From positions 62,001-126,000 of the forward strand of contig NZ_RCIH01000001.1 in NCBI RefSeq assembly GCF_003675855.1: a stretch of 64,000 bases of DNA. Direction: 5' to 3'. Each line of letters starts with the position of its first letter. Position 1 is the first letter of the stretch. A program made the position numbers and the translations under genes. The notes beneath the pieces were generated by a model. The model made no database searches. It saw nothing but the letters and a program-made list of their open reading frames with translations, and was not told the origin of the DNA. Positions 1-64,000 of the stretch are shown one piece after another. Origin of the DNA: Halostella salina. Its GTDB lineage: Archaea > Halobacteriota > Halobacteria > Halobacteriales > Natronoarchaeaceae.

Positions 1-204
1 TAGCGACGCCGCGACCGGGAACCACAGCCCGTCGACTCCGAGCGCCCGCTGCTCGACTCCGACGACGGATCCTGCCGTCCCATTTGGGCCGAGCGTCGCG
101 AACTCGACGTTCGCGAGAACCGCGCCGACAGCCCCCGCCAGAAGCCGGACGCTGTGTCGCTCCGCCACGTCGGCGGCCGGCGTCGGAAAGTCGTCAGCGT
201 TCAT
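1..204 (-). CDS. N-terminal part of an unidentified protein (cut by window edge)
   Basis: The reading frame opens at an ATG (202-204, reverse strand) and runs without a stop for 68 codons to the window edge, so only the N-terminus is seen. It begins MNADDFPTP and then has a mildly hydrophobic, glycine/alanine-rich stretch (around residues 20-30) that could be a first membrane segment. It is transcribed away from the TusA-like gene, and the AT-rich region between them probably holds both promoters. I do not recognise the family. Its position next to sulfur-carrier genes hints at a role in sulfur metabolism or transport, but that is inference only. Confidence 0.45.
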   Translation of the reverse strand, partial: MNADDFPTPAADVAERHSVRLLAGAVGAVLANVEFATLGPNGTAGSVVGVEQRALGVDGLWFPVAASL

Positions 205-231
205 GTCGTACACCCCCAGCTACCCGACGGA

Positions 232-258
232 TGTACAAAAGGTTTGTATAGAAATACA
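232..258. promoter_or_regulatory. Inverted repeats in the divergent promoter before the TusA-like gene
   Basis: Two overlapping dyads sit in the AT-rich divergent intergenic region. TGTACAAA (232-239) and TTTGTATA (243-250) form a near-perfect palindrome with a three-base spacer and one mismatch. TGTAT (245-249) and ATACA (254-258) form a perfect one with a four-base spacer. A further AT-rich block (about 259-276) may contain the TATA element. The layout suits a dimeric repressor controlling the divergent genes. The regulator is unknown. Confidence 0.45.
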
Positions 259-451
259 TTTACTACACAATATAGAAACGACAACCAGATCCGGGAAAGC
301 GTCTTAAAGGCTCAAAAGCCGACTATGGCTCGAAAAATGGACTATCTGGCTGTCTGAATGTTCGCAGCACTCACAATAACCAACATTCTTTTGACCGCGG
401 ATGCAATATTGTGCGATAGCTCCAATACGAATCAACGGAGCGGATCAACCA

Positions 452-697
452 ATGAGTGCAGAATTCGACATCGCGGAGACGCTCGACGTGAAAGGTGCAT
501 CGTGTCCCATGCCGGTCGTGCAGACGAAGACGGCGGTCGACGACATGGACGCCGGGGACGTGCTGGAAGTGCTGGCCACCGACCCCGGAAGTATGAGCGA
601 CATCGACGGGTGGGCCGACGGTACTGACGGCGTCGAACTCGTTGACCAGGCGGAGGGCGACGACGTGTACAGATACTACGTGCGCAAGACGGAGTGA
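452..697 (+). CDS. TusA-family sulfur carrier protein
   Basis: Small (81 aa) protein of the TusA/SirA fold, which carries sulfane sulfur as a persulfide for tRNA thiolation, molybdenum cofactor sulfuration or sulfur oxidation. The family signature Cys-Pro-x-Pro is present as CPMP with Cys18 as the persulfide site, in the usual context after a short first beta strand (LDVKGAS). I chose the ATG at 452 because it gives the normal family length; an upstream in-frame ATG at 401 would add 17 residues with no family similarity. The next gene, a DsrE-like protein, starts at its stop codon, so the two are almost certainly one operon. Confidence 0.85.
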   Translation: MSAEFDIAETLDVKGASCPMPVVQTKTAVDDMDAGDVLEVLATDPGSMSDIDGWADGTDGVELVDQAEGDDVYRYYVRKTE

Positions 698-699
698 CG

Positions 700-1278
700 A
701 TGAGCACGGAGACACCAGACGCGTCGGCCGAGGGCCCCCCCTCGCGCGCCGAACTCGCCGCACGCGTCGACGAACTGGAGGACGCACTCGCGGCGACCAC
801 CGTGGAGAGCGAGGACGACAGCAGGAAGATGAGTATCATCGCCACGAAGGGGACCCTCGACATGGCGTACCCGCCGCTCATCCTTGCGAGCACCGCGGCC
901 GCCTTCGGCTACGAGGTTACGGTCTTTCACACGTTCTGGGGGCTTGACATCCTCCACGAGGAGCGCTCGAAGGACCTCAAGCTGAGTTCGGTCGGAAACC
1001 CGAACATGCCCGTGCCGAACGCGGTCGCCGCGCTGCCGGGCATGGACCGCGTGACGACCAAGCTGATGGAAAAGCGGATCGCCGACAACGACACCGCCAC
1101 CATCGCGGAACTCATCGAGACGAGCCTCGACATGGGCGTGGAGTTCCAGGCCTGTCAGATGACTATCGACCTGCTGGACTACGACGAGGACGACTTCTAC
1201 GACGGCGTCACGACCGGTGTCGGCGCGGCGACGGCGCTGCAGGACATGGCCGAGGCCGATATCCAACTTCTCGTCTGA
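700..1278 (+). CDS. DsrE/DsrF-like sulfur relay protein
   Basis: 192 aa protein of the DsrE/DsrF/DrsH-like family, peroxiredoxin-like folds that exchange sulfur with TusA-type carriers. After an acidic, possibly coiled N-terminus (residues 1-40, including a heptad-like ELAARVDELEDAL), the conserved core starts at SIIATKGTLDMAYPPL and contains the typical FHTFWGLD segment and a likely reactive Cys152 in FQACQMT. A GTG at 694 overlapping the TusA stop is an alternative start; the ATG at 700 is preferred. Pairing with TusA is a common archaeal and bacterial arrangement for cytoplasmic sulfur transfer. Its final acceptor is not shown by the sequence. Confidence 0.85.
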   Translation: MSTETPDASAEGPPSRAELAARVDELEDALAATTVESEDDSRKMSIIATKGTLDMAYPPLILASTAAAFGYEVTVFHTFWGLDILHEERSKDLKLSSVGNPNMPVPNAVAALPGMDRVTTKLMEKRIADNDTATIAELIETSLDMGVEFQACQMTIDLLDYDEDDFYDGVTTGVGAATALQDMAEADIQLLV

Positions 1279-1321
1279 ACGGACGATCCCGACGCGGCCA
1301 TATCGGACGAACTCGGCCGGG

Positions 1322-1452
1322 CTACCCGTCGACCGCAGCGTCGTAGTCGTCCGGAGCACCCGAGAAGAGCGTGATCGTGTCGTAGCCCAGCCAGACGATG
1401 ACGACGACCAGCACCGTCCGATCCCAGGGCTTACTCGTGCTGATCGCCCCCG
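1322..1452 (-). pseudogene. C-terminal remnant of a relative of the membrane protein at 3515-4183
   Basis: Read on the reverse strand, this stretch encodes the last about 40 codons of a protein closely matching the C-terminus of the membrane protein at 3515-4183: WDRTVLVVVIVWLGYD here against WSRTVLVVVLVRLVYD there, followed by ITLFSGAPDDYD against ITLLSGDPDDYD, and both end in DG and TAG. Similarity reaches back to a shared GAI with a two-codon gap, then disappears. There is no start codon or N-terminal part, so this is a truncated paralogue. It lies between the DsrE-like gene and another fragment. Confidence 0.7.
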
Positions 1453-1485
1453 ACGCTCGCGGAGAACTCGTCGTCGGGGTGCCGT

Positions 1486-1587
1486 TCACCCACCAGCGGC
1501 GTCGTCTACATCCGCGAGGAACTCGTCGAGCGCTGTGAGGTCGCTTTCACGCTGTCCCTCGGGGATCAGTACCTGTACCAGACGCAT
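1486..1587 (-). pseudogene. N-terminal remnant resembling a TIGR00341/DUF389 membrane protein
   Basis: A 33-codon reverse-strand frame begins MRLVQVLIPEGQRESDLTAL and stops at a TGA after a short acidic tail. The opening residues look like the start of haloarchaeal DUF389 (TIGR00341) proteins, which are normally several hundred residues long with multiple membrane helices, none of which follow here. I read it as the 5' end of a deleted gene. The family assignment comes from memory of the N-terminal pattern and is less certain than that of the neighbouring fragment. It could instead be a genuine tiny protein. Confidence 0.4.
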
Positions 1588-1661
1588 GGACGGCGTAGAT
1601 CGGAAGCGGGAATAAAGCCGACTGTGGCCGAGTAGCACCGTCCGCTCCGTCCGGACGAACG

Positions 1662-1667
1662 AAAAAA
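1662..1667 (-). terminator. T-run terminator after the DUF1269 gene
   Basis: On the reverse strand a run of six T follows GC-rich sequence about 67 bases past the stop of the leftward DUF1269 gene. Oligo-T tracts are the usual archaeal intrinsic termination signal. Confidence 0.4.
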
Positions 1668-1733
1668 GCCCTCGGAGCGGAAACGGATCTGAATGGCCGT
1701 GGGGCCGCTTCGGGGTCCACTCCCGCTACTCGA

Positions 1734-2231
1734 TCAGGCAGCCATTTTCTCCGCGGCGAACTGCTCGCGGAGTTTCTCCTCGTCCTCGGCCGAGAGGTTC
1801 GTCTCCAGGATCTCGGGGCCGAACGGTTCGAGCGCATCGACGACGCGGTCGCGCTGGACGCTGCTCACGAGCATGAAAAGCGCGGACTCGCCGGGGTCTA
1901 TCTGTTCGCCAACCGCCTCGATGAACGAGTCGTCGATCCCGATGTCCGAAAACCGTCCGCCCAGCGCGCCACTCACCGCACCGACCGCCATCCCCAGCAC
2001 CGGCGCGAGGAAGATAAGCCCGATGAGCAGCCCCCAGAACGCGCCGCCCATCGCTCCTGCCCCGACGAGGCTCTGGGCCTGTTTCACGTCCGTCTTTCCG
2101 TCCTCGTTCCGGACCACGACGGCCGCGTCCTCCATCGTGATAAGCTCCTGTTTCTGTAGTTCGAAGAGCTTGTCGCGCACTTTGAGCGCACCCGATTCGT
2201 TGTCGAACGCCAGTACGATCAGTTTCTTCAT
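1734..2231 (-). CDS. DUF1269 family protein
   Basis: 165 aa protein beginning MKKLIVLAFDNESGALKV, characteristic of the DUF1269 family of predicted membrane-associated proteins of unknown function. The N-terminal half looks like a small ferredoxin-type alpha/beta domain. The centre (about residues 60-95) is a glycine-rich hydrophobic segment with GxxxG-like spacing that may insert into or associate with the membrane. The C-terminal part is acidic and predicted helical (SAEDEEKLREQF). The start at 2231 is favoured because the family's N-terminus begins there; the open frame extends further upstream without similarity. Some family members are stress-linked, but nothing here proves that. Confidence 0.8.
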   Translation of the reverse strand: MKKLIVLAFDNESGALKVRDKLFELQKQELITMEDAAVVVRNEDGKTDVKQAQSLVGAGAMGGAFWGLLIGLIFLAPVLGMAVGAVSGALGGRFSDIGIDDSFIEAVGEQIDPGESALFMLVSSVQRDRVVDALEPFGPEILETNLSAEDEEKLREQFAAEKMAA

Positions 2232-2318
2232 TTCGTTCCCCCCAGTCGAACTCGGACGTAGGATATGAAGTACGTTAGCATGGATGGACTGACCTGACAG
2301 TCGTCCTGAGTCGTACTG

Positions 2319-2477
2319 TTGCTCGCGATGGTACACACGTACCGGACCAGACACGAGTCGGAGCCACCCCGATGGATGGGTAAACTCGAAACCGCGACGC
2401 CACGGTTCTCGTTCAGACTGGGATTTCTCCTGCTCGGGTGTTTCCCGATCGACCTCCTCACGTCGGTCGCCGTGGGT
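2319..2477 (+). pseudogene. Internal fragment of a GAP-family membrane protein
   Basis: About 53 forward codons closely match the middle of the GAP-family protein encoded at 51587-52192. The segment SEPPRWMGKL here aligns with AEPPAWMGKL there, and the next stretch PRFSFRLGFLLLG is identical in both. The match extends left to TYRTR against VYRNR and right to LLTSVAVG against ILTAVAVG, then ends abruptly. No N-terminal or C-terminal membrane helices flank it, so it is a decayed fragment. The two copies differ at many third codon positions, so the duplication is not recent. Confidence 0.75.
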
Positions 2478-2513
2478 ACTGGAAGTACTGTAACTGACAA
2501 CGCACCAGATATC

Positions 2514-3170
2514 CTACCCTCCAAGCAGCCGGCGCATCACGGTCGCCTCGGCCTTCCGGATGTGTTCCGCCGCGGTCGACGTGGCACAGCCGAGTTCGTC
2601 GGCGACAGTCTCGCTCGTCGCGCGGCGCGGCACGTCGTAGTAGCCGAGTTCGACCGCCGTCCGGACGACCTCGCGCTGGCGGTCCGACAGCGCGTCGACG
2701 ACCCGCTCCGCCGCCACCCGGTCGCCGCCGACCGCCTCTATCTCCACGCGGACGCTCGCCGGGGCCGTCTCGACGGCGGCCTGGATGTCGGCGTCCCAGC
2801 CCACGACTGTGAACGTGTAGCTCCCGTCCGGGTTCCACTCGGCCGGGGGGATCGTCAGCAAGCTCCCTTGCCCGAACTGCTCCCACAGCCCCCACGCGTC
2901 GGCCGTGCCGTCGCCCGTGACGAAGCAGTAACAGTCGTCGGCGTCGACGGGGAGGAGTTCGTACTCGTCGACGGCGGGGTCGTCCCGGAGCGCCCGCTCG
3001 AACCGGTCGGTGTCCCCCCGGACGCGCAGCAGGAACGCCGCCTCCGGCGTCGAGACGTTCCAGTTGACGACCTGCACCCGGGCGAACTGCTCGTCCCCGC
3101 CAGTCGTACGCTCGAACGTTATCGGGAGGTCGAGATCACCCGGATGGATGGTGAGACGAACGCGTTTCAT
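2514..3170 (-). CDS. Bacterio-opsin-activator-type HTH regulator (HTH-10)
   Basis: 218 aa transcriptional regulator of the haloarchaeal bat/HTH-10 group. The C-terminal region (about residues 160-215, starting LSDRQREVVRTAVELGYYDV) is the conserved helix-turn-helix: sigma-70 region 4-like, with the usual ATSETVADELG and TAAEHIRKAE segments. The N-terminal about 150 residues form the variable sensory half common in this family; no GAF or PAS domain is recognisable. It is flanked by a GAP-family gene fragment and a small membrane protein, giving no clue to its targets. Orientation is opposite to the small membrane gene, with a shared promoter region. Confidence 0.85.
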   Translation of the reverse strand: MKRVRLTIHPGDLDLPITFERTTGGDEQFARVQVVNWNVSTPEAAFLLRVRGDTDRFERALRDDPAVDEYELLPVDADDCYCFVTGDGTADAWGLWEQFGQGSLLTIPPAEWNPDGSYTFTVVGWDADIQAAVETAPASVRVEIEAVGGDRVAAERVVDALSDRQREVVRTAVELGYYDVPRRATSETVADELGCATSTAAEHIRKAEATVMRRLLGG

Positions 3171-3292
3171 GCGTGTCGACCGCCGGCCGTTCCGATGTCG
3201 GCGGTTCGTCCGAGGGTTCTCCGCGATCGCTTATAAACCCGGTAGAAATATCCGGTGACACGCATTCCTCCGCGAAGCCCCTCCGGTATTGC

Positions 3293-3490
3293 ATGAAAGG
3301 CGACATGCTGATCGTGCTCGGCAGCGTCGGCGCGTCGTTCGTGGCCGTCCCCGCCGTCCTGACGTACCTGTTCGCGGTCCGGGGGGTATCGTCGGTGGGG
3401 GACGCCGGAATGCAGGCGCTGGGGTTGGTCGCGATGCTCCCCGGGTTCCTGATGGGAGCATCGGCGCTGTGGGTCGCCGCGCGGGGCTGA
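3293..3490 (+). CDS. Small two-helix membrane protein
   Basis: 65 aa protein starting MKGDMLIVLG with two predicted membrane helices, roughly residues 5-27 and 38-62, joined by a short loop. A TATA-like TTATAAA at 3231-3237 lies upstream, implying a leader of about 35 bases. The open frame extends upstream of 3293 but that part overlaps the promoter and lacks protein-like composition, so the ATG at 3293 is preferred. I do not recognise the family. Such small membrane proteins are frequent in haloarchaea. Confidence 0.6.
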   Translation: MKGDMLIVLGSVGASFVAVPAVLTYLFAVRGVSSVGDAGMQALGLVAMLPGFLMGASALWVAARG

Positions 3491-3514
3491 CCCGCGGGCC
3501 GCTGCCGTCTCGTG

Positions 3515-4183
3515 CTACCCGTCCCTCCCGGTGTCGTAGTCGTCCGGATCCCCGGAGAGAAGCGTAATCGCGTCGTAGACGAGTCGGACGAGGACGACGA
3601 CTAACACCGTGCGACTCCACACCGCCAGGGCAGAGAGGACGATTGCACCGGGCACCCACTGGACGGCGTTGCTCCGACCGCGCTGGGCCCGCGTCAGGAG
3701 GAGGCCGGTCGCGGCCACCCCGCCCGCGACCCATGGGCCGGCCCCGAGCGACAGCAGCGCCGCCAGGACGAACCCGTGGAACAGCGTCGTCTCGACGACC
3801 GCCCCCGTCACGGCGACGGCGATGCGGCGGGCCGGCGGCTGGTCGAACACGAACAGCGACACGTCGTCGGCGGGGATCCCGTCGCCGGCGAACCGGTAGG
3901 CGAGCGCGACGAGCAGCATCGTTCCGGCGAACGCGATGAACCCGTACAGCAGGCCGTCGACGAGGACGCCGACCGACGGGATCCGGAGCCACAGGTCTCG
4001 GGGCTCGCCGGCCACGAGGACGAGCGCGACGACTGCGCCAAGCGCGGCCCAGTTCCGCAGGAGCGAGCGCCGGATCCGCGGCCAGTCGACGCTCGTCGCG
4101 GTCCGTTGGCGGTGGTACCCGACCGCCGGGAGGGCGAACGAAAGGACCAATCCGAGGCCGAGAAGCGGGGGCGACAGCGACAT
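3515..4183 (-). CDS. Multi-pass membrane protein, CPBP-protease-like without the full motif
   Basis: 222 aa, with about six predicted membrane helices. One helix start reads VVETTLFHGFVLAALLSLG, which sits where CAAX-protease/bacteriocin-processing (CPBP) proteins carry EExxxR. Here the second Glu and the Arg are replaced, so if it belongs to that superfamily it is probably not an active protease. The ATG at 4183 begins a plausible first helix; the open frame continues upstream but overlaps the DUF2071 gene on the other strand. A truncated relative of its C-terminus lies at 1322-1452. Function unknown. Confidence 0.6.
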   Translation of the reverse strand: MSLSPPLLGLGLVLSFALPAVGYHRQRTATSVDWPRIRRSLLRNWAALGAVVALVLVAGEPRDLWLRIPSVGVLVDGLLYGFIAFAGTMLLVALAYRFAGDGIPADDVSLFVFDQPPARRIAVAVTGAVVETTLFHGFVLAALLSLGAGPWVAGGVAATGLLLTRAQRGRSNAVQWVPGAIVLSALAVWSRTVLVVVLVRLVYDAITLLSGDPDDYDTGRDG

Positions 4184-4291
4184 CCCGTCGGACTGGTGGT
4201 TCGCGGAACGAAACTCCTGCGATCGGGTCGGATGCGTTCGGCCGAACCGGACCGTCCCAACCGCTTTGCCCGCGGAGTCCCGAGCTATCGT

Positions 4292-4987
4292 ATGGTCGTC
4301 CCGCTGGAGATGCGCTGGCGGCACCTGCTGTTCGAGAACTGGCCGGTCGACCCGGACGTGCTGGACGCACACCTCCCGGCGGGCCTGACGCCGGACGTGT
4401 TCGACGGGTTGGCGTGGCTCTCGGTCGTCCCCTTCACCAACGCCGCCGTCCGGCCGAAAGGGGTACCCGGGCGACTCGGCGTCGACCTGCCGGAACTCAA
4501 CCTCCGGACGTACGTCACGCGCGACGGCGTGCCGAGCGTCTACTTCTTCGCGCTCGACGCACAGGGGGTCGCCGCCGTCCTCGGCGCGCGGCTGTTCCAT
4601 CACCTCCCGTACTACTACGCGCGGATCTCGCTGACCGTCGACGACGGCCGGGTGCGCTTCGACAGCCGCCGCCGGCATCCGGGTGCCAGGCCGGCGCGGT
4701 TCACGGGGTCGTACTGGCCGACCGGCGAGCCGTTCCGGGCGGCCGACGACCCGTTCGCGCGGTTCCTCGTCGAGCGCTACCGCTTCTACACCGAGGCCCA
4801 GGACGGGTCGATCCGCTACACGGACGTGGACCACCCGCCGTGGACGCTGTACCCGGCCGACGCGGAGGTGGAGGCGAACACGCTGCTGTCGGCTCACGGG
4901 TTCGCGCGGCCGGACGCCGAGCCGACGTACTACTACAGCCCGGGGCTGGACGTGGTCGCCTCGCGGAGCAAGCGGGCGGAACAGTGA
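4292..4987 (+). CDS. DUF2071 family protein (YqjF-like)
   Basis: 231 aa protein of the DUF2071/YqjF family, cytosolic proteins of unknown function. The N-terminus has the family's typical pattern (MRWRHLLFENWPVDPDVL, then LPAGLTPDVFDGLAWLSVVP), and the conserved ELNLRTYV and YYYARISL segments follow in the centre. The start ATG at 4292 agrees with this pattern. It is convergent with the rhodanese gene and divergent from the membrane protein on its left. Confidence 0.8.
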   Translation: MVVPLEMRWRHLLFENWPVDPDVLDAHLPAGLTPDVFDGLAWLSVVPFTNAAVRPKGVPGRLGVDLPELNLRTYVTRDGVPSVYFFALDAQGVAAVLGARLFHHLPYYYARISLTVDDGRVRFDSRRRHPGARPARFTGSYWPTGEPFRAADDPFARFLVERYRFYTEAQDGSIRYTDVDHPPWTLYPADAEVEANTLLSAHGFARPDAEPTYYYSPGLDVVASRSKRAEQ

Positions 4988-5035
4988 CCGACCGGACGGA
5001 CTGCGACACGGCCGGCTCTCCGGTCGGGCGGCGAT

Positions 5036-5042
5036 AAAAAAA
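5036..5042 (-). terminator. T-run terminator after the rhodanese gene
   Basis: Seven T on the reverse strand begin 15 bases beyond the TAA of the leftward sulfurtransferase gene, a good archaeal termination signal. Confidence 0.5.
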
Positions 5043-5057
5043 GGCTACGCGAACGGC

Positions 5058-5918
5058 TTACTCGCCGGTTTCGATCGGCGCGTCGACGAGGTTGCCCCAC
5101 TCGGTCCAGGAGCCGTCGTAGTTGACGGTGTCCTCGTAGCCGAGCAGTTCGTGGAGCGCGAACCAGGCGACCGACGAGCGCTCGCCGATGCGGCAGTAGG
5201 CGACGGTCGTGCCCTCGCCGTCGATGTCCTCCTCGGCGTACAGCTCCTCCAGCTCGTCGGCGGTCTTGAACGTGCCGTCGTCGTTCGTGACGGCCGCCCA
5301 CGAGATGTTCTTCGCGCCGGGGATGTGGCCGCCGCGCTGGGCCGTCTCCTGGAGTCCCGGCGGGGCGAGCACCTCGCCGCTGAACTCCTCGGGCGAGCGG
5401 ACGTCGACCAGCGGAACGCCGCGGTCGATCGCCTTCTCCACGTCGTCGCGGTACGCGCGGATGGACTCGCGCGGGCCGCCGGCGTCGTACTCGACGGCCG
5501 AGAAGTCGGGTGCTTCGTCGGTGGTCGGGTAGTCGTTCTCGACCCAGTACTCGCGGCCGCCGTCGAGCAGGCGCACGTCGTCGTGGCCGTAGTACTTGAA
5601 CTGCCAGTAGGCGTAGGCGGCGAACCAGTTGGAGTTGTCGCCGTACAGGACGACCGTCGAGTCGTCGCTGATGCCGTGGGAGCCCAGCAGGTCCTCGAAG
5701 TCCTCCTTCTCGAGGATGTCACGCTGCGTCTGGTCCTGAAGCTGTGTCTCCCAGTTGAAGCCGATCGCGCCGGGCGCGTGGCTCTCCTCGTAGGCTTCGG
5801 TGTCGACGTCGACTTCGACCAGTCGGTAGTCGGCGTCGTCGCTCTCGAACTCGTCCAGGTGCTCTTCGACCCAGTCGGCCGAGACGAGCACGTCGTTCGC
5901 GTAGTCACTGTCGGTCAT
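5058..5918 (-). CDS. Two-domain thiosulfate/3-mercaptopyruvate sulfurtransferase (rhodanese)
   Basis: 286 aa, two tandem rhodanese domains. The C-terminal domain has the catalytic loop CRIGERS with Cys242, the type found in thiosulfate sulfurtransferases, preceded by the CH2A-like VDVRSPEEFSGE and the GHIPGAKNI segment. The N-terminal domain has LYGDNSN in the corresponding place and no Cys, as expected for an inactive regulatory half. It transfers sulfane sulfur from thiosulfate or mercaptopyruvate to a thiophilic acceptor in the cytosol. A TATA-like box at 5942-5949 lies about 27 bases upstream of the ATG at 5918, so the transcript is probably leaderless, which supports this start. A related protein lies at 54873. 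Confidence 0.9.
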   Translation of the reverse strand: MTDSDYANDVLVSADWVEEHLDEFESDDADYRLVEVDVDTEAYEESHAPGAIGFNWETQLQDQTQRDILEKEDFEDLLGSHGISDDSTVVLYGDNSNWFAAYAYWQFKYYGHDDVRLLDGGREYWVENDYPTTDEAPDFSAVEYDAGGPRESIRAYRDDVEKAIDRGVPLVDVRSPEEFSGEVLAPPGLQETAQRGGHIPGAKNISWAAVTNDDGTFKTADELEELYAEEDIDGEGTTVAYCRIGERSSVAWFALHELLGYEDTVNYDGSWTEWGNLVDAPIETGE

Positions 5919-5941
5919 ACACCCATCCATACGTGCCCCCA

Positions 5942-5949
5942 TCTTAAAG
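5942..5949 (-). promoter_or_regulatory. TATA box for the rhodanese gene
   Basis: The reverse strand reads CTTTAAGA here, centred about 27 bases before the ATG at 5918, the spacing of a leaderless haloarchaeal promoter. Confidence 0.5.
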
Positions 5950-6229
5950 AGACTACAGATTCGGCAGGTTCCGCCTCCCCGCCGAACTCCCGGATCATGT
6001 TGCCGACGAACGCCGGCGACCACGGTCGAACACGCCGTCTCGGCCGCGCGTGCCGGCCGTCGCTCCGGCGTCTCCGGCAGCGAAGCCGCCGTGTCGACCG
6101 ATATGCAGCAAAAGTTGCGGCTATCTCAGAGATCGGTGGTCGGACCCGCCCGCTCCGAGTTGTGCCGTCGCCCCGTCCGCCCGACTTCGACGGCGCTCCG
6201 ACCGTCCCTCGCTCGTTGGTTTCAGTAGA

Positions 6230-6237
6230 TTTAAATA
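6230..6237 (+). promoter_or_regulatory. TATA box for the first HalOD1 gene
   Basis: TTTAAATA sits about 27 bases before the ATG at 6260, which would make the mRNA leaderless. Confidence 0.6.
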
Positions 6238-6259
6238 ACTCTATGTTGCCGACGTTGTC

Positions 6260-6535
6260 ATGTCAAGCGCGAAGTGTGCCCGACAAGCCGCGCAGGAGGG
6301 GGAGCCGATACTCGGCGTCGTCGAAGCGGTCGCCGAGCGCGAGGGGACCGACCCGACGCAGTTGCCGCCGCTGCAGGAGACCATCGACGCCGACGCGGTC
6401 GCGACCCTGCTAGACGGGGCCGACGACTCCGTCGCCGTCGAATTCACGTATCTCGGGCATACGGTCGTCGTCCGCGGGGACGGCACGTTCAGCGTCGATC
6501 CGCTGGGTGACTGCCGGCCGTCCGTCGAGACCTGA
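6260..6535 (+). CDS. HalOD1 domain protein
   Basis: 91 aa protein consisting essentially of the halobacterial output domain 1 (HalOD1), which also occurs at the end of haloarchaeal signalling proteins. The family core is visible: LPPLQETIDADAV, then VEFTYLGHTVVVRGDG. It is related to the stand-alone protein at 61381-61623 (LPPLAEVLDADLL and FEYHGHTVVVCGEG). Role unknown; probably a small adaptor or output module in signal transduction. It has its own promoter and no obvious operon partner. Confidence 0.8.
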   Translation: MSSAKCARQAAQEGEPILGVVEAVAEREGTDPTQLPPLQETIDADAVATLLDGADDSVAVEFTYLGHTVVVRGDGTFSVDPLGDCRPSVET

Positions 6536-6604
6536 CGGCACCGTCTTCGGCCCGTTGCACGGGGGCGCGACCCAGGTACACGCGATGACGCGTTTCTCTT
6601 TCCG

Positions 6605-7714
6605 TCACGTCGTCCCGGTGTCGCTCCCCGCGTCGGGCGTCGGCGTCGCGTCGCCGGCCCGGCGGTCGTTCCGCCGCCGACGGTAGCCGCCCGTCATGAC
6701 GCCGAGCAGCGCCCCGAGACCGATCAGGAACACGAGGAGGCCGAACAGGCCACCCAGCAGCGGCACCTGCGTCACCAGCGCGACGACGACGAGGCCGACG
6801 ACGAGCGCCAGCCAGCGGCTGTCTATTTCGGTCAGCGCGAGCAGCGCCACGCCCACGACGAACGCGCCGTACACGCTCCCGAGCCACGCGAGCAGGAGGA
6901 AGAGCAGCAACCAGGCGAAGGCGATGGGGAGGCCGATGATCGTGATCGCAAACAGGACGAACACGATCGGTGCGGCGATCACGGCCAACAGCCCGAGCCC
7001 GCCCGACCGGAGCGGCCTGTCGACGCCGTGCTCGCCGACGCGTGCCGAGAAGGCGGGCAGGGCGAGCAACAGCAGCGCGCCGAGCAGGAAGTTCATCAGA
7101 AGCCCGAACAGCGTCCCGAGCCAGGGCACCGTCGGCAGTTCCGGCCCCACCGACAGCGACCCGTCCTGGATCGTCTCGCCGCCCACCGTGCCGCCGTCGG
7201 CGACGGTGAGGGTCCCGTCGTAGCGGAGGTCGCCCTCGACCGTGCCGGTCTCCGTGACCGTGATCGTCCCGGCGGCCAGCCGCGCGCTGTCGACGGTGCC
7301 GGCGATGGTGACCGTCCCTCCGGCGGCCTCCAGCGTCCCGCCGACGGTGCCGTTGGTGCCGACCTCGACGTTGCCGCCGACGGCCATCACGTCGCCGCCC
7401 ACGTCGCCAGTGATCCGGACGTTCCCCGCGAACGACTCCACGTCGCCCCGAACCTCGCCACGGATGATCACGTTGCCGGCGAACGCCTGCAGGTCGCCGG
7501 TGACGGTCCCCCTGACGATCACGTTGCCGGCGCTGGCCGAGAGGTCGTCGTCTATCGTCTCCCCTTCCTCGACGACGACGGTGTCGCCCGTGCGGTTCTC
7601 GTCGGCGGCAACAACCCCCGGCAGGAGCGCGACGACGACGAGCACCGCCAGCACGAGCGCGATCGGGCGCGAACCCCTCCCCCACAGCGAGCCGCTGTCC
7701 CCTGTCATACTCAT
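6605..7714 (-). CDS. Membrane protein with exported polymer-forming (bactofilin-like) repeats
   Basis: 369 aa. An N-terminal hydrophobic segment (about residues 17-37, ending VVAADE) looks like a signal peptide. Residues about 45-170 consist of short glycine/valine repeats such as GNVIVRGTVTGDLQAFAGN and GGNVEVGTNGTVGGTLEA, the pattern of bactofilin/polymer-forming beta-helices. The C-terminal half holds four or five membrane helices and ends in a charged, disordered tail. The beta-helix is therefore probably outside the cell and anchored by the helices. The family is common in haloarchaea; the role is unknown, perhaps cell-surface scaffolding. A nearby ATG at 7708 is an alternative start. 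It is divergent from rfcS. Confidence 0.75.
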   Translation of the reverse strand: MSMTGDSGSLWGRGSRPIALVLAVLVVVALLPGVVAADENRTGDTVVVEEGETIDDDLSASAGNVIVRGTVTGDLQAFAGNVIIRGEVRGDVESFAGNVRITGDVGGDVMAVGGNVEVGTNGTVGGTLEAAGGTVTIAGTVDSARLAAGTITVTETGTVEGDLRYDGTLTVADGGTVGGETIQDGSLSVGPELPTVPWLGTLFGLLMNFLLGALLLLALPAFSARVGEHGVDRPLRSGGLGLLAVIAAPIVFVLFAITIIGLPIAFAWLLLFLLLAWLGSVYGAFVVGVALLALTEIDSRWLALVVGLVVVALVTQVPLLGGLFGLLVFLIGLGALLGVMTGGYRRRRNDRRAGDATPTPDAGSDTGTT

Positions 7715-7811
7715 CCGACCACGGACGCGACCAAAAGTGTAATCCATGCAACCTGAGAGGTACGGCGTCGGTCTCGGGGGCTTTATGCCCGTCAGGGGCT
7801 TTGCCGGGAGT

Positions 7812-8795
7812 ATGAGCACGGCGGACGCCGAGGCCGACGACGCGTCGGGGCGATCGGAGATCTGGATCGAGAAGTACCGGCCCGAGACGCTCGACGACGT
7901 GGTCGGCCAGGCGGAGATCACCGACCGACTGCGGAGCTACATCGAGCGCGACGACCTGCCCAACCTCATGTTCTCGGGCGAGGCGGGCATCGGCAAGACG
8001 ACCTCCGCGATCGCCATCGCCCGCGCGGTGTACGGCGACGACTGGCAGGAGAACTTCCTCGAACTCAACGCCTCCGACGAGCGCGGCATCGACGTGGTCC
8101 GGGGTCGGATCAAGGACTTCGCGCGGGCGAGCTTCGGCGACTACGACTACCGGATCATCTTCCTCGACGAGGCCGACTCGCTGACCAGCGACGCCCAGTC
8201 CGCGCTCCGCCGGACGATGGAGCAGTTCTCGGGCAACACGCGTTTCATCCTCTCGTGTAACTACTCCAGCCAGATCATCGACCCGATCCAGTCCCGGTGT
8301 GCCGTCTTCCGGTTCTCGCCGCTGTCTGACGAGGCCGTCGAGCAGGAGGTGCGCCGCATCGCCGACGAGGAGGGGATCGAGGTGACACAGGACGGGGTCG
8401 ACGCCATCGCGTACGCCGCCGACGGCGACATGCGCAAGGCGATCAACGCGCTTCAGGCCGCCGCCGTGATGGGCGAGACGGTCGACGAGGACGCCGTGTT
8501 CACCATCACCAGCACCGCCCGCCCGGAGGAGGTCCGCGAGATGGTTACGACGGCGCTGGACGGCGACTTCGTCGCCGCACGCGCGACACTCGACGAACTG
8601 CTGACCGAGAAGGGGATCGCCGGCGGCGACGTGATCGACCAGCTCCACCGGTCCGTCTGGGAGTTCGACCTCGACGACGAGGCCGCCGTCCGCGTGATGG
8701 ACCGCGTCGGCGAGGCCGACTACCGCATCACCGAGGGCGCGAACGAGCGCGTCCAGCTGGAGGCGCTGTTGGCGTCGCTGGCGCTGGAAAAGTAA
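7812..8795 (+). CDS. rfcS: Replication factor C small subunit (clamp loader ATPase)
   Basis: 327 aa AAA+ ATPase that, with RfcL, loads the PCNA sliding clamp onto primed DNA. Visible motifs: [15 protein letters not shown] near the N-terminus, Walker A GEAGIGKT (56-63), Walker B LDEAD (115-119), sensor 1 SCNYSS, and the arginine-finger SRC box (158-160), all typical of RFC small subunits. The length is normal for the family. The ATG at 7812 fits the family start; the frame opens a little earlier but that segment is not conserved. An adjacent divergent membrane gene and the convergent histidine kinase appear unrelated. Confidence 0.95.
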
Positions 8796-8811
8796 CCACC
8801 CGGCCCCCGGC

Positions 8812-10908
8812 CTACACCTCGAACTCGAACCGCGCGCCGCCAGCCGCCGAGTCCGTCAGCTCGACCGTCCAGCCGTGCGCCTCGGCGACCTGCTGGACGA
8901 TGGCGAGCCCGTACCCCGTCCCGTTCTTCCGCGTCGTGTAGCCCGACTCGAAGACGGTGTCGCGTTCGTCCTCGGGGATGCCCGGGCCGTCGTCGGCCAC
9001 GAAGAACCCGTCGTCGGTTTCCCCGATGCGGACCGTCGTCCGACCCTCGTCCCCGCCGCGGGTGAACGCGCCGGCCGTCGCCGGGTCGGCGGTCGTATCG
9101 GGGTCGAAGACGCCGGGGTCGTCGGCGGACGGCCCGTCGGTCGTCGGGGTGTCGGCCCCACCGACGCCGGCGTGCTCGGCGTCCATGCCCGTGGTCGCCT
9201 CCGCAGACACTTCCTCCTCGGCGGTCTCCCCGTCCACGGCGTGTTCCGCGACGTTCCGGCGACCCTGCGAGTCGGGGCTCGTCGAACCGTGTTCCACGCT
9301 GTCCTGCCGAGTTTGCGAGGCAGGACTCGTTGAGCTGTGCTCAACGGCGTTCCGGAAGAGGTTGCCCAGGAGGTCCCGCAGGCGGTCGGGGTCGCCGTCG
9401 ACGACGCGGTCGGTGTCGACGGTCAGGCTACAGCCCCTCGTGTCGACGTTCTGCCAGGCTTCGTGGGCGACGATCCGCAGTTCGACCGGTCGGGTGTCGC
9501 CGACGATCTCGCCCTGCTGGGCCAGCGAGAGCAGTTCGTCGATCATCCGGCTCATCCGGTCGTGTGCCCCCTCGATCCGGTCGAAGTACTCGGGGTCGCC
9601 GGAGTCGCGGGCCATCTCCAGGTAGCCGCTGGCGACGTTGAGCGGGTTCCGGAGGTCGTGGCTGACGATGCTCGTGAACTCGTCCAGCCGTTCGTTCTGT
9701 CGCTCCAGTTCCCGCTCGCGGCGCTTCTGGTCCGTGATGTCGGTGTAGATCGAGTACCCCTGCGTGCTCCGCTCGCCGACGGTCAGCGGCACGACGTGGA
9801 GCAGGAAGTCCCTGACGCCCTCCGCCGTCTGCCGGCGCGTCGTGGTCCGCAGGCGCTCCCCCTCGCGGAGCGCCCGGTTCAGGTTCTCGGCCTCCGACTC
9901 CCGGTCCGGGGGGACGACGTACTCGTCGATGTTCTCGCCGACCACCTCGTCGGCGTCGTAGCCGAACGTCTCCTCGAACTGGGGGTTCACGTCCCGGACG
10001 ACCGGCGTGTCCTCGTGGAACTCGTAGCTGACGACGGCGTCGGGGACGTTCTCGAACAGGGCGGCGAGGCGGTCGCGCTCGGTCTTCAGTTCGGCCTCGT
10101 GCTCCCGGCGGGCCGCCTCGGCCCGGATGCGCGAGAGCGTCTCCTCGACGTGCGTGAGCAGGAGTTCTGCGAGTTCGCGGTCGCGCTCGTCGAACGCGCC
10201 GACCTCCCGGGCGGCCGCCTGGAACAGCGCGTCGTCGCCGACCGGCACCGAGAGCACCGACCGGTACGTCTCCGCGGCGGCCGACGCGTCGGGGTCCTCC
10301 CGCAGGTCGTCGAGCAGTATCGTCTCGCCGCGCTGGTAGGTTCGCCCGGCGATCCCCTCGTCGGCCGGAATGCGCTCGTAGCCGGACTCGGTCATCCCCT
10401 CCGACACCGACTGCGGGACGAACCAGCCGTCCTCCACCACGTCGATGCCGCAGATGTCGAACTCCAGCACGCGCTCGGCGGCCTCGACGGTGCGGTCGAA
10501 CAGCTCCGCCTCGGTCCGGCAGGCGACGATATCGACCGCGCTGGTGTGGAGTTGCTCGATCTTCGGCCCCGCGGACTCGGAGCGGAGCACCCACGTCACC
10601 TCGTCGACGACGGCGTTGAGGGTGACCCCGTCGGGGTCGGCCCGCACGTAGCCGGCGAACGCGGTCGTCGGCACGTCGGACGGTGGCCGCTCGGTCCAGA
10701 GGACGGCCGGCACCGTCCACTCGTACCGGGTGGCGGCGTCGGTACACGGCTCGTCGACGACGAGACAGTCCGCCTCGTCCGCGTCGGCCAGGTCCTCCGG
10801 GCGAACGACCGTCCCGACCAGGTCGTCCCGGTCGGAGATCGCCGCCGCTACCGCGTCACGGCGGTCGGGGTTCGAAAGCGCGAACAACACGGTCGGCAGC
10901 CCGGACAT
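8812..10908 (-). CDS. GAF-PAS sensor histidine kinase with an insertion in the ATPase domain
   Basis: 698 aa cytosolic signalling kinase. In order: a receiver-like N-terminal segment (about 1-105), a GAF domain (about 120-255), a PAS domain (about 280-395), a HisKA dimerisation domain with phosphoacceptor His417 (SHDLRNPL), and a HATPase_c domain with N-box NLFRNAVEH (516-524), DDGPGIP (639-645) and GTGYGLAI (663-670). There are no membrane helices, so the signal is probably intracellular or light/redox-type through GAF/PAS. The receiver-like part starts LFALSNPDRR and lacks an obvious phosphorylatable Asp. A roughly 100-residue low-complexity insert splits the ATPase domain after the N-box; it begins with repeats of the N-box (see the repeat entry). 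No response regulator is adjacent. Confidence 0.88.
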   Translation of the reverse strand: MSGLPTVLFALSNPDRRDAVAAAISDRDDLVGTVVRPEDLADADEADCLVVDEPCTDAATRYEWTVPAVLWTERPPSDVPTTAFAGYVRADPDGVTLNAVVDEVTWVLRSESAGPKIEQLHTSAVDIVACRTEAELFDRTVEAAERVLEFDICGIDVVEDGWFVPQSVSEGMTESGYERIPADEGIAGRTYQRGETILLDDLREDPDASAAAETYRSVLSVPVGDDALFQAAAREVGAFDERDRELAELLLTHVEETLSRIRAEAARREHEAELKTERDRLAALFENVPDAVVSYEFHEDTPVVRDVNPQFEETFGYDADEVVGENIDEYVVPPDRESEAENLNRALREGERLRTTTRRQTAEGVRDFLLHVVPLTVGERSTQGYSIYTDITDQKRRERELERQNERLDEFTSIVSHDLRNPLNVASGYLEMARDSGDPEYFDRIEGAHDRMSRMIDELLSLAQQGEIVGDTRPVELRIVAHEAWQNVDTRGCSLTVDTDRVVDGDPDRLRDLLGNLFRNAVEHSSTSPASQTRQDSVEHGSTSPDSQGRRNVAEHAVDGETAEEEVSAEATTGMDAEHAGVGGADTPTTDGPSADDPGVFDPDTTADPATAGAFTRGGDEGRTTVRIGETDDGFFVADDGPGIPEDERDTVFESGYTTRKNGTGYGLAIVQQVAEAHGWTVELTDSAAGGARFEFEV
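9241..9351 (-). repeat. Tandem N-box-like 16-residue repeats inside the histidine kinase
   Basis: Within the kinase gene, NAVEHSSTSPASQTRQ is followed directly by DSVEHGSTSPDSQGRR and then by a partial third copy, NVAEHA. The first copy contains the real N-box of the ATP-binding site. Codons differ between copies, so the repetition is kept at protein level and is not a fresh DNA slippage. A long acidic linker follows before the next ATP-site motif. Confidence 0.8.
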
Positions 10909-10968
10909 TGCGTATCGGTTTCCTTGTTAATATTACTCGCGGCTCGCCCGTATAACAGTTCTGGTTGA

Positions 10969-11475
10969 TCAGGCGTTGAGCGCCAGGATCGCGTAGTTGA
11001 GCGCCGCGGCGAAGGCGACCCAGGCCAGATAGGGAACGAACAGGGCTCCCGCTCGGCGGTCGACCCGGGAAAACGCCCGGGCCGTCGCCGCCGCGAGAGC
11101 GAAGAGGACGACGATCACCCCGAGGGCGAGCCCGAGGTTCTGCAGGAGGAAGAACGCGGGCGTCCAGACGACGTTGAACGCGAACTGGAGCGCGAACAGC
11201 CCCAGCGCGACCCGCACCGCGGGGTCGTCGGTGCCCGTCCGCCAGACGAGATACAATGCGATCCCGAGCAGGGTGAAGAGGACGGTCCAGACGACCCCGA
11301 ACGCCGCCCCCGGCGGGTAGAACCACGGCTTCTCCAGCGCCCGGAACCAGTCGCTCCCGGGACCGCCGAGCAGCGCGGGGGCGGCCCCGACGGCGTTGAC
11401 CAGCAGGACGCTCACGAGGAGGCCCGGCAGGTCGTCCCTGGCCAGCGACTCCCTGCTGTCGGCGCGCGTGTTCAC
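10969..11475 (-). CDS. TspO/MBR family membrane protein
   Basis: About 168 aa integral membrane protein of the TspO (tryptophan-rich sensory protein / peripheral benzodiazepine receptor) family, which binds porphyrins and related tetrapyrroles. Five membrane helices and the family motifs are visible: [14 protein letters not shown] (tryptophan/proline-rich first loop), [13 protein letters not shown], and [16 protein letters not shown]. No ATG fits: the open frame reaches back across the alaS promoter, and I chose the GTG at 11475, which gives a normal length. The start is uncertain (another GTG lies nine bases earlier). It is divergent from alaS. Confidence 0.85.
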
Positions 11476-11602
11476 GCCTCCGACCACGACGGCGGCCGGG
11501 AAAGTGGTTTCGCCGCCGGAACCCGGGCCGTACCGGCCGCGCGGCCGCTCTGTCGGCGGTTGCGGAACTGTTATACGGACCGCGTGGCCACCTTTCCCTA
11601 TC

Positions 11603-14377
11603 ATGAGCGAACTCGAAGCGGAGTACCGTCTCGAGTATTTCGAGACGAACGACTTCGTGCGACGGGAGTGTCCGGAGTGTGGCGACCACTTCTGGACGCG
11701 CGACGAGGACCGCCGGACCTGCGGGGAGCCGCCCTGCGAGGACTACGGGTTCATCGACAACGCGGGGTTCGACGAGGAGTACACCCTGGAGGAGATGCGG
11801 GAGGCGTTCCTCTCCTTCTTCGAGGAGCACGGGCACGAGCGGATCGACCCCTACCCCGTGGCCGCGAACCGCTGGCGGGACGACGTGTTGCTCACACAGG
11901 CCTCCATCTACGACTTCCAGCCGCTGGTCACCAGCGGGCAGACGCCGCCGCCCGCGAACCCGCTGACGGTCTCCCAGCCCTGCATCCGGATGCAGGACAT
12001 CGACAACGTGGGGAAGACGGGCCGCCACACGATGGCGTTCGAGATGATGGCCCACCACGCGTTCAACACGCGCGAGGACGTCGACGAGGACGAGTACGCC
12101 TACCACGGCGAGGTGTACTGGAAGGACGAGTGCGTGGAGTACTGCGACGACTTCTTCACGTCGATGGGGGCCGACCCCGAGGAGATCACGTACATCGAGG
12201 ACCCGTGGGTCGGCGGCGGCAACGCCGGGCCGGCCATCGAGGTCATCTACCGCGGCGCGGAGCTGGCCACGCTCGTCTTCATGTCGATGGAGCAGGACCC
12301 CGACGGCGAGTACGAGATGAAAGACGGGAACACGTACTCGAAGATGGACACCTACATCGTCGACACCGGCTACGGGCTGGAGCGGTGGACGTGGGTGAGC
12401 CAGGGGACGCCGACCGTCTACGAGGCCGTCTACCCGGACATGATCGAGTTCCTCAAGGACAACGCGGGGATCGACCTCACCGAGGACGAGGCCGACCTGG
12501 TCCACCGGGCCGCGAAGCTCGCCGGCCACATGGACATCGACGAGGCCGAGGACATGGAGGCGGCCCGCGACAACATCGCCGACAAGCTCGGCGTCGAGAC
12601 GGCCGAACTGGAGGCGCTGATGGAGCCGCTGGAGGACATCTACGCCATCGCGGACCACTGCCGGACGCTGGCCTACATGCTCGGCGACGAGATCGTCCCC
12701 TCGAACGTCGGGACCGGCTACCTCGCCCGGATGGTGCTGCGCCGCACCAAGCGCCTCTGTGACACGGTCGGCGTCGACGCGCCGCTGGACGAACTCGTCG
12801 ACCGGCAGGCCGAGCGGCTCGGGTACGAGAACCGCGACACCGTCCGCGACATCGTCCGCACCGAGGTCGAGAAGTACCGCGAGACGCTGGAGCGTGGCTC
12901 CCGCCGCGTCGAGACCCTCGCCGAGGAGTACAGCGAGCGCGACGAGCCGATCCCGACCGAGGAGCTGATCGAGCTGTACGACTCCCACGGCATCCAGCCC
13001 GACATGGTCGAGGAGATCGCCGCGGAGAAGGGCGCGAGCGTGGCGACGCCCGACGACTTCTACGGGCTGGTCGCCGAGCGCCACGACTCCGACGACGGCG
13101 GCGTCGAGGAGACGGAGGACGACGAGCGGTTCGCGGACCTCCCCGAGACGGACAAGCTGTACTACGACGACCAGGACGGCACCGAGTTCGAGGCGGTCGT
13201 CCTCGACGTGTTCGAGCGCGAGGACGGCTACGACGTGGTGCTGGACCAGACGATGTTCTACCCGGAGGGCGGCGGCCAGCCCGCCGACACCGGGACGCTC
13301 GCCTCCGACGAGGCGACCGTGGAGGTGACCGACGTCCAGATCGAGGACGGCGTCGTCCTCCACCGGACCGACGGCGACCCCGGCAAGGGCGACTTCGTCC
13401 GCGGCCAGATCGACGCTGGCCGCCGCCGCCAGCTGATGCGGCACCACACCGCGACCCACGTCGTCATCCACGCCGCCCGGCAGGTGCTCGGCGACCACGT
13501 CCGGCAGGCCGGGGCGCAGAAGGGCGTCGACTCCTCCCGGATCGACCTCAGCCACTACGACCGCATCTCCCGCGAGGAGATAAAGGAGATAGAGCGCGTC
13601 GCAAACGGGATCGTGATGGAGAACACGTCGGTCACCCAGGAGTGGCCCCACCGCAACGAGGCCGAGGCCGAACACGGCTTCGACCTCTACCAGGGCGGCA
13701 TCCCGCCGGGGACGAACATCCGCCTGATCCACGTCGCCGACGACGTGCAGGCCTGCGGCGGCACGCACGTCGACCGGACCGGCGACATCGGCGCGATCAA
13801 GGTGCTCGGCACCGAGCGCGTCCAGGACGGGGTCGAGCGGATCACCTTCGCGGCCGGCGAGGCCGCGGTCGAGGGCACGCAGGAGACGGAGGACGCCCTC
13901 TACGAGGCGGCCGACGTGCTCGACGTGTCGCCACAGGCGGTGCCCGACACCGCCGAGCGGTTCTTCTCCGAGTGGAAGGAGCGGGGCAAGCGCATCGAGG
14001 AACTGAAGGAGGAACTCGCCGCGGCCCGGGCCGGCGGCTCCGGCGGCGGGGAGGAGGTCGCGGTCGGCGACGCCACCGCCGTCGTCCAGCGCCTCGACGC
14101 CGACATGGACGAACTGCGTGCGACGGCGAACGCGCTCGTCGACGAGGGGAAGATCGCCGTGCTCGGCAGCGCGACGGACGGCGCGACGTTCGTCGTCGCG
14201 GTGCCCGACGGCGTCGGCGTCAACGCCGGCGACGTCGTCGGCGAACTCGCCGGCAAGGTCGGCGGCGGCGGCGGCGGCCCGCCGGACTTCGCGCAGGGCG
14301 GCGGTCCCGACACGGACGCGCTGGACGACGCGCTCGCCGACGCCCCGGACGTGCTCCGGCAGGTGCGAAACGTCTGA
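11603..14377 (+). CDS. alaS: Alanyl-tRNA synthetase
   Basis: 924 aa class II synthetase that charges tRNA-Ala and clears mischarged Ser/Gly. The N-terminus has the archaeal-type extra zinc-binding element (CPECGDHFW, then CGEPPC) before the catalytic core; motif 1 region [13 protein letters not shown] and an editing domain with HHTATH (zinc ligands) and CGGTH follow. A glycine-rich C-terminal region ([15 protein letters not shown]) is typical of the C-Ala domain. The ATG at 11603 starts the conserved [14 protein letters not shown]. It probably shares a transcript with the small gene that starts five bases after its stop. Confidence 0.97.
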
Positions 14378-14382
14378 TACTG

Positions 14383-14697
14383 ATGGACGGTGACGAGTAC
14401 GCGGCGCTGGTCGACGCGCTCGCGGACGACGTCGAGGGGACGCTGGCCGACGCCGACGGCCACGACGACCGGGAGGACGCGCTCTGGGCGGCCGTCGGCG
14501 CGTTCGTCCCGGAGATGGAGCGGGCGGTCTGCGAGGACGTGCTCGCCCACGCCGACGCCGACCCGATGGACGACCTCGTCGCGGAGGTCGCCGCGATGCG
14601 CGACTCCGACGACGACGAGCGGGTGCGGGCCGAGGCCTTCACCGTGCTGTTGCAGGACGTGAACGCCCGTGTCGCCGCACGGGGCGGCTACGAGTAG
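14383..14697 (+). CDS. Small acidic hypothetical protein downstream of alaS
   Basis: 104 aa, very acidic, predicted almost entirely helical, with no membrane segment and no motif I recognise. It begins MDGDEYAALVDALADDVEG. The start lies five bases after the alaS stop, so it is probably co-transcribed. The composition is typical of haloarchaeal cytosolic proteins. Function unknown; a role linked to AlaRS is only suggested by position. Confidence 0.65.
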   Translation: MDGDEYAALVDALADDVEGTLADADGHDDREDALWAAVGAFVPEMERAVCEDVLAHADADPMDDLVAEVAAMRDSDDDERVRAEAFTVLLQDVNARVAARGGYE

Positions 14698-14715
14698 CGC
14701 CGCGGACCGGGCTTC

Positions 14716-15918
14716 TCACCGCGGCGCGCCGTTCGACAGGTCGATCGCCGCGCCGCCCTCGTCCAGCCCCAGCACCCGGACCGCGGCCTCGCCGACCGCT
14801 GTCGCCCGTTCTTCCGGCGCGTACACGCCGAGTCGCCACTGGGTGCGCTGGGCGCTCCGCAGGCCCTGCACCAGCGCTGACTGCTCGTGGAGGCGGCGCA
14901 CGTCGCCGTTGACGACGACCCGGGTGGAGGACTCGGGCATGCTCGGCTCGCCCGGGCTGTCGAGCAGTACCTCCCGCTCGGGGGCGTCGGCCGCCGCCGC
15001 GATCTCCCGTTCCAGTTCCCGGACGCGCTCGTGGCCCGCACCGACGACGGCGTCCGGCACCGCGTCGATCTCCGCCCACGCGGCGCGCTTGTACAGGTCG
15101 CGCGTTGCGAGACGGGCCGCCGTGTCGGCGGTGCCGTCGTGTCGCCGGAGCGCCGCGAGCAGTTCGTCGTCGGTCATCCGGGCGAAGCGCTCGGGAGCGA
15201 GGTCCGTCCCGTCCAGCAGGCGCTCGCAGACGCGTTCGAGCATCGCGCCGGCGATCCGCGAGACGTGGTGGCGGTACACCGTCGCGTTCATCAGCGCCCG
15301 GGCGACCAGCACGCTCTCGGCGGTGGGGACGTTCCCCTCCGCGAGCGCGAGGTCACAGTCGACCAGCGCCAGCGACCGGAGCAGGCGGCCGTGGTCGATC
15401 GTGCCGTACGGGACGCCGGTGTGGTGGGCGTCCCGGACGAGGTAGTCCATCCGGTCCACGTCGAGTTCGCCCGAAACCAGCTGGCCGAGTTCGCCCTCGC
15501 CGGCGACGAGATCCGCGACGGCGTCCGTGTCGAGCCCGTGCGATTCGAGGACAGCGGCGAGTTCGCCGTCCCCGAGCAGGTCGTGTACGTCGTCGTGGTG
15601 CCGGCCGAGGCGGCGCTCGATGACGGCCTCCGTCTGGTGGCCGTAGGGCCCGTGGCCCACGTCGTGCAGCAGCGCCGCGGCCCGCACTGCCTCCGCCCGT
15701 GCGCCGTCGACGCCGAGGCGCTCCAGCGCCCGCCCCGCGAGGTGGTAGACGCCGAGGCTGTGCTCGAAGCGCGTGTGGTTCGCCGACGGGTAGACGAGCC
15801 GCACCGTCGACAGCTGCTTGATGTTCCGCAGGCGCTGGACCGCCTCGGTGTCCAGCAGGTCCCGCGCGACGCCTTCCACGTCGACGTGGCCGTGGACGGA
15901 GTCCTTGATCGCGTTCAT
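14716..15918 (-). CDS. HD-domain phosphohydrolase (SAMHD1/dGTPase-like)
   Basis: 400 aa metal-dependent phosphohydrolase. Metal-binding residues of the HD fold are in place: His53 (RFEHSLGVYHLA), His85-Asp86 (LLHDVGHGPYGH) and Asp155 in LDVDRMDYLVRDAHHTGV, a pattern shared with SAMHD1-like dNTP triphosphohydrolases. The opening KDSVHGHVDVE is also characteristic of that group. Likely role: nucleotide pool control or nucleotide-signal turnover; the true substrate is not known. The internal ATG at 15918 matches the family start; nine further upstream codons are arginine-rich and unlikely. It is convergent with the gene after alaS. Confidence 0.88.
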   Translation of the reverse strand: MNAIKDSVHGHVDVEGVARDLLDTEAVQRLRNIKQLSTVRLVYPSANHTRFEHSLGVYHLAGRALERLGVDGARAEAVRAAALLHDVGHGPYGHQTEAVIERRLGRHHDDVHDLLGDGELAAVLESHGLDTDAVADLVAGEGELGQLVSGELDVDRMDYLVRDAHHTGVPYGTIDHGRLLRSLALVDCDLALAEGNVPTAESVLVARALMNATVYRHHVSRIAGAMLERVCERLLDGTDLAPERFARMTDDELLAALRRHDGTADTAARLATRDLYKRAAWAEIDAVPDAVVGAGHERVRELEREIAAAADAPEREVLLDSPGEPSMPESSTRVVVNGDVRRLHEQSALVQGLRSAQRTQWRLGVYAPEERATAVGEAAVRVLGLDEGGAAIDLSNGAPR

Positions 15919-15983
15919 GCCCCACCGGTGTCGCCGCGGGGGCAAAAACCGGGCGGGTCCGGACGCTCGGAAAGGGGACGACC

Positions 15984-15990
15984 GATTTAT
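15984..15990 (+). promoter_or_regulatory. TATA box for the small membrane gene at 16016
   Basis: GATTTAT is centred about 29 bases before the GTG at 16016, which supports GTG as the start of a leaderless message. Confidence 0.45.
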
Positions 15991-16015
15991 CCCACTACGA
16001 CGGGTCGATACGTCC

Positions 16016-16282
16016 GTGAATCCGAAACGACTGGCCGACCTCCTGTTTCTCTACGCCGGCCTCCTGAACGTCGTCCAGTACGCTGTCGCCCACGGACTGC
16101 GGCTCGAACTCGGGTCGGCGTGGCAACTCGCCGCCGGGTTCATCTTCGCGCTGGTCGCCGCCAGCCGGTGGAACCAGCCGCCGGACGAGGTCGGGCCGAA
16201 CGAGTACGGGCCGCTGATCTACGCGCTCGTCGCGCTCTGTGGGATCTTGACGCTGCTCACGGTCGGGCTGGCCGTCGTCTGA
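16016..16282 (+). CDS. Small membrane protein of unknown function
   Basis: 88 aa with three hydrophobic segments, roughly residues 6-24, 32-49 and 64-85, so it is an integral membrane protein. It starts at GTG (VNPKRLADLLFLYAG), supported by the TATA box 29 bases upstream. No family recognised. It lies between the HD phosphohydrolase (divergent) and an alpha/beta hydrolase. Confidence 0.6.
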   Translation: MNPKRLADLLFLYAGLLNVVQYAVAHGLRLELGSAWQLAAGFIFALVAASRWNQPPDEVGPNEYGPLIYALVALCGILTLLTVGLAVV

Positions 16283-16367
16283 GGCCGTCGTCGCGGATCC
16301 GCCGGGCCGGGCACTCGGCCGCGGTCAGGCGAGCCGATTAAGGGCGGGGAGGGCGCAGGTTCGAGCG

Positions 16368-17156
16368 ATGCCGACTGCGACAACCGACGGCGCGACGCTG
16401 TACTACGAGACGGACGGCGAGGGCGAGACCGTCGCGTTCGTCGGCGACGCCGGCTACGGCGCGTGGCAGTGGGGGTGGACCGCGCCGGCCGTCGCCGGGC
16501 CGTTCGAGACGCTCGTGTACGACCACCGCGGGACGGGGCGCTCGGACGCGCCAGACGGTCCGTACGACGTGCCGACGCTCGCGGATGACCTCGACGCGGT
16601 GCTCGCCGATGCGGGGGCGCGTAACGCCCACCTCGTCGGCGCGGGGGTCGGCGGGCTGGTCGCGCTGGGGTACGCGCACCGGCACTCCCGTGCCGAGACG
16701 CTGACGCTGCTCGCCACGCCCGCGAGCGGCGACGACCTCCGGGACCCGGCGGACCGCCTGCTCGCCGACCCCGACGACCCGGACGCGCTCCGCGGGACGC
16801 TCGACGCGGCGTTCTCGCCCGAGTTCCGGGACGCCCAGCCGGATCTCATCGACGACATCGTCGGGTGGCGTGCCGCGGACGACGCCGGCCCGGAAGCCGC
16901 CCGGGCACAGGTCGCCGCCGCCGAGGCGTACGACCCCGAGCCGCTGTACGAGGTCACGCTGCCGGCGCTGGTGCTCGCCGGGACGGACGACCCCGTGGTC
17001 CCCGTCTCGTCGGCCGAGCGCCTCGCCGCCGACCTGCCGAAGGGCGAGTTCGAGGCGGTCCACGGCCGCCATCTCTTCTTCGCCGAGCAGTCCCGGCCGG
17101 TGGCGGACCGGCTGACGGGCTTTCTGGAGAGCCACGCCGATCTGGACCTGGAGTAG
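16368..17156 (+). CDS. Alpha/beta hydrolase fold protein lacking the nucleophile serine
   Basis: 262 aa alpha/beta hydrolase. The oxyanion region and the strand leading to YDHRGTGRSDAP are standard, and the later acid (AGTDDPVVPVSSAE) and His (VHGRHLFF) positions look intact. The nucleophile elbow, however, reads GAGVG (91-95), with Gly93 where G-x-S-x-G needs serine. Either the protein is not a classical hydrolase or it uses another residue. Length and overall fold match the haloperoxidase-like/hydrolase group. No signal peptide; cytosolic. It is followed by an amidotransferase in the same direction, with a gap of 84 bases. Confidence 0.8.
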   Translation: MPTATTDGATLYYETDGEGETVAFVGDAGYGAWQWGWTAPAVAGPFETLVYDHRGTGRSDAPDGPYDVPTLADDLDAVLADAGARNAHLVGAGVGGLVALGYAHRHSRAETLTLLATPASGDDLRDPADRLLADPDDPDALRGTLDAAFSPEFRDAQPDLIDDIVGWRAADDAGPEAARAQVAAAEAYDPEPLYEVTLPALVLAGTDDPVVPVSSAERLAADLPKGEFEAVHGRHLFFAEQSRPVADRLTGFLESHADLDLE

Positions 17157-17240
17157 CCCGCTTCGACCGCCGTCCCGAACGCCGGCAGGTTTCCGGCGCG
17201 GGCGTAACGCACTTGTCCCTCTCTCCACTGGACGTAACTG

Positions 17241-17942
17241 ATGAGTCGACCGCGTATCGCCGTGCTGAACGCCGCACACGACCCCGAGCACAACCGTCGC
17301 AACTTCCGGCGGGAGCTCGACGCCGACGTGACCGAGTTCGACGTCGTCGGCGAGGAGTTCCCCGAGACGTTCGAGTTCGACGGCTGTCTGGTCACCGGGT
17401 CGCGTGCGTCGGTCTACTGGGACGAGGAGTGGATCGAACCCACGAAGGCGTGGGTTCGGACCGCGATCGACCGCGGCCTCCCGTTCCTCGGCGTCTGCTG
17501 GGGGCACCAGCTCCTGGCGGACGTGCTCGGCGGGCGCGTCGAGCCGATGGGCGAGTACGAGATCGGCTACCGCGAGGTGCGCCACTCCGGCGACTCGCGG
17601 CTGTTCGACGGCATCGACGAGGCGTTCACCGTGTTCACGACCCACTCCGACGCCGTCGTCGAACTGCCGCCGGGAGCCGAGCCGATCGCCGCGAACGATT
17701 ATTCGAACCACGGGTTCCGCAAGGGCCGTACCTTCGGCGTGCAGTTCCACCCCGAGTACGACATCGAGACGGCCGAATACGTGACCGAGGGGAAGGACCT
17801 GCCGGAGCCGCGGATCCAGTCGGTGCTGGACGGCATCAACGCCGAGAACTACGCGGCCGCCTGCGAGGCGAAGGCGCTGTTCGACAACTTCCTCGACTTC
17901 GTCGAGGAGGTGTCCGACGCGCCGCGGGCCGCCGCGGACTGA
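17241..17942 (+). CDS. Class I glutamine amidotransferase domain protein
   Basis: 233 aa stand-alone GATase1 domain, which releases ammonia from glutamine or hydrolyses a related gamma-glutamyl bond. The catalytic triad is visible: Cys86 in GVCWGHQL, and His170 and Glu172 in VQFHPEYD. GMP-synthase-like proteins of this type are widespread but their acceptors are unknown. A T-rich stretch just after the stop (17951-17955) may serve both as terminator and as part of the next promoter. Confidence 0.85.
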   Translation: MSRPRIAVLNAAHDPEHNRRNFRRELDADVTEFDVVGEEFPETFEFDGCLVTGSRASVYWDEEWIEPTKAWVRTAIDRGLPFLGVCWGHQLLADVLGGRVEPMGEYEIGYREVRHSGDSRLFDGIDEAFTVFTTHSDAVVELPPGAEPIAANDYSNHGFRKGRTFGVQFHPEYDIETAEYVTEGKDLPEPRIQSVLDGINAENYAAACEAKALFDNFLDFVEEVSDAPRAAAD

Positions 17943-17950
17943 CTGCAACC

Positions 17951-17958
17951 TTTTTATT
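17951..17958 (+). promoter_or_regulatory. TATA box for the gene at 17981
   Basis: TTTTTATT is centred about 26 bases before the ATG at 17981, again giving a leaderless transcript. Confidence 0.5.
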
Positions 17959-17980
17959 CAATCGGGACAAGCAAAAAACG

Positions 17981-18847
17981 ATGAGTGCCTCGTCCGTCGT
18001 CGACTCGCTCCGACAGCCGGAGTACACCGGCGAGAACCGCTGTACGCCGTGTACCGTCGTGAACGTGATCCTCGCTGTACTCGGCAGCGCCGCGGTGGGC
18101 TGGCTCGCCGCGACGGTGGCCGGCCCGTCAGTCGGCGCGGGGGCGGGGGCCACCGCGTTCGCGCTCTGTCTGGCCGCGATCTACCTGCGGGGCTACCTCG
18201 TCCCCGGGACGCCGACGCTCACGAAGCGGTATCTCCCGGACCGCGTGCTCGCGTGGTTCGACAAGGCTCCCGCCGCGGTCGACCAGTCGACGGCGGCCGA
18301 TTCGGCGCGCGACGCCGACGCGGAGTTCGACCCGGTCGACCCCGAGCAGGTCCTGCTCGACGCGGGGGCGGTCGAACCCTGCGAGTCGGTCGACGACCTC
18401 TGTCTCGCCGACGGGTTCCGCGAGACGTGGGTCGGCGCGATGGACGCGGATGTGACCGCGGACGACGCCGTCGCGGCGCTGGGGCTGTCCGTCGCGGACT
18501 GCCAGCTAGCCGAGTTCGAGGGCGCGTACCGCCTGGAGCGTGACGGCCGGCGCGTCGCGCAGTGGCCGTCGAAGGCGGCGCTGGTCGCCGACGTGGCCGG
18601 CGCGACGGCGTTCGAGCGGCAGTACGACGGCTGGGCGTCGCTCGACTCGGAGGACCGCGGCCAGTTGCTGTCGGCGCTTCGCCTCTTTGCCGACACGTGC
18701 CCGCTCTGTGGCGGCCGGGTCGAACTCGGCGAGGACACCGTCGAATCCTGCTGTCGGTCCTACGACGTGGTGGCGGTGACCTGCGGCGACTGCGACGCCC
18801 GCCTGCTGGAGGAACGCTGGGACGGCGACGCCGCAGCGGCCGCGTAG
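17981..18847 (+). CDS. Membrane-anchored zinc-ribbon protein, function unknown
   Basis: 288 aa. Two membrane helices lie at about residues 27-48 and 52-70, after a short N-terminus with CTPC. The rest is cytosolic or exported, acidic, and ends with a likely zinc ribbon: CPLCGG, then a CC pair and CGDCDA near the C-terminus. I do not recognise the family; the arrangement resembles other haloarchaeal small zinc-finger membrane proteins. The start is set by the TATA box at 17951-17958. It precedes the acyl-CoA dehydrogenase in the same direction by 49 bases, but joint function is not evident. Confidence 0.6.
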   Translation: MSASSVVDSLRQPEYTGENRCTPCTVVNVILAVLGSAAVGWLAATVAGPSVGAGAGATAFALCLAAIYLRGYLVPGTPTLTKRYLPDRVLAWFDKAPAAVDQSTAADSARDADAEFDPVDPEQVLLDAGAVEPCESVDDLCLADGFRETWVGAMDADVTADDAVAALGLSVADCQLAEFEGAYRLERDGRRVAQWPSKAALVADVAGATAFERQYDGWASLDSEDRGQLLSALRLFADTCPLCGGRVELGEDTVESCCRSYDVVAVTCGDCDARLLEERWDGDAAAAA

Positions 18848-18896
18848 GGGCAAGAATTGCGGAGCGCTTTTCATCCGCCGGACGAGAGAGTATCGC

Positions 18897-20060
18897 ATGC
18901 TCGACTACGTGGGACTGGAGGCGGATCTGGACGAGGAAGAGCGCCTGATCCGGGACACGGCTCGGGAGTTCGTCGAGGACCGCGTCATGCCCGACATCGG
19001 GGAACATTTCGAGGCGGGGACGTTCCCGACCGACCTCATCGAGGAGATGGGCGAACTCGGCTTCTACGCGCCGAACCTGGAGGGGTACGGCTCGCCGAAC
19101 GTGAGCGAGCGGGCCTACGGCCTGCTGATGCAGGAACTCGAGGCCGGCGACTCCGGGATCCGGTCGATGGCCAGCGTGCAGGGCGCGCTGGTGATGTACC
19201 CCATCCACGCCTTCGGCAGCGAGGCCCAGAAGGAGCGCTGGCTCCCGGACCTCGGTACTGGCGACGCCGTGGGCTGTTTCGGGCTCACGGAGCCGGACCA
19301 CGGCTCGAACCCCGCCGGGATGGAGACCCGGGCCGAGCGCGACGCCGGCGAGTACGTCCTCAACGGCTCGAAGACGTGGATCACGAACTCGCCCATCGCG
19401 GACGTGGCGGTCGTCTGGGCGCGGGACCGCTCGGCCGAGGACGACCCCGTCCGCGGGTTCCTCGTCGAGACGGACCGCGACGGCGTGACGACGAACAAGA
19501 TCGACGACAAGCTGTCGATGCGCGCGTCGGTCACCGGCGAGATCGGGCTGAACGACGTGACCGTGCCCGAGGAGAACGTCCTCCCGGGCGTCTCGGGCAT
19601 GAAGGGCCCGCTCTCCTGTCTCACGCAGGCCCGCTACGGCATCGCGTGGGGCGCGGTCGGCGCGGCGCGGGACTGCTTCGAGACCGCGCGGGGGTACGCG
19701 CAGGACCGCGACCAGTTCGGCGGCCCCATCGGCCGGTTCCAGCTCCAGCAGCGCAAGCTCGCCGAGATGGCGACGCAGATAACGACCGCGCAACTGCTCG
19801 CCCACCGCCTCGCGGACCTGAAGGAACGCGGCGACCTCCGTCCGCAGCACGTCTCGATGGCCAAGCGCAACAACGTCCGGATGGCCCGTGAGCAGTCCAA
19901 AGTCGCCCGCGAGATGCTCGGCGGCAACGGGATCACGACGGACTACTCGCCGATGCGCCACATGGCGAACATGGAGACGGTGTACACCTACGAGGGGACC
20001 CACGACATCCACACGCTGATCCTCGGGGAGGACCTCACCGGGATTCCAGCCTACGAGTAG
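18897..20060 (+). CDS. Acyl-CoA dehydrogenase, glutaryl-CoA dehydrogenase-like
   Basis: 387 aa FAD-dependent dehydrogenase that forms an alpha,beta double bond in acyl-CoA. The central part matches the glutaryl-CoA dehydrogenase subgroup (SVQGALVMYPIHAFGSEAQK, GCFGLTEPDHGSNP) and the catalytic glutamate is Glu366 in YTYEGTHDIH. It is cytosolic, and electrons go to an electron-transfer flavoprotein. The true substrate cannot be told; a short-chain or dicarboxylyl-CoA is likely. The stop codon lies inside a hairpin (see the repeat entry at 20037-20144). No beta-oxidation partner genes adjoin it. Confidence 0.9.
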   Translation: MLDYVGLEADLDEEERLIRDTAREFVEDRVMPDIGEHFEAGTFPTDLIEEMGELGFYAPNLEGYGSPNVSERAYGLLMQELEAGDSGIRSMASVQGALVMYPIHAFGSEAQKERWLPDLGTGDAVGCFGLTEPDHGSNPAGMETRAERDAGEYVLNGSKTWITNSPIADVAVVWARDRSAEDDPVRGFLVETDRDGVTTNKIDDKLSMRASVTGEIGLNDVTVPEENVLPGVSGMKGPLSCLTQARYGIAWGAVGAARDCFETARGYAQDRDQFGGPIGRFQLQQRKLAEMATQITTAQLLAHRLADLKERGDLRPQHVSMAKRNNVRMAREQSKVAREMLGGNGITTDYSPMRHMANMETVYTYEGTHDIHTLILGEDLTGIPAYE

Positions 20061-20144
20061 CGCGCAAGCGCTACGAGTGACGGTGGAATTCCGGTGAGTA
20101 ACCGGCATCGCCGCCTACGAGTAGCGAGGCGACGGCGTCGCCTC
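20037..20144 (+). repeat. Hairpins and a short direct repeat at the 3' end of the dehydrogenase gene
   Basis: ACCGGGATTCCA (20037-20048) pairs with TGGAATTCCGGT (20084-20095) with one mismatch, enclosing the stop codon. A second perfect hairpin, GAGGCGA-CGGCG-TCGCCTC, lies at 20126-20144. A 14-base direct repeat GCCTACGAGTAGCG occurs at 20049-20062 and 20113-20126, so the last codons plus stop appear twice. Possibly an mRNA 3'-end stabiliser or a small repeat unit; no T-run follows, so it is not a classical terminator. Confidence 0.5.
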
Positions 20145-20273
20145 GAACGAACGGCGGAGCCGTGAGTGGCGGGGCGGCCCGCCGGAAGCGAGCCATTCCC
20201 ACCCGCACCGGTCCCGGATCGACGGCCTCTTTGACCGCACGGCCCGAGTTCGCCCCGAGAGCTGACTATCTCG

Positions 20274-21449
20274 ATGGAGTGGCGATACAGGGAGACGGTG
20301 CTCGTCCTGAGCACGCTGGCGTTCTTCGCGACGATGGCCGGTCGGCTGGCGATCAGCCCGGTCGTGCCGGCGATCACCGACGCGTTCTCGGTGTCGAACG
20401 GCGTCGTCGGGCTGGCGCTGACGGGGCTGTGGATGGCGTACTTCGCGGCGCAGTTCCCGAGCGGGATCCTCGCCGACCGCTTCGGCGAGCGGCGGGTCAT
20501 CCTCGTCGCGGTTGGCGGGACGGCCGTCACGAGCCTGTTGCTCGCGGCCGCACCGGCGTTTTCCGTCTTCGTGCTCGCGACGGTGCTGCTCGGCGGGGTC
20601 GCGGGCCTCCACTACAGCGTCGCGTCGACGCTTCTGGCCCGGACGTACACCGGCAGCCTCGGCGCGGCGATCGGCTTCCACAACTCCGGCGGGCCGGCGG
20701 CGGGGCTGGTCGCGCCCGTCGCCGCCGCGTGGGTCGGCGCGCAGTACGGCTGGCGGCCGGCCGTGGCGCTCGGCGCGGTCGTCGCCGTCCCCATCTTCCT
20801 CCTCTTCGCCTGGCGCGTCCGGCCGACGGAGCCGCGCCGCCCCGACGACCCGATGGCGGAGCGGTTCGACCGCGACCCGATCGTCGAACTGCTCTCCCGG
20901 CCGCGGATCGCCTTCACCGTCTGTCTCGCCGCCGCGGGGGCGTTCGTCTGGCAGGCAACGTCGTCGTTCCTGCCCACCTTCCTCACCGCCTTCCGCGGCC
21001 AGTCCCAGACGGTCGCGGGTGCGGTGTTCTCGGCGTACTTCGTCGTGCAGGCGGTCACCCAGGTCGGCGTCGGCGCGGTCTCGGACCGCTACGGCCGGGA
21101 GCCCGCAACCGCCGGCTGCATGGTGCTCGCGGCCGCCGGGTTCGCGCTCCTGATCGCGGCACCGGGCACCCTCGCACTCGCGGCGGCGGTCCTGCTCGTC
21201 GGCACCGGTCTCGGCTGGGGCGGCGCGCTCATCCCGCGGTTCATGGACGAACTCGGCGACGAGGAGCAGGGCGCGGGCTTCGGCCTCGTCCGAACGGTGT
21301 ATGGCGTCGTCGGCTCGTTCGGCTCGGTCGTCACCGGCCTGCTGGCCGACCTGTTCGGCTGGGCCGTCTCCTTCGGCGTGCTCACGGGGCTGCTGGTGCT
21401 CGTGTTCGCCGCGCTCGCCGTCAACTGGGTGCTCGAACTTGGGTACTGA
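20274..21449 (+). CDS. Major facilitator superfamily transporter
   Basis: 391 aa, about 12 predicted membrane helices in two halves, with the MFS loop-2 signature GILADRFGERRVI. It resembles the transporter at 53178-54347 (shared features include FMDELGDEEQGAGFGLVRT against FMDHLAPDERGTGFGLVRT and the SRP..F.T/F.VCL region), so the two are paralogues. The substrate is unknown; proton-coupled uptake or efflux of a small molecule is expected. The start at 20274 gives a short N-terminus before helix 1. The gene downstream is a phosphotransferase, transcribed the same way. Confidence 0.85.
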   Translation: MEWRYRETVLVLSTLAFFATMAGRLAISPVVPAITDAFSVSNGVVGLALTGLWMAYFAAQFPSGILADRFGERRVILVAVGGTAVTSLLLAAAPAFSVFVLATVLLGGVAGLHYSVASTLLARTYTGSLGAAIGFHNSGGPAAGLVAPVAAAWVGAQYGWRPAVALGAVVAVPIFLLFAWRVRPTEPRRPDDPMAERFDRDPIVELLSRPRIAFTVCLAAAGAFVWQATSSFLPTFLTAFRGQSQTVAGAVFSAYFVVQAVTQVGVGAVSDRYGREPATAGCMVLAAAGFALLIAAPGTLALAAAVLLVGTGLGWGGALIPRFMDELGDEEQGAGFGLVRTVYGVVGSFGSVVTGLLADLFGWAVSFGVLTGLLVLVFAALAVNWVLELGY

Positions 21450-21571
21450 CTCGTCGGAAGCCGAAACGACTAACTGCGCCGCCGCCGCAGTTTTCCGCGT
21501 CTTCTCCCGGCCGGAGCCGCGGCACCGTGTTGCGCTCCGGCCGGCCGTCGCACGAGACGCGACGGAACACC

Positions 21572-23753
<2,182 letters not shown>

Positions 23754-23837
23754 TCCGGCTCCGCGACGCCTCTGACCGCGGCGCCGCGACGGACCGACAC
23801 CGTAGCCTCTAAACGGGCGCTCCGCCACGCCGTAGGT

Positions 23838-24818
23838 ATGGACACGTACGACCTGATCACCCGGAACGCGGCCGAGGTGGTCACGGAGGACGAGGCGGAG
23901 GCGCTGGCCGAGGACCCCGACGGGAAGCGGGCGTACGTCGGCTACGAGCCCTCCGGCGTGCTCCACATCGGTCACATGCTGACCGCGAACAAGCTGATCG
24001 ACCTGCAGGAGGCCGGCTTCGAGGTGACCGTGCTGCTGGCGGACGTGCACGCCTACCTGAACGACAAGGGCACGTTCGAGGAGATCCGCGAGACGGCCGA
24101 GCGGATGCAGGCGCAGTTCATCGCGTACGGGCTGGACGAGGCACAGACGGAGTTCGTCTACGGCTCCGCCTACCAGATGGACGAGGAGTACGAACTGGAC
24201 CTGCACAGCCTGCAGGTCGAGACGTCGCTCAACCGCGCCCAGCGCGCGATGGCCGAGATCCAGAGCGGCGAGACGGCGAAGGTGAGCCACGTCGTCTACC
24301 CGCTGATGCAGGCGCTCGACATCGAGTACCTCGACGTGGATCTGGCGGTCGGCGGGCTGGACCAGCGCAAGGTCCACATGCTCGCCCGGGAGAACCTGCC
24401 CGCGCTGGGCTACGACTCGCCGACCAGCCTCCACACGCCGATCCTCGCGGACCTCACCACGGGCGTCGGCAAGATGTCCTCCAGCACGGGCGTCACCATC
24501 TCGATGGAGGACACGACCGAGGACATCGAGGAGAAGGTCAACTCGGCGTACTGCCCGCCGACGCGGGACCCCGACCCGGACGACGACGGCAACGAGCGCG
24601 AGAATCCGGTGCTGGAGATCTTCCGGTACCACGTGTTCCCGCGGTTCGAGACGGTCGTCGTCGAGCGCCCCGACCAGTACGGCGGCGACCTGGAGTACGA
24701 CGACTACGAGGCGTTGGCCGACGACCTGGAGGGCGGCGAACTCCACCCCGCCGACGCGAAGTCGGCGCTGGCGGAGTACCTCGACCGGCTCATCGAACCC
24801 GGGCGGCAGAAGCTCTGA
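23838..24818 (+). CDS. tyrS: Tyrosyl-tRNA synthetase
   Basis: 326 aa class I synthetase charging tRNA-Tyr. The signature HIGH (43-46) in VLHIGHMLTANK and KMSSS (212-216) are present, and the size is right for the archaeal/eukaryotic-type TyrRS lacking the bacterial C-terminal domain. The sequence preceding HIGH (GYEPSG) is typical. The start ATG at 23838 agrees with the conserved N-terminus. It is not obviously in an operon. Confidence 0.96.
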   Translation: MDTYDLITRNAAEVVTEDEAEALAEDPDGKRAYVGYEPSGVLHIGHMLTANKLIDLQEAGFEVTVLLADVHAYLNDKGTFEEIRETAERMQAQFIAYGLDEAQTEFVYGSAYQMDEEYELDLHSLQVETSLNRAQRAMAEIQSGETAKVSHVVYPLMQALDIEYLDVDLAVGGLDQRKVHMLARENLPALGYDSPTSLHTPILADLTTGVGKMSSSTGVTISMEDTTEDIEEKVNSAYCPPTRDPDPDDDGNERENPVLEIFRYHVFPRFETVVVERPDQYGGDLEYDDYEALADDLEGGELHPADAKSALAEYLDRLIEPGRQKL

Positions 24819-24843
24819 GGCGACGAAACGGTTTTCCGACGTT

Positions 24844-24863
24844 ACATATGACCGGTACATATG
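24844..24863 (+). promoter_or_regulatory. Repeated CATATG with central ACCGGT at a gene start
   Basis: ACATATG-ACCGGT-ACATATG forms a direct repeat of seven bases around the palindrome ACCGGT; each CATATG is itself a palindrome. The second copy overlaps the ATG of the small gene at 24861. The symmetry suggests an operator used for autoregulation or a TATA-related element. Confidence 0.4.
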
Positions 24864-25028
24864 CCGGAGCGAAACCACGCTGCTGGTGAACGATCCCTTC
24901 TCGATCTCGCGGGGGTCCTCGATGACGAGGAAGCAACCGCGCTGCGAGAGGCGATCGACGAGCTGTCGCTAACACCGGAAACGGAGACGCTGGAGCGCCT
25001 CAGCGAGAAAGAATCCGGACGTGACTGA
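24861..25028 (+). CDS. Small acidic protein, possible antitoxin-like regulator
   Basis: 55 aa, below the usual size for automatic gene calls. It begins MPERNHAAGERSLLDLAG and continues with VLDDEEATALREAIDEL, a helical acidic pattern similar to small haloarchaeal antitoxin or regulatory proteins, although I cannot name the family. The codon use is typical of neighbours and the frame is framed by repeats at its start. No toxin gene lies next to it. It sits between tyrS and a small membrane protein gene on the other strand. Function unknown. Confidence 0.4.
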   Translation: MPERNHAAGERSLLDLAGVLDDEEATALREAIDELSLTPETETLERLSEKESGRD

Positions 25029-25040
25029 TCGTCTCCGGAC

Positions 25041-25229
25041 TTACATCATCCCGCCCATCCCGAGCGAGCCGAGCAGGTTGCTGACGAGGGCCTTCACGGT
25101 CAGTCCGAAGCCGAGCAGCATCAGCGCGAGGCCGGCCGCGATGATCCGACTCTCCCACGCGACCAGCGCCAGTCCGACAAGCACGACGACGAGGCCGACC
25201 AGTCCGGCCGCGCCGAGTTTCCTGAGCAT
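25041..25229 (-). CDS. Small two-helix membrane protein
   Basis: 62 aa: [19 protein letters not shown] opens a first membrane helix and a second follows (about residues 30-46), with a glycine/methionine-rich C-terminus ending MGGMM. This shape recurs in haloarchaeal genomes as a conserved small membrane protein (DUF7470-like), but I know no function. It is convergent with the small gene at 24861 and divergent from the eIF-1A gene. Confidence 0.6.
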
Positions 25230-25288
25230 GGGTGCGCCGACGGTCGCCGGAACTTAAAGCGCGGCGATTCCGCCGACGACTCCCGCGA

Positions 25289-25297
25289 TTTTAAAAG
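25289..25297 (+). promoter_or_regulatory. TATA box for the eIF-1A gene
   Basis: TTTTAAAAG is centred about 27 bases before the ATG at 25320: a strong leaderless promoter. Confidence 0.65.
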
Positions 25298-25319
25298 TCT
25301 GCCGTGCCTTGGTACCCGT

Positions 25320-25604
25320 ATGAGCGACAATCAGGGGCGCAAAGACCTCCGTATGCCGGACGACGACGAGGTGTTCGCAACAGTGACCGAGATGCTGGGC
25401 GCGAACCGCGTCAAGGTGCGCTGCGCGGACGGCACAGAGCGAACCGCCCGGATCCCGGGCAAGATGCAGAAACGCATCTGGATCCGCGAGGACGACGTGG
25501 TCCTCGTCGAGCCGTGGGACTGGCAGGACGAGAAGGCCGACATCACCTGGCGCTACGAGAAGCAGGACGCCGACCAGCTCCGCGAGGAAGGTCACATTCA
25601 GTAG
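25320..25604 (+). CDS. eif1A: Translation initiation factor eIF-1A
   Basis: 94 aa OB-fold factor that promotes initiator tRNA binding and start-site selection on the small ribosomal subunit. The family core is clear: [39 protein letters not shown] and the [15 protein letters not shown] tail. Normal length for the archaeal factor. It is followed by rio1 in the same direction; the two are often found together and both act on the 30S subunit. Confidence 0.95.
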
Positions 25605-25661
25605 CTCTTCTATGGCGACATCGCAACCTCTACCCCGATTAGCCGCCGATCCGTCCCGCCC

Positions 25662-26522
25662 ATGACCGGGGAGTTCGAGCTGGTCGACCGGGAGAACGCC
25701 GACGCCCCGGGCGACGAGTGGGCGGAACTCGACGTGTCGGACACGGAGGCCGACCGCATCGCCCGCCGGCGGGACCGCGAGTTCGACGAGTTCCGGAAGA
25801 AGATCAAGAACAGCGAGCGGTTCAAGGTGGAGGCGTCGGTGTTCGACGACGCCACCTTCGCCGCGCTGTACAAGCTGGTGCAGGACGGCTACGTCGACGC
25901 GCTCGGCGGGCCCGTCTCCACGGGCAAGGAGGCCAACGTGTACGCGGCGCTGGGCGGCGACGGCGAGGTGGCGATCAAGGTGTACCGGATCAGCGCGAGC
26001 AACTTCCGGGACATGCGGGACTACCTCACCGGCGACCCCCGGATCGAGGAGCTGGGCGGCGACAAGAAGCGGGTCGTCCTCGCGTGGACGAAAAAGGAGT
26101 TCGCCAACCTCAAGCGGGCGCAGGCCGCGGGCGTCCGCGTCCCCGAGCCGATCGCCGTCGAGCGCAACGCACTGGTCATGGAGTTCCTCGGCCACGACGG
26201 CGAGCGGGCGAAGCGGCTCGGGGAAGTCCACGTCGAGAACCCGGAGACGGCCTACGAGGTGCTCCGGGAGTACGTCCGCCGGCTGTACGACGCCGGCCTC
26301 GTCCACGGCGACCTCTCGGAGTACAACGTCGTCGTGTACGACGGCCACCTCGTCGTCATCGACGTGGGGCAGGCGGTGACGATCCACCACCCCAACGCGG
26401 AGGACTTTCTCGAACGCGACTGCGAGAACGTGGCCGCCTTCTTTGCCCGGCAGGGCCTCGACGTGACCGGCGACGACCTGCTCTCGTACGTCCGCGAAAA
26501 CGCCGACCCCCGCGAGAACTGA
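25662..26522 (+). CDS. rio1: Rio1-type serine kinase/ATPase
   Basis: 286 aa atypical protein kinase that acts in late small-subunit ribosome maturation. Motifs: nucleotide loop STGKEANVY (86-94), lysine in AIKVY (Lys106), catalytic loop HGDLSEYN (215-222, Asp217, Asn222) and metal-binding IDVGQAV (Asp234). The acidic N-terminal 60 residues include a basic helix (ARRRDREFDEFRKKIK) typical of RIO1. It is adjacent to the eIF-1A gene (57-base gap), consistent with a translation-related transcription unit. Confidence 0.93.
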   Translation: MTGEFELVDRENADAPGDEWAELDVSDTEADRIARRRDREFDEFRKKIKNSERFKVEASVFDDATFAALYKLVQDGYVDALGGPVSTGKEANVYAALGGDGEVAIKVYRISASNFRDMRDYLTGDPRIEELGGDKKRVVLAWTKKEFANLKRAQAAGVRVPEPIAVERNALVMEFLGHDGERAKRLGEVHVENPETAYEVLREYVRRLYDAGLVHGDLSEYNVVVYDGHLVVIDVGQAVTIHHPNAEDFLERDCENVAAFFARQGLDVTGDDLLSYVRENADPREN

Positions 26523-26595
26523 GCGCGGTCCGTTGCGGGGCCTGATCGGGGCCGACCTGCCACGGGACCTGCCCGCGGTCGGCCGCGAACCGCAC

Positions 26596-27723
26596 TCACT
26601 CCTCGCCGACGTCGACCCGCTCGTGGATGTGGCCCTCGCGCTCGCGCAGGTGTCGCGGCGACCGGTCGTTCGCGACGGCGAGGACCTCCGCGACGATGCT
26701 GTGGGCGATCTGGTACGGCGACCCGCCGCCCAGATCCAGCCCGATCGGCGTGTACAGCGACGCCAGGTCGCTCTCGTCGAACTCGCCGAACTCGTCGAGC
26801 ATCTCCTCGAACCGCTCGTTCGGTCCCATGAGCCCGACGTACGGCGCGTCCGACGCCAGCAGCGTCTCGACGGTGAGCCGGTCGTCGACGAAGTTGTGGG
26901 TCATCACGACCGCGTGGGTGCGGTCGTCGAGCGCCAGTTCCTCGCCGACCTGGCCGGGCGAGGTGGTCACCGTCCGGTCGGCCGCGGGGAACCGCTCGGC
27001 GATGTCGACGCCGCCGCGGAAGCCGACGACGGTGACGCGGAAGTCGTTTTTCGCCGCCAGTTCGGTGACCGGCCCGACGTCGTGCCCGGTGCCGAACACC
27101 ACCAGCTCCGACGGCGCGGCGAGCCCGTCGACGAACAGCTCTACGTCCGCGACGGTCACGGTGCCGGACCGACCCCGCTCGGCGAGGTCGGCGGCCGGGT
27201 CCGCGACGGACGGCCACCCCTCGGCCGGCGAGCCGTCCGGGCGTTCGAGCCGGTCCGTGTCGGGGTAGTAGTACGCCCGGTCGCCCCGCTGGAAGCCGTC
27301 CCGGTCCGCATCGAGGACGGTCACGACCGCCACGTCCCGCCCGTCCGCGAACGCGTCGACTGCCGGCCGGTACGTCGCGTCCAGCGGTTCGAGCAACACG
27401 TCGATGACGCCGTTGCAGCCGACGCCGAGGCCCCAGACGTCCTCCTCGTCGTCGTCCATCAGGTCGTAGGTGACGAGCTCCGGCCGGCCCGACTCGCGGA
27501 TGCGGTCGGCGGCCGAGCGGAGTTCGTGTTCGAGACAGCCGGCCGTGATCGACCCGACGCCGGTCCCGCCGGCGTCGAGGAGCATCTTCGCCCCCGGCCG
27601 GCGGTAGGCGTTGCCCTCGACGTCGACGATGGTCGCGAGCACGTCGGTGCCCTCGGCGTCGAGGCGGTCGGCGATCCGCTGTACCACTTCCGTCTCCGGC
27701 ACGCTCCAGTTGCTCTCGGACAT
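26596..27723 (-). CDS. XdhC/CoxI-family molybdenum cofactor maturation protein
   Basis: 375 aa. XdhC proteins bind molybdopterin, protect it and help insert the sulfurated form into molybdenum hydroxylases. Domains: an XdhC/CoxI N-terminal unit (LATIVDVEGNAYRRPGAKML, GSITAGCLEHEL) and a C-terminal Rossmann-like unit (LVVFGTGHDVGPV, then THNFVDDRLTVETLL). The conserved Cys is in ITAGCLEHE. It is the last gene of the leftward cox unit, one base after the DUF364 gene. A second XdhC relative at 30884-32041 carries extra metal-binding parts, so this one is probably the canonical maturation factor. Confidence 0.9.
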   Translation of the reverse strand: MSESNWSVPETEVVQRIADRLDAEGTDVLATIVDVEGNAYRRPGAKMLLDAGGTGVGSITAGCLEHELRSAADRIRESGRPELVTYDLMDDDEEDVWGLGVGCNGVIDVLLEPLDATYRPAVDAFADGRDVAVVTVLDADRDGFQRGDRAYYYPDTDRLERPDGSPAEGWPSVADPAADLAERGRSGTVTVADVELFVDGLAAPSELVVFGTGHDVGPVTELAAKNDFRVTVVGFRGGVDIAERFPAADRTVTTSPGQVGEELALDDRTHAVVMTHNFVDDRLTVETLLASDAPYVGLMGPNERFEEMLDEFGEFDESDLASLYTPIGLDLGGGSPYQIAHSIVAEVLAVANDRSPRHLREREGHIHERVDVGEE

Positions 27724-27724
27724 G

Positions 27725-28546
27725 TCAGGTTGTCTCCCGTAGTCGGATGGTCGATGGACGCTCCCGAGCCACGTACACCTTTCGGACGCCGCGGTCGTGG
27801 AGGTCGGTCCCGCAGTCCCCGTCGGCGACCGCCGTGCGGACCCGGTCGGGGTCGTCGACCCGCGCCCCGGCGACGACGTCGACCCCGGCGTCGAACAGCG
27901 GCTCCGGCAGGAGCGACGCCGTCGCGCCGACGAGGACGACCGTCGCGTCGTCGGGTGCCGCGTCGAGGTATCGCTCGATGCCGCCGTACACGAACGTCGA
28001 TCCGGTGACGAACACCACGTCGGCGTCGGCCATCGCCGCCCGGGCTTCCCCCGGCTCGAACGTCCGGACGGTGACGCCGTCGGGCGCGGTCACCTCGCCG
28101 ACCGGCTCCCGTTCTACGACCCGCACCGTCACGCCGTCGAACTTCCGGAACGCGGGGCGGAACAGCCCGACGGTGACGACCGTCTCGACGTCGTCGGCCA
28201 GCAGCGCCATCGGGTCGCCGGTCCGCCACCGGACGTGCGGGGCCGAGGCCGCGTTCAGCGTCGCGACGGCGGCCGCGCGTTCGAGGCGGCCGTGCGTCGC
28301 GGCGGCACCGTCGCCCGCTTCCGGCCCTCGAATTGGGGCCAGCAACGCGTCGACTGTCTCCCCGAGTGCGGTGGAGTCCGCTCCGCGCGGGCGGTGTGCG
28401 AGGCCGGCCAGCCGGTCCCCGTCCGGGCCGACGAGTTCGACCAGCACCGCCGCCCCGCCGACGGTCACGCGGTCGAGGCGGTGTCCGGCGAACGCGTCGC
28501 GCGCCCGGAGCGCGTCGTCGACCGCCCGTAGCAGCCGGTCGGTCAC
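27725..28546 (-). CDS. DUF4213/DUF364 heavy-metal-chelatase-like protein in the cox unit
   Basis: 273 aa. N-terminal alpha/beta part (about 1-100) matches the DUF4213 style and the C-terminal half the DUF364 Rossmann-like domain (VTVGLFRPAFRKF, DVVFVTGSTFVYGGIERYL, VVLVGATASLLPEPLF). The family is found with metal-cofactor genes and its biochemistry is unknown; a suggested role is metal or pterin handling. The GTG start at 28546 overlaps the upstream coxE-like stop as GTGA, so translation is likely coupled. Its inclusion in a cox unit is not something I recall being described, although I cannot check genome databases. Confidence 0.75.
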   Translation of the reverse strand: MTDRLLRAVDDALRARDAFAGHRLDRVTVGGAAVLVELVGPDGDRLAGLAHRPRGADSTALGETVDALLAPIRGPEAGDGAAATHGRLERAAAVATLNAASAPHVRWRTGDPMALLADDVETVVTVGLFRPAFRKFDGVTVRVVEREPVGEVTAPDGVTVRTFEPGEARAAMADADVVFVTGSTFVYGGIERYLDAAPDDATVVLVGATASLLPEPLFDAGVDVVAGARVDDPDRVRTAVADGDCGTDLHDRGVRKVYVARERPSTIRLRETT

Positions 28547-29925
28547 GGCGAGCCACCCCCGTCGGCCGCGCGCCGGCCGTCGTGTTCGTAGCCGACCGGC
28601 CCGGCGAGCCCGCGCGTCTCGATCTGGCGTGCTGCCTCGCCGAGGTCGGCCGCCTCGGCGAAGCCAAACAGCGCGTCGACGTAGGGGAGCACCGTCGCCA
28701 TCCCGCGCGAGGCCGGCTCGAACGCCGGCGAGACGGCAAGCGGGTTGAGCCAGACGACCGCGCTCGCCCGGTCGGCGAGCCAGGTGATCCCGGCGGAGAG
28801 ATCCGCCGAGTCGCCCACGTCCAGCCCGTCGCTGACGACGACGACCGCGGTCCGGCGGTCGACGGCGTAGGGTGCCGTCCGGCGGAGCGTCCCGAACGCG
28901 TGGCCGATCCGGGTGCCGCCGCCCCACTCGACGCCCGCCTCGCGGAGCGCCGCTGCCGGGTCGCCGTCGGCCCGCGCGAAGGCGTCGGTCGCCTCGACCA
29001 GATCCGTGTCGAAGAGGAACACCCGTGCGTCCAGCGCCCGCGTCGTGAGGCGCTCGGCGAGCGTCAGGAGCGCGCTCCTGTCTACCGTATCGAGGACGGA
29101 GCCGCTCACGTCGACGAGCAGGCAGCAGCGCAGTTCGCTCGCCCGCGCGTCGGTCCGCGGGAGGTCCATCGGCACGCCGCCAGTTGCGAGGCTCGCCCGG
29201 AGCGCGCCCCGGGCGTCGACGGCCGACCCCGCGGGGGACCGGCGGCGACGGCGGCCGGGCAGCGTCGCCAGCGCGTCGACGAAGCGGTCGACGGCCGCGC
29301 GGTCGCCGTCCGCGACCGACGGCGTCGCCGCGTCCACCGGCTCGCTCCCGCCGACGGCGCTGTACCGGCGCGCGTCCGCGCCGTCGGGGTCGGTCGCCCG
29401 GTCGCCGGACGCCCGGCGGCGCTCGGTCGGGATCCGGACCTCGACGGTGCCGTCCCCCTCGCCGTCAAGATCCGGCGGGTCGGCGTCGTCGAGGGTGTCG
29501 GCCTCGCCGTCGCCGTCGTCGGTCGCCCCGGTGGCGTCCGGCCCGTCGCCGTCGTCGCCCGACGCTTCCGGGCCGTCAGACGCGGTGGCAATCCGGTCGA
29601 TCCCGCCCCGGAGCCGCTGCCAGAACTCGGGGAACGCCTCGTCGAACGCCGCGGCGTCGCCCGCCTCGGCGACGAGGCTCGCGCGGAGCGCCGCCTCGAC
29701 GCGGTCCCGGTCGTCCAGCCCGACCGCCGCGAGCGCCCGGGCGGCGTCCTGCGCCGCCGCGGCGTGGACGCTCGCCCCGTCCGCCCGCAGGTCCCGGACC
29801 AGCCGAAACAGCTCCACGAGGACGTGCTTCCGGGCGGCACGGAAGTCCGGGGCGCTCCCTGTCGTGCCGTACTCGTCGATGCCAGCGCCGCGGCCGTCGC
29901 CGTCCGGACCCCCGTTCCCCCCCAT
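28543..29925 (-). CDS. coxE: CoxE-like von Willebrand factor A domain protein
   Basis: 460 aa. The C-terminal vWA domain has the metal-ion (MIDAS) site DVSGSVLDT (Asp272, Ser274, Ser276) and GGGTRIGHAF and VSDGLDVGD further on, as in CoxE-type proteins that work with a MoxR/CoxD ATPase to assemble the copper-sulfur-molybdenum site of CO dehydrogenase. A long acidic disordered linker (about 118-160) precedes it. A GTG at 29931 overlapping the upstream stop is an alternative start. The next gene overlaps its stop, so coxD-coxE-DUF364 are probably translated together. It is cytosolic; direct membrane contact is not predicted. Confidence 0.87.
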   Translation of the reverse strand: MGGNGGPDGDGRGAGIDEYGTTGSAPDFRAARKHVLVELFRLVRDLRADGASVHAAAAQDAARALAAVGLDDRDRVEAALRASLVAEAGDAAAFDEAFPEFWQRLRGGIDRIATASDGPEASGDDGDGPDATGATDDGDGEADTLDDADPPDLDGEGDGTVEVRIPTERRRASGDRATDPDGADARRYSAVGGSEPVDAATPSVADGDRAAVDRFVDALATLPGRRRRRSPAGSAVDARGALRASLATGGVPMDLPRTDARASELRCCLLVDVSGSVLDTVDRSALLTLAERLTTRALDARVFLFDTDLVEATDAFARADGDPAAALREAGVEWGGGTRIGHAFGTLRRTAPYAVDRRTAVVVVSDGLDVGDSADLSAGITWLADRASAVVWLNPLAVSPAFEPASRGMATVLPYVDALFGFAEAADLGEAARQIETRGLAGPVGYEHDGRRAADGGGSP

Positions 29926-29927
29926 GG

Positions 29928-30887
29928 TCACTCGACCCGGTCGGTCGCCGCGACCGCGGCCTCGTGCAGTCGGTTCAGTAGCTCGTCGTCGACGCCGGTC
30001 ACGTCCTCGGCCTCCTTCAGCAGGCAGCCGAGGGTGCGTTCGATCTCGCCCGGCGACAGCGGCTCGTCGCGCTCCTCGCGGCGGAGCCGCGCGACGGCCT
30101 GCGCCCAGTCCAGCGTCTCCGCGACGCCCGGCTGCTTGAGAAAGGACTCCTCGCGCAGTTCCGCGACGACGGCGCACACCTCGGCCGCGACGGCGGCGTC
30201 CAGTTCGGGCACCTTCCGGCGGACGATCTCGTACTCGGTTTCGAAGCTCGGCGGCTCGACGTGGAGGTAGAGACAGCGCCGCTTCAGCGCGTCGCTCAGC
30301 CCCCGCGTCCGGTTCGACGTGAGCACGACGACCGGCGGCTGGTCGGCGCTCACGGTGCCGTACTCCGGGATCGACACCTGGAAGTCCGACAGCACCTCCA
30401 GCAGGAACGCCTCGAACGCCTCGTCGGCGCGGTCGATCTCGTCGATGAGCAGGACCGGCGGCCGGTCGCCGTCGGTTCGGAGCGCGCGCAGCAGCGGCCG
30501 TTCGAGCAGGTACTCCTCGTCGAACACCGACGCCTCCCCGGGACTCCCGCCCCGACCGCCGCCACCCGCCACCGCGCCCTCGTCGCCCTGCACGGCCAGC
30601 AGCTGCTTCGTGTAGTTCCACTCGTACAGCGCGTTCTCGGCTGTCAGCCCCTCGTAACACTGCAGCCGGATCAGCTCCGTGTCGAACGCCGCCGCGAGCG
30701 TCTTGCCCAGTTCGGTCTTCCCGCTGCCGGGCGGTCCCTCGACGAGCAACGGCTGACCCAGTTGCAGGGCGAGCGCGACGGTCGTCACGGTGCGGTCGTC
30801 GGCGACGTAGTCGGTCCGGTCGAACCGCTCCCGGAGGTCGGCCTCCGTCACCGCGTCGAACGCCCCGGCCGCCCCCTGCTCGCTCAC
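29928..30887 (-). CDS. coxD: MoxR/CoxD-family AAA+ ATPase
   Basis: 319 aa. Walker A GPPGSGKT (51-58), Walker B LLIDEID (Asp149, Glu150), sensor 1 region VVLTSNRTR and the arginine-finger region RRCLYLHVEPPS follow the MoxR/CoxD scheme. In bacterial systems CoxD is needed to insert copper and sulfur in CO dehydrogenase. A glycine-rich insertion (about residues 105-117, including AVAGGGGRGG) lies in the ATPase core. It overlaps the XdhC/YHS gene upstream and lies next to coxE, its expected partner. Confidence 0.9.
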   Translation of the reverse strand: MSEQGAAGAFDAVTEADLRERFDRTDYVADDRTVTTVALALQLGQPLLVEGPPGSGKTELGKTLAAAFDTELIRLQCYEGLTAENALYEWNYTKQLLAVQGDEGAVAGGGGRGGSPGEASVFDEEYLLERPLLRALRTDGDRPPVLLIDEIDRADEAFEAFLLEVLSDFQVSIPEYGTVSADQPPVVVLTSNRTRGLSDALKRRCLYLHVEPPSFETEYEIVRRKVPELDAAVAAEVCAVVAELREESFLKQPGVAETLDWAQAVARLRREERDEPLSPGEIERTLGCLLKEAEDVTGVDDELLNRLHEAAVAATDRVE

Positions 30888-32041
30888 GGCTCCACCTCCG
30901 CGACGTACTCCGCCGGCTCGGACTCGAACGAGTCGGCACAGCCGTGACAGCAGAAGTGGTACGTCTCCCCCCCGTACTCGACGCTCGCCGCGGCGTCGTC
31001 GGGGTCGACCGTCATCCCGCAGACGGGATCGACGGCCGCGTCGGAGCCGTCCGCGTCGGTCTCGTCGCCCTCGTGGCCGTCGTCGCCGTGGTCGTGGCCG
31101 CCGCCGTCGCTGTGGTCGTGGCCACTGTGGTCGTCGTGATCATGGCCGCCGTGGTCGGCGGCGGCGTCCGCGTCCTCGCTCGCCGCGGCGTCGTCGTCCA
31201 CGCTCCCACGCGAGCGCACGTCGACGACCTCCGCGAGCAGGCTGGCGGCGAGTTCGGCCGGCGTGTGCGCGTCGATGTCGACGCCGGCCGGGTTCGTGAC
31301 GGCCGATCGAATCCCCTCGGGGTCGCGGTCGAGCAGCCCGGCGGCGCGCTCGACCTCCTCGGTGGCCCGTTCGTCGCTGGCGACCAGCCCGACGTACGGC
31401 GCGTCCGCGAGGACTCCGGCGGCGACCCCCCGGGCGTCGTACCCGCCCATCGAGGCGACGACGACGACCGGCGACCGGCCGACTGCATCGGCGATCTCGG
31501 ACGGCTCGACCGTGGCGAGGACGTTCGTGCCCGCGGGTACGTCCGGCTCGGCGTCCCCGTCCGCAACCACGAGCGTCACGTCGACCGCCAGTTCGTCGGC
31601 CATGCGGGCGAGCGACCGCGCGACCGGCGAGTCGCCGACGACGACCAGTTCGGTCCGGGCGACCGGTTCGAGGAATATCTCCAGCACGCCGTCGCTGTGA
31701 CACCGCATGGGGAACGCGTCGAGGCCCGGCCGGTCGACGGTCGCCGGGTCCGGCGCGATCCCGATCAGGCGCGGCTCGCCCGCCGCGATCGCCTCGCGGG
31801 CCTCCTCGGCCACGACCGACTGGGCGCAGGACACCCCGCCGACCCAGCCGTGCAGTTCGCCGTCCTGCGTCACGACCGCTCGGTCGCCGACGTTGGCCGA
31901 CACCGGCGGCTCGCGCCGGACGACGGTCGCGCGGGCGTACGGCTCCCCGCGTGTCTGCAGTTCGTCCTCCAGTGCCGATACGTCCCCGTCGTCCAGCCCG
32001 CTCCCGCGGGGCGCGTCGTGTGCTGTCTCGTCGTGTGGCAT
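30884..32041 (-). CDS. XdhC-like protein fused to a histidine-rich linker and a YHS metal site
   Basis: 385 aa in three parts. Residues about 25-275 are XdhC-like (ATVVRREPPVSANVGDRAVV, GGVSCAQSVV, then PVVVVASMGGYDARGV). Residues 297-323 form a dense His/Asp/Gly stretch containing repeated GHDH and DHSGHDH. Residues 336-383 are a YHS/TRASH-type metal site (DPVCGMTVDPDDA, HFCCHGCADSF) with Cys341, Cys364, Cys365 and Cys368, a pattern that binds soft metals such as copper. In the cox unit it lies between coxL and coxD, so a role in metal delivery or pterin handling for CO dehydrogenase is plausible. It could alternatively be a metal buffer. Cytosolic; no signal peptide is seen. Confidence 0.87.
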   Translation of the reverse strand: MPHDETAHDAPRGSGLDDGDVSALEDELQTRGEPYARATVVRREPPVSANVGDRAVVTQDGELHGWVGGVSCAQSVVAEEAREAIAAGEPRLIGIAPDPATVDRPGLDAFPMRCHSDGVLEIFLEPVARTELVVVGDSPVARSLARMADELAVDVTLVVADGDAEPDVPAGTNVLATVEPSEIADAVGRSPVVVVASMGGYDARGVAAGVLADAPYVGLVASDERATEEVERAAGLLDRDPEGIRSAVTNPAGVDIDAHTPAELAASLLAEVVDVRSRGSVDDDAAASEDADAAADHGGHDHDDHSGHDHSDGGGHDHGDDGHEGDETDADGSDAAVDPVCGMTVDPDDAAASVEYGGETYHFCCHGCADSFESEPAEYVAEVEP

Positions 32042-32099
32042 CGTGTGGTGTGAGCGTCGCCGGGGCGGGCGGTCCGTCCCGGCAGTCGGCGCGGTGCGG

Positions 32100-34598
32100 T
32101 CAGTCGTCGGCCGGTTCCCCGTCGTCCTCGACGCTGAACTCGACGTTCCGGACGGGCTGGTGGCTCAGCCCGACCTCGTCCAGTTTCTCCCAGACCACGT
32201 CGGGCGTCATCGGCATCTCGACGTGGCTGACGCCCTCGTGGGACATCGCGTCGACGACGGCGTTGACGATCGCCGGCGGCGAGCCGACGGTCGGCGACTC
32301 GCCGACGCCCTTCGCCCCGATCGGATGGTGGGGCGACGGCGTGACGGTGTGGCCCGTCTCGAAGTTGGGGATCTCGTTTGCGGTCGGCAGCAGGTAGTTC
32401 ATGAAGTCGCCGCCCGTGACGTTGCCGTTGTCGTCGTAGGTGACGTGCTCCATGAGCGCCGTCCCGATCCCCTGTGCGAGGCCGCCGTGGATCTGCCCCT
32501 CGATGATCATGGGGTTGATCCGGTTGCCGCAGTCGTCGACGGCGACGAACTTCTCGAACTCGATCTCGCCGGTCTCGCGGTCGATCTCGACGATCACGAT
32601 GTACGACCCGAACGGGTACGTCATCTCCGGCGGGTCGTAGTAGTTCACCGCCTCGAGCCCCGGCTCCTCGCCGCCGGGGTGGTTCATGTACGCGCCGGCC
32701 GCGATCTCGGTGATGGTGATCGAGCGGTCGGGCGCGCCGGCGACGTGGAACTCGCCGGACTCGCGGTCCCACTCGATGTCCTCCTCGGCGGCCTCCAGCT
32801 CGTTGGCCGCGATGGACTTGGCCTTGTCGCGGACCTTCCGCGCCGCGACGGCGGCGGCCGCGCCGGCGACCGGCGTCGACCGGGAGCCGTAGGTGCCCAG
32901 TCCGTATGGCTCCGTGTCGGTGTCGCCGTGCTCGACGACGATGTCGTCGACGTCCATGCCGAGCTCCTCGGCGACGATCTGGGCGAACGTCGTCTCGTGA
33001 CCCTGCCCCTGCGTCTGGACGCCGATGCGCAGGACTGCGTTGCCGGTCGGGTTCACGCGCAGGTCCGCGGAGTCGAACATCTCGATGCCGGCGATGTCGC
33101 ACTGCTTGCCGGGGCCGGCCCCGACGACCTCGGTGAAGGAGGAGATGCCGATGCCCAGCAGCTTGTCGGCGTCCTCCTCCAGCCGGCGCTGTTGCTCCTC
33201 GCGGTAGTGCTCGTAGTCGGCCATCTCCAGGGCCTTGTCGAGCGCCTTCTCGTAGTCCCCGGAGTCGTAGTTCCACCCCGTCGCGGACTCGTAGGGGAAC
33301 GCGTCCGACGGGATGAAGTTCTTCCGCCGGATCTCCGCCGGGTCCATGTCGAGTTCGTCGGCGAGCACCTTCACCATGCGCTCGATGAGGTACACCGCCT
33401 CCGTCACGCGGAACGAACACCGATACGCGACGCCGCCGGGGGCGGTGTTGGTGTACACCCCCGTCAGCGAGCCGTACGCCGCCTCGATGTCGTACGACCC
33501 GGTGAAGATGTTGAAGAAGCCCGCCGGGAACTTCGAGGGCTGGGCCGCCGCGTTGTACGCGCCGTGGTTGGCGAGCACGTCGACTTTGACGCCCTCGATC
33601 ACGCCGTCCTCGGTGGCGGCGAGTTCGCCCGTCATGTCGTAGTCGCGGGCGAACCCGGTCGTCTGGATGTTCTCCGAGCGCTCCTCGATCCACTTGACCG
33701 GCTCCTCCAGCACGTACGACGCCGCCGCGGCGACGACGTAGCCGGGGTAGATCGGCACCTTGTTGCCGAAGCCGCCCCCCACGTCCGGGCTGACGATCCG
33801 GACCTTGTGCTCGGGGATGCCCGACACCTGCGAGAACAGGGTGCGGTGGGCGTGGGGTGCCTGCGAGGTCATGTGGACCGTCATCTTGTCCTTGCCGGGG
33901 TCCCAGTCGGCGACCGCGCCGCAGGTCTCGATCGGCGCGGGGTGGAGCCGCTGGTACAGCATGTCCTCCTCGACGGTCACGTCGGCCTCGTCGAACACCT
34001 GCTCGGTCTGCTCCTTCTCGCCGGTTTCCCAGTCGAAGATGTGGTTGTCCTCCTGGTCTTCCAGTTCGTCGCGGACCAGCGGCGCGTCGTCTTCGAGCGC
34101 CTCCTCGGCGTCGACGACCGGGTCGAGCACGTCGTACTCGACCTCGACCTTCTGCGCGCCGTCCTTCGCGGCGTAGCGGTCCTCGGCGATGACGGCCGCG
34201 ACCTCCTGTGACTGGAACTTCACCTTGTCCCGGACGAGCACGTCCTGCGTGTCGTCCATCAGCGTCGGCATCGTCGCCAGGTCGTGAGCCAGCAGGTCCT
34301 CCGCCGTGAGCACGGCGACGACCTCGTCCATCGCCTCGGCCCGGGAGCCGTCTATCTCCTCGATCCGGGCGTGAGCGTGCGGACTCCGGACGATCTCGCA
34401 GTGGAGCATCCCCGGTTTCTTGATGTCGTCGACGTAGTTGCCCCGGCCGGTGATGAAGCGCTTGTCCTCCTTGCGGCTCACCTCCTCGCCCATGCCGCCG
34501 CGGCCGTGGCCGCAGTGTTTCTCCGGTTCGGGGCCGTCGTCGTCCGGGTGCTGGTACTCCGTGTCGGCGTCGGGTGCGTTTTCGCGGTCGGAACTCAC
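32100..34598 (-). CDS. coxL: Form I aerobic carbon monoxide dehydrogenase, large (molybdenum) subunit
   Basis: 832 aa catalytic subunit that oxidises CO to CO2 at a Cu-S-Mo centre bound to molybdopterin cytosine dinucleotide. The form I active-site loop AYRCSFR is present at 391-397, with Cys394 as the copper ligand; form II homologues have AYRGAGR here. Other family features are VGGGFGNK (273-280), [10 protein letters not shown] (531-540) and catalytic Glu767 in GAKGVGES. The N-terminus is about 30 residues longer and very acidic, and carries CGHGRGG. It overlaps coxS by four bases, so the chain S-L is translationally coupled. Electrons leave through coxS and coxM. Located in the cytosol, likely held at the membrane by CoxG. 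Confidence 0.96.
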
Positions 34599-35275
34599 TG
34601 GTCGTCACCTCCGAGGTGGTCGCGGTCGAACTGGTCGTCGAACGACTCCCGGTCGCCGTCGGGACCGCCACAGCAGTCCTCCAGCCCGCAGAACGTGTCG
34701 GCGTCGCCTGCCGTGGCGAACTCGGCGTCCGTGTCGTCGCCAGCCGTCGCACCGCCGTCGGCGGCCGCCGTCCCGCCGTCCGTCGCGGCACGGGCGTCGA
34801 GCTCGTCGGCCGCGTACTCGATCGATCGGACGATGTTCTGGTAGCCCGTACACCGACAGAGGTTGCCGCTTATCGCCTCGCGGATCTCGTCCTCGACGGG
34901 GTCGGGGTTCTCGTCCAGCAGCGCCTTGCCGGCCATGAGCATCCCCGGGGTGCAGTAGCCACACTGCAGGCCGTGCTCCTCGCGGAACCCCTCCTGTAGC
35001 GGGTGGAGGCCGTCGGACGCGGGCAGGTCCTCCATCCCCTCGACGGTGAGGATCTCCGCGCCGTCGGCCTGCGTCGCGAACATCAGGCAGGACTTGATCG
35101 GTTCGCCGTCCTTCAGCACGGTGCAGGCCCCGCAGTTGCCGGTGTCACAGCCGATGTGCGTGCCCGTCAGGTCCAGGTCCTCGCGGATCGCGTGGACGAG
35201 GAGCCGCCGCGGCTCCACTGCCACCGTGTGCTCGGTGCCGTTTACCGTCAGCGTGATCTCCGTTTCGTCGGTCAC
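34595..35275 (-). CDS. coxS: Aerobic CO dehydrogenase small subunit (two 2Fe-2S), with extra cysteine tail
   Basis: 226 aa. Cluster ligands of the plant-type domain are Cys43, Cys48, Cys51 and Cys63 ([12 protein letters not shown]); the helical domain has Cys105, Cys108, Cys140 and Cys142 ([15 protein letters not shown]). The family is normally about 155-165 residues, and this one continues for about 66 more: a low-complexity Gly/Ala/Asp linker followed by [11 protein letters not shown], holding three cysteines (Cys196, Cys201, Cys202), and an acidic end. The tail could bind a metal or partner. It sits between coxM and coxL in overlapping order. Confidence 0.95.
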
Positions 35276-36159
35276 TGTGTAACCCTCCGTTTGACCGTCC
35301 CGGCGCGCTCGGCGGCGTCGCCCAGCGCGCGCTGTGTGAGGACGTTCACCATCCGTTCCTTGTACGCCGCGCCGCCGTGCTCGTCGGACTCGGGGTTGGA
35401 CTGCTCGCTCGCCAGCTCCCCGGCCTCCTCGAACAGGTCGGCGCTGGGGCGCTCGCCTTCGAGCAGGTCCTCGGCGTCGGTCGCGCGGGCGTTCGTGATG
35501 TCGACCGCCGTCATCCCGATCCCGGCCGTCTCGATGACGCCGTCGTCGTCCATGACGAGCCGTGCGCCGACGCCGGCCATCGCGTAGTCGCCGGTCTTGC
35601 GCTTCAGCTTGTGGTACGCGCTGCCCTCGTTCGGCTCCGGCGTCGGGACGCGCACCTCCGTGATCAGTTCGTCCTCCGACAGCGTCGTGTCGTACGGCAG
35701 GAGGAAGAACTCGTCGGCCGGGATCGTCCGGTCGCCGTCCGGCCCGTGGGCGACGACCTCGCCCTCGTGGGCCAGCAGGACGCTCCCCCAGTCGCCCTTC
35801 GGGTCGGCCTGCGCGACGGAGCCGACGACCGTCCCGCGGTTGCGGATCTGCGGGTCCGCGACGAGCGGCGCGGTGTCGGCGAAGCTGCCGTAGCGCTCGG
35901 CTATCAGGTCGGACTCCTCCACGTCGGCGTGGCGCGCGAGCGCCCCGAGCTTGAGGTAGCCGTCGTCCTCGTGGAGGTAGTCGAGCGAGTCGATGCCGTT
36001 GATGTCGACGACGACGTCGGGGTTCGCCAGCCGGAACCGGAGCATCGGCACGAGGCTCTGGCCGCCGGCGAGGATCGTCGGGTCGTCCAGGCTCTCCAGC
36101 AGGCTCGTCGCCTCCCCGACCGTCGACGGTTCGTAATGTTCGAACGGTGCGGATTTCAT
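35272..36159 (-). CDS. coxM: Aerobic CO dehydrogenase medium (FAD) subunit
   Basis: 295 aa flavoprotein subunit that takes electrons from CoxS and passes them to the respiratory chain. FAD-binding motifs [18 protein letters not shown] (from residue 32) and [11 protein letters not shown] are those of the CoxM/xanthine dehydrogenase FAD family. Length is normal. The start ATG at 36159 is the same position as the last base of the coxG stop codon (ATGA-type overlap), and its own stop overlaps the coxS start. It forms the L-S-M core enzyme. Confidence 0.95.
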
Positions 36160-36752
36160 CAGAACATCCCCCGGATCTTGTCCGTGACGCCCGAGTCAGT
36201 CTCCTCGACCTCGGTCATCTCGGACTCGATGTTGCTGAAGAAGTTGTTCACGATCTTGTTGGCGACCGGGTTGATGACGCGGCCGCCGAGCTGTGCGATC
36301 CGCCCGGAGATGTCCGCCTCGGTCCACCACTCGATGCGGGAGCCGTCGCCGTCCTCCAGCTCGTGGATCCGCATCCCCGACTCCATGCTGAAGCCGCTGC
36401 TGCTGGCGGAGCCGGAGCCGGTCGCCGTCATCTCGAAGTTCTCCTCGTCGCGCTCGTCGATGGTGACCGTCGTCTCGAACTTCGGCTTCACGCTACCGAC
36501 GCCGACCTGCATCAGCGCCGCGTACTGCTGGCCCTCCTTGAACGCTCGTGCGGCGACCGCGTCGGCGTCTGCCTCCGGGAGCGTCTCGACGTCCTCCTCG
36601 GGCTCGTAGCTGTCCCACTCGAAGTCGTCGTCCATCGGCGTGATGTACTTGCAGCCCTTCAGCGCGTCCCGGACCGCGATGGGGTCCGAGAGCACGACCC
36701 AGGCCTTGTCGGGCGGTACGTCCGCCAGTTCGAACTCGCCGTCGAACTCCAT
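36159..36752 (-). CDS. coxG: CoxG-like membrane-recruitment/SRPBCC protein
   Basis: 197 aa, SRPBCC fold: [20 protein letters not shown] at the start and [19 protein letters not shown] later, as in CoxG, the protein that attaches CO dehydrogenase to the membrane and links it to quinone reduction. The C-terminus (about residues 165-197) is amphipathic rather than a clear transmembrane helix. First gene of the leftward unit; promoter at 36804-36812. The CO-responsive regulator seen in some bacteria (CoxC/H/K) is absent, so regulation is probably by substrate-independent or other factors. Confidence 0.88.
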
Positions 36753-36803
36753 CAGCGACCGCCTCCGTCCGCCCCGGTTCGTCGCTCGCTCGCCGCCGTC
36801 ATC

Positions 36804-36812
36804 TTTTATAAC
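36804..36812 (-). promoter_or_regulatory. TATA box for the cox unit
   Basis: The reverse strand reads TTATAAAAG, about 55 bases before the coxG ATG at 36752, predicting a transcript start near 36780 with a short leader. Confidence 0.55.
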
Positions 36813-36843
36813 CCTCCACTATGAGCATACTATTACCACGCTC

Positions 36844-36876
36844 CATGCTATGGGATACCACCCTAATAAGGTTATT
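36844..36876. promoter_or_regulatory. Inverted repeats between the divergent cox and moeA genes
   Basis: CCAT-GCT-ATGG (36844-36854) and AATAA-GG-TTATT (36865-36876) are small dyads in the AT-rich core of the divergent region. One or both may be binding sites for a regulator of the molybdenum-enzyme genes on each side. Confidence 0.35.
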
Positions 36877-36963
36877 GAACGTGAAAGATACGTCGTGGAC
36901 GAGATCACACCGATCCGAGCCGTCGAGACCGACGGAGCGAACCGGGAGGTGCAGGGCGAGTGA
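36850..36963 (+). CDS. Possible 37-residue leader peptide before moeA
   Basis: A short frame MGYHPNKVIERERYVVDEI... ends in TGA overlapping the moeA start as GTGA. Its first third uses unusual codons and coincides with the dyads of the promoter region, so only the later part has normal haloarchaeal codons. It could be a real coupled leader ORF or an accident of the intergenic region. There is no sequence relative I can name. Confidence 0.25.
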   Translation: MGYHPNKVIERERYVVDEITPIRAVETDGANREVQGE

Positions 36964-38177
36964 CCGCTGACCACGACCACGGGGAGATGCGCTCCTGGCG
37001 GGATGGGGCCGAGACGGTCCGCGATCTGCGCGCTCGCCGGCTCGAACGCCGCAACGTCGAGACGGTTCCGCTGGACCGGATCGCCGGGCGCGAACTCGCC
37101 GAGCCGGTCGACGCGCCGACGGCCGTGCCCGCCCGGAGCCACGCGACGATGGACGGGTACGCGTTCGACGCCGCCGGCGAGTACCCCTACGACCTCGTCG
37201 ACGCCGAGGTGTACCCGGACGACGAGCCGCCGTCGCTCGCGGCCGGCGAGGCCGTCAGGATCTTCACCGGCGCGCCAGTCCCGCCCGACGCCAACGCCGT
37301 GCTGAAACAGGAGGAGGCGACCGTCGAAGACGGGCGGCTGACGGGGACGCCCACCGATCCCGGGACGTACGTGTACGAGCGCGGGAGCAACGTCGCCGAG
37401 GGCGAGCGCCTGTTCGACGCGGGGGAGCGCCTCGGGCCGAAGGACGCCCTGTTGCTCGGGGACCTCGGAATCGACGAGGTGGCCGTCCGCGAGCGCCTCT
37501 CGGCCGGCCTGCTGGCGACCGGCACGGAGATCCACGAGGGGAAACACCGCGACCTGGACTCGCCGATGCTCGCCGGCCTCGTCCGGTCGTGGGGCCACGA
37601 GGCGACGTACGAGGGGACCGTCCCCGACGACTACGAGCGCGTCCGGGACCGGATCGCCGCCCTCGCGGCCGACCACGACGTGGTGCTGACGACCGGCGGG
37701 ACGAGCGTGGGGAAAGCCGACTACGTCGTCCGGGCGCTGCGCGAACTGGGCGACGTGCTGTTCCACCGCGTCCGCCTCCGTCCCGGCAAACCGATCGCCG
37801 TCGCCGAACTCCCCGATGCGGTCGTCTTCGCCATCCCCGGCAAGCCGGTCGGCGCGCACGCGGTCACGTCGCTGGTCGCCCGACCCTACTTCACCGGGCG
37901 CGTCGACCTGCCCACCGTCGACGCGACGATGGCCTGCGACGTTGGCATCTCGGTCCCCGGCTTCGCCTACGCCGTCCCGGTGACGCTCGCGGACGGGACG
38001 GCGACGCCGCTCGGCCACGCCGAGTCGCCGCTCGCGGTGTACGACGACGAGTTCGACCCGAGCGTGCTCTCCTCCAGCACGCGCGCGTCCCGGGCCGACG
38101 GGTTCGTCCTCACCGAGGACGCGCTGGCCGCGGACGAACCGGTCGACGTGGTTCCCTACCCCGTCGTGGAGCGATGA
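36960..38177 (+). CDS. moeA: Molybdopterin molybdenumtransferase MoeA
   Basis: 405 aa enzyme that inserts molybdate into adenylated molybdopterin. Family motifs: SHATMDGYAFDA in the N-terminal domain, IFTGAPVPPDANAV, TTGGTSVGKADYV in the MoaB-like domain, and RPGKPIAVAEL. A GTG at 36960 starts the open frame; an ATG at 36987 is a shorter option. It is divergent from the cox genes, and the nucleotidyltransferase gene that follows overlaps it by four bases. Together they supply molybdopterin cytosine dinucleotide, the cofactor of CoxL. It is not known whether other molybdoenzymes share it. Confidence 0.9.
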   Translation: MTADHDHGEMRSWRDGAETVRDLRARRLERRNVETVPLDRIAGRELAEPVDAPTAVPARSHATMDGYAFDAAGEYPYDLVDAEVYPDDEPPSLAAGEAVRIFTGAPVPPDANAVLKQEEATVEDGRLTGTPTDPGTYVYERGSNVAEGERLFDAGERLGPKDALLLGDLGIDEVAVRERLSAGLLATGTEIHEGKHRDLDSPMLAGLVRSWGHEATYEGTVPDDYERVRDRIAALAADHDVVLTTGGTSVGKADYVVRALRELGDVLFHRVRLRPGKPIAVAELPDAVVFAIPGKPVGAHAVTSLVARPYFTGRVDLPTVDATMACDVGISVPGFAYAVPVTLADGTATPLGHAESPLAVYDDEFDPSVLSSSTRASRADGFVLTEDALAADEPVDVVPYPVVER

Positions 38178-38902
38178 CGGCCGACGACGCGGAGGATGCC
38201 GCCGGGGACGCCGACTCCACCGACGGTCGGCCGTCCGGGGGCGACCTCCCACTCGTCGAACCGCCGTTCGGCGGGGACGAACCGGACGACGGGACCGACC
38301 CGGACGACGGCGAGTCGCCCCGCGTCGGCGGCGTCCTCCTCGCGGGCGGGACCAGCAGCCGCTACGGCGACCGGAACAAGCTGCTGGAACCGGTCGACGG
38401 CGAGCCGATCGTCGCTCGCGCGGCGCGGACGCTCGTCGACGCGGGACTGGACCCGGTTGTGGCGGTCACCGGCCACGAGGCCGGACGCGTGCGGGCGGCG
38501 CTGTCGGACTCCCCAGTCACGACGGTCCACAACCCGGACTACCGGGACGGTCAGGCGTCCTCGGTCCGAACCGGGGTCGCGGCGCTCCGCGAGCGGGCGG
38601 CGGTCGACGCCGCCGTCGTCGCGCTCGGCGACATGCCCTTCGTCGATCCGGGGACGGTGCGGACGCTCGTGGCCGCGTACGCCGCGGGCGTCGGGGACGC
38701 GCTCGCCGCCGCCCACGACGGCGAGCGCGGGAATCCGGTGCTGTTCGACCGTCGTTTCTTCGACGACCTGACCGACGTGGCGGGCGACACGGGCGGCCGG
38801 GCGATACTGCTCGGCAGCGATGCGGGCGCGCTCGTCGCGGTCGCGGACCCGGGCGTGCGCCGGGACGTGGACGAACCGGATGACCTCGACGACGGCCGCT
38901 AA
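38174..38902 (+). CDS. MocA/MobA-like molybdenum cofactor nucleotidyltransferase
   Basis: 242 aa. The catalytic domain starts at about residue 50 with GVLLAGGTSSRYGDRNKLLE, the signature of NTP-transferases such as MocA (CTP) and MobA (GTP), followed by ALGDMPFVDPGT. MocA would make molybdopterin cytosine dinucleotide, the form CO dehydrogenase needs, and the location supports this, but CTP over GTP specificity cannot be read from here. A 45-residue acidic N-terminal extension precedes the domain. The start ATG overlaps the moeA stop (ATGA). Confidence 0.87.
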   Translation: MTADDAEDAAGDADSTDGRPSGGDLPLVEPPFGGDEPDDGTDPDDGESPRVGGVLLAGGTSSRYGDRNKLLEPVDGEPIVARAARTLVDAGLDPVVAVTGHEAGRVRAALSDSPVTTVHNPDYRDGQASSVRTGVAALRERAAVDAAVVALGDMPFVDPGTVRTLVAAYAAGVGDALAAAHDGERGNPVLFDRRFFDDLTDVAGDTGGRAILLGSDAGALVAVADPGVRRDVDEPDDLDDGR

Positions 38903-38914
38903 ACTCCCGCGGCG

Positions 38915-39070
38915 CTACTCGTCGTCGGCCGCCTTCCGGACGACGATATCGCCGTTCTCGACGTGCCACTCGACGCGGTCGCCGGCCCCCACGTCGAGGA
39001 AGTTCCGAACCGGCTTCGGGACCGTCGTCAGGTTCTTCTCCGAGACCTTGGTGTCGGTGAGGTTACCCAT
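38915..39070 (-). CDS. AbrB/SpoVT-type DNA-binding protein
   Basis: 51 aa swapped-hairpin AbrB domain: KVSEKNLTTVPKPVRNFLDV followed by GDRVEWHVENGDIVV. Such small proteins are transcription regulators or antitoxins. The ATG at 39070 gives the expected N-terminus (MGNLTDTKV). It is convergent with the MocA-like gene and divergent from the receiver-GAF gene. No toxin lies next to it, so a transcriptional role is more likely. Confidence 0.8.
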   Translation of the reverse strand: MGNLTDTKVSEKNLTTVPKPVRNFLDVGAGDRVEWHVENGDIVVRKAADDE

Positions 39071-39194
39071 CGGTCCGGCGTACGGCCGTAGCACACACAT
39101 AGTTTGCGCTACGTCGTCGCGTAGCGACCCGTCTGTCTCGGCCCCGTCGCTAGTGCCGGCGCTCGCTGCACCCGCCGGCCCCGGAAACGGGCAG

Positions 39195-39204
39195 AAATTT
39201 TACT
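39195..39204 (+). promoter_or_regulatory. TATA box for the receiver-GAF gene
   Basis: AAATTTTACT lies 24-33 bases before the GTG at 39228, supporting a leaderless GTG start. Confidence 0.5.
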
Positions 39205-39227
39205 ACCGGTTGACGGGATATCCGACC

Positions 39228-40115
39228 GTGATCCTCTGTGTGGACCCGGACGACCGGGAGCGGGAACGGACCGCCGAGGCGCTCGCGGCGGCGGGGTTCG
39301 ACACCCGGACTGCAGGGTCGGTCGCGGACGCCCGCGATGTGCTCGACGGCGACCTGACAGTCGAGTGTCTCGTCACCGAGCAGGTGCTCCCCGACGGGTC
39401 CGGCCTCGAACTCGTGCAGGCAACCCGGGAGACGGCCCCCGACACCGCCTGTGTTCTCTACACCGACCGTCCGATCGAGCAGATCGACACGGCCGCCTTC
39501 GGCGAACTCGTGGCCGAGTACCTCCCGAAGGCCGGCCCGGAGACGCTGGACGAACTCGTGTCGCTCGTCGAACACAGCGTCGCCTTCCACAACCAGACCG
39601 CCTACCCCCTCCCCGAGAACGAGGACGCCCGCGTGGCCGCCCTCGGGCGATACGCGATCGACCCGGAGGCGCTCGGGGACTCCGTCGACCGGTTGACCGA
39701 GGTCGCGACCGAACTGTTCGACATCGACGCCGCCGCGGTCGGGCTTATCGACGCGCACGAGGAGCGGTTTTTCGCCTGCCACGGCGTCTCGTTCGGTCAG
39801 ATCCCGCGCGAGGAGACGGTCTGTACGTACGCCATCCTCGACGAGGACGTGACGGTCCTCGAGGACGTTCGCGACGACCCCCGGTTCGCGGAGAACGACC
39901 ATCTCGCGGCCGCGGACATCCGGTTCTACGCGAGCGCGCCGCTCGTGACGCCGGACGGTGAGGCGATCGGTGCCTTCTGTGTGTTCGACGACGCTCCGCG
40001 GGCGTTCTCCGACCGCGACCGGGAGCTTCTGTCCATGCTCGCCGACGAGGCGATGGAGCAACTCGACCTGCGCCGCCGCCTGCGCGACGGTGATGGGGGG
40101 GATACCGATGGGTGA
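39228..40115 (+). CDS. Receiver-GAF signalling protein
   Basis: 295 aa. A receiver-like domain (ILCVDPDDRERERTAEALAA, then LVTEQVLPDGSGLEL and VLYTDRPIEQ) is followed by a GAF domain (LFDIDAAAVGLIDAHEERFF, YASAPLVTPDGEAIGAFCVF). At the phosphorylation site the sequence reads LVTEQVLPDGSG: Glu53 stands where the phosphoacceptor Asp is expected (the following Asp is on the loop), so it may be a pseudo-receiver. It lacks an output kinase or DNA-binding domain. The next gene overlaps its stop by eight bases, so the two likely act together. Confidence 0.8.
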   Translation: MILCVDPDDRERERTAEALAAAGFDTRTAGSVADARDVLDGDLTVECLVTEQVLPDGSGLELVQATRETAPDTACVLYTDRPIEQIDTAAFGELVAEYLPKAGPETLDELVSLVEHSVAFHNQTAYPLPENEDARVAALGRYAIDPEALGDSVDRLTEVATELFDIDAAAVGLIDAHEERFFACHGVSFGQIPREETVCTYAILDEDVTVLEDVRDDPRFAENDHLAAADIRFYASAPLVTPDGEAIGAFCVFDDAPRAFSDRDRELLSMLADEAMEQLDLRRRLRDGDGGDTDG

Positions 40116-40758
40116 CCCCTACGCGTTCGACGGGCTTCCGGTGGAGCCGATCCGGGCCGGAACGGTGCTACTCGTCTCCGGGCCGATGCATGCGGGTGCT
40201 CGCGACCTGGCCCTGCAACTGCTCTCGGGGACGGCCGACGAGGGGGTCGTCATCATCACCACCAACCGTCGGGCGGAGCGGATCGCGGACGACTGCGCAC
40301 GGGTCGGGATCGAACTCGCGGCCGACCGGGCCGCGATCCTCGACTGCGTCGGCGAGGAGGCCTCGAACGTGCCGGCGCGGGTGCTCTCGGTCTCCGGCCC
40401 GGCGGACCTGACCGGCATCGGGATGTGCTTCTCCGACGTGTACCGGGATTACAACAGTTCGGGGATCGAACGCGTCCGCACGGGGCTGTTCTCGCTGTCG
40501 ACGCTGCTCTCCTTTGGCGACCTCAAGTCGGTCTCCCGCTTTGCCCACACGCTCGGGGGTCGCATCGACAGCGTCGACGGGTTCGGCGTCCTCCTCATCG
40601 ACCCCGTGATCCACGACGACCGGACGATCAGCACGCTTAGCCAGTTCTGTGACGCCCGGATCGACGTCCGGGACACGGACGCCACGCCGGAACTGCGCGT
40701 CCGCGGGCTGCCCGACCAGCCCCGCGAGTGGACCCCGTTCGAACCCACCTCGGACTGA
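40108..40758 (+). CDS. RecA-superfamily-like signalling protein (DUF7504 type)
   Basis: 216 aa. The pattern GTVLLVSGPMHAGARDLALQLL near the N-terminus stands where a KaiC/RecA-like P-loop would be, but the Gly-Lys-Thr is missing, and VLLIDPVIHDDRT looks like a degenerate Walker B. It resembles haloarchaeal KaiC-related proteins without ATPase motifs (called DUF7504 in family lists, from memory). It begins inside the stop of the receiver-GAF gene, indicating a protein pair in one signalling path. Targets unknown. Confidence 0.65.
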   Translation: MGDPYAFDGLPVEPIRAGTVLLVSGPMHAGARDLALQLLSGTADEGVVIITTNRRAERIADDCARVGIELAADRAAILDCVGEEASNVPARVLSVSGPADLTGIGMCFSDVYRDYNSSGIERVRTGLFSLSTLLSFGDLKSVSRFAHTLGGRIDSVDGFGVLLIDPVIHDDRTISTLSQFCDARIDVRDTDATPELRVRGLPDQPREWTPFEPTSD

Positions 40759-40853
40759 CCGGTTCGGGGCGGCCGGAACCGCCGGACGAACCTGCCGGTG
40801 GGGGGAGCGCGAGTCCAGCGACCGGGGTACACGAGAAATCGCGCTGACGCCGG

Positions 40854-41144
40854 CTACACCGCCGAGTTCCAGCGGTGCGCGCCGCCGTCCGACGCCCGGT
40901 CGAAGTCCATGTCGAAGCGGTCGGAGTCGAGCAACACCGGTCCCGGCACGTACGCGTCGTCGTCCCCGACGGCGGTCAGGAGGCCGCGCTCGTGCATCGT
41001 CGACAGCACGTCGCGGACCGTCCGCTCCCGGCCGTCGACCAGATTCGCCTCCGCCATCACGGCGTCAACGTCGACGCGTCCTTCCAACATCGCGAGCCGG
41101 ATCGCGGACACCCACGCCGGCTCGCGCCTCATCTCCCGACACAT
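40854..41144 (-). CDS. Small winged-helix-like protein divergent from nikR
   Basis: 96 aa: MCREMRREPAWVSAIRLAML, a helix, a predicted helix-turn-helix (VDVDAVMAEANLVDGRERTVRDVLSTM, about residues 25-50) and a short beta wing (GLLTAVGDDDAYVPGPVL). It is probably a small DNA-binding regulator; family unknown to me. The TATA-like element at 41172-41179 lies about 31 bases before the ATG at 41144. It shares the intergenic region with nikR, so nickel-responsive control is possible. Confidence 0.6.
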   Translation of the reverse strand: MCREMRREPAWVSAIRLAMLEGRVDVDAVMAEANLVDGRERTVRDVLSTMHERGLLTAVGDDDAYVPGPVLLDSDRFDMDFDRASDGGAHRWNSAV

Positions 41145-41171
41145 CGTTGTTGCACGGCAAGTCCGGCGAGG

Positions 41172-41179
41172 TAATATAA
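41172..41179 (-). promoter_or_regulatory. TATA box for the small winged-helix gene
   Basis: The reverse strand reads TTATATTA here, about 31 bases before the ATG at 41144. Confidence 0.5.
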
Positions 41180-41244
41180 CTTGCTGCAGGGCCTGCCGAC
41201 GGCTTCGTGTGGGGCGGCGGTCCGATCGCCGGACAACGTAATCC

Positions 41245-41270
41245 TTAACAACTTTTCCCGCTTCAGTTAA
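41245..41270 (+). promoter_or_regulatory. Candidate NikR operator before the nikR gene
   Basis: TTAAC (41245-41249) and GTTAA (41266-41270) form an inverted repeat with exactly 16 bases between, ending four bases before the nikR ATG. The E. coli NikR operator also has inverted half-sites separated by 16 bases, though with other arms. It fits an autoregulatory site covering the promoter. Confidence 0.5.
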
Positions 41271-41273
41271 TAT

Positions 41274-41699
41274 ATGACGGTCGCAAGCGTCTCGATGCCC
41301 GAGGAACTCCTGAACCGGATCGACGAGTTCGCCGAGGACCACGGCTACACCGGCCGGAGCGAGGTCGTCCGGGAGGCCGCCCGCAACCTGCTCGGGGAGT
41401 TCGAGGACAAGCGCCTGGAGGGCCGCGAGCTGATGGGCATCATCACCGTGATGTTCGACTACGAGACGACCAGCGTCGAGGAGAAGATGATGCATCTCCG
41501 CCACGAGCACGAGAACCTGGTCGCGTCGAACTTCCACAGCCACGTCGGCGAGCACCACTGCATGGAGCTGTTCATCCTCGAGGGGTCGCTGGAGGAGATC
41601 TCGACGTTCGTCGGGAAGATCCGCGCGACCCAGGACACGCTGAACGTCGACTACTCGGTGATGCCGGTCGACGACTTCAACCCCCTGACGGCGGAGTAG
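41274..41699 (+). CDS. nikR: NikR-type nickel-responsive ribbon-helix-helix regulator
   Basis: 141 aa. N-terminal ribbon-helix-helix ([20 protein letters not shown], then [14 protein letters not shown]) and C-terminal ACT-like metal-sensing domain. Nickel ligands of the E. coli protein (His76, His87, His89, Cys95) correspond to His77, His88, His90 and Cys96 in [18 protein letters not shown] and EHHCMELF. It represses or activates nickel uptake genes when nickel is bound. It has its own leaderless promoter region containing a candidate operator. No nickel transporter or urease is visible in this window. Confidence 0.92.
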
Positions 41700-41742
41700 C
41701 GGTCCCGTACCTTCATCTGGTCGCGGCCCGTTTTGCGACGCC

Positions 41743-42669
41743 ATGAGCGACTCGATGGACGGCCGGTCGGCCGACGCGGTCTTCGGACTCCTCGCCGACA
41801 GCACGCGCGTCGAGATCCTGCGGGCAGTCGCGGTCAAACAGTCCGAGCTGCCACAGCGGTCGGGACCGATGCGGCTGTCGTTCTCCGACATCTACGACGC
41901 GGTCGACGTCGACAACACGTCGAAGCTGTCGTACCACCTCGGGGAGCTGACTGGCACCTTCCTCCGCAAGGACGAGGACGGGTACTCCTTTACCCACGCC
42001 GGGCAGGAGCTCGTTCGCTTCGTTCTCTCGGGCAACTACGAGCGACCGCCGGCGTTCGGCCCGGTGGAGACTCGCGGGACGTGCCTGTTCTGCGGTGCGA
42101 CGGAACTGGAGGCCCGGTTCCAGCACGAGCTGTTCTTCGTCGTCTGTACCGACTGCGAGGAACCCGCGATGGGCTACTTCCTCAAGCCCGCGCAGGCGCG
42201 GGCCTGGGACGGCGAGGAACTGGTCCGGATGGCGATCCGGAAACAGACGTTCGACTACCGGCAGGTCAGACGCGGGGTCTGTCCGACCTGCGCCGGCCCG
42301 CTCTCGACCGTGGTGATGGACGCCAGCGACTCGCCGTTACCCGACGCGGACTCGTTCGTGGCGGTGGACCGCTGCGAGGCGTGTCTGCGCCGCTACTCCG
42401 GACCGTTGACCTACGGCGTCGCGCACCATCCCGCGTCGGTCGCCTTCCACTGGGACCACGGGATCGACGTGCTGTCGGAGGGGATCCGGCTGTTCAACGA
42501 CCGCATTCGGGCGGGGCGCTGGACCTCCGAGCAGGCAGCGACGGACCCCGCCGAGTACGCGGTCGAGTTGCGCGAGGGCGACGACGTGCTTCGTGCCCGC
42601 CTCGACGACACCGCGACGGTGATCCACACGGAGCGCGTGCGACGCAGCGGCGTCGGTCAGCCGGAATAG
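41743..42669 (+). CDS. ArsR-type HTH regulator with two zinc-finger units
   Basis: 308 aa. N-terminal winged helix (VFGLLADSTRVEILRAVAV, LSYHLGELTG), then two cysteine pairs that form zinc ribbons: CLFCGA with CTDCEE, and CPTCAG with CEACLR. The rest looks like a haloarchaeal sensor part. The family (ArsR-like HTH plus zinc ribbon, DUF7351-type) is common in haloarchaea but its signals are unknown. It follows nikR in the same direction with a 43-base gap. Confidence 0.82.
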   Translation: MSDSMDGRSADAVFGLLADSTRVEILRAVAVKQSELPQRSGPMRLSFSDIYDAVDVDNTSKLSYHLGELTGTFLRKDEDGYSFTHAGQELVRFVLSGNYERPPAFGPVETRGTCLFCGATELEARFQHELFFVVCTDCEEPAMGYFLKPAQARAWDGEELVRMAIRKQTFDYRQVRRGVCPTCAGPLSTVVMDASDSPLPDADSFVAVDRCEACLRRYSGPLTYGVAHHPASVAFHWDHGIDVLSEGIRLFNDRIRAGRWTSEQAATDPAEYAVELREGDDVLRARLDDTATVIHTERVRRSGVGQPE

Positions 42670-42796
42670 TGAAAGAAGAATTACAAAACGCCGGTTGAGT
42701 GACTCGGCCAACGCACGCTCCCGTCTCCCGGTGATCCGACGATCATCCCCGTTTCGCGGGCGCTCCGGCTCAAATCCGATTTTGAAACGGGGCTGG

Positions 42797-42804
42797 TAAT
42801 ATAT
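42797..42804 (+). promoter_or_regulatory. TATA box for the methyltransferase gene
   Basis: TAATATAT with a nearby purine-rich GAGGAA before the ATG at 42864 suggests a leader of about 35 bases with a ribosome-binding site. Confidence 0.4.
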
Positions 42805-42863
42805 CAAAAAGTCGATAATACTTATGAACGAGCGAGCCGCCCGGTCGAACGAGGAACGAACCC

Positions 42864-43562
42864 ATGAACTCGACCGAACGACCCGAGCACGGACGAGCAC
42901 AGTCCGCCGAGCGCGGGGCCGACGCCGGCACCGACCCCGTCGGAAACCGGCCAATGTCCACCGACGAGATCCGGGCCGCCTACGCCGACTACGCCGACGC
43001 ATTCCGGCGGTTCGAACGGTTCGACCGCTTGTTCGTCGGCGGCTACCGGGAGCGGCAGTTCGGCGACGCCGAGGGCCGCGTCCTCGACGTCGCCTGCGGC
43101 ACCGGGACGAACTTCCCGTACCTCCCCGGGACGGTCGACCTCGTCGGCGTCGACATCAGCCCGGAGATGCTGGCGGGTGCCCGCGACCGGCTCGCCGACC
43201 TCGAACTCGACGGGACGGTCCGCCGGATGGACGCCCAGAACCTCGACTTTCCGGACGACAGCTTCGACACCGTGATCTCGGCGCTGTCGACCTGCACGTT
43301 CCCGGACCCGGTCGCCGCTCTGCGGGAGATGGAGCGCGTCTGCGACCCCGACGGCCGGATCCTGCTCGTCGAACACGGCCGGAGCAGCGTCGGTCCGGTC
43401 GCGCGCTTCCAGGAGTGGCGCGCCGACGCTCACTACGAGACGGCCGGCTGTCGCTGGACGCAGGAACCGCTGGCCGTCGTCGACGAGGCGGGGCTGACGG
43501 TCCGGCGCGCCGACTCCGGCTTCCTCGGGATGATCACGACGGTCGAGGCCGTCCCGGAGTGA
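42864..43562 (+). CDS. Class I SAM-dependent methyltransferase
   Basis: 232 aa methyltransferase of the ubiE/small-molecule type. SAM-binding motif I is VLDVACGTGTNFP, followed by GVDISPEML and the motif LDFPDDSFDTVISAL. The N-terminal 30 residues (rich in Arg, Asp and Pro) are disordered and may not be essential; a second ATG, MSTDEIRAAY at 42954, is a plausible shorter start. Substrate unknown. The MMPL exporter begins seven bases after its stop, so the two genes form an operon. Confidence 0.85.
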   Translation: MNSTERPEHGRAQSAERGADAGTDPVGNRPMSTDEIRAAYADYADAFRRFERFDRLFVGGYRERQFGDAEGRVLDVACGTGTNFPYLPGTVDLVGVDISPEMLAGARDRLADLELDGTVRRMDAQNLDFPDDSFDTVISALSTCTFPDPVAALREMERVCDPDGRILLVEHGRSSVGPVARFQEWRADAHYETAGCRWTQEPLAVVDEAGLTVRRADSGFLGMITTVEAVPE

Positions 43563-43568
43563 TCCACG

Positions 43569-46088
43569 ATGTCGGGATCCAGCCTCAAACGGCTCGTCGA
43601 CGGATGGGTCGGCATGCTCACGACCCATAGCTGGGCGGTCGTCCTCGTGATGCTCGTGCTGACGGCCGGGATGGCCGTCGGGGCGACGGGGATGAACACC
43701 GACAGCGGCGGGGGCGGCAACGCGATGCTGCCCGAGACGACGCCCGACCGGAAGGCCGACTACGTCGCCGAGCGCTACGGCGACGGGTCGGGGGGCGGCG
43801 ACCCGGTGCGCGTCGAGGTGTACGTCCGCGACGCCGACGGGAACGCGCTGTCGAAGGCCGCGCTGCTCGACGCGCTACGCTACCAGCGGGCGGTGACCGA
43901 CAACGCGTCCGTCGCCACCGCGACGCCCGACGACGGCGGGGTCCGGAGCGTCCCCAGCCTCGTCGCGCGGCGACTGGCGGACGACCCGGACGCGGACCTC
44001 GACGCGCAGGTCGCCGCGCTCGACGGCGCGAGCGAGCAGGCGGTCGACGCCGCCCTCCGCGGGACGCTCACCGCGGATTCGGCGGCGCTGCGCCTGCTGC
44101 CCGCCAGCTACGAGCCGGGCACCGCGACCGCCGAGAGCCACCGCCTGCTGTTCGCGTTCGAGGCGGCCGACGACGGCGAGGCACCGAGCGCCGCGACGAA
44201 GGCGCTGTTCGCGGAAGCGGACGGCCGCGAGGACCCCGAGTTCTTCACGCTCGGCGAGCACGCCATCGCCCAAAACAGCGAGCGGATGAACCGGAACACG
44301 GCCCAGTTCGTCCTCCCCATCGCGCTGGCGCTGATCGTCGGCGTCCTCGCGTTCACGTACCGCGACGTCGTCGACGTGGCGGTCGGGCTGGTCGGCGTCG
44401 TCGTCTCCGTCGTCTGGATGTTCGGGATCCTCGGCTGGCTGAACGTCGCCGCCGGGATCACGATGATCGTCGGGCCGGTGCTGATCGCCGGGTTGAGCAT
44501 CGACTACGGGTTCCACGTGTTCACGCGCTACCGCGAGAACCGCGGCCCCGACGAGGGCGTCCGACCGCCGATGCGCCGCGCCGTCCGGGCCGTCGCGTTC
44601 GCGCTCGGCCTCGTGACGCTGACCACGGCGATCGGCTTCCTCTCGAACGTCGTCAACCCCGTGCCGGACATCCGCGCGCTGGGGATCGGGATCACGCTCG
44701 GCGTCGTCTCGTCGTTCGTGGTGTTCCTGACGCTCGTCCCGGCGCTGAAGGTCGGGGTCGATAGCCTGCTGGAGCGCTTCGGGCTCGACCGCCGGAAGCG
44801 ACCGCTCGGCGAGAGCGCCCTCGTCCGGCCCCTGCTGCAGGCCAGCGTCGGGCTGGCGAAGCGGGCCGCGCCGGCCGTCATCGTCCTCGCGCTGGTCGCG
44901 GGCAGCAGCGGCGCGGTCGCGTGGACGGCGCTGGACGAGAAGCCGTTCGAGCGCCAGACGGAACCGGCCGCGGAGTGGAAGACCGAACTCCCCGGGCCGA
45001 TGGCCTGGGACGGCGGGGACTACAGCCTGCACCGGAGCTACGTCAACGAGCAGTACCGCGCGGTCGCCGACGACGAGAGCGAGCGCGTCCAGCTGCTCGT
45101 CGAGGGCGACGTGACCGACGCGGACACGTTAGACCGCGTCCAGCGCGGCGCTGACGCTCTCGCCGCGGACCGGCGGGGGAGCGCCCGCGTCGTCTCGCCC
45201 GTGACCGTCATGGGCTCGGTCGCCGAGCGCAACGACGCGTTCGCGGAGACCCTCGCGGCCGCCGACACGGACGGCGACGGCGTGCCGGACCGGAACGTCG
45301 GGGCGGTGTACGACCGCCTCTACGAGGTCGCGCCCGGCGCGGCGAGCCGCGTGATAGAGCGGACCGACGGCGAGTACCGGTCGGTGCGCGTCGTCGGCCC
45401 CGCCGACGGCACCGGCACCCTCGATGAGCGCGCCGGCGACCAGCGTGTGGCCGCCACGGCGGTCGCGTCCGGCGACGACGACCTGACCGTCACGGCCGTC
45501 AGCGGCACGACGATCCGGCAGGCCGGGATCGCTGCGCTCACCGACGGCATCCTCCGCGTGATGGCGCTGGCGCTGGCGGCGGTGCTGCTCGCCCTGGTCG
45601 CAGTCTCGTGGCGCGTCCACGGGAGCGCCTCGCTGGGCGTGGTCACGGGCGTCCCCGTCGCGCTGGTGACCGGGCTCGTCGTCACCGGCATGTATCTGCT
45701 CGACGTGCCCCTGACGATGCTGACGGCGCTCCTGATGAGCCTCGTCATCGGGCTGGGGATCGACTACAACATCCACCTGAGCGACCGGTTCGCCGGGGAA
45801 CTGCGCGACGGCCGCGCCCCGTCCGCGGCGCTCGAAGCCGCCGTCGTCGGCACCGGGGGCGCGCTGCTCGGCAGCGCCCTGACCACCGCCGTCGCGTTCC
45901 TCTCGCTGACGCTTCACCCCTCCCCCCAGCTACAGAACTTCGGCACGCTGGTCGTGCTGGCCCTGCTCGCCGCCTTCGTCGTGAGCACCGTCGTCCTCCC
46001 GAGCATGCTCGCGCTCTGGGCGCGCGCCGGCAGGTCCGAGGCGATTCGCGGCGGCTCGGAGCGCCCGGCGGCGGCCGCCGACGATTGA
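43569..46088 (+). CDS. MMPL/RND-family membrane transport protein
   Basis: 839 aa with about 12 membrane helices in two repeats and two extracytoplasmic domains, as in the MMPL branch of RND exporters. An Asp in a membrane segment next to GLSIDYGFHVF and the symmetric GLGIDYNIHLS reflects the conserved proton-relay helix 4/10 motif, repeated in both halves. Likely exports lipids or hydrophobic compounds. It follows a methyltransferase by seven bases; a lipid-modification and export pair is a reasonable guess but not shown. Confidence 0.87.
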   Translation: MSGSSLKRLVDGWVGMLTTHSWAVVLVMLVLTAGMAVGATGMNTDSGGGGNAMLPETTPDRKADYVAERYGDGSGGGDPVRVEVYVRDADGNALSKAALLDALRYQRAVTDNASVATATPDDGGVRSVPSLVARRLADDPDADLDAQVAALDGASEQAVDAALRGTLTADSAALRLLPASYEPGTATAESHRLLFAFEAADDGEAPSAATKALFAEADGREDPEFFTLGEHAIAQNSERMNRNTAQFVLPIALALIVGVLAFTYRDVVDVAVGLVGVVVSVVWMFGILGWLNVAAGITMIVGPVLIAGLSIDYGFHVFTRYRENRGPDEGVRPPMRRAVRAVAFALGLVTLTTAIGFLSNVVNPVPDIRALGIGITLGVVSSFVVFLTLVPALKVGVDSLLERFGLDRRKRPLGESALVRPLLQASVGLAKRAAPAVIVLALVAGSSGAVAWTALDEKPFERQTEPAAEWKTELPGPMAWDGGDYSLHRSYVNEQYRAVADDESERVQLLVEGDVTDADTLDRVQRGADALAADRRGSARVVSPVTVMGSVAERNDAFAETLAAADTDGDGVPDRNVGAVYDRLYEVAPGAASRVIERTDGEYRSVRVVGPADGTGTLDERAGDQRVAATAVASGDDDLTVTAVSGTTIRQAGIAALTDGILRVMALALAAVLLALVAVSWRVHGSASLGVVTGVPVALVTGLVVTGMYLLDVPLTMLTALLMSLVIGLGIDYNIHLSDRFAGELRDGRAPSAALEAAVVGTGGALLGSALTTAVAFLSLTLHPSPQLQNFGTLVVLALLAAFVVSTVVLPSMLALWARAGRSEAIRGGSERPAAAADD

Positions 46089-46128
46089 GGGGGCCGTCGG
46101 GACGACGGACGGGCCCGTCCGCATCCCC

Positions 46129-46599
46129 TCAGAGGAACGGCACGGCAAACGCCGCCGTCGCGGCGCTGATGACGGCCCATCCGGCGTAGTTCCACCACGG
46201 GACGCCACGGAAGCGCGGTCCGGGGAGGTCGTCGGTGTACGTCCAGTGGCCGTCCGCGACGCCGCGGTGGTCGACGAGCAGGTCGTACCCCGTCGCCAGC
46301 GCCGCGCCGGCCGCGACCGCCGGCCAGCCGTCGACCGCCAGCAGCGCGACCCGGAACGCGGCGTACACGGCACCCGTCCACCCCAACAGGACGTAGAGCG
46401 GGACGCCGACGACTTTCGGGCCGATATGGTGGTCGAGCCAGCCGGCGTTGATCACGGCCGCCTCGGCGACGAACGCGACGGCGGCCCCGCCGCCGAAGAA
46501 TGCGACCGTCGCGGCCGTCGGCCACGTGACGGCGGCGTGGACGAGCGCGACGAGACCGACCGCCGCGGTCGTCGCGGCGAAGGTTCGACTGTCGGACAT
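46129..46599 (-). CDS. CruF-like carotenoid biosynthesis family membrane protein (short)
   Basis: 156 aa, about five predicted helices. The pattern LLVDHRGVADGHWTYTDDLP and RGVPWWNYAGW resembles the conserved segment of CruF/DUF422 proteins (bisanhydrobacterioruberin hydratase family). Known family members are longer (about 250-300 aa), so this is a short relative or a different small subfamily. The start at 46599 is the family-like MSDSRTFAATT. No carotenoid gene is adjacent. Confidence 0.6.
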   Translation of the reverse strand: MSDSRTFAATTAAVGLVALVHAAVTWPTAATVAFFGGGAAVAFVAEAAVINAGWLDHHIGPKVVGVPLYVLLGWTGAVYAAFRVALLAVDGWPAVAAGAALATGYDLLVDHRGVADGHWTYTDDLPGPRFRGVPWWNYAGWAVISAATAAFAVPFL

Positions 46600-46674
46600 G
46601 CGCGGGACTACCCGTCGAGCCGGCATAAAGCCGGAGCGTTCCGGCTGTCGTCGCTCCGCGGCGGCCGCTGCCGG

Positions 46675-47931
46675 TCAGTCGGCGGCCGACGCGGCCGGCG
46701 AGTCGTAGCCGGACTTGACGGGCGGCGACAGCGCGAACAGGAGGGCGGCCCCGACGATGAACACGGCACCGAGCAGCGCCACCGCGTCCAGCGTCGACCA
46801 CCACGTGGCGAGGACGCCGCTCCCGACGCGGAACGGGATGCCGGCGACCGAGCGCAGCATGGCGACCGACGACAGCAGGGTCGCGCGGCCGACCGACTGC
46901 ACCTGGTCGTTGATGTACCCCTGGTAGATCGGTCGGATCACCGAGCTGCCGCCCTTCATCGCGAAGAACATCGGGAACGCCAGCAGCGGAACCAGCCCCG
47001 CGGCGACGTACGTCGCGGCGATCCCGACGGGGACGAGCAGCATCGCGTTGCGGACGCCCAGCAGCGACTCCAGGTCGCTGGCGTAGTCGCTCGTCACGGC
47101 CGAGACGACGGTAAAGGAGGCGTAGAGGAAGCCGATCGTCGGCGCCTCGGCGAGCCCCCAGCGCTCCAGCCGCGGCCCGACGCTGGCCTCCAGCGTGTTC
47201 TGCGCGATGGGCTGGATCCACATGTCCATCGTGAGGATCGCGCCGCTGAACAGCGCGAGGTAGACGACGAAGGAGCGCAGGCTCGGCGCGGCCAGCTGGT
47301 CGCGGATGACCGGGAGCGCGTCGACGATGGTCATCACCTCGTCGTCGGTGTCCTCGTCGTCGTCGTACGCCCGGTTCTGCGGGAGTCGGAGGACGAGGAC
47401 GAGGTTGATCAGCGCCACCGCGACGCCCGCGTAGAACGGGTAGAAGCGGTTCGTCGCGTAGAGAAAGCCGCCGGCGATCAGCGTGACGACGCTCACCCAC
47501 TGCCCGATCGCCCGGCCGCGGCCCTGGACGCGGGTGAACTCGTCCTCGTCGCCGTGCTCGGCGAGCGTGTCGTACAGCCACGCGCTCCCGCTGCCGGAGA
47601 TGAACGTGCCGCCGAACGACAGCATCACGAACGTGAACGTGAAGCCGACGAAGTCGGTGGCGACGAGGTAGCTGGCGTTCGACACCACCATCAGCGCCGC
47701 CCCGACCGCGAGGCTGTTCCGGCGGCCGATCCGGTCGCCGACGTAGCCGGTCGGGATCTCGCCCGTCACGACGACGACCGCCTGGATCGTGGCGATCAGG
47801 CCGATCTGGGCGAAGCTGAGGCCGTTCCACAGCAGGAACAGCGTGTACACGGGGTAGTGGAAGCCGGGGCGGGCGGTCGCGCGGTAGAGGTAGTAACGGG
47901 TGACGACCGCGGACTTGGAGAGGCGCGCCAT
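46675..47931 (-). CDS. Major facilitator superfamily transporter
   Basis: 418 aa, about 12 membrane helices, with the MFS loop 2-3 signature GYVGDRIGRRNSLAVG. A central acidic loop (YDDDEDTDDEVMTIVD) separates the halves. Substrate unknown; other than the family nothing points to a compound. It is leftward, with its promoter in the 99-base gap before the Na/Ca exchanger stop. It is not close to the other two MFS proteins in this window. Confidence 0.85.
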   Translation of the reverse strand: MARLSKSAVVTRYYLYRATARPGFHYPVYTLFLLWNGLSFAQIGLIATIQAVVVVTGEIPTGYVGDRIGRRNSLAVGAALMVVSNASYLVATDFVGFTFTFVMLSFGGTFISGSGSAWLYDTLAEHGDEDEFTRVQGRGRAIGQWVSVVTLIAGGFLYATNRFYPFYAGVAVALINLVLVLRLPQNRAYDDDEDTDDEVMTIVDALPVIRDQLAAPSLRSFVVYLALFSGAILTMDMWIQPIAQNTLEASVGPRLERWGLAEAPTIGFLYASFTVVSAVTSDYASDLESLLGVRNAMLLVPVGIAATYVAAGLVPLLAFPMFFAMKGGSSVIRPIYQGYINDQVQSVGRATLLSSVAMLRSVAGIPFRVGSGVLATWWSTLDAVALLGAVFIVGAALLFALSPPVKSGYDSPAASAAD

Positions 47932-48030
47932 CTGCGGGTTCCCGGAGGATCATTTCGAATCGATATATATCTGGCGTGTATGTGTCACGCATTCTCAGAA
48001 ACCGACCGCGGCGCGGCGGCTGCCGGTCGA

Positions 48031-49038
48031 TCAGATGCCCTGCACCGTCTCGATCAGGCCGAGCGTCTCCGCCGTCATCCACGCGAGAAAGACGGCGTAC
48101 AGCGCGAGGAAGCCGACGGCCTCGCTGTCGGTGAGTTCGAGGTGGGTGCGGGTGAAGACGATGAACACGATCGTCGCGAACGCGAGAAACCCCATCGTCG
48201 GGATGGTCGCGAGGAAGTTGATCGTCGCCGACCCGGCGAGCAGGACGCCGACGGGGATGGCGACGAGGAGGTTGAACGTGTTGCTCCCGAGCACGTTCGT
48301 GAGGCTGGTGACGCTCTCGTCGTCCCTGGCGGCGCGGACGCTGACGACGGCGTCGGGCAGGCTCGTCGCCGCGGCGATCACGGTCAGCCCCCACAGGAAA
48401 CTCGGCGTTCCGAACGCCGCGCCGAAGGCGAGGACGGCCCGGACGAGGCCCTCGACGCCGACGGCGATGACGACCAGCGAGACCGCGAGCGTGGCCCACT
48501 CCCGGCGCGTGTCGACCTCGATCGTGCGGGACGGCACGTAGTCGCGAGTGTCCTGATACTGGAGGAAGACGTACACGCCGTACGTCACGAGCGGCATGGC
48601 CGCCAGCGCCGGCGTGAGGACCGCCGCCTCGTTCGTGCCGCCGGGGACGTACGTCGCGCCGAGGGCAAAGGTGATAAAGAGGACGAGGACGCTGATAATG
48701 TAGAACTGGGCGTCCTTGTGGACGATGTCCCGCGTCGCCTCCAGTTCCTCGCTGGAGAACGCCGACGCCGCCGGGATCACGAGCAGGTTGAAGATGGCGC
48801 TCCCGACGATGGTGCCGACCCCGAGCGCGAACTCGCCGTGGACGAGGGTGCCGATGACGACGGAGCTCAGCTCCGGGAAGCTCGACCCGACGGCGACCAC
48901 GACCGCGCCGTGCACGGCGACGGGGAGGCCGTAGTGCTTGCTGAGGCGCTCGGCCGAGCGTTCGAGCGCCACGCTCCCCTTCCAGATGACGGCAGTCGAG
49001 ACGACCGCCAGCGCGGCGTACGCGAGGAGTCCGACCAT
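48031..49038 (-). CDS. Sodium/calcium exchanger-type membrane protein
   Basis: 335 aa, two homologous halves of five helices. The alpha-repeat motifs are clear: AVGSSFPELSSVVIGTL with GSAIFNLLVI, and AAATSLPDAVVSVRA with LGSNTFNLLVAI, which form the ion-binding sites in CaCA exchangers. It may move calcium or potassium out against sodium. The start ATG at 49038 begins helix 1. It is divergent from nothing adjacent; the next gene on its right runs the same way. Confidence 0.9.
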   Translation of the reverse strand: MVGLLAYAALAVVSTAVIWKGSVALERSAERLSKHYGLPVAVHGAVVVAVGSSFPELSSVVIGTLVHGEFALGVGTIVGSAIFNLLVIPAASAFSSEELEATRDIVHKDAQFYIISVLVLFITFALGATYVPGGTNEAAVLTPALAAMPLVTYGVYVFLQYQDTRDYVPSRTIEVDTRREWATLAVSLVVIAVGVEGLVRAVLAFGAAFGTPSFLWGLTVIAAATSLPDAVVSVRAARDDESVTSLTNVLGSNTFNLLVAIPVGVLLAGSATINFLATIPTMGFLAFATIVFIVFTRTHLELTDSEAVGFLALYAVFLAWMTAETLGLIETVQGI

Positions 49039-49099
49039 CCGTTGGCTCGTCCGTCTCGCCCCGCGGACTAAGGTGTTCGTGACGGACGCGGGCGACGGG

Positions 49100-49549
49100 T
49101 CAGCGGTCGGCGACGGCTTCCTTCCGGCCCGACACCTCGTCGGGGTCGAGCCTGTAGTCCTCGAACGGCACCTCCTCCCGCGGCCGGTCGAAGATGTCGA
49201 CGACGGGGATGTGGACTCCCCACAGGCCTTGCGTCGCGGTCGAGTCGTAGGGCTCGTCGGCGAGCGGTTCGAGCCGTCCCGTCGCCACGACGCTCCGCCA
49301 CCCGTGGTCCGTGTCCCGATGGACGACGACGGTGACCGGCCTGTCGACGACCGCGCCCTTTCCCCCGTTCGACGGCGACGAGAGCCGGAAGTAGAACTCA
49401 CCCGCGTCGGCGTTGTAGCCGTACGACACCGGCAGCGAGAACGGCGGCTCGTCCCCGCCCGCGCCGAACGAGACGACGCCGGTCCCCCCGTCGCCGAGCA
49501 GTTCGTCGCGCTCCTCGTCGGTCATCTGGACCCAGCGGAGGTCGCTCAT
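49100..49549 (-). CDS. Pyridoxamine 5'-phosphate oxidase-like FMN-binding protein
   Basis: 149 aa split beta-barrel protein of the PNPOx-like type, which binds FMN or F420. Conserved parts: LLGDGGTGVVSFG, PPFSLPVSYGYNADAGEFYFR and HRDTDHGWRSVVATGRL. It may reduce a nitro or quinone-type substrate; specificity unknown. The start (MSDLRWVQMTDEE) at 49549 is typical of haloarchaeal members. Confidence 0.83.
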   Translation of the reverse strand: MSDLRWVQMTDEERDELLGDGGTGVVSFGAGGDEPPFSLPVSYGYNADAGEFYFRLSSPSNGGKGAVVDRPVTVVVHRDTDHGWRSVVATGRLEPLADEPYDSTATQGLWGVHIPVVDIFDRPREEVPFEDYRLDPDEVSGRKEAVADR

Positions 49550-49615
49550 GGATCGGCGTACGATACCATACAGCATAAGCGGGCCGGGGTACCTGTGCCC
49601 GACCGTACCTGTCGG

Positions 49616-50392
49616 CTACGCGGTGTGTGTCGCGCCGCCGTCGACGACCAGCGACTCGGCGGTGACGAAACTCGCCATGTCGCTGGCCAGGAACAGGACG
49701 GCGTCCGCCACGTCGCCGGGCTGGCCGAACCGCTGAAGGGGGATCGCCTCCCGGGTCGCCTCACCCTCCTCGGTGCCGACGATCGGCGAGTCCTCCGTCG
49801 TCATCGCCGTCTCGATCACGCCCGGGTGGACGGCGTTGACGCGGACCCCTTGCGGGCCGAGTTCGGCCGCGAGCGCGTACGTGAACAGCCGGATCCCGCC
49901 CTTGGCCGTGCAGTACGGCGTCAGCCCGCCGTACCCGCGTATTCCGGCGACGCTGGAGACGTTGACGATGCTCCCGCCGCCGTTGCCGGCCATCCGTTCG
50001 GCGGCGAGTTGCGACGCGAAGAAGACGCCGTCCTGGTTGACACGCATCAGCTGTCGGTACTCGTCGGGCTCCACGTCACCGATCGGGGCCTGCGGGCCGA
50101 CGATCCCGGCGTTGTTGATCAGCACGTCCACGCCGCCGTACTCCTCCGCGGCGTCCATGGCGGCGGTCAGGTCGTCGTGGTCGGTCACGTCACAGGAGAC
50201 GAACGTCGCCTCGGCGTCCGACTCCTCGCGGACGACCTCGTGTGTCGGGTCGCCGCCCTCCCGTGGCTCCTCGCGCAGGTCGGCGACGACGACCGCCGCG
50301 CCCTCCCCGGCGAACCGCCGTGCGATCGCCCGTCCGATACCGCTCGCTGCCCCGGTCACGACTGCCGTCCGGCCGTCAAGTAGCGATGGCAT
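49616..50392 (-). CDS. Short-chain dehydrogenase/reductase
   Basis: 258 aa NAD(P)-dependent oxidoreductase. Cofactor motif TGAASGIGRAIA (about residues 14-25), NNAG (around 92), catalytic Ser in VSSVAG and Tyr-x-x-x-Lys in YCTAKGG, and the GQPGDVADAVLFLASD tail are all classical SDR. The substrate is not identifiable; FabG/3-oxoacyl reductase or sugar/alcohol dehydrogenase are both possible. It starts at 50392, and the blue copper gene on the other strand begins 115 bases later. Confidence 0.88.
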   Translation of the reverse strand: MPSLLDGRTAVVTGAASGIGRAIARRFAGEGAAVVVADLREEPREGGDPTHEVVREESDAEATFVSCDVTDHDDLTAAMDAAEEYGGVDVLINNAGIVGPQAPIGDVEPDEYRQLMRVNQDGVFFASQLAAERMAGNGGGSIVNVSSVAGIRGYGGLTPYCTAKGGIRLFTYALAAELGPQGVRVNAVHPGVIETAMTTEDSPIVGTEEGEATREAIPLQRFGQPGDVADAVLFLASDMASFVTAESLVVDGGATHTA

Positions 50393-50507
50393 ACCGCACG
50401 GCCCACGCCGAGACACATCTTTCTCGGGGGTACCTTTCGAACCGCCCGAGAGCTCCCGACGCGAATCTACTTGACGCTGTTCCTCGACGTTCGAGCGGGG
50501 GAAGCAG

Positions 50508-51077
50508 ATGGGGATCAGCAAGCGGCGCGGTCGACGAGCAGAAACGGACACGGCCGGGGGGCCGGTCGTGAGCCGACGCCGCGTGCTCGCGGCGTCCGTG
50601 GGGGCCGCGGCGGGAGCGACGGCCGTGGGGAGCCGAAGGGGGTCGGCACAGGAAGCCGTGACGGTCGAACTGGTGGACTTCGCGTTTGAACCGGGCACGG
50701 ACGACCCGCTGGTCGTCGCGCCGGGGACTACCGTCCGGTTCGTGTGGATCACCGACAACCACAACGTCGTCGTCGATTCCCAGCCGGAGGGTGCGGGCTG
50801 GGAGGGGCACGAACCGATAGAGAACGCGGGGTTCGAGTTCGAGCACACGTTCGAGACGGCGGGCGAGTACGCGTTCTACTGTTCGCCTCACCAGTCGCTC
50901 GGGATGGAGGGGACCATCGAGGTCCGCGAGGGCGGCGCGCCCGCCGGGGAGGGCCCGGTTGGGGATCTCCTTCCGGACCCTGCGCTGACGGTCGCCATCC
51001 TGAGCTTCGGGGCGTTGCTGTTCGTCACGTTCTTCGTGTACTTCTTCAGCAAGTACGGGGGCGACTACGGCGAGTAA
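50508..51077 (+). CDS. Membrane-anchored halocyanin-type blue copper protein
   Basis: 189 aa. A twin-arginine-type export signal (VSRRRVLAASVG, residues 21-32) is followed by a plastocyanin/halocyanin fold with copper ligands His85, Cys125, His128 and Met133 (DNHNVVV, YCSPHQSLGM). A C-terminal helix (about 158-180) anchors it in the membrane with the copper domain outside. It transfers electrons between respiratory-chain membrane complexes and, perhaps, terminal oxidases. The arrangement with a C-terminal anchor differs from the N-terminal lipid anchor common in halocyanins. Confidence 0.87.
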   Translation: MGISKRRGRRAETDTAGGPVVSRRRVLAASVGAAAGATAVGSRRGSAQEAVTVELVDFAFEPGTDDPLVVAPGTTVRFVWITDNHNVVVDSQPEGAGWEGHEPIENAGFEFEHTFETAGEYAFYCSPHQSLGMEGTIEVREGGAPAGEGPVGDLLPDPALTVAILSFGALLFVTFFVYFFSKYGGDYGE

Positions 51078-51118
51078 CCCACCCCGACGGGTATGTCGGT
51101 GCGCGTCGTACGCCGTCC

Positions 51119-51553
51119 ATGCCGACGAACGTCCTCGTTCCGATGGACTACTCCGACCTGTCGAAGAAGGCGCTCCGGCGGGCGCTCTCGCTGCATCCCG
51201 ACGCGGCGATCACCGTCCTCCACGTCATCGACTGGCACACGAGCGACCTCGGTCCCGGCGGCTGGGGCGACTCGCCGAACACGTTCGAGGACTGGCTCGC
51301 CGAGGCCCGGGAGCACGCGGCGGACCTGTTCGACGAGGCCGAAGCGATCGCGGCGGAGTACGACACCACGGTCGCGACGGACACCGCAGTCGGCGACGAC
51401 GCCCGACAGATCGTCCAGTACGCCGAGGACCACGACGTGGACCTGGTCGTGATCGGGAGCCACGGCCGGTCGATCCCGGCCAGGGTCCTTCTGGGGAGCG
51501 TCTCGGAGACGGTCGTGCGCCGCGCGCCGGTGCCCGTGATGGTCGTCCGCTGA
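51119..51553 (+). CDS. Universal stress protein UspA family
   Basis: 144 aa single-domain USP. The ATP-binding motif G-x2-G-x9-G-S/T is seen in GSHGRSIPARVLLGSVSE. It likely binds ATP and responds to stress in the cytosol. It follows the blue copper gene by 41 bases in the same direction. Confidence 0.9.
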   Translation: MPTNVLVPMDYSDLSKKALRRALSLHPDAAITVLHVIDWHTSDLGPGGWGDSPNTFEDWLAEAREHAADLFDEAEAIAAEYDTTVATDTAVGDDARQIVQYAEDHDVDLVVIGSHGRSIPARVLLGSVSETVVRRAPVPVMVVR

Positions 51554-51586
51554 CGGTGACGACGCTCACGGGGAGGGTCGGCCGGG

Positions 51587-52192
51587 TCAGGTCAGCAGGA
51601 GCGCGACGAAAAACAGGAGGACGGCCTCGTTGACGACCCACGAGTTCGCCTCCATCCAGCCCCTGGCCCGCGGCATGAACGCCGCGCCGCGCTCCCCGAA
51701 CGCGAGCAGGACGAGCGACGGCAGCGCGAGCAGCAGGAGTGTGGCGAGGACGAACGGGACGGCGTCGGTCAACGGCGCGCCGCGGGCCGAGAGGAAGGAG
51801 CCGACGGCGACGGCGGTGAGGATGTCCGTCGGGAAAACCCCGAGCAGGAGAAACCCCAGCCTGAACGAGAACCGCGGGCTCGCGCCCGTCAGCTTCCCCA
51901 TCCACGCGGGCGGTTCGGCCTTCGCCCGGTTCCGGTACACGTTGGCCATCGCGACCAGAAGGACCACGAGGATCACGATGTCGAGCGTCCCGCCGGAGAG
52001 GCCCTCGCGGGCGGCACCGTCGCCGAACGCATAGCCGAGCGCCACGACGGCGGTGATCGACACCGCGGCTCCGAGGACGTACGCGGCCGAGTTCGCCCGC
52101 CAGCGGTCGCTCGTCGCGAGGAAGACGGCGCTGAGCAGTTGCGGGCCGGCGACCATCACGACGGCCAGCGGGAGCACCCGTAGCTCGCTCAT
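51587..52192 (-). CDS. GAP-family (Sap-like) integral membrane protein
   Basis: 201 aa, six predicted membrane helices, matching the GAP family (PF11139-type, linked to sulfolipid/peptidolipid addressing in actinobacteria). Conserved WMGKLTGASPRFSFRLGF lies in the central loop. The function in archaea is unknown. It starts at MSELRVLPL (52192). A fragment of a paralogue occurs at 2319-2477. Confidence 0.8.
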   Translation of the reverse strand: MSELRVLPLAVVMVAGPQLLSAVFLATSDRWRANSAAYVLGAAVSITAVVALGYAFGDGAAREGLSGGTLDIVILVVLLVAMANVYRNRAKAEPPAWMGKLTGASPRFSFRLGFLLLGVFPTDILTAVAVGSFLSARGAPLTDAVPFVLATLLLLALPSLVLLAFGERGAAFMPRARGWMEANSWVVNEAVLLFFVALLLT

Positions 52193-52365
52193 CCCTCTCC
52201 CTCCCCGGTCCGGCTCCGACGCCCCGAGCGTGTCGGCGGCACGGCCGCTGTTCCACGGCCACGCGCATAAACGCGGGCGGCCCCGGCGGCTGGCACGGCT
52301 CACAGTCGTCGGCCCCGTCACCCGATGCGTATCCGGTCCGTGCCGGGCGGCCGACGCCCGGCAGA

Positions 52366-52374
52366 ACATATATG
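52366..52374 (+). promoter_or_regulatory. TATA box for the J-domain/ferredoxin gene
   Basis: ACATATATG lies 25-33 bases before the ATG at 52399. An ATG inside this box (52372) is in frame with the gene but would start within the promoter, which argues against it as the start. Confidence 0.6.
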
Positions 52375-52398
52375 CTTTCGATTCCCCTAGCGGCGTCC

Positions 52399-53079
52399 AT
52401 GGATTCCCCGTTCGCGGTCCTCCGGGTCGACCCGACCGCAGACGAGGAGGAGATCGAGCGAGCGTACCGTCGCCGGGTGCTGGAGACTCATCCGGACCAG
52501 AACGGGTCCACTCGCGAGTTCCGCCGCGTGCAGGCGGCCTACGAGGCGATCAAGTCCGAGCGCGGACTCCCCGGACGCACCCACGCCGGGAGCGACCCCG
52601 ACCCTGACCCCGACGCCGCCGACGCTGACGCCGACAGTCCGGACGGGCGCGAGAAGACCCGCGTCGAGTATCTGAACTACGAGGTGCTCGACGACTACGG
52701 TTGGTCGCTGGACGACGACGACCTGTTCGAGAAGGCGTCCGACGAGGGCCTCACGTCGTCGGCCGACTGCGGGCGCTTCCTCCACGACACGCCCGGGTCG
52801 CTCCTGCAGGGTGCCGAGGACTGCGGGTTCACCTGGCCGTACTCCTGTCGCGGCGGGGCCTGCGCCAACTGCGCCGTCGCGGTCACCGAGGGCGAACTGG
52901 AGATGCCGGTCGACCACATCCTCCCCGAGGAGCTGATGGACCAGGGGATCCGGCTCTCCTGTGTCGGCCAGCCCGTCACCGACGAGCTACAGGTCGTGTA
53001 CAACGTGAAACACCTCCCCGACCTGGACGACCTCCTGCTCCCGCCGCGCTCGTTCGACGGCGCGGCCGGCAGCGACTGA
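52399..53079 (+). CDS. J-domain fused to a 2Fe-2S ferredoxin
   Basis: 226 aa. Residues 3-60 are a J-domain with the diagnostic HPD motif (31-33) in LETHPDQNGS, as in DnaJ co-chaperones that stimulate Hsp70. An acidic, repeat-rich linker (about 65-85) follows. Residues about 95-200 are a haloarchaeal 2Fe-2S ferredoxin domain with Cys150, Cys155, Cys158 and Cys188 (CRGGACANCAV, SCVGQP). The combined protein could link iron-sulfur electron transfer or cluster assembly to DnaK. Start chosen with the TATA box at 52366. The MFS gene follows in the same direction after 98 bases. Confidence 0.9.
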   Translation: MDSPFAVLRVDPTADEEEIERAYRRRVLETHPDQNGSTREFRRVQAAYEAIKSERGLPGRTHAGSDPDPDPDAADADADSPDGREKTRVEYLNYEVLDDYGWSLDDDDLFEKASDEGLTSSADCGRFLHDTPGSLLQGAEDCGFTWPYSCRGGACANCAVAVTEGELEMPVDHILPEELMDQGIRLSCVGQPVTDELQVVYNVKHLPDLDDLLLPPRSFDGAAGSD

Positions 53080-53177
53080 TCCCGGCCGTCGCGGCGGCTG
53101 GCAGCCGGGTCGCCGGAAGCCGTCGCGGGTTGCCGCAAGCCGAACCCCGAAACGTCGGAGCCGAGACCGGTCAGGTA

Positions 53178-54347
53178 ATGGACCGACGCGGCTGGGAACT
53201 GCTGGGCGTGACGACGGCGGCCTTCTTCGTGACGATGGTCGCCCGGCTGTCGCTCTCGCCGCTCGTCCCCGACATCATGCTCGCCTTCGACGTGTCGAAA
53301 AGCGTCGTCGGGGTGGCGCTGTCGGGGATGTGGGCCGCCTACGCGCTGTTCCAGTTCCCCGGCGGCGTCCTCGCGGACCGCCTCGGCGAGCGCCGTGTCG
53401 TCCTGCTGGCGATGGCGGCGACCGGCGGCGCGTGTGTCGTCCTCGCGGCAGCGCCGACGTTCCCGCTGTTCGCCGCCTTCGCGGTCGTCCTCGGCGCGTC
53501 GGCGGGGCTGTACTTCACCGCCGGTACGTCGTTTCTCACGTCCCAGTTCGAGAACACGGGCCGCGCGCTCGGCGTCCACGAGATCGGCGCGTCGGGGGCG
53601 GGGCTGGTCGCCCCCGTCGCCAGCGCGTACGTCGCCGCACGGCTGGACTGGTGGGCCGGCCCGCTCGTCCCCGCGGCGATCGCCCTCGTCGTCCTCGTCC
53701 TGTTCGCGTGGTTGGTGCCCGAGACGCCGGCCTCCGCGCCCGACGTGACCCTGTCCGACCAGGTCGATGCCCGGCGGCTGCTCGACCTGCTCTCCCGGCC
53801 GAGCATCCTCTTCACGACCGTCGTCGCCATGGTGGGCTTCTTCACCTGGCAGTCCTTCGCCTCCTTCTTCCCGACGTTTCTGGAGGAGTACGCCGGACTC
53901 ACGACGGGCGAGGCGAGCCTCATCTTCGGCGTCGTGTTCGCGATCACCGTCGTCACCGCGCCCGGGCTCGGCTGGGCCTCGGACGCGACCGGCCGCGACG
54001 CCGCCATCGCCGCCTCGCTTGCCTCCGGCGTCGCCGGGTACGCGCTGTTCCTGTTCGTCGGTGGGCCGGTCGCGCTCGTCGCGGGAAGCGTCCTCGTCGC
54101 CCTCGGGCTCAGCTGGCCCGGCGTCGTCAACTCCCGGTTCATGGACCACCTCGCGCCCGACGAGCGCGGGACCGGGTTCGGACTCGTCCGGACGGTCGTG
54201 TTGCTCGTCAGTTCGCTCGGCAGCGGCGTGACGGGGACGCTGGCCGAGGAGGCGGGCTGGCTGGCGGCGTACGGCCTCGTCGCGACGCTGCTCGGGCTGG
54301 TCGTGGTTCTACTCGTCGGCAATCGTGCGCTCGGGATCGACGCGTAG
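53178..54347 (+). CDS. Major facilitator superfamily transporter (paralogue of the one at 20274)
   Basis: 389 aa, about 12 helices, with the loop GVLADRLGERRVVLLAM. The shared MFS signature and the FMDHLAPDERGTGFGLVRT stretch tie it to the transporter at 20274-21449. The substrate is unknown. It is rightward, and the stop is followed by the convergent PadR gene. Confidence 0.85.
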   Translation: MDRRGWELLGVTTAAFFVTMVARLSLSPLVPDIMLAFDVSKSVVGVALSGMWAAYALFQFPGGVLADRLGERRVVLLAMAATGGACVVLAAAPTFPLFAAFAVVLGASAGLYFTAGTSFLTSQFENTGRALGVHEIGASGAGLVAPVASAYVAARLDWWAGPLVPAAIALVVLVLFAWLVPETPASAPDVTLSDQVDARRLLDLLSRPSILFTTVVAMVGFFTWQSFASFFPTFLEEYAGLTTGEASLIFGVVFAITVVTAPGLGWASDATGRDAAIAASLASGVAGYALFLFVGGPVALVAGSVLVALGLSWPGVVNSRFMDHLAPDERGTGFGLVRTVVLLVSSLGSGVTGTLAEEAGWLAAYGLVATLLGLVVVLLVGNRALGIDA

Positions 54348-54393
54348 CGCGGCGGTGCGACTGCCGGGCGCTCGGACGGACAAACGGTCCGTC

Positions 54394-54687
54394 TCAGGCG
54401 GCCTCCAGCGTCTCCTCGTCGACGAACTGCGCCTCCCACTCCCGGCGGTCGGCGATCTCGCGACGGCCGCGGCTCGTGAGGCGGTACTCGTTCGTCCGGC
54501 GGTCCTTCTCGCTTTTCTCGACGAGCCCCTTCTCGACGAGCGTGTCGAGGTTCGGGTAGAGCCGCCCGTGGTGGATCTCCGCCTCGTAGTAGTCGTCCAG
54601 CACCTCCTTGATCGCGAGCCCGTGTGGTGCCTCTTGCCCGGCGACGGCGTACAGCAGGTCGCGCTGGAACCCGGTCAGGTCAAACAT
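54394..54687 (-). CDS. PadR-family transcription regulator
   Basis: 97 aa winged-helix regulator: FDLTGFQRDLLYAVAG, EVLDDYYEAEIHHGRLYPNLDTLVEKGLVEK, then RRTNEYRLTSRGR, all typical of PadR. Start at MFDLT (54687). It lies convergent with an MFS transporter, which could be a target but need not be. The ATGTTT..AAACAT palindrome at 54713-54730 may be its own operator. Confidence 0.85.
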   Translation of the reverse strand: MFDLTGFQRDLLYAVAGQEAPHGLAIKEVLDDYYEAEIHHGRLYPNLDTLVEKGLVEKSEKDRRTNEYRLTSRGRREIADRREWEAQFVDEETLEAA

Positions 54688-54712
54688 TGTGTCCCAATAT
54701 ATCGATAGTAAC

Positions 54713-54730
54713 ATGTTTGCACTTAAACAT
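54713..54730. promoter_or_regulatory. Palindromic operator candidate upstream of the PadR gene
   Basis: ATGTTT and AAACAT pair perfectly around six bases, located 26-43 bases upstream of the PadR start. TTTAAG inside it resembles a TATA box, so a bound repressor would block transcription. Confidence 0.45.
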
Positions 54731-54872
54731 CAGGGTGCGAACGACCCGCAACGGGGGCGACGCCCCGGCTCGCGGGGTCCACGGCGTTCCGCGATCGGTT
54801 GCCGACTCGAACCGCCGTGCCCGCGTTGTCACCTTCAGTACGCATAAACCCGCGGCGGCCCGACCGCCTCGT

Positions 54873-55652
54873 ATGACCGACGACATCGTCGTCTCGCGCG
54901 AGTGGCTCGCGGCCCACCGCGACGAGGTCCGGATCGTGGACGTCCGCGACGCCTGGGAGTACGACGGGATCGGCCACATCCCGGGAGCGGTCAACGTCCC
55001 GTTCGACCGGTTCCGGAGCGAGAGCGAGGAGACGGCGGGCATGCTCCCCGGCGCGGACGCGTTCGCCGACCTCATGAGCGAGGCCGGCATCGCCCCGGCC
55101 GACACCGTCGTCGCCTACGACGACACCCACGGCGTGTTCGCCGCGCGCTTTCTGGTCACCGCGCAGGTGTACGGCCACGACGACGTGCGACTGCTGGACG
55201 GCGACTACAGCGCGTGGAACCTGGAACACGCGACGACGACCGACGCGCCCGCGGTCGAGCCGACCGACTACGTCGCGGACCCGCCGGCGGACTCGATCCT
55301 CGTCGACCACGAGGCGGTCCGGGAAGCGATGGACGCCGACGCCGTCCTCGTCGACACCCGCGACGACTGGGAGTACGAGGAGGGCCACATCCCCGGCGCG
55401 GTCAATCTGGACTGGAAGGAGCTCGTCGACGACGAGACGCGCGGGCTGAAACCCCGCGAGGAACTGGAGACCGTTCTCGACTCGTACGGCATCACGCCGG
55501 ACCGGCGCGTCGTGCTGTACTGCAACACCGCCCGGCGGATCAGCCACACGTACGTCGTCCTGCGTCATCTGGGCTACGAGGACGTGGCGTTCTACGAGGG
55601 GAGCCTCACGGAGTGGACCGACGTTGGCGGCCCCGTCGAATCCGGGTCGTAG
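54873..55652 (+). CDS. Two-domain sulfurtransferase (rhodanese), second copy
   Basis: 259 aa. The C-terminal rhodanese domain has the active-site loop CNTARR (Cys217), unlike CRIGERS in the protein at 5058-5918, so substrate preference probably differs (thiosulfate against another sulfur donor). The N-terminal domain has AYDDTHGV in place of Cys. Typical flanks are present: IVDVRDAWEYDGIGHIPGAV and VDTRDDWEYEEGHIPGAV. Cytosolic. It is rightward, with the downstream arylsulfotransferase-like gene after 85 bases. Confidence 0.9.
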   Translation: MTDDIVVSREWLAAHRDEVRIVDVRDAWEYDGIGHIPGAVNVPFDRFRSESEETAGMLPGADAFADLMSEAGIAPADTVVAYDDTHGVFAARFLVTAQVYGHDDVRLLDGDYSAWNLEHATTTDAPAVEPTDYVADPPADSILVDHEAVREAMDADAVLVDTRDDWEYEEGHIPGAVNLDWKELVDDETRGLKPREELETVLDSYGITPDRRVVLYCNTARRISHTYVVLRHLGYEDVAFYEGSLTEWTDVGGPVESGS

Positions 55653-55737
55653 CCGGCCGACGCGGTCATCCTCCGTCGTGTTTGTGCGGACGAGGAAAAC
55701 AACCATATTTGTCGCCGCCCGTCGTTGGGACAGAGGG

Positions 55738-57123
55738 ATGACAGCGCGGAGTACCCTCCTCGACGCGCTCGGTGCCGTCCGCCGGCAGGTCACCCGTCAC
55801 CGACTTCGCGTCGCCTTCGCCGCGGTCGTCGCGCTGTGTGGCGGCGTCATCGGCTTCGCCGCCGTCACGGGGTCGACGACGGCCAACGCCGAAGCGGTCC
55901 CCGAGGCCCCGCCGACGGAGAACCACACGGTCGTCACCGAGTCGGCCCGGTACGGCACGATCATCGCGTACGCCCCCAACGGGAGCGTCGCCTACTACAA
56001 CAACAGCCACACGAAGTACTTCGACGTCGACCCCGTCGAGGGGCGGTCGATGACCGTCGAGTACACCGCCGTCGACACGCTGGTCACCGAGAGCGAGCGG
56101 TGTCGCGACCCGCCCTGTACCCGCAACGTCATCGAGCGGGTGAACATCTCCACCGGCGAGGTGACGGAGGTCGTCAGCCGCTTCGACTACCGGGAGATCG
56201 CGGGCGAGTGGCACGACCACGTCCGGGTCAACGAGACGCACGTTCTCGTCGCCGACATGGCCGACGACCGGGTGTTCATGCTCGACACCGCGAGCGGCGT
56301 CGTCGACTGGGCCTGGAACGCCCAGAGCGAGTTCCCCGTCGACGAGGGCGGCCACTACCCCGGCGACTGGACCCACCTGAACGACGTGAGCCTGCTCGAC
56401 GACGGCCGGGTGATGGTGAGCCTGCGCAACCAGGACCAGGTCGTGTTCATCGAGCCCGATGCGGGCCTGAACGAGTCGTGGACGCTCGGGAGCGAGGGGA
56501 ACCACTCCCGGCTGTACGAGCAGCACAACCCCGACTACATCCCCGAGGAGCGCGGCGGCCCGGCGGTCGTCGTCGCCGACTCGGAGAACGGGCGCGTCGT
56601 GGAGTACCAGCGCGAGGGCGACGGCTGGACCCGGACCTGGGAGTGGTCGGACGCCCGGCTGCAGTGGCCACGGGACGCCGACCGCCTGCCGAACGGGAAC
56701 ACCCTCATCACCGACACGAACGGCGGCCGCCTCGTCGAGGTGAACCCCGAGGGCGAGGTGGTCTGGGGGGTCGAACTCTCACATCCCTACGACGCCGAGC
56801 GCCTGGGGACGGGACCCGAGAGCGCGGGCGGTGAGAGCGCCGCGGCGCTCGGTCTCGAATCGCAGACGCGTGAGAGCGCCGGCGGACAGGGGTACGACTT
56901 CCGCGGGTTCGGTCCGGTGGTGCGCTTCCTCCGGGACGTGACCCCGCCGCGGGTCGTCAACGCCGTCATCTACGTCAGCCCGACGTGGCTCGGTCCGGCG
57001 GAGATCGGTCCCGCGGTGGTCGGGACGGTCGCCGCCGTCTCCTGGGGCGGGCTGGAGGGCTGGTGGTTCCTCCGGTCGCGGAACGTCGGTCTGCGGTCGC
57101 CGGTGTACCGGGAGGAGGAGTGA
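55738..57123 (+). CDS. Arylsulfotransferase (ASST)-like membrane protein
   Basis: 461 aa. An N-terminal helix (about 24-46), then a large extracytoplasmic region with beta-propeller repeats ([52 protein letters not shown]) as in the ASST family, and a second helix near the C-terminus. Conserved His pairs ([18 protein letters not shown]) could be catalytic, as ASST uses a histidine. It may transfer sulfate or act as an exported oxidoreductase-like propeller. The start at MTARSTLLD fits. Confidence 0.72.
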
Positions 57124-57148
57124 TCCGCGGGCCGCCGCGCGTTCGGCA

Positions 57149-57448
57149 CTACCCCGACAGCGCGTCGTACACTGGGTAGACCAGCGTCCACAGCGACGCG
57201 AACGCCGCCCCGACGATCACGACGGCCGCGAGAACGTCCGTGTCCGGCCGCGGTCCGGCGACGAGCGCCCACAGCGTGGCGACGGGGAGGACGACCGCCA
57301 CCGCGAGGCTCCCCAGTTCGACCGCCGCGAGCCGCGGGTTCGCGCGCAACTCCGCGAGGAGGCCGGCGTCCCCTCCGTCACCGTCGGCTCCGTCCGGGTC
57401 CACGGTCGCGTCGGCCGCCGCCCCGCCGTCCTCGGTCGCCTCGTCCAT
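57149..57448 (-). CDS. Small two-helix membrane protein with acidic N-terminus
   Basis: 99 aa: 30 acidic/glycine residues, then two membrane helices (about 45-67 and 72-92). No family recognised. It is convergent with the ASST-like gene and divergent from hisI. Confidence 0.6.
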
Positions 57449-57535
57449 GCGACGGCCTGTGTCCCCGACGCACAAAACGCTCCCGGGGGCGCCCCGAGGG
57501 AAAGACCTACCTGCGACACGAGCGTTCCCTCGGGC

Positions 57536-57910
57536 ATGACCGAGGCCACCGCGGTGGATCTCGACTTCGGCGACGACGGCCTGATCCCCGCCGTCGCGCA
57601 GGACGCCGACTCCGGCGAGGTGCTGATGCTCGCCTACGTCTCCCGGGAGGCGTTCGAACGCACCCGCGAGACGGGGCGGGCACACTACTACTCGCGGAGC
57701 CGGGACGAACTCTGGGAGAAGGGTGCGACCAGCGGCAACGTCCAGACGGTCGAGGAGGTGCGCGTCGACTGCGACGGCGACAGCCTGCTCTACGTCGTCG
57801 ACCAGGAGGGCGGTGCCTGCCACACCGGCTACGAGTCGTGTTTCCACCGGACGGCCGACGGCGAGGTCGTCGGCGAACGGGTGTTCGACCCGGACGAAGC
57901 GTATGAGTGA
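57536..57910 (+). CDS. hisI: Phosphoribosyl-AMP cyclohydrolase
   Basis: 124 aa, zinc-dependent enzyme that opens the purine ring of PR-AMP in histidine biosynthesis. The motifs [37 protein letters not shown] and the metal-binding D-x-D-x-D (VDCDGDSL) with CHTGYESCF are all present. Start ATG at 57536. The following gene overlaps its stop by eight bases. No other his gene is in this window. Confidence 0.95.
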
Positions 57911-59015
57911 CCGCGCGGCCGAACTGGCGGAGGCCGACGAGGCGGTCCACGAGGCCGAGGCGGCCGTCGTGGAGGTCGGCACCGACGCCGTCGAGACGGT
58001 CGCCGACGCCCACGGCGAGCTGACCGACCTGCTGGAGCGCTACGAGGACAGCGCCACCGGCACCGGCGATTTCAAGGCGTACGTCGAGTTCCAGGACGCC
58101 GTCGCCGAACTCGTCGAGGGGCTGCCCGACGACCTGCCGAACCGCGACGCCTTCGAGTCGGCGCTGGAGATCCTCGACCAGCGCCGCCTGAGCGAGGACG
58201 ACTTCGCCGCCGCCCGCGAGGCGCTCGCCCCCGCGGCCGAGACGGCGCGCCTGCTCGACGAGCGCGACCGCGCCGTCGCCGAATACCGCGAGGCGCGCAA
58301 GGCCGCCGCCCGCCGGAAGCGGACCGTCGAGGAGCGGATCGAGGAACTCGAACGGCTGGTCGAACTCGGCGACGCCGACCTCGACGCCCCCGTCGAGCGC
58401 CTGCGGGAGCCGGTCGAGGCGTACGACGACGCCGTCCGCGAGGCGTTCCGCGAGTTCCGGAGCGAGGAGAGCGCCCGCGAGGTGCTCGAACTGGCCGTCG
58501 CCGCCGAGCGCTACCCCCTGGTCGACCTGGACGCGCCGCCCGAGGACCTGCTCGCCTACGTCCGCGAGTCGCCCGCCGGCGAGGAACCGGTGCCGACGCT
58601 GCTCGACTACGCTGACTACTCGCGGTCGAAGCTCGACCACTACGTCGACGACGCGGCCGAGCTGAAACGGCGGGTGGCGACCCGGGAGACGTACCTCGAA
58701 CGGTTCGACGCCGAGCCCTTTACCGTCGGGTGGCCGCCGCCCGAGGCCGACGACCTCTGGTGGCGCTCGCGGGAGCTGATCTCGCTCGTCTCCCGCTTTG
58801 CGCCCGAGGCCGTGGTCGCGAAGCTCCGCGAGGTGCGGGCGCTGACCCGCGAGGACGACTACGAGCGCCTGCGGACCGCCGCGGTCGCCAGGGACCAACT
58901 CGGTCCCGACGAGCGCGAGCGCCTCGCGGAGGGCGACGTGGCGGCCGAACTCGACGAACTGCGGGCCGAGCGCGACGCGCTGGACGAGGCGCTGACCGAG
59001 TACCCGGACCGGTGA
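57903..59015 (+). CDS. Helical acidic haloarchaeal protein of unknown function (DUF7118-like)
   Basis: 370 aa, almost entirely helical and coiled-coil-forming by composition, rich in Glu, Ala, Arg and Asp. I do not recognise a catalytic domain. It occurs in haloarchaeal genomes as a conserved hypothetical family. The start ATG at 57903 lies within the end of hisI (overlap of eight bases), suggesting co-translation with it. A structural or chaperone-like role is only a guess. Confidence 0.68.
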
Positions 59016-59048
59016 GAAACGGCGGCCTGTGGCGATCCCTCCCCCCGT

Positions 59049-60413
59049 TCAGACCCCGGTTTTCGCGTCCTCCAGCCGCTCGGCCATCCCGTCGGCGAGC
59101 TTCGCCGCGCGGCGCTGGTCGCGGGCCTCCGCGTAGATGCGGACGAGCGGCTCGGTGCCGCTGGGTCGGGCGAGCACCCAGGCGTCGCCGTAGTCCAGCC
59201 GGTAGCCGTCGGTGGCGTTGAGTTCGGCGTCGGCGTCGGCGGCGCGGGCCTCGGCGGCCGACAGCATCGCCCGGCGCTCGGCGTCGCCGTCGTACTCGAT
59301 GTTCCGGCGGACGTTGTAGTAGTCGTCGTACGGCGCGACGACCTCGCTGGCGGGGCGGTCGGCGATCAGTTCGAGGAACCGGGCGGCGATGTACGCGCCG
59401 TCGCGGGCGAGCCGGTAGTTCGGGAAGAAGACGCCGCCGTTGCCCTCGCCGGCGACCGGGACCGACGCGCCCTCGGCGCGAAGCTCGCGGATCCGGGAGA
59501 TGATGTTCGTGCTGCCGATGGGGGTGAGTTCGAGCGACGCGCCGGCGGCCTCGACCACGTCGACGAGGCGCTGGGAGACGTTGACCGCGGAGACGGTCGT
59601 GTCGCCGGCCTCCAGTTCGGCGGCGGCCAGCGCGGCGAAGGTGGCGTCGCCCTCGATGTACTCGCCGCGTTCGTCGTAGAAGATGGCGCGGTCGGCGTCG
59701 CCGTCGTGGGCGACGCCCAGGTCGGCGTCCGTCGCGGCGACCAGCCGGCCGAGGTCCCCGAGGTTCTCGGGGATCGGCTCGGGGTCGCGTCCCGGGAAGT
59801 GGCCGTCCGGCTGGGCGTTGACGGTGACGACGCGACAGCCCAGCTCCCGGAAGAACTCGGGGTTCGTGAGCGCGCCGGCCCCGTGGCCCGGGTCGACGGC
59901 CACGGTGAGGTCGGCGTCGGCGATCCGCTCGCCGTCGACGGCGGCGTGGAGCGCCTCCGTGTAGCGCCGGCGCGCGCCCTCGACCCGGCGGGCGTCGCCG
60001 GTCGCGTGCCACGGCACCGTCTCGGTGCGCTCGGCCAGCAGCGTCTCCTCGACGCGCTCCAGTTCGCCGACCGACAGCTCGACGCCGTCGGCCCCGAACA
60101 GCTTCATCCCGTTGAACTCCGGCGGGTTGTGCGACGCGGTGATCATCAGCGCCGGCACGCCCTCGCTCTCGGCGTAGGCCTGCAGCCCCGGCGTCGGGAC
60201 GACGCCGAGCCGGTCGACGTCCGCGCCGACGCTCGCCAGACCGCTCGCGGCGGCGTCGGCGAGCATCCGGCCCGTCTTCCGCGTGTCCCGTCCCACCGCG
60301 ACCCTGTCGGCCCGCCAGACCGTTCCCGCCGCCGTCGCCACCCGCAGGAGGAACTCGGGTGTCACCGTCTCGTTGACGACCCCCCGCGTTCCGCTCGACC
60401 CGAACACTTCCAT
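59049..60413 (-). CDS. glmM: Phosphoglucosamine/phosphomannomutase family enzyme
   Basis: 454 aa. The active-site serine is Ser94 in TASHNPPEFNG; the metal loop is AHDGDADRA; the sugar-binding loop is GEGNGG; the phosphate loop is RPSGTEPLVRIYAEA. All are alpha-D-phosphohexomutase marks, and the similarity is strongest to archaeal GlmM (UDP-GlcNAc precursor synthesis). ManB-type phosphomannomutase remains possible. Its substrate feeds surface glycan or S-layer glycosylation. It is convergent with the coiled-coil gene. Confidence 0.9.
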   Translation of the reverse strand: MEVFGSSGTRGVVNETVTPEFLLRVATAAGTVWRADRVAVGRDTRKTGRMLADAAASGLASVGADVDRLGVVPTPGLQAYAESEGVPALMITASHNPPEFNGMKLFGADGVELSVGELERVEETLLAERTETVPWHATGDARRVEGARRRYTEALHAAVDGERIADADLTVAVDPGHGAGALTNPEFFRELGCRVVTVNAQPDGHFPGRDPEPIPENLGDLGRLVAATDADLGVAHDGDADRAIFYDERGEYIEGDATFAALAAAELEAGDTTVSAVNVSQRLVDVVEAAGASLELTPIGSTNIISRIRELRAEGASVPVAGEGNGGVFFPNYRLARDGAYIAARFLELIADRPASEVVAPYDDYYNVRRNIEYDGDAERRAMLSAAEARAADADAELNATDGYRLDYGDAWVLARPSGTEPLVRIYAEARDQRRAAKLADGMAERLEDAKTGV

Positions 60414-60528
60414 TATCTACGCTTCCGGATGCGTCCCTCAAAGTGGTTCCGAAGCGAGGGCGGACGCGCCGCCCCGCGCCCGGGACGAGGGCGGAACGCT
60501 TTCCGTGGTGGCCCCCGACGCCCCCGGC

Positions 60529-61338
60529 ATGGTCAGCATCGACGAGAAGCGGGTGTACGGGGACCGGGCGGGCGAGACGACGGCGTACGTCGCCAGCGGG
60601 CAGGGCGTCGCCGCCGTCTCCGTCTCCGACGACCGCGTCGGGGAGTACGGCATCGACCACGCCTGCACCGCCCTCGACATCGCGGCCGCCGACGGGCAAC
60701 TGGCCGCCGCGACGCCGACCGACGTGCTCGTGAAGGACGGCGAGTCGTACGACCAACTCGGCTTCGGCCCGGCCGTCGCGGTCGGCTTCGACGGCGACGC
60801 GCTCGTGGCGGTCGGCCCGGACTGGTCGGTCGCCCGCACGACGGAGGCCGGCGAGTGGGAGTCGGTCGGTGCGGTCGACAGCCCCGTCCGCGCCGTCGAC
60901 GGCGACCTGGTCGCCGCCGAGGACGGCGTGTACCGTGTGCGTGACGGCGGGATCGACCACGTCGGACTGGACGACGCCCGCGACGTGTCGACCCCGGGTA
61001 CGCCGCTCGCCGGCACGGGCGACGGACTCTACCGGCTCGGTGCCGGCTGGATGTCACAGGTCGACGGCGAGTTCCGGCTGGTCGCCGCGGCACGGGACGC
61101 GTCGCCCGGCGAACTCGGCCGCGCCCACGCGGTGACCCGGGACCACCTGTACGCACACGCCGACGGCGAGTGGACGGTCGTCGACGTGCCGGCGGACGAC
61201 CCCGTCGCCGGCGTGGGCTACGGACCTGACGCGACCTACGCCATCGCGACGGACGGCACCTTCCTCGCGGACGCGGGCGACGGCTGGCGGACCCAGCCGC
61301 TCGGCCTGACGGAGATCGGCGGCGTCGCGGTGCCGTAG
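60529..61338 (+). CDS. Beta-propeller-like haloarchaeal protein (HVO_0234-type)
   Basis: 269 aa with repeating short beta-strand segments (YVASGQGVAAVSVSDDRVGEY, DGQLAAATPTDVLV, GFDGDALVAVGPDWSVA), consistent with a propeller, and no membrane or signal segment. It resembles the haloarchaeal HVO_0234 family whose function is unknown. It starts at ATG 60529, 115 bases from the glmM start on the other strand. Confidence 0.7.
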   Translation: MVSIDEKRVYGDRAGETTAYVASGQGVAAVSVSDDRVGEYGIDHACTALDIAAADGQLAAATPTDVLVKDGESYDQLGFGPAVAVGFDGDALVAVGPDWSVARTTEAGEWESVGAVDSPVRAVDGDLVAAEDGVYRVRDGGIDHVGLDDARDVSTPGTPLAGTGDGLYRLGAGWMSQVDGEFRLVAAARDASPGELGRAHAVTRDHLYAHADGEWTVVDVPADDPVAGVGYGPDATYAIATDGTFLADAGDGWRTQPLGLTEIGGVAVP

Positions 61339-61380
61339 CGGCGGCTCCGCGGTGGCTCCGTCGCGGCCGAGAACCCCGGA

Positions 61381-61623
61381 TTACTTCAGCTGTATCTCCC
61401 CTTCCCCGCAGACGACGACCGTGTGCCCGTGATACTCGAACCCGACCGACACTGACGTGTCGGCGGAGTCGAGCAGTCGTTCCAGCAGGTCCGCGTCGAG
61501 TACCTCCGCAAGCGGCGGTAACGCCATCGGGTCCACCCCGTCCGCCTCCGCGACCCGTTCGGCGATCCTGACGACCAGGTCGTCGCCGTCGGCTGTTTCG
61601 TTCGGGGATTGTAAACAGTTCAT
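61381..61623 (-). CDS. HalOD1 domain protein, second copy
   Basis: 80 aa stand-alone HalOD1: LPPLAEVLDADLLERLLD and FEYHGHTVVVCGEG. Clearly related to the protein at 6260-6535. Function unknown, probably signalling. The ATG at 61623 gives MNCLQSPNET; another ATG slightly upstream is in a different frame. Confidence 0.8.
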   Translation of the reverse strand: MNCLQSPNETADGDDLVVRIAERVAEADGVDPMALPPLAEVLDADLLERLLDSADTSVSVGFEYHGHTVVVCGEGEIQLK

Positions 61624-61704
61624 AAAACGGGTTCATGGTAATTGCTGATAAAGCTGCTGGCCAATCGTTTCGGTACACCGATCCCGTTTACAACCGGCCC
61701 CCGC

Positions 61705-62727
61705 TCACACGACCCCGAGCAGTTCGAACAGCCCGAACAGCACGTCGCCGTACGTCAGCGCGACCGCGAGCCCGACGAACGTCGGGACGAGAAACGGGAC
61801 GCCGGGCGATACCCACACCGTCTCCGCGGTCGAGAGCACCTGCAGGCCGTCGCGCAGGTCCCGCTCCGTCGCCCCGTACGCGCCGTCGACGTCCGCCAGG
61901 AACGCCGCCGCGCCCCACGGGTCGTCGTACTCCCCGTCGCCGTCGGCGGCGCGCTTCCCGTCAGCGTCGTCCAGTTCCGGGACGGAGCCGTCGCCGCCGT
62001 CCGGGGCCGCCGCCACCGCGCCGTCCGTCGGCGGGTTCGGGTCGTCCGGGAGCGTCGCCGGGTTCCGCAGCGCGTCGGGATTTGCCCGGAGGGTCGACAG
62101 GTCGACCCCGCGCCAGCGCAGGTACATCCGGAGGGCGTCGAGGTCCAGGCCGCGGCGGGTGCCGCCATCCGGTGCGGAGAGCAGGCGGCCGTGAGTCTGC
62201 GGAACCGCCTCGACCGGCACCGGCCGGCCGACGAACATGGTCGTCGACAGCCGCCCCGCGGCGGCGTTTCTCGCGGCCAGCACCAGCGGCGCGGCCATCC
62301 CGAACAGCACCGTGTTCGTGAGGACCGTAAAGGAGAACACGCCGACGTTCGTCCCCTGCACCGGCAGCGTCGCCCACGGGAGGTCGTACGTCGGGTACGC
62401 GGGGATGAGCAGGGCCAGCGTCAGCAGCGCCTTCGCGTCCGCGCCGCCGAAGCCGCCGCTCCACCAGAACAGGTAGGCCAGCGGCACGACCAGCCCGACG
62501 CTCACCGCCGTCGGCACGAGGAAGCGCCGCCAGACGAACTCGCCGGCGGTCCAGGCCGTCCACGCGTCCCACGCCAGCAGCGCGAGCGCGAACGCCGTCA
62601 GCGGGACCCAGACGACGTTCGAGACGCGTCTGGTCGCGATGTCGCGGTACGCCGCCCACGCGAAGGCCGGGACGGCGAGTAGCCGCAGGAGGTCCGTCGG
62701 GTCTGCGTCGACGAGTGGCCCGGGCAC
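61705..62727 (-). CDS. Archaeal prepilin/preflagellin peptidase (A24) with a long cytosolic insert
   Basis: 340 aa aspartic protease in the membrane that cuts class III signal peptides of archaellins and pilins. Active Asp29 lies in YRDIATRRVSN and Asp97 in GGFGGADAKAL, with several helices. FlaK/PibD enzymes are about 230-250 aa; here an acidic, proline-rich region of about 120 residues (about 175-300) sits between membrane segments and must be cytosolic or surface loop. GTG start at 62727. The downstream GH gene is divergent. Confidence 0.85.
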   Translation of the reverse strand: MPGPLVDADPTDLLRLLAVPAFAWAAYRDIATRRVSNVVWVPLTAFALALLAWDAWTAWTAGEFVWRRFLVPTAVSVGLVVPLAYLFWWSGGFGGADAKALLTLALLIPAYPTYDLPWATLPVQGTNVGVFSFTVLTNTVLFGMAAPLVLAARNAAAGRLSTTMFVGRPVPVEAVPQTHGRLLSAPDGGTRRGLDLDALRMYLRWRGVDLSTLRANPDALRNPATLPDDPNPPTDGAVAAAPDGGDGSVPELDDADGKRAADGDGEYDDPWGAAAFLADVDGAYGATERDLRDGLQVLSTAETVWVSPGVPFLVPTFVGLAVALTYGDVLFGLFELLGVV

Positions 62728-62859
62728 GTTCGCACGGGTGGGGGCCGCCCTGTTAGGCGTTGCGCTTGGCGGGTGCCGGACGGCCGCCGTGACTCGATGT
62801 GCACGGCGTGCACAGCGGCCGTCCAGTAACATAATGGTGACATCAGGGAACCGTTCACC

Positions 62860-64000
62860 ATGGTCAGTGACCGGCTGTCTCGCCGGCGGATGCTCGCTGC
62901 AGCGGGGCTCGCTGGTGCCCTCGCCGGCTGTACGGACCTCGTCGGCGACGGGGCGTCAGGGACCACTGCACCGTCGGACGGCACCGACACCGACAGCACC
63001 GACGCCGAAACGGCCACGCCGAACGCGGCCCCGCGAATCGCCGACATCTCCATCGCGCCGACCCCGGCGTCGCAGACCGATATCGTGACGGTGACGCTCA
63101 CGGCGGCCAACGACGGATCCGCCGCGTTCGACGGCGAACTCGTCATCGGCAACGGTGAGTCCCCGATCGCGAGCGAACCGGTGACCATCCCCGCCGGCGA
63201 GACCACCAGCGTCACGGCCGAACGGGAGGTCCTGCGTGTCGGTGAGCGACGGTTCGAGGGGGCGATCCGTCGGAACGGTGGCCGGGTCGACCGGGAGCAG
63301 GCGAGCGTGCAGGTGCAGGGATCCCCGAACTCGTTCGTCGGCGTCGACGGCACGTCGCTCACGCTCGACGACGGCACGTTCTACCTCTCGGGGGCGAACC
63401 CGAGCATGGAGTTCACGCTGGGCTTTGGCCACCCGCACCACGACCGACTCCGTCCACACATGTTCGAGGGGCTCAGCCGCGTTGGGGCGACTGTTGCTCG
63501 CGTCCTCGCCGGGAACGCACCCATCGAATACGGTGGGCCGTTTCCCGGCGAGGACAACTCGGAGTTTTTCAGCCGGTTCGACGAGGTCGTCGTCCGGGCG
63601 AAACGCCGGAACGTCCGGCTGGCAGTCCCCATCATCAGCGGCGCGCCGAGCTACCGCACCGACCCTGCCGAGAACCTCGCCGCCGACGTCCCCGGCTTCG
63701 TCCACCGGTCCGACACCGCGGAGAAAATAAACGACTTCTATCACGACGAACAGTGTCTCGCCCTGTACAAACAGTGGGTCGAGGAACTGCTGACCCACGA
63801 AAACCAGTTCACGGGCGTCGAGTATCGGAACGACCCCACGATCATGCTGTGGGAGCTCGGCAACGAGGTCGAGTACTACAAGGCCTGGGAGCGCGACAGG
63901 CAGACGCTCCGGCCGTGGATCGAGGAGGTCGGTCCCTTCGTTCAGGAACTCGCCGGGGACCAGCTACTGACGACGGGTATCCACGGCTGGCCGGATAGCC
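62860..64000 (+). CDS. Secreted GH5-type glycoside hydrolase (mannanase-like), C-terminus cut by window edge
   Basis: At least 380 residues, still open at the window end. It starts with a twin-arginine signal (SRRRMLAAAG) and a lipobox (LAGC, Cys at about residue 25), so it is exported folded and anchored by lipid. A Thr/Ser/Asp-rich linker and a CARDB-like adhesion domain (about 55-135) precede the GH5 TIM-barrel-like region. The motif MLWELGNEVEYYK carries the acid/base glutamate typical of GH5; the nucleophile glutamate is beyond the window. Endo-mannanase is the nearest guess from FYHDEQCLALYKQW and the NDP motif, but cellulase or other GH5 activity is possible. Confidence 0.82.
   Translation, partial: MVSDRLSRRRMLAAAGLAGALAGCTDLVGDGASGTTAPSDGTDTDSTDAETATPNAAPRIADISIAPTPASQTDIVTVTLTAANDGSAAFDGELVIGNGESPIASEPVTIPAGETTSVTAEREVLRVGERRFEGAIRRNGGRVDREQASVQVQGSPNSFVGVDGTSLTLDDGTFYLSGANPSMEFTLGFGHPHHDRLRPHMFEGLSRVGATVARVLAGNAPIEYGGPFPGEDNSEFFSRFDEVVVRAKRRNVRLAVPIISGAPSYRTDPAENLAADVPGFVHRSDTAEKINDFYHDEQCLALYKQWVEELLTHENQFTGVEYRNDPTIMLWELGNEVEYYKAWERDRQTLRPWIEEVGPFVQELAGDQLLTTGIHGWPDS

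Follow-up and report, generated by a model that had tools for sequence, protein, structure and literature searches.

A gene in the form I cox operon of Halostella salina encodes a 385-residue protein in which an XdhC core is joined to a C-terminal YHS/TRASH metal domain. The protein is best read as an archaeal CoxF. To judge from comparative sequence evidence, its YHS tail is probably a tethered copper carrier, for delivery of the metal to the Mo-S site of CO dehydrogenase. The distribution of the gene is part of the support for this. Among 391 haloarchaeal genomes an XdhC-YHS-type gene is present in 41, and these are exactly the 41 with a form I coxL (scored at an identity of at least 77%). 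The window referred to below is the whole stretch of H. salina DNA that was analysed, 64,000 nucleotides long.

The fusion protein and its operon

The coxF-like gene and the parts of its product are as follows (all on the minus strand).

30884..32041, minus: coxF-like gene for the XdhC-YHS fusion protein, 385 aa (ORF, Pfam, AlphaFold2)
31763..31957, minus: XdhC_CoxI domain, residues 29-93, holding the invariant Cys72 (Pfam PF02625, 5e-14, and alignment)
31688..31708, minus: loop M112-R-C114-H-S116-D-G118, counterpart of the putative Cu motif MCPSHGTM of Oligotropha carboxidovorans CoxF (alignment; PMC4240915)
31226..31648, minus: XdhC Rossmann domain (XdhC_C), residues 132-272 (Pfam PF13478, 2e-15)
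31073..31153, minus: His/Asp/Gly-rich linker segment, residues 297-323, disordered and unconserved (24-bp tandem repeat and orthologue alignment)
30902..31033, minus: YHS/TRASH domain, residues 337-380, with D338, C341, C364 and C368 invariant (Pfam PF04945, 1.2e-15)

All three Pfam matches exceed their gathering cut-offs. The original prediction was of a single 385-residue protein combining XdhC, His-rich and YHS parts, given without a strand. The open reading frame and the three domains agree with it and place it on the minus strand. Domain matches on that strand, together with orthologues, rule out a chance open reading frame, and they also rule out the plus-strand shadow frame at 30944-32053, since all of them lie on the minus strand. 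AlphaFold2, supplied with an alignment of 37 orthologues, modelled the XdhC and YHS folds confidently and left the linker (295-330) disordered. A fold search returned the XdhC structures 2we7/2we8 and 3on5. The NCBIfam search gave no match to TIGR02964, the classical XdhC equivalog, and a partial match to NF045664 of 47 bits (cut-off 350).

The surrounding genes make up a cox operon, with moeA divergent from it.

36960..38177, plus: moeA, divergent
36159..36752, minus: coxG (PF06240)
35272..36159, minus: coxM
34595..35275, minus: coxS, with the Cys motif of its C-terminal tail at 34661-34690 (residues 196-205)
32100..34598, minus: coxL, form I, with AYRCSFR at 33408-33428 including Cys394 (TIGR02416, 1216 bits)
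29928..30887, minus: coxD, MoxR-type AAA ATPase, overlapping the coxF stop by 4 bases
28543..29925, minus: coxE (VWA; PF05762)
27725..28546, minus: DUF364 gene, putative heavy-metal chelation (PF04016)
26596..27723, minus: second XdhC, CoxI type, without YHS

Read along the minus strand, the order is coxG, coxM, coxS, coxL, the XdhC-YHS gene, coxD, coxE, the DUF364 gene and the CoxI-type XdhC. The search of this genome found two XdhC genes in all, both within the window. Most haloarchaeal cox operons of form I include a DUF364 gene as a constant member; none is present in the stretch of the O. carboxidovorans cluster that was read. The haloarchaeal form I CoxS carries a C-terminal tail of 40-90 residues with a conserved CGxE[N/D]CCGGP, and a motif of this type occurs at 39 of 42 loci (L004, L040, L044-L083). 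It is not in the bacterial CoxS examined, nor in most form II CoxS. Small subunits of other haloarchaeal Mo hydroxylases have Cys tails of different kinds.

Probable identity as an archaeal CoxF

The assignment to CoxF relies on reciprocal similarity. CoxF of O. carboxidovorans scores 121 bits against the XdhC-YHS protein and 52 bits against the other XdhC of the operon. With O. carboxidovorans CoxI the preference is reversed: it scores 71 bits against the other XdhC and has no real match to the XdhC-YHS protein. Together with the presence of the second XdhC, this rules out reading the core as an ordinary xanthine-dehydrogenase chaperone. The CoxF of Oligotropha (Afipia) carboxidovorans OM5 (pHCG3, WP_013913733) shares the XdhC_CoxI and Rossmann core at 32% identity over 278 aa. 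It also shares the CxSxG loop, whose three fixed positions (C114, S116, G118) are invariant in 50 of 50 aligned CoxF-type proteins, archaeal and bacterial. Each gene belongs to a form I cox cluster that includes coxD and coxE, and that of the window has a coxL of the AYxCSFR type. However, the O. carboxidovorans protein has neither linker nor YHS, and its gene follows coxE, whereas that of the window immediately follows coxL. The CoxI of the operon (27723-26596) and the Mycobacterium smegmatis Rv0376c homologue (2we8) have the two-domain XdhC fold in common with the XdhC-YHS protein but are without YHS, and the CoxI type occurs at form II loci too.

What is known of CoxF function comes from O. 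carboxidovorans, where coxF is required for the Cu, but not for the Mo, of CO dehydrogenase (PMC4240915). The purified enzyme of a coxF mutant is folded and contains 1.85 Mo, 1.40 sulfane sulfur and 0.043 Cu per enzyme (Pelzmann et al., PMC4240915, Table 1), against 1.47 Cu in the wild type (PMC4240915). MCPSHGTM is the suspected Cu motif of the protein (PMC4240915). The proposal that CoxF inserts copper is based on insertion mutants of this one bacterium and on weak motifs (PMC4240915). The effect seen in these mutants could conceivably be indirect, as the coxE mutant was also without CoxF (PMC4240915). Copper delivery by an XdhC fold had thus already been proposed, with mutant data, when the original prediction held that no described protein combines the two functions. 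The part of that statement which stands concerns the fusion. The YHS domain on CoxF appears to be a new, undescribed element. In the library searched, no paper combines 'YHS domain' with 'XdhC', and relatives of the protein are annotated merely as "XdhC family protein", with their function undescribed.

The YHS metal site

The tail contains the ligand set of YHS/TRASH domains, D/C-x2-C-x19-22-C-x3-C, in the form of D338, C341, C364 and C368. These four residues are invariant in 36 of 36 YHS-bearing orthologues, counting that of the window. A site made of Cys341, Cys364, Cys365 and Cys368 had been proposed, and all four cysteines are indeed present. However, Cys365 is replaced by Gly in 4 of the 36 orthologues, which rules out a four-Cys site that includes it, and the invariant Asp338 had not been named. 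Averaged over pairs of the 36 orthologues, identity is 68% in the YHS domain and 65% in the XdhC core but falls to 22% in the linker, an acidic segment of 23-77 residues. The tail is conserved like the core, which suggests that selection acts on it.

The best-studied YHS domain found is that of the Mycobacterium phlei adenylyl cyclase. It is also C-terminal, and the spacing of its ligands (D178, C181, C204, C208) is exactly that seen here, D-x2-C-x22-C-x3-C. Among the transition metals tested, copper alone activates the full-length, YHS-bearing form of the cyclase (PMC4626032). The host protein is otherwise unrelated: it is a sensor enzyme with a linker of 8 aa, and no Mo enzyme is involved. 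YHS/TRASH domains may also bind other metals or serve as sensors. No metal is bound in the solved YHS structure of a toluene/phenol hydroxylase (PMC4626032).

Distribution in haloarchaea

The link between the XdhC-YHS-type gene and form I coxL is exclusive in the sampled haloarchaea. Another 42 genomes contain just a coxL relative of about 48% identity; a coxF-like gene is missing from all of them (Fisher p of about 1e-24, with kinship ignored). At all 40 fetched loci, and in the window, the coxF-like gene comes directly after coxL. This bears out the placing of the fusion in the cox unit and contradicts the possibility that the fusion occurs solely at a distance from cox genes, since the gene adjoins form I coxL at each fetched haloarchaeal form I locus. 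The YHS domain itself is present at 40 of 41 of these loci (L004, L044-L083). The exception is L083, where a CoxF orthologue (8838-9947) lacks YHS and ends cleanly before coxD while CoxL retains AYRCSFR. With YHS lost and form I CoxL kept, this locus is a useful natural control.

The coxL genes of the 48% type tell the other half of the story. At 20 such loci CoxL has the form II motif (A/P)YRGAGR, although the alignment slipped in one. Here coxG is found at 13, coxD and coxE at 11 and a CoxI-type XdhC at nine, whereas a coxF-like gene is found at none. One of these loci (AYRGAGR; L122, G000:C1:283336-285654) is in the genome of the window and has its own coxG, coxD and coxE; no XdhC is present there. 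YHS was absent from all 18 loci that carry other XdhC genes, most of them beside other Mo hydroxylases. YHS matches near two form II loci (L131, L132) belong to Lrp/AsnC-type regulators that have a TRASH tail, and not to XdhC proteins. Could the form I link simply reflect transfer of the operon as a block? It could in part. However, block transfer fails to explain why form II loci keep coxD, coxE, coxG and coxI without a coxF-like gene. The comparison of form I with form II in haloarchaea singles out CoxF, which is found only where CoxL has the copper-ligand Cys. The genes coxD, coxE, coxG and coxI occur at both kinds of locus, and this suggests a more general role for CoxE, which was earlier grouped with CoxF in copper insertion.

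YHS fusions in bacteria

The same fusion occurs outside the haloarchaea. Thermomicrobium roseum (WP_143714800) has it directly after form I coxL, and the architecture and position are those of the haloarchaeal Natronorubrum bangense protein (WP_006068000). The linkers of these two have few His or none, unlike that of the window protein. In Caballeronia and Paraburkholderia (Burkholderiales) the fusion comes after coxE, beside form I cox genes, and in Deinococcus sp. AJ005 the YHS is degenerate. YHS was not found in the CoxF of O. carboxidovorans, in six more alphaproteobacterial CoxF or in that of Nonomuraea. Bacteria were sampled from plasmid records, and the bacterial loci at which a CoxL motif was read are all form I. 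Since L083 and the alphaproteobacterial CoxF are without YHS, the tail is not a universal requirement for copper insertion and would rather be an aid to it. A CoxF tree, in which the haloarchaeal clade is starred, implies at least three changes of YHS state. Its branches are long, and its deep branches (55/87), on which a joint clade with bacterial CoxF would rest, are weak, too weak to give the direction, gain or loss.

A proposed route for copper

We infer a copper route of three steps. The YHS tail (Asp338, Cys341, Cys364, Cys368), carried on its flexible acidic linker of 23-77 residues, would first take copper from the cytoplasm. The XdhC core would then bind the folded apo-enzyme, in which Mo is already sulfurated, with assistance from CoxD/CoxE. 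Finally, the copper would be passed on, perhaps via the conserved Cys114/Ser116 loop, to CoxL, where the Mo-S sulfur and Cys394 would receive it. Copper binding by the YHS domain, relay through the core loop, transfer to the Mo-S site and the order of the steps are all part of what is proposed. The original prediction of a metallochaperone holding copper gains from the comparative evidence, which ties the fused gene to the copper-bearing form I enzyme; its His-rich part is not conserved. One could go further and imagine a dedicated haloarchaeal relay, undescribed in the model bacterium, in which the YHS cup takes Cu(I) and passes it to the CxSxG loop, and the CGxE[N/D]CCGGP of the CoxS tail receives or proof-reads it before the Mo-S site. 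This extension is speculative and rather doubtful.

Perhaps the tail does not carry copper but senses it. In this scenario the core would deliver copper or shield the Mo-sulfur, and copper bound to the tail would allow or block docking on the apo-enzyme. The M. phlei cyclase, whose C-terminal YHS turns the enzyme on with Cu2+ (PMC4626032), is a precedent, as are the archaeal TRASH domains of CopR-type regulators, which are Cu sensors. In addition, the tail has been lost at L083, as might be expected of a regulatory add-on. Nevertheless, a linker that varies from 23 to 77 aa is more in keeping with a tethered carrier than with rigid allostery (that of the cyclase has 8 aa), and a sensor seems unlikely. 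It is decidedly improbable that the tail is a zinc finger with a structural role, or one in docking to CoxL, CoxD or CoxE, and never carries copper. Cys residues make up three of the four ligands, which would fit Zn too, and the relatives of YHS/TRASH include ribosomal L24e, where the bound metal has a non-copper role (PMC4626032). However, the domain is confined to form I loci and is absent from form II loci that retain CoxD/CoxE, and the single YHS enzyme tested was activated copper-specifically (PMC4626032).

A last alternative concerns the core. Classical XdhC is thought to shield the sulfurated Mo cofactor (PMC4240915), and the XdhC fold of the fusion protein (2we8, 3on5) would suit a protein that mainly inserts or protects this cofactor, with a tail that has no part in the Cu step. 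The original prediction gave the XdhC part such a role, which finds no support here. The operon already has an ordinary XdhC of the CoxI type (27723-26596). In O. carboxidovorans, mutation of coxF leaves Mo normal and sulfur nearly so, and it is Cu that is missing (PMC4240915). Moreover, the gene is absent at form II loci even though form II enzymes need the Mo cofactor. This makes the cofactor reading very improbable. A tethered copper carrier is the reading preferred here. With a metal domain that is easily recognised and ligands that do not vary, this natural CoxF opens the copper step of the unique Mo-S-Cu site of aerobic CO dehydrogenase to direct tests by point mutants.

The histidine stretch of the linker

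The His/Asp/Gly-rich segment at residues 297-323 was one of three parts in the original prediction, and it does contain nine His. However, it is not conserved, and the DNA beneath it consists of 3.4 tandem copies of a 24-bp unit (31076-31157). In 26 of 36 orthologues the linker has no His at all, including that of L044, a relative from the same genus. Four or more His are found only in the window protein and L080. Read from the DNA, the His-rich segment is a recent repeat expansion that is nearly private to the strain and lies outside the conserved design. Its repeat origin and the His-free linkers rule it out as a conserved third module, and the lack of a conserved His stretch places the protein outside the class of His-rich metallochaperones. 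The three-part order sought in other cox loci is therefore a two-part order, XdhC plus YHS, with a strain-level repeat in between. In H. salina the segment may nonetheless bind metal, at most as a strain-specific extra metal buffer. Pyrococcus furiosus CopR (PMC7830388) is similar in having TRASH and a His-rich stretch confined to one lineage, but it is a DNA-binding copper regulator. In the linkers of L040, L058, L067, L068 and L069, His is replaced by CC[AGS]G, another possible soft-metal site.
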